A stretch of 43,973 nt of DNA from an uncultured Eubacteriales bacterium (GTDB lineage Bacteria > Bacillota > Clostridia > Saccharofermentanales > UBA5734). Positions 1 through 43,973 of this stretch are shown one piece after another. How positions within the stretch are numbered: the stretch's first letter is position 1; each line of letters starts with the position of its first letter. The notes beneath the pieces were generated by a model that did no database searches, was not told the DNA's origin, and worked only from the letters and a program-made list of their open reading frames with translations. Position numbers and translations under genes: made by a program. The stretch is taken from NCBI GenBank assembly GCA_903835065.1, contig CAILLO010000035.1:1-43973 (forward strand), written 5' to 3'.

Positions 1-624
1 CGATGCGGTCACGACGGGCGCGGTGGGCGCGGCGGGCGGCGCGGGCGATTTGTCGGCGGGACGGCGGACGGCGGGCAGGCGGCCGCGTCCGCGCGGCGCG
101 GGGGTCTGGGGACCGGGCGCGGCGGGGGCGGAGACGGAGGACGGCGCGGGGCCGCTGCTGGGCTCGACGACGCGGGACTGCGGGGCGGAGATCACCTCGA
201 GGTAGATGAACTTCTCGCAGGCGGCGATGAAGGCCGAGGGCGTCTTCTTCTCGCCGATGCCGATCACCTTCATGCCGGACTCGCGCAGCCGGATCGCGAG
301 GCGCGTGAAGTCGCTGTCGCTGGTGACGAGGCAGAAGCCGTCGACGTTCTTCGAATAGAGCAGGTCCATCGCGTCGATGATCATCGCGGAATCGGTGGAG
401 TTCTTGCCGGACGTGTAGCCGTACTGCTGGACGGGCGTGATCGCGTTGTCGAGCAGGACGTTCTTCCAGCCGCCGAGTTGCGGCTTGGTCCAGTCGCCGT
501 AGATCCGCTTGTTCGTGGGGATGCCGTAGCGCGCGATCTCGTCGAGCATCGGCTTCACATGGGCGTGGCTCACGTTGTCGGCATCGATCAGCACGGCGAA
601 ACGAACTTCGCGTTCATTCTGCAT
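1..624 (-). CDS. NYN (LabA/DUF88-like) domain protein, 3' end cut by window edge
   Basis: The minus-strand frame is open for 208 codons from an ATG at 624 to the window edge, with AGGAGG about 7 nt upstream. The first ~145 residues look like a NYN/PIN-type ribonuclease domain: an early LIDADN strand, a TDSAMIIDAMDLLY segment and VTSDSDFTRLA supply the acidic metal-binding residues expected of this fold. From about residue 150 the chain turns into a low-complexity Pro/Ala/Ser/Arg stretch, probably a linker; many relatives carry an OST-HTH/LOTUS RNA-binding domain after such a linker, but that part is outside the window. An RNA-processing or RNA-decay role is inferred from the family only. It is divergent from glf, and the 144-bp gap carries a TATAAT for glf. 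Plus-strand frames over this stretch are shadows. Confidence 0.82.
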   Translation of the reverse strand, partial: MQNEREVRFAVLIDADNVSHAHVKPMLDEIARYGIPTNKRIYGDWTKPQLGGWKNVLLDNAITPVQQYGYTSGKNSTDSAMIIDAMDLLYSKNVDGFCLVTSDSDFTRLAIRLRESGMKVIGIGEKKTPSAFIAACEKFIYLEVISAPQSRVVEPSSGPAPSSVSAPAAPGPQTPAPRGRGRLPAVRRPADKSPAPPAAPTAPVVTAS

Positions 625-722
625 TTGGGTCCTCCTGTGGGTCCGCCTCGGTCGGGCCGCGGCGCATTCCTCGCCCCCATCATACAGCAACCGCACCGAG
701 GACGGAAATGCGCCTTCTCGGT

Positions 723-728
723 TATAAT
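723..728 (+). promoter_or_regulatory. candidate -10 element for glf
   Basis: A perfect TATAAT sits 41 nt before the glf ATG in the gap between the divergent NYN gene and glf. No good -35 is visible at 16-18 bp spacing, so the promoter may be weak or activator-dependent. Confidence 0.45.
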
Positions 729-768
729 GGGGGAAAGTCCGCAGGACGACCGTGAAGGAGGCAGACCC

Positions 769-1854
769 ATGCACGTGAAGAACATCGTGGTCGGAGCCGG
801 ATACGCCGGCGCGACGCTCGCCCGCCGCATCGCGGAGGAAAAGGGCGAACCCGTCCTCGTCGTCGAGAGGCACGACCATATCGCCGGCCACGCCTACGAC
901 CACTACAACGAGCATGGCATCCTCGTCCACAAGTACGGTCCCCATATCTTCCACACGACCGACAAAGCCGTCTGGGACTTCCTCTCGCGCTTCACCGAGT
1001 GGCACCTGTACCAGCACCGCGTATTGTCCTACGTCGACGGCATGCTGGTCCCGATGCCGATTTCGGCCGAGACCGTGAACATGCTCTACAACCTCGGTCT
1101 GTCCGCCCCGCAGGTCGAGGCCTGGCTCGCCGAGCACGCGGAGAAGGTCCCCGAGATCCGCAACTCGGAGGACGTCGTGCTCTCCAAGGCGGGCCGCGAC
1201 ATCTACGAGAAATTCTTCAAGAACTACACCTTCAAGCAGTGGGACAAGTACCCCGCGGAGTTGTCGCCCGACGTGATCAAGCGGATTCCGGTCCGCGCCA
1301 ACCGCGACACGAGGTACTTCACCGACCGGTACCAGGGACTGCCCAGACGCGGGTACACCGAGATGTTCCGCGGCCTCCTGGCGCACCCGCTGATCTCCGT
1401 GATGCTCCAGACCGACTGGTTCGCCGTGAAGAAGGAGCTGACGTGGGACCGCCTGTATTTCACGGGTCCCGTCGACCGCTACTTCGAGTACTCCGAGGGC
1501 CCGATTCTCTACCGCTCGGTGCGCTTCGAGTACGAGACGGTCTTCGGCAAGGAGTTCGTGCAGGAGGCCGGCACGGTCAACTACCCGAACGACTACGACT
1601 TCACCCGCGTGACCGAGTACAAGCGCCTGACGGGCCAGACGGCCCTCGACCGGACCACGGTCGCCCGCGAGTACTCCAGCGCCGAGGGGGAACCGTTCTA
1701 TATCGTCCCGGACGAGGCCAACCTCGCGCTGGCGAAGAAGTACGCCGCCCTCGCCGCCGCCGAACCGAACACGCGGTTCCTCGGCCGCCTCGCCGAGTCG
1801 CGCTACTACAACATGGACCAGGTCGTGGCCCGCGTTCTCGGGCTGGCCCTGTAA
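769..1854 (+). CDS. glf: UDP-galactopyranose mutase
   Basis: This cytoplasmic FAD enzyme interconverts UDP-galactopyranose and UDP-galactofuranose, the precursor of galactofuranose in surface glycans. The 361-residue length matches the bacterial family (about 360-390). The N-terminus has a Rossmann FAD motif (VVGAGYAGA), followed by the conserved YGPHIFHT segment, a GLPRRGYTEMF segment, and a C-terminal FLGRLAESRYYNMDQ segment that closes the FAD site. The ATG at 769 is chosen because GAAGGAGG lies 8 nt upstream; the frame is open further upstream but the extra residues look unlike the family. The stop overlaps the start of the next gene (TAATG). No glycosyltransferase lies beside it, which is unusual for glf. 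Confidence 0.95.
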   Translation: MHVKNIVVGAGYAGATLARRIAEEKGEPVLVVERHDHIAGHAYDHYNEHGILVHKYGPHIFHTTDKAVWDFLSRFTEWHLYQHRVLSYVDGMLVPMPISAETVNMLYNLGLSAPQVEAWLAEHAEKVPEIRNSEDVVLSKAGRDIYEKFFKNYTFKQWDKYPAELSPDVIKRIPVRANRDTRYFTDRYQGLPRRGYTEMFRGLLAHPLISVMLQTDWFAVKKELTWDRLYFTGPVDRYFEYSEGPILYRSVRFEYETVFGKEFVQEAGTVNYPNDYDFTRVTEYKRLTGQTALDRTTVAREYSSAEGEPFYIVPDEANLALAKKYAALAAAEPNTRFLGRLAESRYYNMDQVVARVLGLAL

Positions 1855-3641
1855 TGGCGACGGCGGGCACGACGGGCGAATCCGGAGCGTCGGTCCCGAC
1901 GCCGATCCGCATCGCCCGCTCCATCACGCTGCCGACCTACCAGCTGCGCGCAGCCGTGTACGCCCCGGCGCTGCCGGCCGACCGTCAGATGGAAGCGGCC
2001 GTGCGCATCACCTTGCGTTGGGTCTCGGAGAAGCTGCCCATGGAGGTCTGCGGACTCGAGGAAATGCCCAACCCCTTCCGCCTGGAAGTCGACCCCGGCA
2101 CTTTCGTGGAGACGGTGTGGAAGGCCTCGACGAAAATCTGGGCCATGCGTCTCGTCCACCCCGACACCGGAGACGTCCGAGCACCGGTCGCAGGTCGCAC
2201 ATTCACCACGCACGTCTCCTTCATGGAGCGCAGCGGGGCCGTCGAAGTCGCCGTCCAGACCCTCTGCACCCAGCCTACGGGTGCGGCTCGGGACGTGGAC
2301 GTCGTGCGACCCGCACTGGTCTCGCGCCTGGCGAAGGAACTCGGATTGCGCGACGTGCTTCCTCTGGACGGGAAGCCGGTCGCATGCTCGAGGGACGAGG
2401 ACGCGACGGATCTCCGTGCGCTGCTCCGGAATCCGCACAGGTCGCTGCCCGTCGTCGTGTTCCGGAGCGTTCCGCCGCCCTGCCCGCCGCCGCCCTGTCC
2501 TCCCTCCGAATGCAGGGAAGAGGCCGTCGTACCGGTAGCGGAAACCATACCGGTTCTGGACCCGTGCAGGAATCTCGACACGGAATTCCTGGCTGAGAAA
2601 CTCCTGGGCTATGCGGTCGTCGTCCACTTGAGGGGTGTGGCTGCCGAAGCCTTCCCTCAGAAGGTTCCGGCCGAGTTCCGCGTCGACTCGGGCGGAGTCC
2701 GCGTCTACCAGCCCGGGATGGACGAGTGGAAGACCGAGTCTGCAGAACGCCACCCGCGCTTTCCCGAGGAAAGCATTCGCTACTGGAGCGCTGTGGGAAC
2801 AGACGGCTGCATCCGCAGCGGGCCGGCCGCCTTTGCAGAATACCTGGTCCGCCTGGTACGGTCCGGGATGGCCCAGAGAACCGTCGATTGGCGCGGGGTC
2901 CTGCAGTTCCCCGCCGTCTTCGATGCGTTTCTCGAAGAGCGTCAGGACAACATCGGCCCGGACGATTGCCGCGACTGCCATGGCCACTACGAGACGCGCA
3001 TCGCTGCCCTGCGGGACGAGATCGAGCGGCTCGAATCCGAAAACGAATACTTCGTGGACGAAGCGGGCCATGCCGAAAGCGAAGCGACCCTCCTGCGGCA
3101 GGACCGCTTCCTGCTCGAGGAGAGGGTCGCCCGGCTGATCGCCGAGCTCGACGGGCGGGACGTGCCCGACGGCGCCGCGGAGCACCTGCCCGAGAGGATC
3201 TTCGACGTGCCCGACTGGGCGAGGGCCCGGCTGGGTCGGCGGCTGATGCTGCTGCCGCGGGCCGTGCGCGAACTGAAGGGCGGGGATTTCGAGGATGTTC
3301 CGTTGCTCTGCGAAGCGTTGAAGCTGCTCGCCCAGGACTATTACGACATGCAGGTGGGGAATCTGCGCGTCGCGGAGTTCACGGACCGCGTCCGCGCGCT
3401 GGGCCTCACCTGGGGGCAGAGCACGGACGAGACCCAGGCCGGCCGCTACGGGGAGGCCTATTACGTGCAGTATCCCCTCCAGCAGGGGCGGGGACGCCGC
3501 ACCTTCCTGCAGCAGCACCTGCGGAAGGGGACGTCCTTCGAGTCGAAGCACTGCCTGCGGATCTACTTCTTCTGGGGCGAAGAGGACCAGAAGGTGGTCG
3601 TCGGGTCCCTGCCGAAGCACCTGCCCAGCGCCGCGGACTGA
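1854..3641 (+). CDS. uncharacterised 595-residue multidomain protein, possibly defence-related
   Basis: The function is not recognised. The ATG overlaps the glf stop by one base, so translation is probably coupled. Visible parts: an alpha/beta N-terminal region (~20-200); a Cys/Pro hinge (~207-220) with Cys at 210, 215 and 220; a second globular region (~240-360) with a GGVRVYQPGMD segment; a C-x2-C-x-H cluster at 372-377; a charged coiled coil (~378-435); and a C-terminal module (~540-595) with a CLRIYFFW strand and a VVVGSLPKHLP tail. The last module has the general look of a RelE/HigB-like fold, but that is inference from pattern only. Long coiled-coil proteins with such tails occur in accessory genes, so a conflict or defence role is possible. 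Codon usage is GC-rich like the neighbours, though slightly less uniform. Confidence 0.8.
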   Translation: MATAGTTGESGASVPTPIRIARSITLPTYQLRAAVYAPALPADRQMEAAVRITLRWVSEKLPMEVCGLEEMPNPFRLEVDPGTFVETVWKASTKIWAMRLVHPDTGDVRAPVAGRTFTTHVSFMERSGAVEVAVQTLCTQPTGAARDVDVVRPALVSRLAKELGLRDVLPLDGKPVACSRDEDATDLRALLRNPHRSLPVVVFRSVPPPCPPPPCPPSECREEAVVPVAETIPVLDPCRNLDTEFLAEKLLGYAVVVHLRGVAAEAFPQKVPAEFRVDSGGVRVYQPGMDEWKTESAERHPRFPEESIRYWSAVGTDGCIRSGPAAFAEYLVRLVRSGMAQRTVDWRGVLQFPAVFDAFLEERQDNIGPDDCRDCHGHYETRIAALRDEIERLESENEYFVDEAGHAESEATLLRQDRFLLEERVARLIAELDGRDVPDGAAEHLPERIFDVPDWARARLGRRLMLLPRAVRELKGGDFEDVPLLCEALKLLAQDYYDMQVGNLRVAEFTDRVRALGLTWGQSTDETQAGRYGEAYYVQYPLQQGRGRRTFLQQHLRKGTSFESKHCLRIYFFWGEEDQKVVVGSLPKHLPSAAD

Positions 3642-3649
3642 TCCTGGCG

Positions 3650-3850
3650 CCGGTTCCGGGGCGGAGACGAGGCCGGTTCCTCCGGGCGGAGGGGCCGGCC
3701 TTCGCACGTCCTGGAGAAGGCCGAAGGCGAGCCCGACCACGACGGCGTGCACGGCCAGGAAGACGCCCGAGACGACCATGAGCGTGCAGGTTGGTCAGGA
3801 CCAGGGCGGCGAGCATGGGCAGAAGAGGAAGAGCAGACCGAGACCGCTCC
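3650..3850 (-). pseudogene. possible remnant of a membrane-protein gene
   Basis: The 344-bp gap between the unknown protein and pstS has no intact gene. On the minus strand three hydrophobic runs follow one another in three different frames: GLGLLFLF near 3845-3822, MLAALVLTNLHAHG near 3816-3776, and VVSGVFLAVHAVVVGLAFGLL near 3776-3714, followed by a Pro-rich tail. This is what a frameshifted two- or three-helix membrane protein would look like. Reverse-strand readings of GC-rich DNA often give Val/Ala/Leu, so the call is weak. Confidence 0.22.
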
Positions 3851-3888
3851 CCCTGGGGAATCCTCGCTCGCCTCCACCAATGTACCGA

Positions 3889-3943
3889 TTTTACCTGTCC
3901 CTTACATGGATTCCATCCATCCTTAACAGTCGGGCGATACGAT
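3889..3943 (+). promoter_or_regulatory. candidate Pho box and promoter of pstSCA
   Basis: TTAC at 3891-3894 and TTAC at 3902-3905 form a direct repeat with an 11-bp period, the period of PhoP/PhoB half-sites; a further TTAACA lies at 3923-3928. A TACGAT -10-like hexamer is at 3938-3943. The same TTAC-N7-TTAC arrangement precedes pstB at 37711. Regulation by the PhoB/PhoR pair at 39359-41910 is inferred. Confidence 0.5.
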
Positions 3944-3985
3944 GGAACCAGAACGAAGGAAATCCATGAAGGAGGACACCAGAAC

Positions 3986-4849
3986 ATGTTCGCACGCAAG
4001 AATCTCGCCCTCGCAGGCACCCTGCTCCTCGCCGCCGCGTTGCTGCTCGCCGGCTGCACGCCGGCTCCGTCCGCCACTTCCGCCTCCGTCTCCGGCACCC
4101 TCCTCGTCGTCGGCTCCTCCGCCCTCCAGCCCCTCGCCCAGAAGGCCTCCGAGCTCTTCGCCGTCGCGAACCCCGACGCCACGGTCACCGTCCAGGGCGG
4201 CGGCAGCGGCACCGGCCTGACCCAGGTCGCCTCGGGCACCTGCGACATCGGCGATTCCGACGTGTTCGCCGCGGAGAAGCTCGACGCCGCGACCGCCGCG
4301 ACCCTCGTCGACCACAAGGTCTGCGTCGTCGGGTTCGCCGCCGTGGTCAGCCCGGACGTCACCGTCACCTCCCTGACCCAGCAACAGCTCATCGACATCT
4401 TCACCGGCAAGACCACGAACTGGAAGGACGTCGGCGGCGCCGACGAGAAGATCGTCCTGATCAACCGTCCCGCGTCCTCCGGAACGCGCGCCGCCTTCAA
4501 GAAGTACGCCCTGAACGGCGCCGAGGAAGCGACCGGCGTGGCCCTGACCGAGGACTCCTCCGGCACCGTCCGCTCGACCGTCGCCGGCACGCCCGGCTCC
4601 ATCTCCTACCTCGCCTTCTCCTACCTCGACTCCTCCATCAAGGCCCTCTCCTTCGACGGTGTCGCGCCGACCGCCGCCAACGTCGCCGCCGGCACCTACG
4701 GCATCTGGTCCTACGAGCACATGTACACCAAGGGCGAAGCCACGGGCGTCGCGGCGGCCTTCATCGTCTACATGACCGGCGACGCTTTCAAGGCCAGCAT
4801 CTCCAGTCTCGGCTACATCCCGATCTCCGACATGGCGGTCTCCCGCTAG
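3986..4849 (+). CDS. pstS: phosphate ABC transporter substrate-binding lipoprotein PstS
   Basis: This is the extracellular phosphate receptor of the high-affinity Pst importer, tethered to the membrane by lipid. The 287-residue chain begins with a signal peptide and lipobox LLAGC, giving a lipidated Cys at residue 24. Phosphate-contact motifs are visible: VVGSSALQPLA near the mature N-terminus, GGGSGTGLTQV, and RPASSGTRAAF. The ATG at 3986 is preceded by GGAGG. The gene opens the pstS-pstC-pstA operon, with 33 nt to pstC. The ATPase gene pstB is not downstream as usual but at 37836. Expression under phosphate limitation is suggested by the upstream TTAC repeat. Confidence 0.95.
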   Translation: MFARKNLALAGTLLLAAALLLAGCTPAPSATSASVSGTLLVVGSSALQPLAQKASELFAVANPDATVTVQGGGSGTGLTQVASGTCDIGDSDVFAAEKLDAATAATLVDHKVCVVGFAAVVSPDVTVTSLTQQQLIDIFTGKTTNWKDVGGADEKIVLINRPASSGTRAAFKKYALNGAEEATGVALTEDSSGTVRSTVAGTPGSISYLAFSYLDSSIKALSFDGVAPTAANVAAGTYGIWSYEHMYTKGEATGVAAAFIVYMTGDAFKASISSLGYIPISDMAVSR

Positions 4850-4882
4850 AAGGATCCGAAACCTCGCCGACAGGAGGGAACC

Positions 4883-5803
4883 ATGCCGAATCCGATGGCC
4901 AGGAAGACCCTGGGACGCATCAATCGGACCTACTGGAAGCACGAAGGACTCGGCCGAGCCACCGTCACGGTGGCCGGCCTCTTCCTTTCGGTCCTGACGC
5001 TGCTCATGGCGGGCTTCCTCGCGGTCAAGGGGCTGTCGACCTTTCTGGTCGACCACCGCTCGCCCCTCGAATTCCTCTTCTCGACGAAGTGGAGTCCCGA
5101 CGCCGACACGCCCGCGTTCGGCGCCCTGATCTTCATCGTCGGCTCGATCCTGCTCTCGACGCTGGCGCTGCTTATCAGCACGCCCTTCAGCCTCTCCACG
5201 GCCGTGTTCGTGTCGGAGATCTCCCCGGACCTCGGACGCAATATCCTCCAGCCGGCCATCGAGATCTTCGTGGGCATCCCGTCGGTCGTCTACGGCTGGA
5301 TCGGGCTGTCCGTCCTCGTCCCGTTCCTCCGGAAGTCGTTCGGCGGTCTCGGATTCAGCCTCCTTGCGGGCTCGCTCGTCCTCGCGCTCATGATCTTCCC
5401 GACGATCGCGAGCCTGTCCGCCGACGCGTTCCGCGCCCTCCCGGCCGACTTCCGGGAGGCCTCCTACGCCCTCGGGGCGACCCGCTGGCAGACGATCCGC
5501 AAGGTCCTGCTGCCCGCCGCGATGCCCGGCATCCTGACCGGCGTCGTCCTCGGTCTGGCGCGCGCCTTCGGCGAAGCGCTCGCCGTCCAGATGGTCATCG
5601 GCAACATGATTCGCATCCCCGGCAAACTGACGGACGCGACCGTCAACCTCACCAGCATCATCACGATGGACATGGGCAACACCGCCATGGGCACGCCCTG
5701 GAACGACGTCCTGTGGACGATGGCCCTGCTGCTGCTCCTGATCTCGTTCCTCTTCATCGTGCTGGCCCGCATGACAGGGCGGAAGCGGAGGGCCGTCCGA
5801 TGA
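4883..5803 (+). CDS. pstC: phosphate ABC transporter permease PstC
   Basis: This is one of the two membrane-spanning subunits of the Pst phosphate importer. At 306 residues it has the usual length. A first hydrophobic helix (~27-55) follows a basic cytoplasmic N-terminus, then comes the permease core, including the EAA loop (EASYALGATRWQTIRKVLLP) that docks onto PstB. The ATG at 4883 has AGGAGG 6 nt upstream. The stop overlaps the pstA start (ATGA), so the two permeases are translationally coupled, in keeping with their 1:1 assembly. Confidence 0.95.
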   Translation: MPNPMARKTLGRINRTYWKHEGLGRATVTVAGLFLSVLTLLMAGFLAVKGLSTFLVDHRSPLEFLFSTKWSPDADTPAFGALIFIVGSILLSTLALLISTPFSLSTAVFVSEISPDLGRNILQPAIEIFVGIPSVVYGWIGLSVLVPFLRKSFGGLGFSLLAGSLVLALMIFPTIASLSADAFRALPADFREASYALGATRWQTIRKVLLPAAMPGILTGVVLGLARAFGEALAVQMVIGNMIRIPGKLTDATVNLTSIITMDMGNTAMGTPWNDVLWTMALLLLLISFLFIVLARMTGRKRRAVR

Positions 5804-6702
5804 GACGCCGCATCCCCCCCCGCCTGACCGACCGCCTCGCGACCGCGACGCTCTATCTCGTCTCGGGCGCGTTCGTCGTGCTCCTGCTCGCGTTCGTCGG
5901 CTACTTCCTCTACAAGGGGCGCAGCGAGCTCGATTTCCGCTTCCTGACCACGGCGCCGGCCTTCTCGACCGCCGGCGGCGGCATCGGGCCGCAGCTCTTC
6001 AATTCGGTCTATCTCGTGTTCCTCTCCGGCCTGATTTCGGTCCCGCTCGGCGTCGCCGCCGGCATCTACCTCGCCGAATACGCGAAGCCCGGACGCCTGA
6101 CGGACTTCCTGCGCCTGTCGATCGAGACGCTGTCCTCGCTGCCGTCGATCGTCATCGGCCTGTTCGGGTTGCTCGTGTTCGTCACGCTGACCGGCTGGAA
6201 GTTCACCCTCATGGGTGGCGCGCTCGCCGTCACGATCCTGAATCTCCCGGTCATCGCCCGCACCAGCGAAGACGCGGTCCGCTCCGTCCCGGCGTCGATC
6301 AAGGAAGGCAGCCTGGCCCTCGGCGCGACGCACTGGCAGACGATCGCCCGCGTGCTCGTGCCGGCGGCCGTGCCCGGGATCGTCACCGGCGTCATCCTCG
6401 CGTCCGGCCGCGCCTTCGGCGAGGCGGCGACGCTCCTGTACACGGCCGGCATGAGCAGCCCCCGCCTCGATTTCACGAACTGGAACCCGCTCAGCGCGAC
6501 GTCGCCGCTCAACCCCTTCCGACCTGCGGAGACCCTCGCCGTCTATATATGGAAGATCAATTCCGAGGGCCTCGTGCCGGATGCCCGGCAGATCGCCGAC
6601 GGCGCGTCCGCGGTGCTGATCCTCTCCGTGCTGGCCTTCAACCTGCTCGCCCGGTTCGTCTCCCGCCTGCTCGGCCGCAGGTTCGGCGGCACCCGGACCT
6701 AG
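5800..6702 (+). CDS. pstA: phosphate ABC transporter permease PstA
   Basis: This is the second membrane subunit of the Pst importer, partner of PstC. The 300-residue chain has an N-terminal helix (~17-39), a periplasm-facing loop, then the BPD_transp_1 core with the EAA loop (EGSLALGATHWQTIARVLVP) and a final helix near residues 270-290. The start is the ATG that overlaps the pstC stop; longer open frames upstream are shadows of pstC. The operon ends in a strong hairpin, so pstB is not co-transcribed here. The PstB at 37836 is the obvious partner. Confidence 0.95.
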   Translation: MRRRIPPRLTDRLATATLYLVSGAFVVLLLAFVGYFLYKGRSELDFRFLTTAPAFSTAGGGIGPQLFNSVYLVFLSGLISVPLGVAAGIYLAEYAKPGRLTDFLRLSIETLSSLPSIVIGLFGLLVFVTLTGWKFTLMGGALAVTILNLPVIARTSEDAVRSVPASIKEGSLALGATHWQTIARVLVPAAVPGIVTGVILASGRAFGEAATLLYTAGMSSPRLDFTNWNPLSATSPLNPFRPAETLAVYIWKINSEGLVPDARQIADGASAVLILSVLAFNLLARFVSRLLGRRFGGTRT

Positions 6703-6728
6703 CGCCCCGTCCGCCCCAGGGAAACGAA

Positions 6729-6765
6729 GAAGGACCGGTGCCCCCGTCGGGGGAACCGGTCCTTC
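6729..6765. terminator. bidirectional hairpin between pstA and the GGGtGRT gene
   Basis: An 11-bp stem (GAAGGACCGGT with ACCGGTCCTTC) encloses a CCCCC/GGGGG inner stem and a GTC loop. It lies between two convergent genes. The flanking U-tract is poor on both strands, so termination rests on the strong GC stem. Confidence 0.75.
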
Positions 6766-6786
6766 GTGTGGTCCGGGGGTTCCGGG

Positions 6787-7785
6787 CTACTTCGAGGCCT
6801 GCTCGATCGCGACGGCCACGGCGACGGTCGCGCCGACCATCGGGTTGTTGCCCATGCCCAGGAAGCCCATCATCTCGACGTGCGCCGGGACCGAGGAGGA
6901 GCCGGCGAACTGCGCGTCGGAGTGCATGCGGCCCATGGTGTCGGTCATGCCGTAGGAGGCAGGGCCGGCGGCCATGTTGTCCGGGTGCAGCGTGCGGCCC
7001 GTGCCGCCGCCGGAGGCGACGGAGAAGTACTTCTTGCCCTGCTCGACGCACTCCTTCTTGTAGGTGCCGGCGACCGGGTGCTGGAAGCGGGTCGGGTTCG
7101 TGGAGTTGCCCGTGATGCTGACGTCCACGCCCTCGGAGTGCATGATCGCGACGCCTTCGCGGACGTCGTCCGCGCCGTAGCAGCGGACCTTCGCGCGGTC
7201 GCCGGTGGAGTACGCGGTCTCCTTCACGATTTTCAACTCGCTGGTGTAGTAGTCGAACTGCGTCTGGACGTACGTGAAGCCGTTGATGCGGGAGATGATC
7301 ATCGCTGCGTCCTTGCCGAGGCCGTTCAGGATCACCTTGAGCGGATCCTTGCGGACCTTGTTGGCGGACTTGGCGAGGCCGATCGCGCCTTCGGCGGCGG
7401 CGAAGGACTCGTGGCCGGCGAGGAACGCGAAGCACTTCGTGTTCTCGCGCAGCAGCTTCGCAGCGAGGTTTCCGTGCCCGAGGCCGACCTTGCGGTCGTC
7501 GGCGACGGAGCCGGGGATGCAGAAGCACTGCAGGCCCTCGCCGATCACTTCGGCGGCCTCGGCGGCCCGGGTGCAGCCCCTCTCGATCGCGAGCGCGGCG
7601 CCGACGACGTACGCCCAGGCGGCGTTCTCGAAGGCGATCGGCTGGATGCTCTTGCAGATCGTGTACGCGTCGACGCCCTTGGCGTCGCAGATCTTCTTCG
7701 CTTCCTCGATCGAGGCGATCCCGTTCTTGTGCAGTACGGCGTCGATCTGGGCGATCCTTCTGTCGTAGCTTTCGAACAATGCCAT
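6787..7785 (-). CDS. GGGtGRT protein (uncharacterised conserved family)
   Basis: The family is named for the motif GGGTGRT, seen here at residues 259-265, followed by LHPDN. The 332-residue chain has no signal peptide or membrane helix and holds eight cysteines (33, 44, 71, 87, 89, 118, 202, 246), which suits a cytoplasmic metal- or Fe-S-dependent protein. The biochemical role is not established as far as I know. A GAAAGGAG site precedes the ATG at 7785. It lies 24 nt downstream of a NifU-like scaffold gene on the same strand, and these two families are often neighbours in anaerobes, so an Fe-S cluster client or delivery role is a reasonable inference. It ends convergently with pstA at a shared hairpin. 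Confidence 0.88.
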   Translation of the reverse strand: MALFESYDRRIAQIDAVLHKNGIASIEEAKKICDAKGVDAYTICKSIQPIAFENAAWAYVVGAALAIERGCTRAAEAAEVIGEGLQCFCIPGSVADDRKVGLGHGNLAAKLLRENTKCFAFLAGHESFAAAEGAIGLAKSANKVRKDPLKVILNGLGKDAAMIISRINGFTYVQTQFDYYTSELKIVKETAYSTGDRAKVRCYGADDVREGVAIMHSEGVDVSITGNSTNPTRFQHPVAGTYKKECVEQGKKYFSVASGGGTGRTLHPDNMAAGPASYGMTDTMGRMHSDAQFAGSSSVPAHVEMMGFLGMGNNPMVGATVAVAVAIEQASK

Positions 7786-7809
7786 GATGTCGCTCCTTTC
7801 GCCTTCCGC

Positions 7810-8502
7810 CTACTCGTGCCGGGGATCGATGACGCGCACGGCCTCATCGAAACGCCCGTACTGGCTGGTCGCCTTTTTGAGAGCCTCGTCGGCGGAGACG
7901 CCCTTCTTGATCGATTCCATCATCTTGCCGATATGGACGAACTGGTAGCCGATGATCTGGTCGTCGGCGTCGAGGGCGGTCTTCAGGACGTACCCCTCGG
8001 CCATCTCGAGGTAGCGGGGGCCCTTCGCGAGCGTCCCGTACATCGTGCCGACCTGGCTGCACAGCCCCTTGCCGAGATCCTCGAGGCCGGCGCCGACCGG
8101 CAGGCCACCTTCGGAGAACGCGGACTGGGTGCGGCCGTAGGCGATCTGGAGGAAGAGCTCGCGCATCGCGGTGTTGATCGCGTCGCAGACGAGGTCCGTA
8201 TTGAGGGCCTCGAGGATCGTCTTGCCGGGCAGGATCTCGGCGGCCATGGCGGCGGAGTGGGTCATCCCGGAGCAGCCGATCGTCTCGACGAGCGCCTCGA
8301 CGATCACGCCGTCCTTGACGTTGAGGGACAGCTTGCAGGCGCCCTGCTGCGGAGCGCACCAGCCGATCCCGTGCGTGAAGCCCGAGATGTCGCGGACCTC
8401 CCTGGACTGCACCCACTTCCCCTCCTGGGGGATGGGGGCCGGGCCGTGGTTGGGCCCCTTGGCGACACAGGTCATCGATTCGACCTCATGCGTGTAGATC
8501 AT
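7810..8502 (-). CDS. iron-sulfur cluster assembly scaffold-like protein (NifU/IscU-type) paired with GGGtGRT
   Basis: This 230-residue protein has a NifU_N/IscU-like core: a GCSGMTHSAAMAAEIL segment with Cys77, then GKTILEAL and Cys106, with further Cys at 49, 56 and 148. IscU scaffolds use three such cysteines to build [2Fe-2S] clusters. The ~70-residue N-terminal part and the tail beyond residue 165 are not found in a minimal IscU. GAAAGGAG precedes the ATG at 8502. It is first in a two-gene operon with the GGGtGRT gene and divergent from prfA. No sufS/iscS cysteine desulfurase is nearby, so it may be dedicated to the GGGtGRT partner rather than general assembly (inference). Confidence 0.82.
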   Translation of the reverse strand: MIYTHEVESMTCVAKGPNHGPAPIPQEGKWVQSREVRDISGFTHGIGWCAPQQGACKLSLNVKDGVIVEALVETIGCSGMTHSAAMAAEILPGKTILEALNTDLVCDAINTAMRELFLQIAYGRTQSAFSEGGLPVGAGLEDLGKGLCSQVGTMYGTLAKGPRYLEMAEGYVLKTALDADDQIIGYQFVHIGKMMESIKKGVSADEALKKATSQYGRFDEAVRVIDPRHE

Positions 8503-8586
8503 GGATCCGACTCCTTTCACGCTCCTCGGACGGCGCCCCGAAAACGGGAACCGCCGGCACCGACAGGGCTTGCGTACCAGTGTTAG

Positions 8587-8612
8587 ATTATAGCCAAGCG
8601 CTCGTGTATAAT
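8587..8612. promoter_or_regulatory. divergent -10 elements for the scaffold operon and prfA
   Basis: A perfect TATAAT reads rightward at 8607-8612, 38 nt before the prfA ATG, and another reads leftward at 8592-8587 toward the scaffold gene. The two -10 elements are 14 bp apart, so RNA polymerase binding at one may block the other. Matching -35 boxes are weak. Confidence 0.5.
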
Positions 8613-8649
8613 CCATAGGGCAGTTGCACAGGAACGAGGGAATACGCGC

Positions 8650-9726
8650 ATGTTGGACAGGCTGAAAGGCGTCGAGGACCGGTACGAGGAGCTCAATATC
8701 CTCCTCGGGGATCCCACGATGTTCAGCGACCAGGAACGGTACCAGAAGATCGTCAAGGAGCACGCGGAGCTCTCGCCGATCGTGGAATGCTACCGCGCGT
8801 ACGCGCGCACGCTCCGGGAGATCGAAGAGGGCCGCGAGCTGATGACCGGCGCGACCGACCACGAGTTCCGCGAACTCGTCCGGGAGGACCTGGCGGGCCT
8901 CGAGGCGCGCGCCCGGGACCTCGAGGCGGACCTGCGCGAGATGATCGCCCCGCGCGATCCCAACGACAACCGCAACGTGATCGTGGAGATCCGCGCCGGC
9001 GCCGGCGGGGAGGAGGCGGCCCTGTTCGCGGCCGTGCTCTACCGGATGTACACGCAGTACGCGTCGCGCATCGGATGGAAGCACGAGATCCTCGATATCA
9101 ACGAGACCGAGCTCGGCGGATTCAAGGAGATCGTGTTCTCGATCGACGGCAAGGGCGCTTTCAGCCGCCTCAAGTACGAGAGCGGCGTGCATCGCGTGCA
9201 GCGCGTGCCCGTGACCGAATCCGGCGGCCGGATCCACACGTCGACCGTGACCGTCGCCGTGCTGCCGGAGGCCGAGGAGGTCGACGTCGTGATCGATCCG
9301 AACGACCTCGAGATCGACACCTTCCGCGCGTCGGGCGCCGGCGGCCAGCATATCAACAAGACCGAGTCCGCGATCCGGATCACGCACAAGCCGTCCGGCG
9401 TCGTGGTGACCTGCCAGGACCAGCGCTCCCAGTACAAGAACAAGGACAAGGCGATGCTCGTGCTGCGCTCCCGGCTGTTCGAGGCCGCGCGCGCCAAGCA
9501 GGCCGGCGAGATCGCCGCCGACCGGAAGAGCCAGGTCGGCACCGGCGACCGCAGCGAGCGCATCCGCACGTACAACTTCCCGCAGAGCCGCGTGACCGAC
9601 CACCGGATCGGCCTCACGCTGTACAAGATCGACTCGATCCTCGAAGGCGACCTCGACGACGTGATCAACGCGCTGGTCGCCGCCGACCGGGCGGACGCGC
9701 TCGGCCGCGGGGACTCGGAGGACTAG
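8650..9726 (+). CDS. prfA: peptide chain release factor 1
   Basis: RF1 reads UAA and UAG stop codons on the ribosome and triggers peptide release. The 358-residue length is typical. The peptidyl-hydrolysis motif GGQ is at residues 231-233 within SGAGGQHINKTESA, and the codon-recognition region contains PVTESGGRIHTST, in which P-V-T corresponds to the P-x-T signature of RF1 rather than the SPF of RF2. The ATG at 8650 has a poor Shine-Dalgarno (ACGAGGG). In many Firmicutes prmC, which methylates the GGQ glutamine, directly follows prfA; here ywlC follows 8 nt later and prmC is absent from the window. Confidence 0.97.
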   Translation: MLDRLKGVEDRYEELNILLGDPTMFSDQERYQKIVKEHAELSPIVECYRAYARTLREIEEGRELMTGATDHEFRELVREDLAGLEARARDLEADLREMIAPRDPNDNRNVIVEIRAGAGGEEAALFAAVLYRMYTQYASRIGWKHEILDINETELGGFKEIVFSIDGKGAFSRLKYESGVHRVQRVPVTESGGRIHTSTVTVAVLPEAEEVDVVIDPNDLEIDTFRASGAGGQHINKTESAIRITHKPSGVVVTCQDQRSQYKNKDKAMLVLRSRLFEAARAKQAGEIAADRKSQVGTGDRSERIRTYNFPQSRVTDHRIGLTLYKIDSILEGDLDDVINALVAADRADALGRGDSED

Positions 9727-9734
9727 GAGCACCC

Positions 9735-10850
9735 ATGCCGCACGACGTCCTGGAAACCCTCACCGTCTCCGTCGACCGCCGGTCGCCCGAGGCGGCCCTG
9801 CTCGCCGCCCCCGCCGAGACCCTCCGCTCGGGCGGCCTCGTCGCGTTCTCGACCGAAACCGTCTACGGCCTCGGCGCGGACGCCCTGTCCGAGGCGGCTG
9901 TCGCCCGGATCTTCGAGGCCAAGGGCCGGCCCGCCGACAACCCGCTGATCGTGCATGTCGCCTCCGTCGAGGAAATCGCCCCGCTGGTCGAGGAGATCAC
10001 GCCGCTCGCCCGCCTCCTGATCGATGCCTTCCTGCCCGGGCCCCTGACCCTCGTGCTTCGTCGCTCGTCGATCGTCCCCTCGATCGTCACGGCCGGCCTC
10101 GACACGGTCGCCGTGCGCGTCCCTTCGCACCGCGTCGCGCAGGCGCTGATCCGCATGGCCGGCGTGCCCGTCGCCGCCCCCTCGGCCAACCGCTCCGGCC
10201 GCCCCAGCCCGACGCGCGCCGAGCACGTGCTCCAGGACCTCGACGGGCGGATTCCCTGGCTCGTCGACGGAGGGCCCTGCGATGTCGGCCTCGAGTCGAC
10301 GGTGGTCGACGCGACCGGCGAGGTGCCCGTGATCCTGCGACCCGGGGCCGTGACCGCGGAGCATATCCGGATGGCCACCGGCCTCGACCCCGTGGATGCC
10401 TCCTCGTTCGTCTCCGCCGACCCGACCGCGGCGCCCCGGTCGCCCGGTCTCAAGTACCGCCACTACGCGCCCCGGGCCCGGGTCCTCGTCGCCGACGGAC
10501 CCGACGACGACGCCCGCGCCGATGCGGTCCTCTCGCTCGCCGCGCAGGAGATCGCCGCCGGCCGCCGCGTCGGACTCTTCGCAGGCCACGACACGTTGCT
10601 GTCGCTCTCCTGCCCGCTTGTCTCCGCCGTCGTCCCGCGCGGCCGCATCGTCCTGTCCGTCGACTGGGGTCGGACCGACGACGCCCTTTCCGCCTCGGCC
10701 GCCCTGTTCGACGCTCTTCGCCGACTCGACGACGCCGGCGCGGAAGTGATCGTGGCGCAGTCGGTCGACCCGGCGGGACTGGGCGCCGCCTACCGCAATC
10801 GCCTCGAGAAGGCGGCGGGCGGTCTCGAAGGGGAGGTGCAGGGTCCGTGA
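9735..10850 (+). CDS. ywlC: L-threonylcarbamoyladenylate synthase (Sua5/YwlC type)
   Basis: The enzyme makes threonylcarbamoyl-AMP from threonine, bicarbonate and ATP, the first step of the universal t6A37 modification of ANN-decoding tRNAs. The 371-residue chain has the two-domain Sua5 form: a YrdC catalytic domain (~20-215) with STETVYGLGADA, KGRPADNPLIVH and SANRSGRPSPT segments, a linker with GLKYRHYAPRA near 235-250, and a C-terminal Rossmann-like Sua5 domain. The ATG at 9735 lies 8 nt after the prfA stop and follows an AGGAG that includes part of that stop region. Its stop overlaps the ywlE start (GTGA). The prfA-ywlC-ywlE order resembles Bacillus subtilis with prmC, spoIIR and others missing. 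Confidence 0.95.
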   Translation: MPHDVLETLTVSVDRRSPEAALLAAPAETLRSGGLVAFSTETVYGLGADALSEAAVARIFEAKGRPADNPLIVHVASVEEIAPLVEEITPLARLLIDAFLPGPLTLVLRRSSIVPSIVTAGLDTVAVRVPSHRVAQALIRMAGVPVAAPSANRSGRPSPTRAEHVLQDLDGRIPWLVDGGPCDVGLESTVVDATGEVPVILRPGAVTAEHIRMATGLDPVDASSFVSADPTAAPRSPGLKYRHYAPRARVLVADGPDDDARADAVLSLAAQEIAAGRRVGLFAGHDTLLSLSCPLVSAVVPRGRIVLSVDWGRTDDALSASAALFDALRRLDDAGAEVIVAQSVDPAGLGAAYRNRLEKAAGGLEGEVQGP

Positions 10851-11287
10851 AGGTCCTGTTCGTCTGCACGGGCAATACCTGCCGCAGCCCGATGGCGGCG
10901 GCGGCGTTCAACCAGATGGCCCTGCAGCTCGATCTGCCGCACGTCGCGTCGTCGGCGGGCCTCGGAGCCTTCGAGGGCATGAGCGCGACGGAGGACGCCT
11001 CCGCGGCCGTCCAGGCGCGCTTCGGACAGGACCTCTCGGACCACCGCGCGCACCGCGTGACCCGCGAGGACGTGGCCGGAGCCGACGTCGTGCTCGCGAT
11101 GACCGACAGCCACCGCCGCGAACTCCTTCGCCGGTTCCCCGGATTCGCGGACCGCATCCGGTGCGTCGCCGAAGGGAAGGACGTCTCCGACCCGATCGGG
11201 CTCGGTCGCGAAGCCTACGACGAGACGCTCCGCATTCTCGTCGACGATGTCCGGGACTGGCTCGAGCGCTCCGGAGAATCCTGTTGA
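10847..11287 (+). CDS. ywlE: low-molecular-weight phosphatase, YwlE-type protein arginine phosphatase
   Basis: The 146-residue protein starts at a GTG overlapping the ywlC stop. The active-site loop is CTGNTCRSP, with nucleophile Cys7 and Arg13, and the general acid is Asp115 in the DPIG segment. Thr11 in the loop is the residue that in YwlE favours phospho-arginine over phospho-tyrosine, so arginine phosphatase is the better call; a tyrosine phosphatase is the alternative. Its usual opponent, the kinase McsB, is not in the window. The last codons overlap the -35 box of the tRNA operon promoter. Confidence 0.9.
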   Translation: MKVLFVCTGNTCRSPMAAAAFNQMALQLDLPHVASSAGLGAFEGMSATEDASAAVQARFGQDLSDHRAHRVTREDVAGADVVLAMTDSHRRELLRRFPGFADRIRCVAEGKDVSDPIGLGREAYDETLRILVDDVRDWLERSGESC

Positions 11288-11313
11288 CAGTTGCGAAGGC
11301 ACACTGATAGAAT
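11284..11313 (+). promoter_or_regulatory. sigma-70/A promoter of the tRNA operon
   Basis: TTGACA at 11284-11289 is a perfect -35. After 18 bp comes TAGAAT at 11308-11313, preceded by TGA, which makes an extended -10. The -35 overlaps the ywlE stop codon. The first tRNA begins about 50 nt downstream. Confidence 0.85.
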
Positions 11314-11364
11314 CATGAAGCGCATCGCGGTTGGCCCCGCGAACGTACCTGGAAAACGGAACAT

Positions 11365-11441
11365 GGCGGTATAGCTCAGCTGGTCAGAGCATTCGGTTCA
11401 TACCCGAAGTGTCGTTGGTTCGAATCCGACTACCGCTACCA
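11365..11441 (+). tRNA. tRNA-Met (CAT), elongator type
   Basis: A full cloverleaf of 77 nt with encoded CCA. The acceptor stem GGCGGTA pairs with TACCGCT (G1-U72 wobble). The anticodon loop TTCATAC sits on a TTCGG/CCGAA stem. It lacks the three G-C pairs and 1-72 mismatch of an initiator, so elongator Met is preferred; a lysidine-type Ile tRNA is less likely. Confidence 0.88.
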
Positions 11442-11444
11442 CCA

Positions 11445-11519
11445 GGCCCGTTGGTCAAGCGGTCAAGACACCGCCCTTTCACGGCGGGAACAGGAGTTCG
11501 ATTCTCCTACGGGTCACCA
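11445..11519 (+). tRNA. tRNA-Glu (TTC)
   Basis: A 75-nt cloverleaf with encoded CCA. The acceptor stem is GGCCCGT/ACGGGTC and the anticodon stem CCGCC/GGCGG carries loop CTTTCAC. It lies 3 nt after tRNA-Met. Confidence 0.93.
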
Positions 11520-11527
11520 GGTTCCCT

Positions 11528-11603
11528 GGGTGCTTAGCTCAGCCGGGAGAGCACGTGCTTCACACGCACGGGGTCACAGGTTCAAGTCCTGTAGTACCCA
11601 CCA
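11528..11603 (+). tRNA. tRNA-Val (CAC)
   Basis: A 76-nt cloverleaf with encoded CCA. The acceptor stem is GGGTGCT/AGTACCC with one G-U pair. The anticodon stem CGTGC/GCACG carries loop TTCACAC, anticodon CAC, which reads only GUG. Confidence 0.92.
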
Positions 11604-11607
11604 AGTC

Positions 11608-11682
11608 GCGGGCATAACTCAGTGGTAGAGTGTCACCTTGCCAAGGTGAAAGTCGCGAGTCCGAATCTCGTTGCCCGCTCCA
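11608..11682 (+). tRNA. tRNA-Gly (GCC), copy 1
   Basis: A 75-nt cloverleaf with encoded CCA. The acceptor stem is GCGGGCA/TGCCCGC and the anticodon stem TCACC/GGTGA carries loop TTGCCAA. The gene is identical in sequence to the copy at 12913-12987. Confidence 0.94.
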
Positions 11683-11689
11683 CGACTCC

Positions 11690-11717
11690 GTCCGGCGCAC
11701 CGAAGGGTGCGCCGGAC
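11690..11717 (+). other. stable hairpin between tRNA-Gly and tRNA-Cys
   Basis: A 12-bp perfect stem (GTCCGGCGCACC with its complement) and a GAAG loop. There is no U-tract, so it is more likely a processing or partial-termination element than a full terminator. Confidence 0.55.
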
Positions 11718-11724
11718 GCGACAT

Positions 11725-11799
11725 GGCACCATAGCCAAGAGGTAAGGCAGAGGTCTGCAAAACCTTTACGCCCCGGTTCAACTCCGGGTGGTGCCTCCA
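11725..11799 (+). tRNA. tRNA-Cys (GCA)
   Basis: A 75-nt cloverleaf with encoded CCA. The acceptor stem is GGCACCA/TGGTGCC and the anticodon stem GAGGT/ACCTT carries loop CTGCAAA. It is the last tRNA of the five-gene cluster. Confidence 0.92.
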
Positions 11800-11809
11800 G
11801 AATTCGAGG

Positions 11810-11833
11810 ACGGCCTCCGGAAACGGGGGCCGT
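11810..11833 (+). terminator. hairpin at the end of the tRNA cluster
   Basis: A 10-bp stem (ACGGCCTCCG with CGGGGGCCGT, one G-U pair) closed by a GAAA tetraloop, just after tRNA-Cys. It is followed by TTCCTG rather than a U-tract, so termination may be partial and let transcription reach the next gene. Confidence 0.5.
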
Positions 11834-11861
11834 TCCTGCACCCCGAAGGAGAAACCCAGGC

Positions 11862-12803
11862 ATGAAGAATCCCGTCCACGACCCGCGCAAGGAAGCCGCC
11901 CTCCTGATGGAGGCCTACAACGTCACCCTTGCGGCGACGCTGGACGAAGTCCTGTCGGGGATCGACGACGAGGAGGACCTCAAGGAACCGGACTTCGAGA
12001 CGCACCTCCGCAACGTCGCCGCGAACGACCTGCAGGCGTGGTTCGACGCCCCGCTCGACGGACTGGGCGGGCGCACGCCCGGATCGGTCCTCGAATCCCT
12101 GGAGACGCTCGACGTCGCGATGGTCTTCTTCGAGGAAGCCGCGCTGCGCTGCGACGACCAGATTCCCGACCTCCTGAAGATGAAACTCGGCTCGTTCGGG
12201 ACGGCCGCCGCCGATGCGCTGATGACCCTGGCCCTGACCCCTTCCTGGGAAGGCGCGTCCGGGACGGAGGACCGCCCGTCCGGCGTGCTGGTCGGCGCCC
12301 GAGCGATCTCCCTGCTCGGCGAGTGGGGGAACAAGGACGCCCTGGAACTGTTCGCCGCCAAGTTCTCGTCCCTGTCGGACCCCGACGAGACCGTCGCCGA
12401 GGCGTTCCGCGACTACTGCAAGGCGATCGGGCCGGAAGCCGCGAAGGTGCTGGCCGGCTACGTCGAGTCCGCGACCCGGTCGGACGAGGTCTCGCTGGAG
12501 GGCCCGATCGATTACATGCTGATCGCGATCGCCGACATCGGGAGCCAGCACCCCGACGAACGGTTGTTCCAGTGCCTGCGCGCCGCGTTCCGCCGCATGG
12601 AGCACAAGGCCGTCGGAGCGATCTGCCTGGGGGACTACGGCGACGGCCGCGCGGTCCCGACGCTCAAGGGATTTCTGGACCGCTTCGAGGGCCGGATCGA
12701 TCGCCAGACCTTCTATGAGGTGACCAACGCGATCCGCCGGCTCGGAGGCGTCCTGACGGACGTCCGCAACCCCTTCGCGTCGGACGGGGACCGCCCGAGT
12801 TGA
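11862..12803 (+). CDS. uncharacterised HEAT-repeat-like protein
   Basis: The 313-residue acidic protein has no signal peptide or membrane helix. From about residue 140 to 300 it shows repeated helical pairs of HEAT/PBS-lyase type, such as ISLLGEWGNKDALELF, AIADIGSQHPDERLF and ICLGDYGDGRAVPTLKGFL. Such repeats usually form scaffolds for protein contacts; no catalytic motif is visible. The ATG at 11862 is preceded by GAAGGAG at a rather long 11-nt spacing. It lies between the tRNA cluster and a separate tRNA-Gly and may depend on read-through from the tRNA promoter. The function is unknown. Confidence 0.82.
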   Translation: MKNPVHDPRKEAALLMEAYNVTLAATLDEVLSGIDDEEDLKEPDFETHLRNVAANDLQAWFDAPLDGLGGRTPGSVLESLETLDVAMVFFEEAALRCDDQIPDLLKMKLGSFGTAAADALMTLALTPSWEGASGTEDRPSGVLVGARAISLLGEWGNKDALELFAAKFSSLSDPDETVAEAFRDYCKAIGPEAAKVLAGYVESATRSDEVSLEGPIDYMLIAIADIGSQHPDERLFQCLRAAFRRMEHKAVGAICLGDYGDGRAVPTLKGFLDRFEGRIDRQTFYEVTNAIRRLGGVLTDVRNPFASDGDRPS

Positions 12804-12872
12804 CGGCGCCGAGCGCCTTTTCCGACGCCTCACGGACCTGAACGCTCCGTAGGATCTGGTGCGGCGAACCGG

Positions 12873-12902
12873 TTGACACCGAATTCCCGCTTCGTCTATA
12901 AT
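12873..12902 (+). promoter_or_regulatory. promoter of the second tRNA-Gly
   Basis: TTGACA at 12873-12878 and TATAAT at 12897-12902, 18 bp apart, are both perfect consensus. The tRNA begins 10 nt after the -10. This is the cleanest promoter in the window. Confidence 0.9.
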
Positions 12903-12912
12903 CGGCAACAGC

Positions 12913-12987
12913 GCGGGCATAACTCAGTGGTAGAGTGTCACCTTGCCAAGGTGAAAGTCGCGAGTCCGAATCTCGTTGCCCGCTCCA
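12913..12987 (+). tRNA. tRNA-Gly (GCC), copy 2
   Basis: A 75-nt gene identical to the tRNA-Gly at 11608-11682, with its own consensus promoter and a terminator 15 nt downstream. It forms a single-gene transcription unit. Confidence 0.94.
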
Positions 12988-13001
12988 GAAGACTCCCGAG
13001 G

Positions 13002-13030
13002 AAGGGCCGGACCTGAAGTCCGGCCCTTTT
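13002..13030 (+). terminator. rho-independent terminator after tRNA-Gly copy 2
   Basis: An 11-bp stem (AAGGGCCGGAC with its complement) with loop CTGAA ends in TTTT. It separates the tRNA unit from hprK. Confidence 0.88.
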
Positions 13031-13105
13031 CCATTCCCTTTCGCACGCCCTCCGCCTATGCTACACTGGAAACGATTTCCGGGAACCGGCCAGGAGGCTT
13101 CTGCC

Positions 13106-14023
13106 ATGAACTCCGTCACCCTCGCGAGCATCATCCGCGAATTCAAGCTGGAACGCGTCCTCCCCTGCGGCAACCCCGAGGAGACGCGCATCGGCATCGC
13201 CGACCTGACCCGCCCCGGGCTCCAGCTGGCCGGCTATTTCGACCACTTCGGCCCCGACCGGATCCAGGTGATCGGGAACATGGAGACCGCCTATCTCGAG
13301 CGCCTGACGTCCCGTGAGCGCCGCACGCGCATCGACGCGCTGTTCGCGACCGGAATCCCCTGCCTGATCCTGACGCGCAACCACGCCGTCTTCCCGGAGA
13401 TGGAGGCGGTCGCCCGCAAGTACGATATCCCCGTCCTCCGAACGACGGCGCCGACCTCCGAGTTCATGGCCTCCCTCGGCAAGTACCTGAACGTCGAACT
13501 GGCGCCGCGCACTTCGCTGCACGGCGTGCTCGTCGAGGTCTACGGCGAGGGCATCCTGATCCTCGGCGAGAGCGGCGTCGGCAAGTCCGAGACCGCGCTC
13601 GAGATCGTGAAGCGAGGGCACCGCCTGATCGCCGACGACCTCGTCGAGGTGCGCCGCGTCTCCGACACCACGCTGCTGGGACAGGCGCCCGAGATCATCC
13701 GTCACCTGATCGAGATCCGCGGCATCGGCATCCTCGACGTCAAGGAGCTCTATGGCGTCTCGTCGGTCAAGATCCAGGAGAACATCAACTTCGTGATCAA
13801 CCTCGAGATCTGGGACGAGAGCAAGAGCTACGACCGCGTCGGGCTCACCGAAGAGCATACGGATATCCTGGGGATCGACGTCCCGTCGCTGACGATTCCC
13901 GTCCGCCCGGGCCGCAACCTGGCCGTCATCGTCGAGGTCGCCGCGATCAACTTCCGCCAGAAGCAGATGGGGTACAACGCCGCGAAGGCCCTGACGGAAA
14001 GGGTCTTCGGGGTCAAGTCGTGA
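13106..14023 (+). CDS. hprK: HPr kinase/phosphorylase
   Basis: HPrK phosphorylates and dephosphorylates HPr on a regulatory serine, linking carbon supply to CcpA-type catabolite control and PTS transport. The 305-residue chain has the N-terminal domain (~1-130) and the C-terminal kinase domain with Walker A GESGVGKS at 154-161, His139, the acidic pair at 177-178, and the family signature EIRGIGILDVKELYG at 203-217. The ATG at 13106 has CAGGAGG 9 nt upstream. It heads a compact operon with murB, rapZ, whiA and a beta-propeller gene; the stop overlaps murB (GTGA). No ptsH is in the window. Confidence 0.97.
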   Translation: MNSVTLASIIREFKLERVLPCGNPEETRIGIADLTRPGLQLAGYFDHFGPDRIQVIGNMETAYLERLTSRERRTRIDALFATGIPCLILTRNHAVFPEMEAVARKYDIPVLRTTAPTSEFMASLGKYLNVELAPRTSLHGVLVEVYGEGILILGESGVGKSETALEIVKRGHRLIADDLVEVRRVSDTTLLGQAPEIIRHLIEIRGIGILDVKELYGVSSVKIQENINFVINLEIWDESKSYDRVGLTEEHTDILGIDVPSLTIPVRPGRNLAVIVEVAAINFRQKQMGYNAAKALTERVFGVKS

Positions 14024-14970
14024 CCGTTCCGCTGGACGTCGACACGCTGGCCGCCGCCCTGGCCGAACGGCTCGGACCCGGTTCCCTGGCCCAGGTGGAG
14101 AAACGCGTCCCCATGTCCTCCCGCACGACCTTCAGGGTCGGCGGCCCCGCCGACGTCTTCGTCTCCCCCTCGTCCGTCGACGATATCGCCGCCGCCCTGC
14201 GCTTCTGCCGCGAGAACGGCGTCCCGTCCACCCTCCTCGGGAACGGCTCCAACGTCGTGGTCGCGGACCGGGGGATCCGCGGTGTGGTCGTCGCGCTCGG
14301 CGACGGATTCGCCCGGATCGGTCCCGGCGCGTCGCGGGACGGCATGCGGGAAGTCCACGCGGAGGCGGGCGCCAGGCTGTCCGCCCTCGCCGCCTATTGC
14401 ACGCGCCAAGGATTGTCCGGCCTCGAGGCCCTGTCGGGCATTCCCGGGACCGTGGGCGGAGCGGTGCTGATGAACGCCGGCGCCTACGACCGGTGCATGC
14501 AGGACGTCGTCGTCCTCACGGAATACCTCGACGAAGACGGAGCCGCCTGTGTCGCCGAGGGCGAGGCGCACGGCTTCGGGTACCGCCGCAGCGCCTTCCT
14601 GGGAGGTGGACGCGTCGTGACGCGCACGACCGTCCGGCTCGCCGCCGCCGATCCGCGGGCCGTTCAGGACGCCGTCAATGACTTCGGCCGCCGCCGCCGC
14701 GAGAGCCAGCCGCTCGAACTGCCGAGCGCGGGCAGCGTGTTCCGCCGCCCGCCCGGCCGCTATGTCGGCCGGCTCGTGGAGGAGTGCGGCCTGAAGGGCG
14801 CGAAGGAGGGCGGCGCGCAGGTGTCGCCGAAGCACGCCGGCTTCATCGTCAACGCCGGCGGGGCGACCGCGGAGGACGTCCGCCGCCTGATGGAACGCGT
14901 GCGGGATGCCGTCTCGGAGCGGACCGGCGTCCGGCTCGAACCCGAGATCCTGTTCATAGGGGAGTGGTGA
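14020..14970 (+). CDS. murB: UDP-N-acetylenolpyruvoylglucosamine reductase
   Basis: MurB reduces the enolpyruvyl group of UDP-GlcNAc-enolpyruvate with NADPH and FAD, giving UDP-MurNAc for peptidoglycan. The 316-residue protein shows the FAD-binding segments LGNGSNVVVADRGIRG and SGIPGTVGGAVLMNAGAY, and a C-terminal domain with SAGSVFRRPPG, whose serine is the expected proton donor. Translation starts at a GTG overlapping the hprK stop. Its place between hprK and rapZ is seen in a number of Clostridia. It is 3 nt from rapZ. Confidence 0.96.
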   Translation: MTVPLDVDTLAAALAERLGPGSLAQVEKRVPMSSRTTFRVGGPADVFVSPSSVDDIAAALRFCRENGVPSTLLGNGSNVVVADRGIRGVVVALGDGFARIGPGASRDGMREVHAEAGARLSALAAYCTRQGLSGLEALSGIPGTVGGAVLMNAGAYDRCMQDVVVLTEYLDEDGAACVAEGEAHGFGYRRSAFLGGGRVVTRTTVRLAAADPRAVQDAVNDFGRRRRESQPLELPSAGSVFRRPPGRYVGRLVEECGLKGAKEGGAQVSPKHAGFIVNAGGATAEDVRRLMERVRDAVSERTGVRLEPEILFIGEW

Positions 14971-14973
14971 GGC

Positions 14974-15861
14974 ATGGAAATCGTGATCCTGACCGGCATG
15001 TCCGGCGCCGGCAAGAGCCTGGCGATGAACTATCTCGAGGACATGGGCTTCTTCTGCATCGACAACCTGCCGCCCGTCGTCCTGCCGCAGATGGTGCGCA
15101 CGTTCACGAAGAGCGGCGGCACCGAGGGGACCGGCATCCGCCGAGTCGCCTTCGTGGTCGACATCCGCAGCTTCGAGATGTTCTCGGGGATCCTCCCGGC
15201 GCTCGACGAAATCGAGGAAATACGCATCCCGTACCGGATCGTCTTCCTCGAGGCCTCCGACGCCGTCCTGATCGGCCGCTACAAGGAGACCCGCCGCAAC
15301 CACCCGCTCGCCGAGGGCGGCCGCAGCATCTCGCAGGCGCTCTCCCTGGAGCGCGCGAAGCTCGAGCCCCTCAAGGAGCATGCGACCGACGTGTTCGACA
15401 CCACGAACATGGCACCGTCGGACCTGCGCAACGCGATGTACAAGCTGCTCTCCGAGGAGGGGCGCGAGAACCGGATGTCCATCCTGATCCAGTCCTTCGG
15501 GTTCAAGTACGGCATCCCACCGGACTGCGACAGCGTCGTCGACGTCCGCTTCATCCCGAACCCCTTCTACGAACCCGAGCTCAAGACCCTGAGCGGCCTC
15601 GACCAGCCCGTCCGCGACTTCGTCTGCGCCTTTCCGGAGACGAAGGAGTTCATGGACCGGGTGGCCGGCATGCTGGACTACGTGATTCCGTTCTATATCC
15701 GCGAAGGCAAGGTTCGGCTGACGCTCGGCATCGGGTGCACGGGCGGCCGGCACCGTTCGGTGGTCCTCGCGCAGGACCTCGCCGACAGGCTGAGCGGACA
15801 GGGGCTGCAGATCCACGTCGACCACCGCGACATCGACCGCGATCCGAAGCGCCGGAAATGA
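14974..15861 (+). CDS. rapZ: RNase adapter / nucleotide-binding protein RapZ (YvcJ)
   Basis: RapZ/YvcJ is a P-loop protein that binds nucleotides; in enterobacteria it controls GlmS through small RNAs, while in Firmicutes the role is less clear (competence and cell-wall links in Bacillus). At 295 residues it has the normal size. Walker A is GMSGAGKS at 8-15, and the C-terminal domain carries the GCTGGRHRSV phosphate-binding loop and DHRDIDRD near the end. The ATG at 14974 follows GTGAGG. In Bacillus the order is yvcJ-yvcK-yvcL; here whiA (yvcL) follows after 10 nt and yvcK is missing. Confidence 0.96.
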   Translation: MEIVILTGMSGAGKSLAMNYLEDMGFFCIDNLPPVVLPQMVRTFTKSGGTEGTGIRRVAFVVDIRSFEMFSGILPALDEIEEIRIPYRIVFLEASDAVLIGRYKETRRNHPLAEGGRSISQALSLERAKLEPLKEHATDVFDTTNMAPSDLRNAMYKLLSEEGRENRMSILIQSFGFKYGIPPDCDSVVDVRFIPNPFYEPELKTLSGLDQPVRDFVCAFPETKEFMDRVAGMLDYVIPFYIREGKVRLTLGIGCTGGRHRSVVLAQDLADRLSGQGLQIHVDHRDIDRDPKRRK

Positions 15862-15871
15862 CGGGCGACGA

Positions 15872-16822
15872 ATGACGGGACCGTCCTTTTCCAAACGGGT
15901 CAAGGAAGAACTCTGTGCCGTGCCCTGGGGCGACCTCTGCTGCATTCAGGCGGAGATCGCCGGGGTACTCATGACCATGGGCCGGTTCCGCGCCGGCTCC
16001 GTGACCGTGCACACCGCCCACGCGGCCTTCGCCGACCGGCTGTCCGCGATGCTGTCCGAGACCTACGACGCCGACGTGGTCGTCGAGCCGGGGAGGGAGA
16101 TCCTCTCCGTCTCGATGACGGGCGAGCCGGCCTTCGGGTGCCTCGTGGCCGACCTGCTGGCCACCGCCGGCTTCGACGCGACGCGCGGCTCGCTTTCCGC
16201 GGACGCCGGCCGGCGTCCGATGTACGAGAACGAATGCTGCCGCGTGGCAGGTCTGCGCGGCATGTTCCTCGCCTGCGGCTCCCTCGCCGAACCCACCAAG
16301 GCCTACCACCTGGAGATCGCCGCCCGCCGCCAGGCCGGCGCGCAATCCGCCGCGCTGCTGTTCGCCTCTCTGGGCATGCACTGCGGCATCCTCCGACGCG
16401 TCGGATACAGCGTCGCCTATCTGAAGGAAGGCCAGCCGATTTCGGACTTCCTTCTTCACACCGGGGCGCACCAGTCGCTGCTCGAACTCGAGGGGGAGCG
16501 CGTCGAGAAGGAAGTGCGCAATTCCGTCAACCGCGTCGTGAACTGCGACAGCGCGAACCTGCAGCGCCTGGCCGACACGGCCGCGCGCCAGCAGGTCGGC
16601 ATCCGGCGGCTGCTCGCCCACGGCGGGCTGTCGGGCCTGCCCGACGCGCTGCGACAGGCTGCGGAGGCGCGGCTCGAGAACCCGGACCTTTCGATCGCCG
16701 AGCTCGGGGAACTGATGGAACCGCCCATCGGGAAATCCGGGATGAACCACCGGCTGCGCCGGCTCGAACAGCTGATCCAGGACAGCCAGGACGCGGAAGC
16801 TTCCGAAGGGAGAAAGCCATGA
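15872..16822 (+). CDS. whiA: DNA-binding protein WhiA
   Basis: WhiA combines an N-terminal LAGLIDADG-like domain with a C-terminal helix-turn-helix. In Streptomyces it activates sporulation genes; in Bacillus (YvcL) it affects cell division and chromosome segregation. The 316-residue protein begins SFSKRVKEELC, a typical WhiA start, has the YENECCRVAGLRGMFLACGSL core, and ends with an HTH containing LSIAELGELMEPPIGKSGMNHRLRRL. The ATG at 15872 lies 10 nt after rapZ with a weak ribosome binding site. Its stop overlaps the next gene (ATGA). Confidence 0.95.
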   Translation: MTGPSFSKRVKEELCAVPWGDLCCIQAEIAGVLMTMGRFRAGSVTVHTAHAAFADRLSAMLSETYDADVVVEPGREILSVSMTGEPAFGCLVADLLATAGFDATRGSLSADAGRRPMYENECCRVAGLRGMFLACGSLAEPTKAYHLEIAARRQAGAQSAALLFASLGMHCGILRRVGYSVAYLKEGQPISDFLLHTGAHQSLLELEGERVEKEVRNSVNRVVNCDSANLQRLADTAARQQVGIRRLLAHGGLSGLPDALRQAAEARLENPDLSIAELGELMEPPIGKSGMNHRLRRLEQLIQDSQDAEASEGRKP

Positions 16823-18723
16823 GGAACGAGAACGTCGACCCGGGCCGATACGGGCGCTCGGGGCCGCACCGGAGACCCTACGGTCGGAAGGCGGTCCGGA
16901 GAAGCGGCCCGTCGTCCGGCCCGATGCGTGTCCTGATGGCCCTGGCGGCCGTCCTGGTCGCGATGGTCGGTGTCGTCGCCCTGTTCAAGTACGTCCTGCC
17001 CGCCGGCGTCGGCCCGACGCCGACGCCCAGGGCGCCCGCCGCCACGTCGACTTCCTCCGCGACACCGACCCCGACGCCCTCGCCGACCCCGCCGCCGTGG
17101 ATCAACCCGATCCTCGAGCCCGCCACGGTCGGCACGCCGTCCGAGATGGGCACGGTCGTCGCCGACGCCCTGCCGTCGCTGCACAATCTGGTTTCCGACA
17201 TCTTCGACGTGACGGGCAAACTCGGTTCCTTCCTGCGGTCGAACCCGATCTCCTTCGGAGACCCCACCGAATACGCCCAGGTGAAGGGCGTCCTGACCTA
17301 CCGCGGCAACAATTTCCGCTCGTCGAGCGCCTTCGGCCTCGTCACGCTGACGGACAAGACGATGGCACAGGTCTGGGAGCGCCCGGTGGGCAGCCTGAAG
17401 TCGTCGCAGTGGGCCTTCTCGTGGACGGGCACCGGCTGGACCGGACAGCCGGTCATCGTCCAATGGGACTGGGACGTCCAGCAGATGATGGACCTCTATC
17501 CCGACAAGAAGGCGAAGGTGGGCCTCAAGGAGTGCATCTCCGCCACGATGGACGGCAACATCTACTTCTACGACCTCGACGACGGCAAGGCGACCCGCGA
17601 CCCGATCCACGTCGGCGCGCCGATCAAGGGAAGCCCCGCCGTCGACCCGCGGGGGTGGCCCATCCTCTATGTCGGACAGGGCGACTTCCAGCCTCCGACG
17701 TCGAGCATTCATGAAATCGGCTACCGCATCTTCAACCTGATCGATTCGAAGATGATGTACTTCCAGAACGGCATCGACCAGCGGTCCTACCGGCATGAAT
17801 GGGGCGCCTGCGATTCCTCGCCGATCGTCGATGGCAAGACCGACACCCTGATCTACCCCAACGAGAACGGCATGATCTACACCCTGAAGCTGAACACGGT
17901 GTTCGACCGCACGAAGAAGACGCTGACCGTCGACCCCGTGTCCGTGGCCTATCGCTACGATTCCGACGCCGTCACGCTGCAGGGCGTCGAGAGCTCGGCC
18001 TCGATCTACGGCCACTACGCCTACTTCAACGACAACTCGGGCGTCGTGAACTGCATCGACCTGGACACCATGACCCCGGTCTGGTCCTATCCGCTGCCGG
18101 ACGACTCGGACGTCACCCCGACGCTCGACCTCCACAACGGGAAACTGTCGCTCTACACCGGCACCGAGGTCGACTGGCAGAAGGATATCATCGGCAACTA
18201 CCTCGGCAACGCCTACGTGTACCGGATGGACCCGCTGACCGGCGCGGTCGCCTGGAAGACGTCCGTCCCGTGCTGGACCAAGAACGCTGCGAACGTGGGC
18301 GACGATATCAACGGCGGCTGCCTCGGCTCGCCCGTCGTCGGCAAGAAGAAGATGTCGGACCTGGTCGTCTTCTCGTTCTGCATGACCAACGGCATCTACA
18401 GCGGCGATTCGGTCGTGGCGTTCAACAAGGACACCGGGGCGGTCGTCTGGACGTACAAGATGAGCGCCTATTCATGGAGCTCTCCGATCGACATCTACGA
18501 TGCGGACGGCAACCCCTACATCGTGATCTGCGATTCGGGCGGACAGATCCACCTGCTGGACGGAATGACCGGCGCGAAACTCTCCGTGCTGCAGACCAAG
18601 AAGAACGTCGGGACGGCGGACGAGCAGAGCGCGCACAACATCGAATCGACGCCCGCGATCTTCGGCAACCAGCTCGTGGTCGGCACACGCGGCAACGTCA
18701 TCGTGGGGGTCACGCTGCAATAG
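16819..18723 (+). CDS. membrane-anchored PQQ-like beta-propeller protein
   Basis: The 634-residue protein has a basic cytoplasmic N-terminus (~1-35), one transmembrane helix (~36-60), a Pro/Thr/Ser-rich linker (~63-95), and a large extracellular domain of repeated beta-propeller blades. Blade-like motifs include ISATMDGNIYFYDLDDG, VVNCIDLDTMTPVWSYPL, VYRMDPLTGAVAWK, VVAFNKDTGAVVWTYK and IHLLDGMTGAKL, the PQQ/WD-like pattern of an outer-strand Asp-x-x-Thr-Gly turn followed by Trp. Relatives are cell-surface proteins of unknown function; BamB-like scaffolding or ligand binding is possible. No cofactor-binding cysteine disulfide of true quinoproteins is evident. The start overlaps the whiA stop, so it is the last gene of the hprK operon, an odd place for a surface protein. 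Confidence 0.88.
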   Translation: MRNENVDPGRYGRSGPHRRPYGRKAVRRSGPSSGPMRVLMALAAVLVAMVGVVALFKYVLPAGVGPTPTPRAPAATSTSSATPTPTPSPTPPPWINPILEPATVGTPSEMGTVVADALPSLHNLVSDIFDVTGKLGSFLRSNPISFGDPTEYAQVKGVLTYRGNNFRSSSAFGLVTLTDKTMAQVWERPVGSLKSSQWAFSWTGTGWTGQPVIVQWDWDVQQMMDLYPDKKAKVGLKECISATMDGNIYFYDLDDGKATRDPIHVGAPIKGSPAVDPRGWPILYVGQGDFQPPTSSIHEIGYRIFNLIDSKMMYFQNGIDQRSYRHEWGACDSSPIVDGKTDTLIYPNENGMIYTLKLNTVFDRTKKTLTVDPVSVAYRYDSDAVTLQGVESSASIYGHYAYFNDNSGVVNCIDLDTMTPVWSYPLPDDSDVTPTLDLHNGKLSLYTGTEVDWQKDIIGNYLGNAYVYRMDPLTGAVAWKTSVPCWTKNAANVGDDINGGCLGSPVVGKKKMSDLVVFSFCMTNGIYSGDSVVAFNKDTGAVVWTYKMSAYSWSSPIDIYDADGNPYIVICDSGGQIHLLDGMTGAKLSVLQTKKNVGTADEQSAHNIESTPAIFGNQLVVGTRGNVIVGVTLQ

Positions 18724-18736
18724 GAACTGCAAAAGG

Positions 18737-18772
18737 GAAGAGGCCGCCCCGGATTCGCGGGACGACCTCTTC
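18737..18772. terminator. bidirectional hairpin between the propeller gene and ilvC
   Basis: A stem of GAAGAGG/CCTCTTC with a second CCCG/CGGG segment and loop GATTCG, interrupted by small mismatches. It lies between convergent genes. An AAAA run on its left side supplies a U-tract for leftward transcription from ilvC. Confidence 0.7.
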
Positions 18773-18804
18773 GCAGCCGGACGGAAGCGGCGCGGACCGG
18801 GGTC

Positions 18805-19806
18805 CTAGACCTCGATCTCGCGGTTCCAGGTCATCATGGAGCGGATCTCGGCGCCGATCTTCTCGACGGGGAGTTCCTGCTCGATCTTCCGGCGGGCCAT
18901 GAACGCCGGGCGGCCGGCCATGTTCTCGAGCACCCAGTTCCGGGCGAAGGTGCCTTCCTGGATCTCCTGGAGCACTTTCTTCATCTCGGCGCGGGTCTGG
19001 TCGGTGATGATGCGGCGGCCGACGCTGTAGTCGCCGTATTCGGCGGTGTCGCTGACGGAATAGCGCATCAGCGTCAGGCCGCCCTGGGCGACGAGGTCGA
19101 CGATCAGCTTCACTTCGTGCACGCACTCGTAATAGGCGTTGACCGGGTCGTACCCGGCCTCGACCAGCGTGTCGAACCCGGCCTTCATGAGCTCCGCGAC
19201 GCCGCCGCACAGGACGGCCTGCTCGCCGAAGAGATCGGTCTCGGTCTCGTCCTTGAAGGTCGTCTCGATCACGCCAGCCCGAGCGGCGCCGATGCCGGCG
19301 GCGTAGGCGAACCCGATTTCACGCGCATGCCCGGTCGCGTCCTGGTGGACGGCGACGAGAGCCGGCACGCCGCGGCCCGCGGTGTACTGGCTGCGGACGG
19401 TGTGGCCGGGACCCTTGGGGGCGACCATGAACACGTCGACGTCGGCGGGGGGCACGACGCGGCCGTAGAGGATGTTGAAGCCGTGGGCGAAGGCGAGGGC
19501 CTTGCCGGCCGTGAGGTACGGGGCGATGTCGTTCTTGTAAAGTTCGTGCTGCTTCTCGTCGTTGACGAGGATCATGATCACGTCGGCCTTCTTGACGGCG
19601 TCGGCGGTCTTGAGCACCTTGAGTCCGGCGTCCTCCGCCTTCTTCCAGGACGGGCTGCCGGCGTAGAGGCCGACCACGACGTCCACGCCGCTCTCATGCA
19701 GGTTGCGCGCGTGGGCGTGCCCCTGGCTGCCGTAGCCGATCACGGCGACGGTCTTGCCCTTGAGGGCGTCCGTGGAGACCTCGGAATCCTTGTAGATCTT
19801 CTTCAT
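18805..19806 (-). CDS. ilvC: ketol-acid reductoisomerase (NADP+)
   Basis: IlvC isomerises and reduces acetolactate or acetohydroxybutyrate, the second common step of valine and isoleucine synthesis. The 333-residue class I enzyme has the Rossmann motif [17 protein letters not shown] starting at residue 24, a [14 protein letters not shown] segment, and the metal-binding [17 protein letters not shown] motif. Class I enzymes are about 330 residues. GGAGG lies upstream of the ATG at 19806. It is 4 nt downstream of ilvN on the same strand. In the cofactor-specificity loop ([12 protein letters not shown]) a Tyr stands where many NADPH enzymes have Arg, so cofactor preference is worth testing. Confidence 0.96.
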
Positions 19807-19810
19807 CTTT

Positions 19811-20320
19811 CTATTCCTCCTTCGTCTGGGTGGGACCCATGGTACGCTCTCCGCGCTCGATGGCGATGGCGCCGGCCCGGACGACCTCGAGGACCCCGTA
19901 GGGGTCCAGCATGTCGACCAGGGCGCCGGTCTTGTCGGTCGTGCCCGTGGCTTCGATCGTCAGCGTGGCGGGGGAGACGTCGACGACGTGGGCGCGGAAG
20001 ATCGAGACGATCTGCAGGATCTCCATCCGCCGGGCGGCGTCGGCGCGGACCTTCACGAGGACGAGTTCGCGCGTGAAATGTTCGTCGGGCGGCAGGTGGC
20101 GGACCATCAGCACGTCCTGGAGCTTGTACAGCTGCTTGACGATCTGGTCGACGAGATTCTCGTCCCCCTCGACGCAGATCGTGATCCGGGAGACGGCAGG
20201 ATTCCGCGTCGTGCCGACCGCGAGGCTGTCGATGTTGAAGCCACGGCGGGAGAAGAGGCTGGCGACCCGGGCGAGCACGCCGGCGCGGTTCTCGACGAGG
20301 ACGGACAAGGTCTGTCGCAT
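19811..20320 (-). CDS. ilvN: acetolactate synthase regulatory (small) subunit
   Basis: The small subunit activates acetolactate synthase and confers valine feedback inhibition. The 169-residue protein has the N-terminal ACT domain ([30 protein letters not shown]) and the C-terminal ALS_ss_C domain. The ATG at 20320 is preferred to a GTG nine bases upstream because AAGGAG lies 8 nt before the ATG and would sit almost on the GTG. The catalytic ilvB normally precedes ilvN but is not in the window; the upstream neighbour is a divergent signalling gene. I saw no T-box or leader peptide in the 231 bp upstream. Confidence 0.94.
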
Positions 20321-20551
20321 GTTCCACACTCCTTCCGGTTCGTTCTCTCGAAGATACTACGAATGCACGCCTCCTTCAACGCCGTGGGCTGCGGAGAGGC
20401 GAATCGGACAGGAAATGACCAGAATCCTTGCAGGTTCCAGGGAACGACCCGTAAAATCCCCCTTTGCTTTTCGTATCTTATGCTATGATGGAATCGTTTG
20501 CACGACCTCCCCATGTCAGGTACCCCCAGAAGTCCAGCCGGAGGTAGGAAC

Positions 20552-22041
20552 ATGGTCGTCGCCAAGAGTAATCCGATGATCGAAGCGCTCTATGCGGTCC
20601 ACGCCGAAGAAGTCCTCCGCGGCCTGTCCGAGGCCCTCCAGGAGGGGCTCGCGATTCTCCGCATCGTCGCCGGAGACGACGGGACGGCCGTCGACTACCG
20701 CATTCTGAGCTGCAACGACGCCTTCGCGGCCTTGACCGGCATCGACCGCGCGAAGGCCGAAGGCAACCTCGCTTCCGGGGTCTTCTCCCAGGATCCCCCC
20801 CCGCGCTGCAGCGCTTCGCGACCGTCGCGACGACCCGGAAGGCCGACCGATTCGGCTTCCACAACGATGCGACCGACCTCGACCTCCTCTGCCATGCGTT
20901 CTCTCCAGCGGAAGAACACGTCGGCGTCGTCCTGTCCGACATCAGCGCGCTCAAGTTGCGCCCGGCCCCCCTGCGGAGCACCGAGCGGCAGCTGCAGGAG
21001 GAGGTCGAGTATCTCAGCCTGCACGACCCCACCACGGGGCTCTTCAACCGCCGGTTCTTCGAACGCGAGACCAAGCGGCTGTCCGCGGCCGAGCGACGGC
21101 CCGTCGTCGTCGTCATGGGCGACGTGAACGGCCTGCGCATCACCAACGACGTCTTCGGACACGATCTCGGCGACCGCCTGCTGTGCGAAGTCGCGACCGT
21201 GCTTCGGGAATGCGCCCCCAAGGACGCGACCGTGTTCCGGCTCGGCGGCGACAAGTTCTCCGTCCTGCTGCCGGGTCACGGCGCCGCGGAGGGCCAGGAC
21301 CTCGTCGAGTGCATCCGGAGCCGCAGCGGCCTGGTCCATGCGGGCTCCCTGCCCGTCAGCATCTCGCTCGGCTCCGCCGTATGGGACAAGCCGGGCGCGC
21401 GCTTCGAGGAAATCGTCCGCGATGCGGAAAACGCGATGTTCCGGACCAAGATGGAGGAGAACAAGGTCTTCCGGACCAGCCTCCTCGAGTCGATCAAGGG
21501 GCTGCTCTTCGACCGCTGCCTCGAGAGCGACCGGCACACCGAGCGGATCGCCGCCTGCTGCCAGAGGATCGCCGACGCCATGGGCCTGTCCGAGAAGGAC
21601 AAGACCGACCTCGAGATGCTCGCGATGGTCCACGACATCGGCAAGATCGCGGTCAAGGAGACCATCGTCTTCAAGCCGACCGACCTCGACGAGTCCGAGT
21701 GGCTCGAGATGAAGCGGCACACGGAAGTCGGGTACCGGATCGCCCAGGCGACGCCCGAGCTCTTCCACATCGCCGAAGCCATCCTCGCGCACCACGAGCG
21801 CTGGGACGGCACGGGCTATCCGCAGAGCGCCTCCGGCATGAACATCCCCCGGCTCGCCCGCATCCTGACGGTCGCCGACTCGTTCGACGCGATGACCAAC
21901 TACCGGCCTTTCCGCGAGGCCCTCTCGATCGACGAAGCGGCCGAGGAGATCCGCCAGGGCATAGGCCACCAGTTCGACCCCTACATCGCCGACATTTTCC
22001 TCAAGAAGGTCGTCTGTCCTCTTTCCGACATCCAGGAATAG
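20552..22041 (+). CDS. PAS-GGDEF-HD-GYP cyclic-di-GMP signalling protein, frameshifted at a C8 tract
   Basis: The protein reads from the ATG at 20552 (GGAGG upstream) in one frame to 20794, then continues in another frame from 20803 to 22041. The frame changes at eight C residues (20795-20802); nine or six would keep it open. Part one holds a PAS-like segment (YRILSCNDAFAALTGIDRAKAEG). Part two has a GGDEF domain (LSLHDPTTGLFNRRFF, then LGGDKF) and an HD-GYP phosphodiesterase domain with HDIGK and HHERWDGTGYP. The GGDEF motif is GGDKF: Lys replaces the metal-binding Glu, so cyclase activity is doubtful, while the HD-GYP motifs are intact. It is divergent from ilvN and may degrade c-di-GMP. 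The break could be a sequencing error, phase variation, or decay. Confidence 0.82.
20795..20802 (+). repeat. C8 homopolymer at a frame break
   Basis: Eight consecutive C residues lie exactly where the reading frame of the PAS-GGDEF-HD-GYP gene changes. This is a slippage-prone tract and the only long homopolymer inside a coding region that I noticed in the window. Confidence 0.9.
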
Positions 22042-22130
22042 TATACTGTCCTCTGGGACCGACATCGTCCGCAACCCGGGCGGCGCCGGCCTGGGCGACC
22101 CGTCGGGGCGTCCGTGGAGGAGGATCCGCC

Positions 22131-22388
22131 ATGGAGAAGAAGGTCATCGTCGTCGGCGCGGGCGTGTCGAGGCTCGCCTCGGCCGTCCGCCCGCGCCCGA
22201 CGCTGCTGCAGGGCAACGACTTCCGCCCGCCGTGCCGTTCCCGCACCTGCCGAGGCCTCTACTTCGCGGGGGCGAGCGTGCACCTCGGTGCCGGCGTGCC
22301 GATTGCGCCGGCATCCGCACAGCTGGCCGTCGGTGAAATCCTCCGCGACGACCGTACGAAGGGGAAGGGAGGGACCCGCCTTGGCTGA
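22131..22388 (+). pseudogene. internally deleted phytoene desaturase (crtI) remnant
   Basis: The 85-codon frame has the ends of a CrtI-type carotenoid desaturase without the middle. The N-terminus KKVIVVGAGVSRLASAV is the FAD Rossmann start, with Arg in place of the third Gly. The C-terminal half, GLYFAGASVHLGAGVPIAPASAQ, is the conserved C-terminal FAD motif, usually ASVHPGAGVP. Full enzymes have about 490 residues, so roughly 400 are missing. GGAGGAGG still precedes the ATG, and the frame overlaps the start of the downstream squalene/phytoene synthase by 8 nt. The frame is open, so a small protein could be made, but it cannot be a working desaturase. Confidence 0.8.
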
Positions 22389-23259
22389 GAAGCGGCTCCC
22401 CGGCTCCGCACCTGCGGACGCATCTCCCGCGGACGCCTCGCTGGCCGACGACCTCCGTTGGTGCGAGTCGCTGACCGAGCGCCACTCGATGTCCTTTCAT
22501 TTCGCCTTCCGCAGGCTGCCGCTCGAGAAGGCGCAGGCGGTGTGGGCCGTGTACGCCTTCTGCCGGCTCTTCGACGACGCCGTGGATACGCCCGTCGAGC
22601 CGGAGGCCTTCGAGATCCTCTGCATGCAGTGGCGGCGCTACCGCGGCGGGGAGACCCCGAATTCGCACATGTGGCGAGCCCTGCGCTGGGCCTCGGGCAG
22701 GTTCGGGCTGGACGAAGCGCCCTTCCGCGAACTCGTCGACGGCCTCGCTTCGGACCGCGATTTCCGGCAGCCCGAGGACGATGCCGCTCTCTATCGGTAC
22801 TGCCACCGGATGGCGGGAACAGTCGGTCTCATGCTGCTTCCGATCCTGGCCACGCATGGACGGGAAGCCCTTCGGGAGACCGCCGTCCGGCTGGGCGACG
22901 CGATGCAGCTGACCAGCATCCTCCGCGACGTCGGCGAGGATCTGCGGATGGGCCGGATCTATCTGTCGGCCGCGCGGATGGAGGAGGCCGGCGTGACGGC
23001 GTCCGACCTCGCGACGGGGCAGGCGTCGGCGGCGTTCCGCGCGCTGTGGGAAGGGTACGCGAAGACCGCCGAAAGCTGGTACGAGGAGTTCCTCGGCTCC
23101 GTCCGCCTCTATGACGCGGACTCCCGGAAATCCTTGCGCGTATCCGCGAAGGTGTATCGTGCGATTCTTCAGGAAGTGCGGCGCCACGGGTATGATTGCC
23201 TGAAACGTCGGAACTCCGTGCCGAAGTGGCGGAAGTGCCTGGTCGCCCTGGGAGGTTGA
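22381..23259 (+). CDS. crtB: squalene/phytoene synthase family protein
   Basis: Enzymes of this family join two prenyl diphosphates head-to-head to make phytoene (C40), squalene or dehydrosqualene (C30). The 292-residue protein shows SFHFAFRRLP, the first aspartate motif DDAVD at 65-69 and the second, DAMQLTSILRDVGED at 173-187. It resembles the short CrtM/CrtB form. Translation probably begins at the TTG at 22381, 8 nt after GGGAGGG; no closer ATG exists before the conserved part. The crtI partner directly upstream is a remnant, so the product may not be desaturated locally. The gene downstream (6-bp gap) encodes a polyprenol/phytol kinase-like fusion, suggesting a prenyl-lipid cluster. Chain length of the product cannot be told from sequence. 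Confidence 0.9.
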   Translation: MAEKRLPGSAPADASPADASLADDLRWCESLTERHSMSFHFAFRRLPLEKAQAVWAVYAFCRLFDDAVDTPVEPEAFEILCMQWRRYRGGETPNSHMWRALRWASGRFGLDEAPFRELVDGLASDRDFRQPEDDAALYRYCHRMAGTVGLMLLPILATHGREALRETAVRLGDAMQLTSILRDVGEDLRMGRIYLSAARMEEAGVTASDLATGQASAAFRALWEGYAKTAESWYEEFLGSVRLYDADSRKSLRVSAKVYRAILQEVRRHGYDCLKRRNSVPKWRKCLVALGG

Positions 23260-23264
23260 GCCGC

Positions 23265-24725
23265 ATGAGTCCCTGGATCGGCATCGTCGTCTCGTTCGCC
23301 TACGTCTTCCTCGTGATCGGTCTGTCGACCGTGCTGCTGAAGCGTGGCCTGATCCAGGGCGAAGCCAGCCGGAAGATGGTCCACGTCCTCGTCTCGAACT
23401 GGTGGCTGATCGCGATGTGGGCGTTCTCGAGCCCCGTCTGGGCCGTCGTCGTGCCCGCGGCGTTCGTGGCGATCAACTACGCGTCCTATCGCTTCGGCAT
23501 CTTCAAGGCGATGGAGCGGGGCGGGGGACGGGAGGACTTCGGCACCGTCTGGTACGCCCTTTCGCTGCTGATCCTCGCCGCATGGACCTTCTCGTCCCCC
23601 TGCCGGCCCTGGGTGGGCGCCGTCGGCATCCTCGCCATGGGATACGGGGACGGATTCGCCGCGGTGGTGGGCAAGCGCTTCGGGAAGACCCGGTTCCCTG
23701 GCTCGAAGAAATCCTTCGAGGGCTCGGCCGTCCTGTTCGCCGCCGTTCTCGCGACGACCGCACTGGTGGCCGGCTTCTCCGGCGTCCCGTCGTCCGTTCT
23801 ACTGGCGCTCGCCGTTGCGGGCGCCGCCGTCGTGGTCGAACTGGTCACCCCGATGGGTTTCGACAACCTCACGGTGCCGCTGTCGTCCGCGGCGCTGGCC
23901 TGGCTGCTGTCGACGCACCCCGACCTGATCCCCTACGCGCTCGGCTTCGCGGCCAGCGCGGTGCTGATCCTGCCGGCCTTCGCGCGCGGCTCCCTGACGG
24001 CTCCGGCCAGCGCGGCCGCGATCCTGCTCGGCACGGCGGTGCAGTGGACCGGCGGCTGGGTGCCCTTCATCGCCCTCGGACTTTTCTTCGGCCCCGCGGT
24101 CCTGATCTCGAAGACGGGAAGCCGCCTCAAGGAGCCCGACGCGAAGGCCGTCCACCGCCGGACGGGCGCCCGCTCCGCCGTCCAGGTCCTCGCGAACGGC
24201 GGCCCCGCGCTGTTCTTCCTCGTGCTGTACGTCCTCGACCGCTCGCCGGTCTTCCTCGGCGGCGGACTCTGCGCCCTGTCGGCCGCCGGGGCCGACACCT
24301 GGTCCTCGGAGCTCGGCATGCTGAGCCGCAGAGGTCCGGTCTCGTTCCTGACGGGCAAGCCCGTCAGGCGCGGCATCTCCGGCGGCGTGACGACCCTCGG
24401 GTTCGTCGGCGCGCTGGTGGGCGCGGCGTTCGTCGCTCCGCTCGCCCTGTTCGTCGGACTTCCGCCGCTGAAGTCGATCCTGGCCGTCGTGGCGATCCTC
24501 GTCGCGGGCACGCTCGGGTCCTTGATCGACAGCCTCCTCGGCGACACGATGCAGGCGAAGTACCGGGACCCCCGGCGGGACGGCTGGACGGAGCGCACGG
24601 AAATCGACGGAGCCGCCCTCACGCTGGAGCGCGGCTTCGCCTGGATGGACAACGACCTGGTCAATGGGTTGAGTTCTCTCGTGGCGGGCGCCGCGGGGCT
24701 GGGACTGTTCGCGCTCCTGGCCTGA
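23265..24725 (+). CDS. phytol/dolichol kinase-like protein fused to a DUF92 (VTE6-like) domain
   Basis: The 486-residue integral membrane protein has two halves. The first (~1-210) resembles SEC59/VTE5 CTP-dependent dolichol or phytol kinases: EASRKMVHVLVSNWW, then MGYGDGFAAVVGKRFGKTRFPGSKKSFEG and VELVTPMGFDNLTVPL. The second (~225-486) is a DUF92 domain, with GADTWSSELGML, TGKPVRRGISGGVTTLG and GSLIDSLLGDTMQ. In plants VTE5 phosphorylates phytol and the DUF92 protein VTE6 phosphorylates phytyl-phosphate; a fusion could convert a prenol to its diphosphate in one protein. That activity here is inference. The ATG at 23265 follows GGGAGG, 5 nt after the synthase stop, so the two are almost certainly co-transcribed. 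Confidence 0.87.
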   Translation: MSPWIGIVVSFAYVFLVIGLSTVLLKRGLIQGEASRKMVHVLVSNWWLIAMWAFSSPVWAVVVPAAFVAINYASYRFGIFKAMERGGGREDFGTVWYALSLLILAAWTFSSPCRPWVGAVGILAMGYGDGFAAVVGKRFGKTRFPGSKKSFEGSAVLFAAVLATTALVAGFSGVPSSVLLALAVAGAAVVVELVTPMGFDNLTVPLSSAALAWLLSTHPDLIPYALGFAASAVLILPAFARGSLTAPASAAAILLGTAVQWTGGWVPFIALGLFFGPAVLISKTGSRLKEPDAKAVHRRTGARSAVQVLANGGPALFFLVLYVLDRSPVFLGGGLCALSAAGADTWSSELGMLSRRGPVSFLTGKPVRRGISGGVTTLGFVGALVGAAFVAPLALFVGLPPLKSILAVVAILVAGTLGSLIDSLLGDTMQAKYRDPRRDGWTERTEIDGAALTLERGFAWMDNDLVNGLSSLVAGAAGLGLFALLA

Positions 24726-24737
24726 ACCAGGCGTCGC

Positions 24738-25202
24738 CTATTTCTGCTGCTTCTTCAACAGGTCCCGGATCTCCTCGAGCAGTTCGGTCTCCGCGGTCTT
24801 CGCGGGCGTCGCGGCCGCAGCCGCCGCCACTGCCGCCGCCGCCGCGGCGGCCTCCGCAGCGCGTTCCTTCTTCTCGAAGCGCTCCTTCGCCTTGTTGATC
24901 AGTTGGACGAACAGGAAGATCGACAGCGCGACGATCAGGAAGTCCACGGTCGTCTGGATGAAGTTGCCGTAGGTCAGCGCGACCTCGGGCTTCACGACGG
25001 TGGTCCCGTCGAGGACGGCGGCCTTGAGCACGACCTTGAGGTCGGTGAAACTGATGCCCGAGGTCAGGTACCCGATCACGGGCATGAACAGGTCGCTGAC
25101 CAGCGAGGAGACGATCTTGCCGAAGGCGGCGCCGATGATGACGCCGATCGCGAGGTCGAGCACGTTGCCCTTCAGGGCGAAGTTCTTGAATTCCTTGAGC
25201 AT
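24738..25202 (-). CDS. mscL: large-conductance mechanosensitive channel
   Basis: MscL is the emergency valve that opens under hypo-osmotic shock. The 154-residue protein has the amphipathic N-terminal helix and first pore helix (MLKEFKNFALKGNVLDLAIGVIIGAAFGKIV, split across 1-31), an extracellular loop, and a second helix (TTVDFLIVALSIFLFVQL). The C-terminal bundle carries an unusually long poly-alanine stretch near residues 118-135, encoded by GCC/GCG repeats, before the usual LLEEIRDLLKKQ helix. GGGGAGG precedes the ATG at 25202. It converges with the kinase-fusion gene after a 12-bp gap. Confidence 0.96.
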   Translation of the reverse strand: MLKEFKNFALKGNVLDLAIGVIIGAAFGKIVSSLVSDLFMPVIGYLTSGISFTDLKVVLKAAVLDGTTVVKPEVALTYGNFIQTTVDFLIVALSIFLFVQLINKAKERFEKKERAAEAAAAAAAVAAAAAATPAKTAETELLEEIRDLLKKQQK

Positions 25203-25245
25203 GGTTCCGCCTCCCCGGGCCTGACGATTCGTGGATGGCCCTCTG

Positions 25246-25548
25246 CTAGCGATTGTACATCATCATGCCGCCTTCGAGCAGCACGACGTCGGAGAATCCG
25301 GAGGATTCGAGGAAGCGGGCGGCGGACGTCGCGCGTGCGCCGGAACGGCAGATCGAGAGCACGGTCCCGCCCTTCCAGGCTGCGATTTCGGGCAGGCGGG
25401 CCTGCAGCTGACCTAGGGGGATGTTGACCACGCCGGGAATCGCACCGGGCGGCGTGCGGAGTTCGGACGGCTCGCGCACGTCCAGCAGCAGCATCGGCTT
25501 CCCTTCCGCGATCCAGGTCTTCAGTCCTCTGCCGTCGATCTTCTTCAT
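25246..25548 (-). CDS. single-domain rhodanese-like protein
   Basis: The 100-residue protein is a stand-alone rhodanese domain: LLLDVREPSEL near residues 20-30, PGAIPGVVNIPL, and the active-site loop CRSGARA with Cys67. Such proteins carry sulfane sulfur as a persulfide or handle reactive sulfur species. The six-residue loop (CRSGAR) is of the PspE/GlpE kind. GGAGG lies upstream of the ATG at 25548. It is 43 nt upstream of mscL on the same strand and divergent from a metallo-hydrolase gene. The physiological sulfur donor and acceptor are unknown. Confidence 0.93.
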   Translation of the reverse strand: MKKIDGRGLKTWIAEGKPMLLLDVREPSELRTPPGAIPGVVNIPLGQLQARLPEIAAWKGGTVLSICRSGARATSAARFLESSGFSDVVLLEGGMMMYNR

Positions 25549-25610
25549 ATCCGGTCCTCCTTGTGGGTTCCGTGGAATCTGCGTTACGGACCGCTCCGGT
25601 CCACTGGGAT

Positions 25611-25616
25611 TATAAT
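25611..25616 (+). promoter_or_regulatory. candidate -10 of the metallo-hydrolase/glyoxalase operon
   Basis: A perfect TATAAT lies 53 nt before the metallo-hydrolase ATG in the gap to the divergent rhodanese. No clear -35 is present at the right distance. Confidence 0.45.
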
Positions 25617-25668
25617 CAGGGTACGGTCCCCGGAAGAGTAACGAAGGGTCCGGTTATCGAGGTGCGAT

Positions 25669-26493
25669 ATGCAGATTCACTGGATCTTCCACAGCGGTTT
25701 CCTGGTCGAGGGAGAAGACGCCGCCCTCGTCTTCGACCTGTTCCAGGATCCGGCCGGCGTCCTGCCGGACTTCTTCCGTAGGCGACGCGAACCGGGACGG
25801 GCGCTCCGCCCCGTCTTCGTGTTCGTCTCGCATGCACACACCGACCACTGCAGCCCGATCGTGCTCGAATGGGCCCGGGAGCCGGGCGTTTATCTAGTGC
25901 TCGAGGACGAAGCCGCGGAGATACTCCTGGAAGACGGGAAGAGACGGCGTGGCGCGGCGGGGGTCGAAGCGGTCCGCATGCGGCCCGGAATGGCGTTCCG
26001 CCTCGGCGCGGACGGCCTCCCGGCCGAAGCCGGCAGGCCCGCCGCAATCGAGGTCGCGACGTTCGGGTCGACCGACCGGGGCGTTTCGTTCCGGGTCCGA
26101 CTCGATGGGCGAACGCTCTTCTACGCGGGCGACCTGAACGACTGGTACTGGGAGGACGAATCGACGCCGGAGGAACTCGCGGCGGATGAAGCGGCCTTCG
26201 ACGGCGTCGTGGAGGATCTCCGCACCGCGCAGGAAGCGGCGGGGGAAGGTCCCCTCGACGTCGCCTTCCTTCCGCTCGACCCGCGGCTGGGGATCCATGC
26301 GGCGCGCGGTCCGCTCCGGTTCGCCCGGAGGGTCCGGACCCGGTGGCTCGTCCCGATGCATCTGCCGGCCGGGACCGACCAGCCCGCCGGACTCGCGCGG
26401 GAGGCGGGAGAGACCGCGAAGGTCGTCCAGTTCGCGGGGCCGGGCGCTTCGTTCTCGCCGGATGGCCCGGATAACCGAACCCCAGGGAGGTAG
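25669..26493 (+). CDS. MBL-fold metallo-hydrolase
   Basis: The 274-residue cytoplasmic protein carries the metallo-beta-lactamase zinc motif HAHTDH at about residues 54-59, followed by a YAGDLNDW segment that supplies the bridging Asp and a VPMHL segment that supplies a late His. A long charged insertion between the last two (~165-200) is seen in relatives that act on small phosphorylated or nucleotide substrates, but the substrate cannot be assigned. The ATG at 25669 has GAGGTG upstream. It is followed after 4 nt by a glyoxalase-fold gene, and the pair likely forms one operon. The domain pairing recalls the glyoxalase II plus I idea, yet the hydrolase lacks the length pattern of GloB, so that link is only a suggestion. 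Confidence 0.85.
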   Translation: MQIHWIFHSGFLVEGEDAALVFDLFQDPAGVLPDFFRRRREPGRALRPVFVFVSHAHTDHCSPIVLEWAREPGVYLVLEDEAAEILLEDGKRRRGAAGVEAVRMRPGMAFRLGADGLPAEAGRPAAIEVATFGSTDRGVSFRVRLDGRTLFYAGDLNDWYWEDESTPEELAADEAAFDGVVEDLRTAQEAAGEGPLDVAFLPLDPRLGIHAARGPLRFARRVRTRWLVPMHLPAGTDQPAGLAREAGETAKVVQFAGPGASFSPDGPDNRTPGR

Positions 26494-26497
26494 GACC

Positions 26498-26872
26498 ATG
26501 AAATTCCGCATCGTCCACAACAACATCAACGTCAAGGACCTGGAGCGGTCGGTCGAATTCTACGGGAAGGCGCTCGGGCTCGCCGTCACGAGCCGGAACC
26601 GCGCGGCCGACGGCAGCTTCCAGCTGGTGTTCCTCGGCGACGGCTCGACCGGGCACGCGATCGAGCTGACCTGGCTGCGCGACAAGGAAGGACCGTACGA
26701 CCTCGGCGACAACGAGTCGCACATCGCCTTCAAGGTGGACGACTTCGACAAGGCGTTCCGCCTGCACCAGGAGATGGGCTGCATCGTCTACGAGAACAAG
26801 GCGATGGGGCTTTACTTCATCGAGGACCCCGACGGCTACTGGCTGGAAATCCTTCCCGAAAAGCGAGGCTGA
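26498..26872 (+). CDS. glyoxalase I-like (VOC superfamily) protein
   Basis: The 124-residue protein has the two beta-alpha-beta-beta-beta halves of the VOC fold. Putative metal ligands are His7 (IVHNNINV), Glu in AIELTWL, His in ESHIAF and Glu in YWLEIL, which is the His-Glu-His-Glu set of lactoylglutathione lyase (GloA). The length is close to bacterial GloA (about 125-135). GGGAGG precedes the ATG at 26498. Methylglyoxal detoxification is the likely role, but other VOC activities fit the same ligands, and a low-GSH Firmicute would need another thiol. Confidence 0.86.
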   Translation: MKFRIVHNNINVKDLERSVEFYGKALGLAVTSRNRAADGSFQLVFLGDGSTGHAIELTWLRDKEGPYDLGDNESHIAFKVDDFDKAFRLHQEMGCIVYENKAMGLYFIEDPDGYWLEILPEKRG

Positions 26873-26909
26873 AGGAGCCGGTCCTGCACACGACGCCGTC
26901 GGTTAAAAC

Positions 26910-26949
26910 CGAACATACGTTTGCGTTCACATTCTCCCTTTGATACAAT
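26910..26949 (+). promoter_or_regulatory. promoter with overlapping LexA/SOS-like box before the radical SAM operon
   Basis: CGAACATACGTTTG at 26910-26923 matches the Gram-positive LexA (DinR) consensus CGAACRNRYGTTYC at all but the last position. It overlaps a -35 TTGCGT (26921-26926) which is 17 bp from TACAAT (26944-26949), itself preceded by TGA. A repressor on the box would block the promoter. The operon start is 45 nt downstream. Confidence 0.72.
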
Positions 26950-26993
26950 CGAGGTGAGGCCCGGAGAGGGCCTTCGCCGAAGGAGGGAGCCGG

Positions 26994-28268
26994 GTGGACG
27001 TGATCGAGAAGCTCGCGGTCCTGGGCGATGCCGCCCGGTTCGACGTGGCCTGCACCTCCAGCGGCAGCGAGCGGTCGGCCTCGTCGGGCGCCGGAGTCGG
27101 CAGTACCGTGGCCGGCGGGATCTGCCACACCTGGACCGACGACGGGCGCTGCATTTCGTTGCTCAAGGTCCTCCTGACCAACCACTGCGACTACGACTGC
27201 GCCTATTGCCGCAACCGTTCGTCCAACGACGTGCCGCGCGCCGCCTTCCGCCCGGAGGAGCTCGCGATGCTCACGATCGAGTTCTACCGCCGCAACTACA
27301 TCGAAGGGCTGTTCCTGAGTTCTGGCGTGGTGCGAGACGCGGACCACACGATGGGCCTGATGATCGAGACGCTTCGTTTGCTGCGAGAAGTGCACCTCTT
27401 CCGCGGGTACGTGCACGTCAAGGTGATCCCCGGCGCTTCTCCGGAGGCCGTCGAGCGGATCGGCCGGCTCGCCGACCGCGTCAGCGTCAACGTCGAGCTG
27501 CCCTCGACGCGCTCCCTGCTGTCGCTCGCTCCCCAGAAGAAGCCGGCCGACATCGAGGCGCCCATGGCGTACATCGCGGACCGACGGTCCGCGAACCGCG
27601 AGGAGCTCGTCCGCTACCGCGGCGCTCCGACCTTCGCCCCGGCGGGGCAGAGCACCCAGCTGATCGTGGGCGCGACGCCGGACCGCGACGTGCAGATCCT
27701 GCGCCTGTCGAAGAACCTGTATTCGCGCTTCGACATGAAGCGCGTCTTCTTCTCCGCCTACATTCCGACGAACGCGCACCCGCTGCTGCCCGCCTTGACG
27801 TCCGCGCCGCCGCTGCTGCGCGAGCACCGCTTGTACCAGGCCGACTGGCTGATGCGGTTCTACCGGTTCGACGTCGAGGAGATCGTCGACTCGGGAAGCC
27901 CCGATCTCGACCTCGACCTCGACCCGAAGAGCGCCTGGGCGATGCGGCACCTCGACCGCTTTCCCGTGGACGTGAACCGCGCCGACTACGAGACGCTCCT
28001 GCGCGTTCCCGGGATCGGCGTGCTGTCCGCGCAGCGCGTCGTCGCGGCGCGCCGGCTCGGGCGCCTGCGGACGGAGGACCTGCGGCCGCTCGGAATCGTG
28101 ATGAAGCGTGCCCGCTTCTTCCTGACCGCCGCCGGCCGGTATGCGGCGGAACGGATCCCGCAGGCCGCGGAACTCCGCGTGCTGCTGGCCGACAAGTGCG
28201 GTCAGAAGGGGTATGCGCCGTTCCAGCTGCGGATCGAGGACCTGCCGGTCGTGGCGGAGGGGGCGTGA
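26994..28268 (+). CDS. putative DNA modification/repair radical SAM protein (TIGR03916-type)
   Basis: The 424-residue protein carries the radical SAM cluster motif C-x3-C-x2-C at Cys65, Cys69 and Cys72 (CDYDCAYC), which binds a [4Fe-4S] cluster and S-adenosylmethionine. A helix-hairpin-helix DNA-binding motif lies at about 325-355 (VDVNRADYETLLRVPGIG). The combination is that of the family described as radical SAM proteins linked to uracil-DNA glycosylases. The precise reaction is unknown. The GTG at 26994 follows AGGAGGG; no better start exists. Its stop overlaps the next gene (GTGA), which encodes the usual partner of this family. The LexA-like box upstream supports a role in DNA damage. 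Confidence 0.92.
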   Translation: MDVIEKLAVLGDAARFDVACTSSGSERSASSGAGVGSTVAGGICHTWTDDGRCISLLKVLLTNHCDYDCAYCRNRSSNDVPRAAFRPEELAMLTIEFYRRNYIEGLFLSSGVVRDADHTMGLMIETLRLLREVHLFRGYVHVKVIPGASPEAVERIGRLADRVSVNVELPSTRSLLSLAPQKKPADIEAPMAYIADRRSANREELVRYRGAPTFAPAGQSTQLIVGATPDRDVQILRLSKNLYSRFDMKRVFFSAYIPTNAHPLLPALTSAPPLLREHRLYQADWLMRFYRFDVEEIVDSGSPDLDLDLDPKSAWAMRHLDRFPVDVNRADYETLLRVPGIGVLSAQRVVAARRLGRLRTEDLRPLGIVMKRARFFLTAAGRYAAERIPQAAELRVLLADKCGQKGYAPFQLRIEDLPVVAEGA

Positions 28269-29083
28269 ACGTGTTCCTGCGCTACGACGACACCTTCGAG
28301 GGATTCCTGACCGCTGCGGCGGCATGCCTTCGCTCGGACGGGGCGGCGTCGGTCCTGCGGCCGGGGGCGCAGATTCCGCTGCTGCCCGTCCAGGTGGTGG
28401 AGACCGAAGAGGGATTCGCCGACCGGCTGGGCTCGTACCTGTCGACCCGGTTGGGACCGGAAGTGCCGGGCACGGTATACCAGGCCTGGCTGTCGCTGGT
28501 GCCTGGAATCGAGGACGCGATCGTCGCGTTCCTCCGACTGGGCCTCGCGAAGCGCCGCGACCCGAGCGGCTTCCTGCAGGAGCCCTCGGTCGGCGCTGTC
28601 GTGAAGGCGAGCCGCAAGGTGACGGCCGAGGCGCACTTCTTCCTCGGCGTCGTCCGGTTTCGCCTGCGCGGATCCGTCTACCTGTCCGAGATCGAGCCGG
28701 CCGTCGACGTGCTGCCGCTGATCGGAGACCACTTCGCCCAGCGCTTCCACGACCAGTCCTTCGCGATCCACGACCTGCGGCGCGGCCGCGCGATCGTCCA
28801 CCCCGCGGAAGGGCGCTGGGAGATCGTGGATGTCGCGCCGGAGGAGGCGGGAAACGACCGAGACGGCGAGACCGTCGGCGACGGGACGGACGACTGCGCC
28901 TCGACGGTGTGGAATCCGCCCGCGCGGCCGGATCCGTACGAAGCGATGTGGAAGCGCTACTTCCAGGCGATGGCGATCGAGGAACGCTTCAATCCGACCT
29001 GCCAGCGAAGCTTCCTGCCGAAGAAGTACTGGCGCCACCTCGTCGAGGAGCCCGGCAGTTCGGACCGGCGGGTCCCGGGCTGA
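28265..29083 (+). CDS. TIGR03915/DUF4130 family DNA metabolism protein
   Basis: The 272-residue protein matches the family that accompanies the radical SAM protein: it starts VFLRYDDTFEGFLTAA, has a DUF4130 core with TAEAHFFLGVVRFR and PLIGDHFAQRFHDQSFAIHD, and ends with the hallmark FLPKKYWRHLVE. In some Proteobacteria this domain is fused to a uracil-DNA glycosylase; here a separate family 4 enzyme is encoded at 43052. The function is not established. A GTG start overlaps the preceding stop. A region of ~25 acidic residues near 195-220 is variable. The operon ends at a strong bidirectional hairpin. Confidence 0.92.
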   Translation: MNVFLRYDDTFEGFLTAAAACLRSDGAASVLRPGAQIPLLPVQVVETEEGFADRLGSYLSTRLGPEVPGTVYQAWLSLVPGIEDAIVAFLRLGLAKRRDPSGFLQEPSVGAVVKASRKVTAEAHFFLGVVRFRLRGSVYLSEIEPAVDVLPLIGDHFAQRFHDQSFAIHDLRRGRAIVHPAEGRWEIVDVAPEEAGNDRDGETVGDGTDDCASTVWNPPARPDPYEAMWKRYFQAMAIEERFNPTCQRSFLPKKYWRHLVEEPGSSDRRVPG

Positions 29084-29118
29084 GTGCCTTCGGATCCCGA
29101 CCCGCGCGCCAAACGAAA

Positions 29119-29149
29119 AAAGGCGTCCCGCGGGTCGCGGAACGCCTTT
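29119..29149. terminator. bidirectional terminator between the DUF4130 gene and the P-loop gene
   Basis: The stem AAAGGCGT/ACGCCTTT with inner CCGCG/CGCGG and loop GGT. An A-run on its left side and TTT on its right suit termination in both directions. Confidence 0.8.
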
Positions 29150-29164
29150 CGAGAATCGTCGAAG

Positions 29165-29578
29165 TCAGGAGCAGAAACGGAGGACGCTCGCGGGAACCGC
29201 GGAAGGGTCCGCACTGAGGATGATCGTGATCTCGATCTTGTTGGCCCGGGCGAACGCATCGAGTTCGTCGAGGAAGTCGGGCAGGTCGTCCAGGTTATCG
29301 TCCTTGGCGACCTTGACGATGCTGTCGATGTAGACGTCGGTGACGTCGTAGTCCTTGGCGCAGACGCCGGAAATCATTCCGAGCAGTCCCTGATAACCCT
29401 TGACGGGATAGTCGTCCATGTCGATGAGCCGGATCTCGTGGCGGATCTGGTGGACCAGACGGTGCCCCCGTTCGAAGCACACCACGTTCTTTCCTTCCGA
29501 CAAGACCTGCCGGTTCATTCCGTCCACCAGTTGTCCGGTCTTGCCGCTGCCCTTGTTCCCGATGATCACCTTGAGCAT
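29165..29578 (-). CDS. small P-loop NTPase-like protein of unknown function
   Basis: The 137-residue protein has a Walker A motif GNKGSGKT at residues 7-14 right after the first strand, and a late hydrophobic strand (IEITIILSAD) that could serve as a sensor or Walker B-like element, ending shortly afterwards. That is too short for a full kinase or ABC ATPase and recalls thymidine-kinase-like or PilT-annotated small ATPases found in Clostridia. A weak GGGGTGATGG lies upstream of the ATG at 29578. It is divergent from the PHP gene and convergent with the DUF4130 gene. Function unknown. Confidence 0.82.
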   Translation of the reverse strand: MLKVIIGNKGSGKTGQLVDGMNRQVLSEGKNVVCFERGHRLVHQIRHEIRLIDMDDYPVKGYQGLLGMISGVCAKDYDVTDVYIDSIVKVAKDDNLDDLPDFLDELDAFARANKIEITIILSADPSAVPASVLRFCS

Positions 29579-29683
29579 TGTCCATCACCCCTTCTTCTGG
29601 ATTTTCTCGCCCCCTCTGGTAGAAGGGACGATTCCATTGTATCGTAATCAACGGGTGGAAGATACCACCCGCGGAGGAACCGA

Positions 29684-30409
29684 ATGCCACGCATCGTCGC
29701 CGACCTTCACACCCACTCGCTCGCCTCGACCCACGCCTACAGCACCGTGGGCGAGCTGCTCGCGGCGGCCGCCGCCCTGGGCCTCGACGCCCTCGCCCTG
29801 ACCGACCACGGCCCCGCGCTGCCCGACGCGCCCCACCCGTGGCACTTCGACAACCTGCGCGTGCTGCCGAGGGAGGTCGGAGGCGTCCGGCTGCTGCGCG
29901 GATGCGAGGTGAACATCCGGACGCTGTCCGGCGACGTCGACCTCGACGAGACCATGCTCGGCCGGATGGACTGGATCGTGGCGAGCTTCCACGAACCCTG
30001 CCTCGCACCGGGCACCGTCGCGGAGCACACGGAGGCCTACCTGAACGCGCTCGCGAACCCGGGGGTCGATTCGCTCGGCCACACCGGCAGCATCCAGTTC
30101 CCCTACGACGTCGACGCGGTCGTGAAGGCGTGCCGCGACGCCGGCAAGACGATCGAGATCAACGCGGGTTCCTTCAAGGTGCGCCCGCGGTCGGTGCCCA
30201 ACTGCCGGCGGATCGCCGAGAGCTGCGCGAAGCACGGGACGTTCGTCGTCGTCACGTCCGACGCGCATTCGCACTGGGACGTCGGCGCCTTCGCGCCCGT
30301 CCTCGCGCTACTGGACGAGATCGGATTTCCCGGGGACCTGATCCTGAACGCGGACAGGGACCGCCTCTTCCGGTACATCGAAACCCGGAGGGGACGGTCC
30401 CTGGCCTGA
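29684..30409 (+). CDS. PHP-domain phosphoesterase (YcdX-like)
   Basis: The 241-residue protein is a complete PHP domain. Metal-binding motifs appear in order: DLHTHSLAS near residues 6-14, LTDHG near 46-50, GCEVNIR near 88, FHEPCL, GHTGSIQFPY and SDAHSHWDVG near 195. These give the trinuclear site of the YcdX/HisK-like phosphatases. The substrate is unknown; a histidinol phosphatase role is possible but no his genes are near. GGAGG precedes the ATG at 29684. It is divergent from the small P-loop gene and converges with an ABC exporter. Confidence 0.92.
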   Translation: MPRIVADLHTHSLASTHAYSTVGELLAAAAALGLDALALTDHGPALPDAPHPWHFDNLRVLPREVGGVRLLRGCEVNIRTLSGDVDLDETMLGRMDWIVASFHEPCLAPGTVAEHTEAYLNALANPGVDSLGHTGSIQFPYDVDAVVKACRDAGKTIEINAGSFKVRPRSVPNCRRIAESCAKHGTFVVVTSDAHSHWDVGAFAPVLALLDEIGFPGDLILNADRDRLFRYIETRRGRSLA

Positions 30410-30421
30410 TCGAGGGCGGTC

Positions 30422-30447
30422 CGCGCCCGGCCTAGGCCGCGGGCGCG
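30422..30447. terminator. hairpin between the PHP gene and the ABC-2 permease
   Basis: The inverted repeat CGCGCCC/GGGCGCG surrounds a GGCCTAGGCC core, so two alternative stems are possible. It separates convergent genes and has no U-tract. Confidence 0.5.
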
Positions 30448-30459
30448 TGCCGGAAACCG

Positions 30460-31359
30460 CTATTTCGATCCGATCTTCCGGTTGAGGCGGAACACCGCGA
30501 GCAGGAAGAAGACGGCGCCGAACGCCCCGATGAAGGCGAGCATCGCCCACGTCGGAACCGCCTTGCCGCCGAGGCTCATCGTGATGCCGTAGAACTCCTC
30601 GTACCCGGCGGAGACCGGAGCCGGAACGCCCGCGAAGACCGCCGCGAGGGGCCTCGCCATGAACTGCTGCCGCATCAGTACTGCAGCGGAGTTGAAGGGG
30701 AGCACCTTCATGAACACCTGGATCGAGGCCGGCAGGACGCCGATCGGCACGTAGATGCCCATGAAGAAGCCCAGCAGCGTCCCGACGACGGTGCTGAACG
30801 AGCCGAAGGCGCCGGGGGTCTTCATGAAGGTCGCGAGAAAGCACATGAGGGCCGAGAAGGCCAGGATGCAGAGGGCCAGCACGCCGAACGCGCCGAGCAT
30901 GGAGGCCGCGTCGAGCAGTTCGCCGCCGGACAGGACGATGTAGCCTTCGGCGATGACGAAGGCGACGGTGCTCATCACCAGCGACACGAGGAAGGTCGAG
31001 AGCAGGTAGCCCGCGACGAGCTGCGAGCGGCGGACGGGGGAGACCTGGAAGTCGCGCGCCGCGCCGCGGTGGCGGTCGTCGACGAGGATGCCGATCGCGC
31101 CGAGGCTGGTCGTGACGGTGCCCGTGGCGAGGATGCCGCCCATGATCCAGGAGTCGACGAAGAAGCGGACGGCCTTCGCGTCCGGGACCATGCCGGCGCC
31201 CAGGATGGCCGAAGTGATGCCGTCCACCTGCATCTTCGCGAGGAACAGGGTGTAGAGCAGGATGATGATCAGCACGGACAGCAGCGAGAAGAAGACGGAC
31301 GCGCGGTCGCGGAAGAAGAGCCGCATGTTGCGCCGGACGAGGGCGGTCACTTCCTTCAC
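30460..31359 (-). CDS. ABC-2 type transporter permease
   Basis: The 299-residue membrane protein has about six hydrophobic helices: one after a short basic N-terminus (~20-42), a pair in the central part, VALVMSTVAFVIAEG-type segments, and a last helix near 275-293. The long extracytoplasmic loop between helices 1 and 2 and the general order are those of ABC-2 exporters. Translation starts at a GTG overlapping the stop of the ATPase gene (GTGA). The substrate (drug, lipid or polysaccharide) cannot be told from sequence. Together with the preceding gene it forms a two-gene exporter. Confidence 0.9.
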   Translation of the reverse strand: MKEVTALVRRNMRLFFRDRASVFFSLLSVLIIILLYTLFLAKMQVDGITSAILGAGMVPDAKAVRFFVDSWIMGGILATGTVTTSLGAIGILVDDRHRGAARDFQVSPVRRSQLVAGYLLSTFLVSLVMSTVAFVIAEGYIVLSGGELLDAASMLGAFGVLALCILAFSALMCFLATFMKTPGAFGSFSTVVGTLLGFFMGIYVPIGVLPASIQVFMKVLPFNSAAVLMRQQFMARPLAAVFAGVPAPVSAGYEEFYGITMSLGGKAVPTWAMLAFIGAFGAVFFLLAVFRLNRKIGSK

Positions 31360-32288
31360 GACTCCTCCTCCTTGTCTTCGCGGATGTCGCGACCGGTGAG
31401 GCTCATGAACACGTCGTCCATGCTGCCCTGGACCAGTTCGAACCCGGACAGGAGCGGTTCGGCTTCGCGGATCAGGGGAAGCGCCGCGAGGCTCGACCCG
31501 ACGAGCAGGGAAAACACTCCGGTCCTCTCGCGGTAGGCCGTGCCGCGCGCCTCGAGCCAGGTCCGCAGCGCAGTGGCGTCCCGGGTCATCAGGCGCAGCA
31601 CGTCGTGGCTGTGGGCCACCCGGAGACTGGCCGGCGTGTCGGAGGCCACGATGCGGCCGTGGTCGATGATCGACGCGAAATCGGCATGGTTCGCTTCTTC
31701 CATATAGTGCGTCGTGAGGAAGACCGTCGTGCCGCTCGATTTCTGCAGCGTCCGGACCGACGCCCAGACGCGCGCACGCGTCTGCGGGTCGAGGCCGGTC
31801 GTCGGTTCGTCGAGGAACAGGACGCGGGGCGTGTGGACCAGCCCGCGCGCGATGTCGGCGCGTCGGCGCTGGCCGCCGGACAGGCGCCCGTAGCGGCGGT
31901 CGAGGATCTCCTCGATGCCGGTCGTGGCGGCGACCTCCGCAAGGCGCGAGGCGAAGGCGCGGCCGCGGATCCCGTAGAGGGCGGCGCGGGTCGCGAGGTT
32001 CTCCCGGACCGTCAGGATCGGGTCGAGGACGGACTCCTGGAAGACGACGCCAATCGCGTGGCGCACCGCGTCGTCCTCGCGCCCGACGGCGTGACCGCAG
32101 ACCTCGATCGTGCCGCCGTCGAAGGACAGCAGCGAACAGATGCAGTTGATCGTGGTGGACTTGCCGGCTCCGTTCGGGCCGAGGAAGGCATAGAGGCAGC
32201 CTTCCTCGACGTCGAGCGAAATGCCGTCGACCGCGGTCGTCGCGCCGTAGCGCTTGACCAGGTCGCGGATGCGGATCGCGGAACTCAT
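31356..32288 (-). CDS. ABC-2 type exporter ATP-binding protein
   Basis: The 310-residue protein is the ATPase of the exporter encoded just downstream. Walker A is GPNGAGKST, the Q-loop region VVFQES, the ABC signature LSGGQRRRADIARGL and Walker B VLFLDEPTTGLD, followed by a C-terminal extension typical of DrrA-like proteins. The ATG at 32288 is chosen because GGAAGGAG lies 6 nt upstream; the frame stays open for 13 more codons but without a ribosome binding site. It starts 49 nt after the nucleoside transporter operon on the same strand and may be partly co-transcribed with it. Confidence 0.93.
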   Translation of the reverse strand: MSSAIRIRDLVKRYGATTAVDGISLDVEEGCLYAFLGPNGAGKSTTINCICSLLSFDGGTIEVCGHAVGREDDAVRHAIGVVFQESVLDPILTVRENLATRAALYGIRGRAFASRLAEVAATTGIEEILDRRYGRLSGGQRRRADIARGLVHTPRVLFLDEPTTGLDPQTRARVWASVRTLQKSSGTTVFLTTHYMEEANHADFASIIDHGRIVASDTPASLRVAHSHDVLRLMTRDATALRTWLEARGTAYRERTGVFSLLVGSSLAALPLIREAEPLLSGFELVQGSMDDVFMSLTGRDIREDKEEES

Positions 32289-32337
32289 GCAGGACTCCTT
32301 CCGTAGCTCCCCGGCGGAGCCCCGCACGGGGGGAGGT

Positions 32338-33321
32338 TCAGCGCTGTCCCTTGTCGTAGGGCAGACCCGAGGCGCGAGGGGCCTGGGTCGTCTTGGAGAA
32401 GAACACGAGGGCGATCAGGGTCACGACGTACGGGAAGGCCTTGAGCGTCAGCGGTGCCCAGAAGGGGCTCTTGTCCACCAGGTTCGTGAAGAACGGGATG
32501 ACCTGGGAGACATTCGCGATCGTAGCGGCGAAGCCGAAGAAGAAGGTCGCCCCGAGGATACCGAGCGGCTTCCACTTGCCGAAGATCAGCGCGGCGAGGG
32601 CGAGGAAGCCGAGACCGGCCACGTTTCCGTTGAACTCGCCGGAGTAGGTGACGAGGATCGCCGCGCCGCCGAGGGCGGAGAAGGCGCCGGAGATCGCGAC
32701 GGCGATGTAGCGCGTGCGGTAGACGTTGATGCCCGCGGCGTCGGCGGCGTGCGGGTGTTCGCCGCAGGCGCGGAGCCGGAGCCCGAAGGCGGTCCGGTAC
32801 AGGATGAAGGCGAACACGACCAGGATGAGCAGGACCACCCACGTGGTCGCATAGGTGCTCTTGAAGAACAGGTCTCCCAGCACGGGAATCTGCGACAGCA
32901 CCGGAATGTCGGTGCGCGCGATGCCGTGGACGATCGTGATGTTGCCGCTGCCCGTGATCGTGCGGGCGATGTAGACGGTCACGGCGTAGGCGATCATGTT
33001 GATCGCGGTGCCGCTGATGACCTGGTTCGCGTTCAGCGTGACGCACGCGAAGGAGTGGAGCAGCGAGAAGACGGCGCCCGCGACGGTCGCGGCGAGCAGG
33101 CCGATCCATACGGCCAGGTCGCCGTTGGGGAGGACGGGCATCAGCAGCTTGATCGTGTAGGCGGAGACGAACGACCCGAAGACCATGAAGCCGTCGAGTC
33201 CGATGTTGACGACGCCGCTTCGCTCGCTGAACAGGCCGCCGAGCGACGTGATCAGCAGGGGGATGGTGAAGACGATCGCATACGGGAAGATCAGCCGGAT
33301 CAGGTCCCACACGCCCTGCAT
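32338..33321 (-). CDS. BMP-type ABC transporter permease (NupQ/YufQ-like)
   Basis: The 327-residue integral membrane protein belongs to the branched-chain/ribose-type permease family (BPD_transp_2). It shows the GLFSERSGVVNIGLDGFMV segment typical of the second permease of nucleoside importers, and a LRACGEHPHAADAAGINVYRTRY cytoplasmic loop that contacts the ATPase. In Bacillus subtilis the matching protein, NupQ, takes up guanosine. The ATG at 33321 overlaps the stop of the other permease (TGATG), with GGAGG 9 nt away; a GTG one codon upstream is the alternative. Confidence 0.92.
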   Translation of the reverse strand: MQGVWDLIRLIFPYAIVFTIPLLITSLGGLFSERSGVVNIGLDGFMVFGSFVSAYTIKLLMPVLPNGDLAVWIGLLAATVAGAVFSLLHSFACVTLNANQVISGTAINMIAYAVTVYIARTITGSGNITIVHGIARTDIPVLSQIPVLGDLFFKSTYATTWVVLLILVVFAFILYRTAFGLRLRACGEHPHAADAAGINVYRTRYIAVAISGAFSALGGAAILVTYSGEFNGNVAGLGFLALAALIFGKWKPLGILGATFFFGFAATIANVSQVIPFFTNLVDKSPFWAPLTLKAFPYVVTLIALVFFSKTTQAPRASGLPYDKGQR

Positions 33322-34454
33322 CACTCCTCGCCTCCCTTCTTCGTGGCTGCGAGGGCCTTGCTGGCCCGGCGCTTCCGCCAGGCGTCCAGGACGCGCTCGA
33401 TCAGGACGGCGGCCGCCGCGAAATAGATGACGGTCGCGATGATGGTGTCGGCGATTTCGGGCGGGATGCCCGTGACGGCGGTCATGAAGCCCTTGCCCGA
33501 CTGCAACATGCCGAAGAAGACCGCGGCGAACAGCACGCCGACCGGCGAGTTCGTCCCGAGCAGCGCAACGGCGATGCCGTCGAGACCCTGCGAGGGGAGG
33601 GAGCTCGTGTCGATCTGCATGTTCGAGGAATAGCCCGTCCAGTAGGTGGCGCCCGCGAGTCCGGCCAGCATGCCGGCGATCGTCATGGAGAGGATCACGC
33701 CGCGGTTGACCTTGATGCCGGCGTATTCGGCGGCGCTGCGGTTGAAGCCCACGGCCTTGAGCTCGTAGCCCAGGGTCGTCTTGTCGAGCACCAGCGCGAT
33801 GATCACGAGGGCGATCAGGGAGAGGAAGAGGCCGAGGTTGATGTAGGAACCGGGGAAGAGGGACGTCAGCCAGGGCGCCTTGAGCGAGGCGACCGCGTCG
33901 ATCGCCTTCGACTGGGTCTCCTGCTGCGGGTCGCGGAAGAAGGCGTAGACGCCGTACTTCACGGTCCAGAAGGCGATCCAGTTCAGCATGATCGTGGCGA
34001 CGACCTCGTTCACGTTGAAGCGGGCCTTGAGTACGCCGGCGATCAGCGCCCAGAGGCCGCCTGCGACGATCGAACCGAGCACGATGACCGCGAGCAGGAT
34101 GCCGCGCGGCAGCATGTGCTCGAAGGTCAGCGCGAGGCCGATCGCGGTCAGGCCGCCCATGAGCATCTGCCCGGCGGCGCCGATGTTGAACAGCCCGGTG
34201 CGGAAGGCGAAGGCGACGGAAAGTCCGGTGAGGATCAGGGGCGTGGAGGTCGCGAGGGTCTGGCCGATGTATTTGAGGTTCATCACGCCGCCCTTGAAGA
34301 GGTAGAAGTAGCCGACGAAAGGATTGCGGCCGATCGCCAGCATGAAGAAGGCGCCGGCGATCAGGCCGAGCAGGACGGCGAAGAGGGAGTTGACGTACTT
34401 TTTCGGAATCGTCCAGCGGCGGGTCCTGCCGGCAGGGTCGACCTTCGGTGTCAT
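33321..34454 (-). CDS. BMP-type ABC transporter permease (NupP/YufP-like)
   Basis: The 377-residue membrane protein is the first of two permeases in a nucleoside/BMP-type importer. The N-terminal basic tail leads into about ten helices; the GLSVAFAFRTGLFNIGAAGQMLMG segment and the cytoplasmic LKAVGFNRSAAEYAGIKVNR loop are typical of this family. The ATG at 34454 overlaps the ATPase stop (ATGA). All four genes of the system read in one direction with overlaps or short gaps, so coordinated synthesis is expected. Confidence 0.92.
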   Translation of the reverse strand: MTPKVDPAGRTRRWTIPKKYVNSLFAVLLGLIAGAFFMLAIGRNPFVGYFYLFKGGVMNLKYIGQTLATSTPLILTGLSVAFAFRTGLFNIGAAGQMLMGGLTAIGLALTFEHMLPRGILLAVIVLGSIVAGGLWALIAGVLKARFNVNEVVATIMLNWIAFWTVKYGVYAFFRDPQQETQSKAIDAVASLKAPWLTSLFPGSYINLGLFLSLIALVIIALVLDKTTLGYELKAVGFNRSAAEYAGIKVNRGVILSMTIAGMLAGLAGATYWTGYSSNMQIDTSSLPSQGLDGIAVALLGTNSPVGVLFAAVFFGMLQSGKGFMTAVTGIPPEIADTIIATVIYFAAAAVLIERVLDAWRKRRASKALAATKKGGEE

Positions 34455-35977
34455 GCGCTTTCCCCCTTCCGGATGCCGGTCATCATGAGTCCGACTTCGT
34501 TCTCGTCGGTCTCGTCCGCCTGGACGTCGCCGATCAGGGCGCCGTGGCTGACGACGACGATGCGGTCCGAGAGATTCAGGATCTCGTCGAGCTCGAGGGA
34601 GACGAGCAGGACGGCCTTGCCGCTGTCGCGCTGCTCCACGAGGCGCTTGTGTATATACTCGATCGCGCCGACGTCGAGGCCGCGCGTCGGCTGGACGGCG
34701 ACCAGGAGGTCAGGGTCGAGTTCGATCTCGCGGCCGACGATCGCCTTCTGCTGGTTGCCGCCCGACAGCGAGCGGGCCAGCGAATCGACACCTTCGCCCG
34801 CGCGGACGTCGAACGCCTCGACGATGCACTCGGCGTATTTCCGGATCTCGGGGAAGTCGAGCAGCCCGTGGTTCGAGAAGGGCTTCTGGTCATAGGTCTC
34901 GAGGATCATGTTCTCCTGGACCGTGTAGTCGAGGACGAGCCCGTGCTTGTGGCGGTCCTCCGGAATGTGCGCGATGCCTTCGCGGATGCGCTCCCGGACG
35001 CCCTGCTTCGTGATGTCGCGACCGCGGAGCCGGATCGTGCCGGATTCGACCGAGCGCATTCCGGTGACGGCCTCGACCAGCTCGGACTGTCCGTTGCCGT
35101 CGACGCCTGCGACGCCGACGATCTCGCCGGCCCGCACCTCGAGGCTGAAGTCCGTGAGGCCGAGGACCTTGCGGGCCGAGAGGACGTTCAGCCCCTCGAT
35201 CTTCAGGACGACGTCCCCGGGGACGGCGGGCTTCTTGTCGACCTTGAAGGACACCTCGCGGCCCACCATCATCTCGGCCATGCGGGCCTCGGTGGTGGAG
35301 GCCACGTCGACGGTGCCGATCACCCGCCCGCGACGGAGCACGGTGCAGCGGTCGGCGATCTCCTTGATCTCCCGCAGCTTGTGGGTGATCAGGATGATCG
35401 ATTTCCCCTCGTCGATCAGATTCCGCATGATCTTCATCAGTTCGTGGATCTCCTGCGGCGTGAGGACGGAAGTGGGCTCGTCGAAGATCAGCGCCTCGGC
35501 GTCGCGGTAGAGCATCTTGAGGATCTCGACGCGCTGCTGCATGCCGACCGAGATGTCCTCGATCTTCGCGTCGGGGTTCACGTTCAGCGCATAGCGCTCG
35601 GACAGGGCGCGAATCCTCCGGCTGGCGGACTTCTCGTCGACGACGAAGCCGAAGCGCTTCGACTCGCGGCCGAGGATGATGTTCTGCGTGACGGTGAAAT
35701 TGTGCACGAGCTTGAAATGCTGGTGCACCATGCCGATCCCGAGCTCGTTCGCGACGTTCGGGTCGGTGATCCGGACCTTCTTGCCCCGGATGAAGATCTC
35801 GCCCTGCTCCGGCTGGTAGAGCCCGAACAGGATGCTCATCAGCGTCGACTTCCCGGCGCCGTTCTCTCCGAGGAGCGCATGGACCTCTCCCTTGCGCAGT
35901 TCGATGCTCACGTTGTCGTTGGCGACGATCCCCGGGAACTCCTTCCGGATGTTCCGCATCTCGACGATGTTTTCCAT
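34451..35977 (-). CDS. nucleoside/BMP ABC transporter double ATPase (NupO/YufO-like)
   Basis: The 508-residue protein has two ABC domains in one chain. The first has a full Walker A (GENGAGKST) and Walker B (ALIFDEPTSVL). The second has GVDGNGQSEL, lacking the Walker A lysine as usual for the second half of RbsA/NupO-type proteins, with the SLSGGNQQK signature. This matches the importer ATPases for sugars and nucleosides. AAAGGGAG lies upstream of the ATG at 35977. A strong hairpin separates it from the binding-protein gene and may lower its expression relative to that gene. Confidence 0.94.
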   Translation of the reverse strand: MENIVEMRNIRKEFPGIVANDNVSIELRKGEVHALLGENGAGKSTLMSILFGLYQPEQGEIFIRGKKVRITDPNVANELGIGMVHQHFKLVHNFTVTQNIILGRESKRFGFVVDEKSASRRIRALSERYALNVNPDAKIEDISVGMQQRVEILKMLYRDAEALIFDEPTSVLTPQEIHELMKIMRNLIDEGKSIILITHKLREIKEIADRCTVLRRGRVIGTVDVASTTEARMAEMMVGREVSFKVDKKPAVPGDVVLKIEGLNVLSARKVLGLTDFSLEVRAGEIVGVAGVDGNGQSELVEAVTGMRSVESGTIRLRGRDITKQGVRERIREGIAHIPEDRHKHGLVLDYTVQENMILETYDQKPFSNHGLLDFPEIRKYAECIVEAFDVRAGEGVDSLARSLSGGNQQKAIVGREIELDPDLLVAVQPTRGLDVGAIEYIHKRLVEQRDSGKAVLLVSLELDEILNLSDRIVVVSHGALIGDVQADETDENEVGLMMTGIRKGESA

Positions 35978-35999
35978 ACGCCCACTCCCTTTCTGCGAG

Positions 36000-36025
36000 C
36001 AAGAGGACGGAGAACCGTCCTCTTG
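36000..36025 (-). promoter_or_regulatory. intercistronic hairpin between binding-protein and ATPase genes
   Basis: An 11-bp perfect stem (CAAGAGGACGG with its complement) and a four-base loop. There is no U-tract on the minus strand. Such hairpins can protect the upstream mRNA from exonucleases and give more binding protein than transporter. Confidence 0.6.
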
Positions 36026-36057
36026 CCGTAGATCGTTCTGCTATGCGGGACCTTGGA

Positions 36058-37134
36058 TCACTTGATCAGGTCGCCCTGCGTGGAGGCCACGGTGATCGTG
36101 CCGGCCTTGAGCTTAGCGAGCACGCCCGCGACCGCGGTGGTGGTGGCGGCGGACAGGTTCGGGTTGGTCGCCGGGATGCCGACGCCGTCGTTGGAGGCAT
36201 CGAAGGTCAGGGTCTGGCCACCCGGGAACTTGCCGTCCTTCTGGTCGATGATCATGTCGTAGGCGGCGGTCTTGATGCCCTTGAGGGCGGAAGTCAGGAC
36301 AATCGACTTGTTGTTGGTCGTGTCGTAGATGCCATCGGCGAACTGGTCGACGTCGACGCCGATGATCCAGGCGGTCTTGCCCTGGGTCGCGCGGGTCTTG
36401 GCCTCGTTGATCGCACCGACGCCGACGCCGCCGGCGGCGCAGAAGATCGCGGTGACGCCCTTGTCGAACATGGTGGCGGCGAGCTGCTGGCCACCGGCCA
36501 CGTCAGAGAAGGTTCCCTGGTAGATCACGTTCTCGGCCTTGATCGTGATGGTGGTGCCGAGGTTGGCGTTGGCATAGGCCACGCCCTGTTGGAAGCCCCA
36601 GTTGTAGCGCTGGACGGCAGGAATCTCCATGCCGCCGATGAATCCGAATTCACCGGTCTTGAGTTCGACGGCCGACGCAACGCCGGCGAGGAAGCCCGAC
36701 TGGTGCTCGGCGAAGAAGATCGCGACGGTGTTGGTCGCGACGACGGCATTGCCGTCGGCGTCCGTGGGCTGGGCGTCGATCAGGACGAACTTCGCGTCCT
36801 TGTACTGGGTCTGGGCCTTGTAGATCGCGGAGGAGAACTTGTAGCCGGGGCAGACGATGAACTTGAAGCCCGCGTCGTACAGGTTGCCGATCGAGGCCAG
36901 ATAGTCCGCTTCGGTCGTTCCGGCCGGCTTCAGATAGTTCTTGTCGATCTTGAGTTCGGTCGCGGCCTGGACTACGCCTTCCCAAGTGCCCTGGTTGAAG
37001 GACTTGTCGTCGATCGTGCCGGAGTCCGTGACCATGCCGACCTTGAAATTGGCGGATGTCCCGGAGCAGGCGACGAGCGTGGAGACCGAGACGAGTAAAA
37101 TCAGAAGGGTCAGAAGCGTTCTGCGTAGGGTCAT
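36058..37134 (-). CDS. BMP family (PnrA/Med-like) substrate-binding lipoprotein
   Basis: The 358-residue lipoprotein begins with a signal peptide and lipobox LVAC (lipid Cys at residue 23). The mature part matches the Bmp/Med family, with KVGMVTDSGTIDDKSFNQGTWEGV near its start, FIVCPGYKF, EHQSGFLAGVAS and GEFGFIGGMEIPAVQRYNWGFQQGV. Characterised members (PnrA, BmpA, NupN) bind purine nucleosides. AGGAGG precedes the ATG at 37134. It heads the importer operon, preceded by a promoter, a palindromic operator-like site and a 5' hairpin. Confidence 0.94.
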   Translation of the reverse strand: MTLRRTLLTLLILLVSVSTLVACSGTSANFKVGMVTDSGTIDDKSFNQGTWEGVVQAATELKIDKNYLKPAGTTEADYLASIGNLYDAGFKFIVCPGYKFSSAIYKAQTQYKDAKFVLIDAQPTDADGNAVVATNTVAIFFAEHQSGFLAGVASAVELKTGEFGFIGGMEIPAVQRYNWGFQQGVAYANANLGTTITIKAENVIYQGTFSDVAGGQQLAATMFDKGVTAIFCAAGGVGVGAINEAKTRATQGKTAWIIGVDVDQFADGIYDTTNNKSIVLTSALKGIKTAAYDMIIDQKDGKFPGGQTLTFDASNDGVGIPATNPNLSAATTTAVAGVLAKLKAGTITVASTQGDLIK

Positions 37135-37153
37135 GCTGTTTCCTCCTTTGAAT

Positions 37154-37174
37154 TTCCGGTCTTGAAGGCCGGAA
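37154..37174 (-). promoter_or_regulatory. 5'-UTR hairpin just upstream of the BMP lipoprotein ribosome binding site
   Basis: TTCCGG and CCGGAA form a 6-bp stem around a nine-base loop that ends about 6 nt before AGGAGG. It could tune translation start. I found no purine riboswitch consensus here. Confidence 0.4.
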
Positions 37175-37188
37175 GGTTCACCAGCCCC

Positions 37189-37217
37189 ATTCTAATCTTG
37201 CAGGAAACGTTTGTGAA
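37189..37217 (-). promoter_or_regulatory. promoter of the BMP importer operon with a central palindrome
   Basis: On the minus strand TTCACA (37217-37212) and TAGAAT (37194-37189) are 17 bp apart. The palindrome AAACGTTT (37205-37212) lies beside the -35 within the spacer. A central CG in an AT-rich palindrome is typical of LacI/CcpA-type operators, though the outer bases do not match the full cre consensus. Confidence 0.6.
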
Positions 37218-37310
37218 GCCTACTGAAGAAAGTCTTTTGGGCTATCCGTAGATTGTGCACATTGTTTGAAAATCAAAAGGAAATTCCACCTCCGCGATAT
37301 TCTTCCATGG

Positions 37311-37338
37311 GCGGACAGTGGTCCGCGTGAGGTATACT
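37311..37338 (+). promoter_or_regulatory. inverted repeat and -10 element before the Smr gene
   Basis: GCGGAC-AGTG-GTCCGC (37311-37326) lies where a -35 would be, and TATACT (37333-37338) is only 6 nt before the Smr ATG. Transcription from it would start at or near the start codon, so the mRNA may be leaderless. The inverted repeat could be an operator. Confidence 0.4.
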
Positions 37339-37344
37339 CTTCGC

Positions 37345-37701
37345 ATGATCCCTGCATCCGCTCGTCCCTATGAAGTGAATCTCGAGGCCGGCCGCCCGAC
37401 GTCGGAGGAGGCCCTGCGCCGTCTTCGTGGCGGCATCGCGACCTGCCGCAATTCGGGCGTGAAATACATGCGGGTCATCCACGGGTATGGCTCGTCCGGC
37501 ACCGGTGGCTCGATCCGCACCGCGGCCCGGGCCTACCTCGCCGACCTGCGCCGCCAGGGACGGCTCCGCGGCTTCGTTCCCGGGGAACGCTTCGGGTCCT
37601 CCGACGCCGACTCGATCGCCCTTGCCGCGGCCCACCCCTCTCTCAAGGGCTTTTCGGACTGGAACGCCGGCAATCCCGGCATCAGCCTGCTCGTCATCTA
37701 G
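37345..37701 (+). CDS. stand-alone Smr-domain protein
   Basis: The 118-residue protein has an Smr domain: [17 protein letters not shown] at the start, then [25 protein letters not shown], in which the HGxG loop is the conserved core. The domain is the MutS2 C-terminal module, a nicking endonuclease or ribosome-collision sensor, and here it stands alone. The more usual LDLHG start is replaced by VNLEAG, so the nuclease residue Asp is absent. The ATG at 37345 has only GAGG at 12 nt. It is divergent from the BMP importer and upstream of pstB. Confidence 0.8.
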
Positions 37702-37710
37702 CAGGGGAAT

Positions 37711-37775
37711 TTACTTCGATTTTACGGCTCCGGAGCCACGCAGCCGCCTGTCGCGAAGCGGCCGGGTGCTATACT
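37711..37775 (+). promoter_or_regulatory. candidate Pho box and promoter of pstB-phoU-phoB-phoR
   Basis: TTAC at 37711-37714 and 37722-37725 form a direct repeat with an 11-bp period, the same arrangement as upstream of pstS. TATACT at 37770-37775, preceded by TGC, is an extended -10. A GGCTCC/GGAGCC palindrome lies between them at 37726-37737. Confidence 0.5.
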
Positions 37776-37835
37776 CGGGGCAGGAAGCCGACCCTCGGAG
37801 TCGAACCGGACCGGGCTTCGGAAGGAAAGAACGGA

Positions 37836-38660
37836 ATGAGACTGGACATGGAGACCGGAATGGACCGGACCGCGACGGATCCCGGAACCGGGACGGATCC
37901 CGGAACCGGGAGGATCGTCGTCCGGACGGACGGGCTCGACCTGCACTACGGGAAGCTGCACGCACTTAAGAACATCACCGTCGGAATCCCGGCCAACCGC
38001 ATCAACGCGCTGATCGGACCTTCGGGCTGCGGCAAGTCCACCTTCCTCAAGACCCTCAACCGGATGAACGACCTGGTGCCGGACTGCCGCGTCGAAGGCC
38101 GCGTCTACGTCGACGAGGTCGACATCTACGGGGACATCGACGTGGTGGACCTCCGCCGTCGCGTCGGGATGGTCTTCCAGAAACCGAACCCGTTCCCGAT
38201 GTCGATCTACGACAACGTCGCCTACGGACCCAGAACGCACGGATCGAAGGGCAAGGACCTCCTGGACGGGATCGTCGAGACGAGCCTCCGCCGCACCGCG
38301 CTCTGGGACGAGGTGAAGGACCGGCTGCGCACCAGCGCGCTGGGTCTCTCCGGCGGCCAGCAACAGCGCCTCTGCATCGCGCGCACGATCGCCGTGGGGC
38401 CTGAGGTCATCCTGATGGACGAGCCGACGTCCGCGCTGGACCCCCAGTCGACGCTGAAGATCGAGGACCTGATGACCGAACTCAAGAAGAACTACACGAT
38501 CGTGGTCGTCACCCACAACATGCAGCAGGCGGCGCGGATCAGCGACAACACCGCTTTCTTCCTCCTCGGCGAGGTCGTCGAGAACGGCCCGACCGGCAGG
38601 ATCTTCAACCAGCCGGCCGACCGGCGCACCGAAGACTACATCACCGGACGGTTCAGCTGA
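37836..38660 (+). CDS. pstB: phosphate ABC transporter ATP-binding protein PstB
   Basis: PstB is the ATPase of the Pst importer and the partner of PstC/PstA encoded at 4883-6702. The 274-residue protein shows Walker [10 protein letters not shown], the [18 protein letters not shown]-loop segment typical of PstB, the [13 protein letters not shown] signature and Walker [14 protein letters not shown]. Before the conserved core it has about 25 extra residues containing TDPGTG twice, from an exact 18-bp tandem repeat. GGAAGGAAAG lies upstream of the ATG at 37836; an internal ATG at 37848 or 37860 could also be used. It is followed by phoU after 22 nt. Confidence 0.95.
37875..37910 (+). repeat. exact 18-bp tandem duplication in the pstB N-terminus
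   Basis: Two identical 18-bp units, each beginning ACGGATCCCGG, follow each other directly and encode TDPGTG twice. The in-frame unit can expand or contract without breaking the gene. Confidence 0.9.
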
Positions 38661-38682
38661 TCCGGCGGAAGGAGAACCAGAG

Positions 38683-39339
38683 ATGTCGACCCGACAGGTG
38701 TTCCTCAAGGACCTGACCGTCCTGCACGCGGAGATCGTGCGCATGGGGGCGCTCGTGGAGGCCTCGATCGGAAACGCCGTGGACGCGCTGGAGCGGCTGG
38801 ACCCGGACCTGGCCCGCAGGATCGCCTCGGCCGACGACGAGATCGACGAGATGGAGCACGCCATCGAGCGCCGCTGTCTCGAGATCATCGCGCTGCAGCA
38901 GCCCGTGGCCCGCGACCTGCGCGACGTCGCCTCGGCGCTCAAGCTCGTGACCGACCTCGAACGCATCGCGGACCACGCCTCCGATATCTCGGAGAAGATC
39001 GTCGTCCTTTCGTCGATGAAGAGGATCGTGCTGCCCCACCCGGTCGTGACCATGGCGAACCTCGCGAAGCAGATGGTCCGCGGCGCCCTGGACTCCTACG
39101 TCGGGCGCGACGCCGTGCGCGCGGCGGACGTCGCCCGGTCGGACGACCGCGTCGACGAGCTCTACGAGCGGATCAAGGCCGACCTCGTCCACCTCATGTC
39201 CGTCGACACGGAGAATATCGCGGCGCTCGTGGAGCTCCTCTTCATCTGCAAGTACTTCGAGCGGATCGCGGACCACGCGACGAACGTCGCCGAATGGGTC
39301 GTCTTCCTCGTCGACGGGGACCATCGGAACCTGAACTGA
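38683..39339 (+). CDS. phoU: phosphate signalling complex protein PhoU
   Basis: PhoU links the Pst transporter to PhoR and keeps the Pho response off when phosphate is sufficient. The 218-residue protein is two three-helix bundles with the repeated metal-binding motif: LERIADHASDISE in the first half and FERIADHATNVAEWV in the second, typical of PhoU (E/D-R-I-A-D-H). The ATG at 38683 has GGAAGGAG upstream. It lies between pstB and phoB, with 19 nt to phoB. Confidence 0.96.
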   Translation: MSTRQVFLKDLTVLHAEIVRMGALVEASIGNAVDALERLDPDLARRIASADDEIDEMEHAIERRCLEIIALQQPVARDLRDVASALKLVTDLERIADHASDISEKIVVLSSMKRIVLPHPVVTMANLAKQMVRGALDSYVGRDAVRAADVARSDDRVDELYERIKADLVHLMSVDTENIAALVELLFICKYFERIADHATNVAEWVVFLVDGDHRNLN

Positions 39340-39358
39340 AGGAGGCCGGACGAACGCA

Positions 39359-40105
39359 ATGCCGAGGATCGCGCTGGTCGAGGACGACGCTTCGATTTCC
39401 GAACTGGTCCGGTACAACCTCCAGCAGGACGGATTCGACGTGGACGTCCACCCGGACGGCGAGTCGCTCCTGTCCGTCCTCGCCGGGGTCCCGACGCCGC
39501 CCTTCGACCTCTTCCTGCTCGACGTCATGCTCCCGGGCATCGACGGCTTCGACGTCCTCGAAGGCCTTCGCGGCAGTCCGCGGACGGCAGGGACGCCCGT
39601 CCTGATGCTGACCGCGCGGGGCTCGGAGTCGGACAAGGTGCGCGGCCTCGAGTCCGGGGCCGACGACTACCTGGTCAAGCCGTTCGGCATCCGCGAGCTC
39701 CTCGCCCGCGTCCACGCGCTGCTCCGCCGCGGCGCGTCCTCCGCCGCCCAGGAATCCCTCCTCTCGTCCGCCTCGGCAGGATCCGAACCGTCCGGCATCC
39801 TCCACGGGTACGGCGGCGTCGGGATCGACGACGCGCGCCACCGCGTCTTCCGGAACCACGTCGAAGTGGTCCTCACGCACAGGGAATACGAGCTGCTGCT
39901 CCACCTGCTCCGGAACTCGGGCATCGCCTTCTCCCGCGACGACCTGCTCCGCCGCGTGTGGGGCTTCGACTTCGCCGGCGAGACCCGCACCGTCGACGTG
40001 CACGTCCGGCAGCTGCGGCTGAAGCTGGCGGACACCGACCCGTCCGACCCCCTGATCGAGACCGTCCGGGGCCGCGGCTACCGGTATCGCGAGACCCGTT
40101 CCTGA
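39359..40105 (+). CDS. phoB: phosphate response regulator, OmpR family (PhoB/PhoP)
   Basis: The 248-residue regulator has a receiver domain (~1-122) with acidic pocket Glu8-Asp9-Asp10, phospho-acceptor Asp55 (LLDVMLPG) and Lys in YLVKPFG, followed by a linker of about 20 residues and a winged-helix DNA-binding domain (~150-245) with LTHREYELLLHLLRNSG, RTVDVHVRQLRLKL and RGRGYRY. It is encoded between phoU and phoR, which assigns it to phosphate control. TTAC-repeat sites upstream of both pst operons are its likely targets. GAAGGAGG precedes the ATG. Confidence 0.95.
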   Translation: MPRIALVEDDASISELVRYNLQQDGFDVDVHPDGESLLSVLAGVPTPPFDLFLLDVMLPGIDGFDVLEGLRGSPRTAGTPVLMLTARGSESDKVRGLESGADDYLVKPFGIRELLARVHALLRRGASSAAQESLLSSASAGSEPSGILHGYGGVGIDDARHRVFRNHVEVVLTHREYELLLHLLRNSGIAFSRDDLLRRVWGFDFAGETRTVDVHVRQLRLKLADTDPSDPLIETVRGRGYRYRETRS

Positions 40106-40125
40106 AGGGCCCATAGGAGGCGGAC

Positions 40126-41910
40126 ATGTTCAAGCGGACCCTGATCGTCTTCATCGCCTTCGCGCTGGCCGCGATCGTCGTACTCGGAATCGTCGCGGTC
40201 TCGGCCCTGGACACGGGCGTCGAGAAGCAGGCCCGGGAGCGGCTGTCGGCCGCTGCGGAGCTGGTGCGGCTCGAGATGTCCCAGGGGATGGCGGGAGACG
40301 TCGCGACGAAGGACTCCGCGCGCGTCTTCACTTCCTCGGACCACATGGTCCGACTCACCCTGATCGCCAAGGACGGCAAGGTCCTCGCCAATACGGGCGC
40401 CGACCCGGCCGGCCTCGCGAACCACCTGACCCGCCCCGAGATCGCGAGCGCCTTCGCGACCGGCGGCTCCTTCTTCGACAAGCGATACAGCGCGACGCTC
40501 CATATCTACATGATGTACTACGCGACCTACGATGCCGACCCGGGCGTCGTGATCCGGTCCTCGATGCCCCTGACCGAACTCCAGGCCGAGGAGTCCCAGT
40601 TGGCCGTCCGGATTTCCGCGGTGGCGGCCGTCTTGTTCCTCGTCTTCCTTGCGGCGGGCCTGCTGTCGATCCGCAAGGTCTCGCGCCCCCTGGTCGAGAT
40701 GAAGGAGGCCGCCACGGCGATCGCCAAGGGCCGGTACGACCTGCGCGTCCACCGCCTGCTCGGCGACCGGACGCAGATCGGGCGCCTCTCGGCCGCCTTC
40801 AACGCGATGGCGGACCGCCTCGAGGCGTCGATCGCCGACCTCGAGGACAAGTCCTATCGGATGGACGCCATCCTCGACGCCATGAAGGCACCCCTGTTCG
40901 CGGTGGACTCCGCGCTGGACGTGACGTTCCGGAACGCGGAAGCGAAGCGGCGGTTCGGCGTCGAGCCCGACGAAGACGGGTCGAACCGGCTCATGATCCT
41001 CTATGTCCGGTCCCGCGAAGTGGAGGAGTTCGTGCGGAAGGTGCTGCGCGAAGGCATCCACGGCGAGATGGAATGGCGGGAGGAGGCCGACGAGGGAGTC
41101 CGGATCTGGAACGTTTCCGTTTCCCCGCTGGCGGGCCGTGACGGGGGGGCGATCGTGGTCTTCACCGATCTGACCGAGATGAACCGCCTGCAGCGGATCC
41201 GGAGCGACTTCGCGGCCAACGTGACGCACGAGCTGTCGACGCCCCTGACGGCGATCCGCGGCTTCATCGAGACGCTGCGCGGCGGCGCTTCGAAGGACCC
41301 GGCGCTGACCGCCCGCTTCCTCGAGATCATCGACATCGAGGCGGAGCGCCTGCACCGCCTGATCGACGACATTCTCACGCTGTCCGAGATCGAAGGGGGA
41401 CACGCGGCGAAGGAACCCGTATCGTTCGATCTGAACGAGCGCATCGACCGCGGCGTCGTCCTGCTCGAGGAGACCGCGGCGAAGCGCGGCGTGCGCCTCG
41501 TCGCGGGTCCGCCTCCTTCGGAAGGGGAGCCCGGCGCGGAGAACGACGAACCCGTGCGCCTCGACGTGCGCGCCGACCCCGACCGGATCGGGCAGATGCT
41601 CGTGAACCTGCTGGACAATGCGATCAAGTACAACCGCAAGGACGGCTCCGTCTGGGTCTGGGCGGAACGCGGCCGGGACGGACGCGTGAAGCTGCACGTC
41701 AAGGACACGGGCATCGGCATCGCCGAAGAGCAGAAATCGCGGATCTTCGAGCGCTTCTACCGTGTCGACGCCGGCCGTTCCCGCGAGACCGGCGGGACCG
41801 GACTGGGCCTTTCGATCGTGAAGCACGTCGCGATGCTCTACAAGGGGAACGTCCGGATCGAGAGCGCGTCGGGCGAGGGGTCCGAATTCATCGTCACGCT
41901 GGACATCTAG
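40126..41910 (+). CDS. phoR: phosphate sensor histidine kinase PhoR
   Basis: The 594-residue membrane kinase has helix 1 (~5-27), an extracellular sensor region (~28-158), helix 2 (~160-182), a HAMP domain (~183-235), a PAS domain (~245-350), and the kinase core. His368 in VTHELSTPLTAIRGF is the phosphorylation site; the usual Lys after HEL is Ser. The ATPase domain has NLLDNAIKYN, DTGIGIAEEQKSRIFERFYR and GGTGLGLSIVKH. The extracellular domain is that of Gram-positive PhoR, larger than in E. coli. AGGAGG precedes the ATG at 40126. It ends at a strong terminator. Confidence 0.95.
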   Translation: MFKRTLIVFIAFALAAIVVLGIVAVSALDTGVEKQARERLSAAAELVRLEMSQGMAGDVATKDSARVFTSSDHMVRLTLIAKDGKVLANTGADPAGLANHLTRPEIASAFATGGSFFDKRYSATLHIYMMYYATYDADPGVVIRSSMPLTELQAEESQLAVRISAVAAVLFLVFLAAGLLSIRKVSRPLVEMKEAATAIAKGRYDLRVHRLLGDRTQIGRLSAAFNAMADRLEASIADLEDKSYRMDAILDAMKAPLFAVDSALDVTFRNAEAKRRFGVEPDEDGSNRLMILYVRSREVEEFVRKVLREGIHGEMEWREEADEGVRIWNVSVSPLAGRDGGAIVVFTDLTEMNRLQRIRSDFAANVTHELSTPLTAIRGFIETLRGGASKDPALTARFLEIIDIEAERLHRLIDDILTLSEIEGGHAAKEPVSFDLNERIDRGVVLLEETAAKRGVRLVAGPPPSEGEPGAENDEPVRLDVRADPDRIGQMLVNLLDNAIKYNRKDGSVWVWAERGRDGRVKLHVKDTGIGIAEEQKSRIFERFYRVDAGRSRETGGTGLGLSIVKHVAMLYKGNVRIESASGEGSEFIVTLDI

Positions 41911-41937
41911 CGGAGCGTACGCCCGCCGCCGCAGGGA

Positions 41938-41973
41938 GAAGGCCTCCCCGGGACGCATCCCGGGGAGGCCTTC
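41938..41973. terminator. strong bidirectional terminator after phoR
   Basis: A perfect 16-bp stem (GAAGGCCTCCCCGGGA with its complement) and loop CGCA, located between convergent phoR and the mutarotase-like gene. It is the longest perfect hairpin noticed in the window. Confidence 0.85.
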
Positions 41974-41996
41974 CACCCGCCTGGGCGAGTGCTCCG

Positions 41997-42902
41997 TCAA
42001 CCGATCAGCGGGAGGATGTCGCGGACGACGTCCTCTTCGGTCTCCGGCTTCCGGACGCCGTCGTGGAGGCTCCACACCTCGACGTGCTCGGCCGAGTCGC
42101 CCGGCTCGAGGTCCCACATCGGGCTGAGCGTCTCCATCTCGAGCATGCCCGCGTTCGTATAGGTCTCGTAGGAGCACAGCCCGAAGTCCGGATACTCGGC
42201 CTCGTCGTCGTATTCGAAGCGCTTGACGAAGAGCTGCCCGTGGTTCGCGTAGGCGGCCCACCCGGCCTCGACCGGCAGGCCCATCTTGAAGGGCCCGGCC
42301 GCCGAAGAATCCTCGTCGAGGAAGTGGAATCGCGAGCCCCACGTCACGCGCGGGTCGTTCATGCGCGAGTACGTCCAGAGGGTCACGGCGCGGTTGGGCA
42401 GGAGATCGGGGCCTTCGGCGATCTCGGGCACGATCTCCCGGCCGCCCGGCGCCACCACGGTGATGGCCCAGACCGACAGCGAGATCTCCCACGCATTGCG
42501 GTTGACCAGCCGGTGCGTGATCTGCACGTCGGAGGTCTCCGGGTCGATCACGATCTCCATCTCCTTGTCGATCTGCGTCCACTCGTCCATCTTCGAACGC
42601 GTCCAGACGCCGCCCGGAATCTTCTTCCATTCGATCGGGAAGTTGTCCTCTTCATAGGTGCGCGGCCTCTCCTCGGGGGAGTGCCACAGGCGGTGTCCGC
42701 CGTAGGAGCGCCATTCGTCGCCGCCCGACTTCCCGGCGTCCTGCTCGTACAGCTTCATGTGGTTCGGACCGCCGACGAAGCCGTAGCGCACGATGCGCGG
42801 CCCGACGTCGGCCGTCACGACCAGTTCCACTCGTCCGTCCGTGATGTGGATGCAGTGCGTCCAGCCTTCGTGGACGACCTCGGTGACCTTGACCTTCGAC
42901 AT
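41997..42902 (-). CDS. DUF4380-like / galactose-mutarotase-fold protein
   Basis: The 301-residue protein is nearly all beta strand, as expected of the aldose-1-epimerase fold: LVVTADVGPRIVRYGFVGG, then GHRLWHSPEERPRTY, ITHRLVNRNAWEISLSVWAITVVAPGG, and a C-terminal WDLEPGDSAEHVEVW. In mutarotases the conserved early His and Arg bind the sugar; GGHRLWHSPE carries comparable residues. No signal peptide is seen, so it acts in the cytoplasm. It may bind or isomerise a sugar, but its substrate is unknown. GGAAGGGG lies upstream of the ATG at 42902, and a perfect TATAAT reads toward it. Confidence 0.82.
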   Translation of the reverse strand: MSKVKVTEVVHEGWTHCIHITDGRVELVVTADVGPRIVRYGFVGGPNHMKLYEQDAGKSGGDEWRSYGGHRLWHSPEERPRTYEEDNFPIEWKKIPGGVWTRSKMDEWTQIDKEMEIVIDPETSDVQITHRLVNRNAWEISLSVWAITVVAPGGREIVPEIAEGPDLLPNRAVTLWTYSRMNDPRVTWGSRFHFLDEDSSAAGPFKMGLPVEAGWAAYANHGQLFVKRFEYDDEAEYPDFGLCSYETYTNAGMLEMETLSPMWDLEPGDSAEHVEVWSLHDGVRKPETEEDVVRDILPLIG

Positions 42903-42949
42903 GGCGTTCGCCCCTTCCTTCCGCCGGCGCTATCCGCCGGTCTCTGCCC

Positions 42950-42955
42950 ATTATA
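42950..42955 (-). promoter_or_regulatory. -10 element for the mutarotase-like gene
   Basis: A perfect TATAAT on the minus strand, 47 nt before the ATG. It directly abuts a tandem repeat that also holds the divergent promoter of the glycosylase gene. Confidence 0.5.
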
Positions 42956-42958
42956 CAA

Positions 42959-43006
42959 TTCGAAGGAGCGGATCTTCTATGGTTCGAAGGAACGAATCTT
43001 CTATGG
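42959..43006 (+). repeat. 24-bp tandem repeat, two copies, in a divergent promoter region
   Basis: Two adjacent copies beginning TTCGAAGGA and ending TCTTCTATGG (42959-42982 and 42983-43006) differ at two positions. A -10-like TACGAT follows at 43007-43012, 18 bp from the second TTCGAA. The palindromic TTCGAA in each unit could be a protein-binding half-site array. Confidence 0.8.
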
Positions 43007-43051
43007 TACGATGCAATCGGATGGACCGACCGCTGAAGGAGGAACCGACGC

Positions 43052-43657
43052 ATGCCCGACTCCTGGGAGAACTTCCTCTCCGACTGCGAACGCTGCCGCG
43101 CCTGCCCGCTGGGTGCGACCCGCGGCAAGGTCGTCGTGTACCGCGGCTCCCCGAAGGCCCCGCTGATGTTCATCGGCGAAGGCCCCGGCGCCGAGGAGGA
43201 CGCGCGCGGCAAGCCCTTCGTCGGCCAGGCCGGCCGGCTTCTGGACCTGCTGCTCGAGGCGCAGGGCTTCCCGGAGAGCGTGTACCACATCGGGAACGTC
43301 GTGAAGTGCCGGCCGCCCGAGAACCGCGTGCCGACCGAAGCGGAGGCCGCCGCCTGCAAGCCGCTTCTGGCGCGCCAGATCCTTCTCGTCCGGCCCAGGG
43401 TCGTCGTCATGCTCGGAGCGACCGCCTACCGGTACATTACGCAGTCCAAGGACCCGATTTCGCGCGTCCGCGGCCAGTGGACCGAGAAGAACGGCTTCCA
43501 CATGCTGCCGACCTTCCACCCCGCCTATATCCTCCGCAACGACCGGGAGCGGGTCGTCCTCTGGCAGGACCTGGCCCTGGTCCGCCGGAAGCTCGAGGAA
43601 CTCGGGTACCTCGACCCGCTGCCGAACCAGGCGGCCATGCCGTCCGGACGCGGGTGA
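43052..43657 (+). CDS. udg: family 4 (Fe-S) uracil-DNA glycosylase
   Basis: The enzyme removes uracil from DNA after cytosine deamination or misincorporation. The 201-residue protein has the cysteines of the family 4 [4Fe-4S] cluster (Cys15, Cys18, Cys86, Cys102), motif A GEGPGAEED at 42-50, NVVKCRPPENR, and the C-terminal HPAYILRN loop with the catalytic-site His. GAAGGAGG precedes the ATG at 43052. It belongs to the superfamily linked to the radical SAM/DUF4130 pair, here encoded at 26994-29083. It is just upstream of an rRNA operon. Confidence 0.95.
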   Translation: MPDSWENFLSDCERCRACPLGATRGKVVVYRGSPKAPLMFIGEGPGAEEDARGKPFVGQAGRLLDLLLEAQGFPESVYHIGNVVKCRPPENRVPTEAEAAACKPLLARQILLVRPRVVVMLGATAYRYITQSKDPISRVRGQWTEKNGFHMLPTFHPAYILRNDRERVVLWQDLALVRRKLEELGYLDPLPNQAAMPSGRG

Positions 43658-43682
43658 AATCCGCCCCCCGATTCGATCTCCG

Positions 43683-43715
43683 AGGCCTCCCCCCGCTTTG
43701 ACGGGAGGAGGCCTT
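43683..43715 (+). terminator. terminator after the uracil-DNA glycosylase gene
   Basis: AGGCCTCC pairs with GGAGGCCT, with an inner CCCG/CGGG stem and a CTTTGA loop. The loop also contains the -35 of the first rRNA promoter. Confidence 0.75.
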
Positions 43716-43727
43716 CCGATGTATAAT
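43698..43727 (+). promoter_or_regulatory. rRNA operon promoter P1
   Basis: TTGACG at 43698-43703 and perfect TATAAT at 43722-43727, 18 bp apart. The -35 sits in the loop of the upstream terminator. Confidence 0.65.
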
Positions 43728-43812
43728 GATTGTCCGCCCTTTGCTTTTACGAACCCGTCGCAGCGCGCATTGCAGTTCCCTTACAAACCTTGGAAACAGG
43801 AACATTTGGGAG

Positions 43813-43846
43813 TTGACAGAGCACAGGACCGATGGTAGTTTATAAA
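43813..43846 (+). promoter_or_regulatory. rRNA operon promoter P2
   Basis: Perfect TTGACA at 43813-43818, then TAGTTT at 43836-43841 (17 bp) overlapping TATAAA at 43841-43846. Wording around it (GGACCGATGGTAG) is like rRNA promoters of Clostridia. Confidence 0.75.
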
Positions 43847-43973
43847 AGCGCCTCGCGGGGAGCGAGGTACGGACCTTGAAAATTGAACAGTGCATAAGAC
43901 GAGCCAAGCGCGATTCTTTTGAATCGAAAACGAGTAATCAAGGAGCCTAACGGCTCTCTGGAATAAATTCACA
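43847..43973 (+). ncRNA. rRNA operon leader (pre-16S), 16S gene beyond the window
   Basis: After P2 comes a CCTCGC/GCGAGG hairpin (43851-43867), then the GGACCTTGAAAATTGAACAG stretch typical of Firmicutes pre-16S leaders, a CGATTC-TTTT-GAATCG hairpin (43911-43926), and a GAGCC/GGCTC hairpin (43943-43956). No start of mature 16S is visible. The stretch 43716-43973 has no protein gene. Confidence 0.72.

Follow-up and report, generated by a model that had tools for sequence, protein, structure and literature searches.

The window, that is, the whole stretch of 43,973 nucleotides analyzed here, belongs to a draft genome of 2.5 Mb (82 contigs, completeness of 98%) of an uncultured Eubacteriales bacterium. 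On its plus strand, a gene for a GGDEF-HD protein is followed by a frame of 85 codons (22131-22388), a gene for a head-to-head prenyl synthase of the crtB/crtM/hpnD type (22381-23259), and a gene of 486 codons (23265-24725) for a membrane protein that joins a SEC59/VTE5-like half (23265-23930) to a DUF92/VTE6-like half (23931-24725). A Shine-Dalgarno-like stretch is present before both the synthase gene and the fusion gene. The window also encodes, at 26994-28268, an ordinary member of the radical SAM family rSAM_link_UDG (TIGR03916, 595 bits).

A crtN remnant upstream of the synthase gene

The 85-codon frame was identified as a remnant of crtN, a gene of the phytoene/diapophytoene desaturase family. 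Its product of 85 residues does not constitute a complete FAD-dependent desaturase: CrtN residues 1-20 are joined in frame to residues 443-496, the middle ~422 codons (about 1.27 kb) are gone with a clean in-frame join, and Arg replaces the final Gly of the FAD motif. A profile built from eight related CrtN proteins matched two separate parts of the frame (12.3 and 56.3 bits), and the frame was also matched in an independent search and by PF01593 (E of 0.002). No intact crtN was found elsewhere in the host genome, where the best other CrtN match (25% identity) is a carotenoid-isomerase-like protein encoded at positions 3850-5304 of locus L046 (G000 contig 36; TIGR02730, 233 bits, below cut-off). 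The sister species contains no crtN either at the corresponding place or elsewhere in its genome, and since that genome likewise lacks the gene, the deletion is unlikely to be a pure assembly fault. The presence of the remnant upstream of the synthase gene indicates that the locus is derived from a carotenoid cluster. An earlier note on this DNA, made from the sequence alone, does not mention the remnant.

The prenyl synthase

The synthase reading frame begins with TTG and is preceded by GGAGGG. Its product matches PF00494 (SQS_PSY) with an E value of 3.9e-64 and 217 bits, well above the gathering score of 26, and has both Asp-rich motifs intact (DDAVD, residues 65-69, and DVGED, residues 183-187), which places it in the SQS_PSY family. 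The nearest solved structures are 5iys and CrtM. Among the product-type models, HpnD scored highest (198 bits, under its cut-off of 278.6), and no equivalog model was passed, HpnD, CrtB, and HpnC all matching under their own cut-offs. For this reason, the synthase cannot be assigned to squalene, dehydrosqualene, phytoene, or presqualene diphosphate as its product. Because crtN has been lost, the enzyme, if active, would be expected to yield an undesaturated hydrocarbon of C30 or C40. Residue 179 is Ser, while Asn is present in all eight other aligned synthases and in the three solved relatives shown; we take this position to correspond to N168, a metal ligand of CrtM.

The SEC59/VTE5-DUF92 fusion protein

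The long open reading frame of the fusion spans 23196-24725, and its likely start is the ATG at 23265, preceded by CTGGGAGGT and located 5 bp past the synthase stop. The encoded protein of 486 residues has a GRAVY of 0.77 and 10 hydrophobic segments. AlphaFold2 modelled the entire fusion with good confidence (pLDDT of 87.6). Since a Foldseek search with this entire model gave no significant match, the N-half was folded separately (pLDDT of 91.3). Sequence searches of the PDB with either half gave no match.

No Pfam model matched the first 222 residues. CTP_transf_1 (PF01148) matched one of 20 N-half homologues (4e-5) and gave no match with the N-half of the window itself. Dolichol kinases and other CTP-using enzymes carry the motif DxxAxxxGxxxGx8KKTxEG (PMC5853391), and residues 129-153 of the fusion (DGFAAVVGKRFGKTRFPGSKKSFEG) reproduce it almost exactly, with a spacer of 7 instead of 8 and Ser in place of Thr. 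In 20000 shuffles of the fusion protein, a loose form of this motif occurred once and the strict form never. D129, D200, and E192 are conserved, the two Asp residues in 36 or 37 of 37 sequences. The top PDB match of the N-half model was CdsA (Foldseek probability 0.96, E of 0.04); the corresponding superposition gave a Z of 7.2-7.6 and an rmsd of 5.3-5.5 with 163-165 residues aligned. The same model also resembled CarS (5guf; Z of 6.6, rmsd of 2.9, 28% identity over 91 aligned residues). Scores of this size can arise by chance between helical proteins. Distant VTE5-like proteins that are 25% identical to the N-half and have no DUF92 partner nearby were seen at four further loci (L041, L042, L043, and L044).

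The C-half matches DUF92 (PF01940) over fusion residues 230-474 with an E value of 1e-55 and 189 bits (cut-off of 27.5), and its D344 and D422 are present in 37 of 37 sequences. The C-half is thus a member of the DUF92/VTE6 family (COG1836), as judged by a PF01940 score above cut-off and two conserved Asp residues. With TIGR00297, the NCBIfam DUF92 model, it scored 87.8 bits, below the curated cut-off of 205.85, and therefore falls outside this narrow equivalog. Its model resembled CarS (Z of 7.9, rmsd of 3.6, 20% identity over 117 aligned residues) and CdsA (Z of 6.4). Sequence homology between the two halves was considered and rejected, as hhalign of their profiles yielded no alignment (probability of 2.3). 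It is only the folds, together with a published HHpred analysis in which SEC59-like and DUF92 domains both group with cytidylyltransferases (Makarova et al. 2015, PMC5898192), that point to a shared superfamily. Each model independently suggests a CTP-using lipid enzyme, with modest scores to which other helical proteins come close. The prediction of CTP-kinase chemistry for each half is supported by the motif, the conserved Asp residues, the folds, and the literature on VTE5 and VTE6. Two statements of the earlier note were borne out, namely that a phytol/dolichol-kinase-like half is joined to a DUF92 half (CTP motif, CdsA-like model, PF01940) and that the fusion adjoins a head-to-head prenyl synthase.

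Relatives and distribution of the cluster

Another genome from the genus (L002, contig 22 of G001) has the gene order synthase-fusion-mscL, as in the window. Since a fusion with 74% identity stands there beside a synthase with 64% identity, the pairing of the two genes is not due to chance. Relative to the sister species, the synthase gene has a dN/dS of about 0.34 and the fusion gene one of about 0.28, with frames intact in both, which shows that both genes are under purifying selection.

The four genes crtN, synthase, VTE5-like, and DUF92 occur as separate genes in five genomes of the same family, in a metagenome genome labelled Mollicutes (L003), and in three members of the class that belong to other families, crtN being immediately adjacent to the synthase gene in these relatives. 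In G027, the VTE5-like and DUF92 genes appear fused with one frameshift. Positions 3207-4645 of locus L039, adjoining crtN and crtB, read as a VTE5-DUF92 fusion with one frameshift, which may be real or an assembly error. The four separate genes of the relatives make it likely that the ancestral state near the window was a carotenoid cluster of the order crtN-crtB-VTE5-VTE6, and that in the genus of the window crtN was lost and the VTE5 and VTE6 genes merged into one. A tree of 37 VTE5-DUF92 pairs shows at least six switches between the fused and the separate state, with gain and loss not distinguishable, and such repeated joining or splitting supports a shared pathway for the two proteins.

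Two further gene contexts were noted. In G343, a tocopherol-cyclase-like protein (PF14249, E of 9e-16; L055, 10291-11268) is encoded directly after crtN-crtB-VTE5-DUF92, which is a hint of prenyl-lipid chemistry in such clusters. A second context recurs in two genomes of the class that lack crt genes: there, the paired or fused VTE5/DUF92 genes lie with genes for a DUF5685 protein and for a small peptidase resembling M50 (L056, 10246-13211, and L057, 1777-4626).

Among the 341 genomes of the class, DUF92 was found in seven and a synthase above cut-off in four, and in all four of the latter a DUF92 gene lies within 2 kb of the synthase gene (Fisher p of 6e-8) and the kinase pair adjoins it. In a sample of 398 genomes from the phylum, 46 have DUF92, 21 have the synthase, and eight have both (Fisher p of 0.001), the synthase gene being adjacent to DUF92 in only three of the 46. 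Out of 38 DUF92 loci from this sample, 16 are fusions and six are neighboring separate genes, while no VTE5-like half was detected nearby in another 16; only one of the 16 fusions stands beside a synthase gene. The kinase pair is therefore not dedicated to the synthase, yet it accompanies the synthase wherever the class of the window keeps it. The earlier note had linked the fusion to the synthase and had named a scattered distribution without prenyl synthases as evidence against its proposal. The link holds within the class, in the genomes of the same family, in the Mollicutes-labelled genome, and in G027, whereas across the phylum the distribution of the fusion as such partly agrees with that counter-evidence.

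Proposed function and alternatives

The conserved Asp residues, the CTP motif, and the CdsA/CarS-like folds make a kinase acting sequentially from prenol to diphosphate the best reading of the fusion. These findings led us to propose, with moderate confidence and by analogy, that the protein acts on isoprenoid alcohols as a membrane kinase with two CTP-using steps and feeds the prenyl diphosphate pool, from which the synthase would draw among others. The N-half would phosphorylate a prenol to its monophosphate, farnesol or geranylgeraniol being the likeliest substrate because of the neighboring synthase, and the C-half would phosphorylate this monophosphate once more; the resulting prenyl diphosphate would then enter the cell's own pool and supply the adjacent head-to-head synthase along with other users. 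We infer the reactions, their order, the substrate, and the delivery to the synthase, the reactions by analogy with VTE5, FOLK, DOLK, and VTE6.

The genome encodes DXS, IspH, an IspA-type prenyl synthase, and a longer prenyl synthase (both trans-), which excludes a dependence on salvage through a missing isoprenoid pathway, and recovered prenols would thus only supplement de novo synthesis. This bears on the prenol salvage unit of the earlier note, in which the fusion converts free prenols to the diphosphates used by the synthase: with de novo genes present, the synthase does not depend on salvage, whose role would be supplementary. A stricter form of that idea, appears to us unlikely: in one lineage of Bacillota, carotenoid or squalene-type synthesis would include a dedicated, fused two-step kinase for prenol recovery that channels its product to the adjacent synthase, and this unit would have survived the loss of the desaturase and would now make a colorless terpene out of recovered prenols.

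A general polyprenol kinase acting on another alcohol (undecaprenol, a dolichol-like alcohol, or environmental phytol), with the adjacency to the synthase being incidental or inherited, would agree with the frequent occurrence of the fusion or pair in the phylum without a synthase (15 of 16 fusions), with the varied gene neighbors found there, and with the clustering of uppS with archaeal DUF92 genes (PMC5898192). We consider this a possible but rather doubtful explanation, since clusters of four genes that include crtN and crtB are found repeatedly in several families of the class and the pair is adjacent in every genome of the class that has the synthase. Since the C-half model is closest to the CMP-transferring enzymes CarS and CdsA, the C-half could also be a cytidylyltransferase that takes a prenyl phosphate made by the N-half and converts it to a CDP-activated prenyl or lipid intermediate. 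Yet VTE6, a member of the same family, is described as a phytyl-phosphate kinase (PMC9782597) and no adjoining gene uses CDP-prenyl, which makes such a reaction quite improbable. It is even less probable that the locus is decaying, with crtN lost, the Asn-to-Ser change in the synthase, the cluster disappearing, and the terpene no longer made: the crtN scar with its broken FAD motif, S179 where aligned relatives have Asn, and the lower conservation of the synthase relative to its neighbors would fit, but the intact frames and low dN/dS of both genes, as well as the two intact Asp motifs of the synthase, argue against it.

A small bacterial protein with both predicted steps in a single chain would be a convenient system for assaying the two reactions, and the recurrent crtN-crtB-VTE5-VTE6 cluster provides genetic evidence that this enzyme pair serves users of C15/C20 prenyl diphosphates in Bacillota.

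Comparison with known systems

Prenol kinases have been difficult to pin down, and the few genes known come from plants and cyanobacteria (PMC9782597). Phytol is the substrate of VTE5, farnesol that of FOLK, and phytyl phosphate that of VTE6, CTP being the preferred donor (PMC9782597); two such successive phosphorylations are predicted for the window fusion, each half of which resembles these enzymes at the level of the family. The plant VTE5 and VTE6 are separate proteins feeding tocopherol and phylloquinone, whereas in the window a single protein stands beside a head-to-head synthase. Phytol-phosphate metabolism was also predicted for COG1836 by Gerdes et al. 2011 (PMC3223725). CdsA and CarS, the best solved-structure matches of both halves, are CTP:lipid-phosphate cytidylyltransferases that transfer CMP to phosphatidate, whereas VTE5/VTE6-type enzymes transfer phosphate.

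In the open-access literature, we found no report of a bacterial crtN-synthase-VTE5-VTE6 cluster, of repeated fusion, or of crtN loss, and no paper connecting crtN/crtM or presqualene diphosphate with VTE5/VTE6-type kinases. In the CrtN-CrtM/CrtB carotenoid clusters of Bacillota, crtN lies beside the synthase gene, as it does in the relatives of the window; unlike these clusters, the window has kinase genes after the synthase gene and crtN only as a scar. Archaeal proteins with a SEC59-like N-terminal and a DUF92 C-terminal domain (for example, Mbar_A3310; arCOG02245/COG1836) were described by Makarova et al. 2015, who proposed for them a kinase step in isoprenoid biosynthesis (PMC5898192). 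The central idea of the earlier note is therefore in part a rediscovery. The archaeal fusions share with that of the window the domain order, the cytidylyltransferase superfamily, and the kinase prediction, but they cluster with uppS, whereas the window fusion is found in Bacillota next to crtB and a crtN remnant. As far as found, it is this carotenoid-cluster arrangement that is new, the SEC59/VTE5-DUF92 fusion itself being known from archaea.
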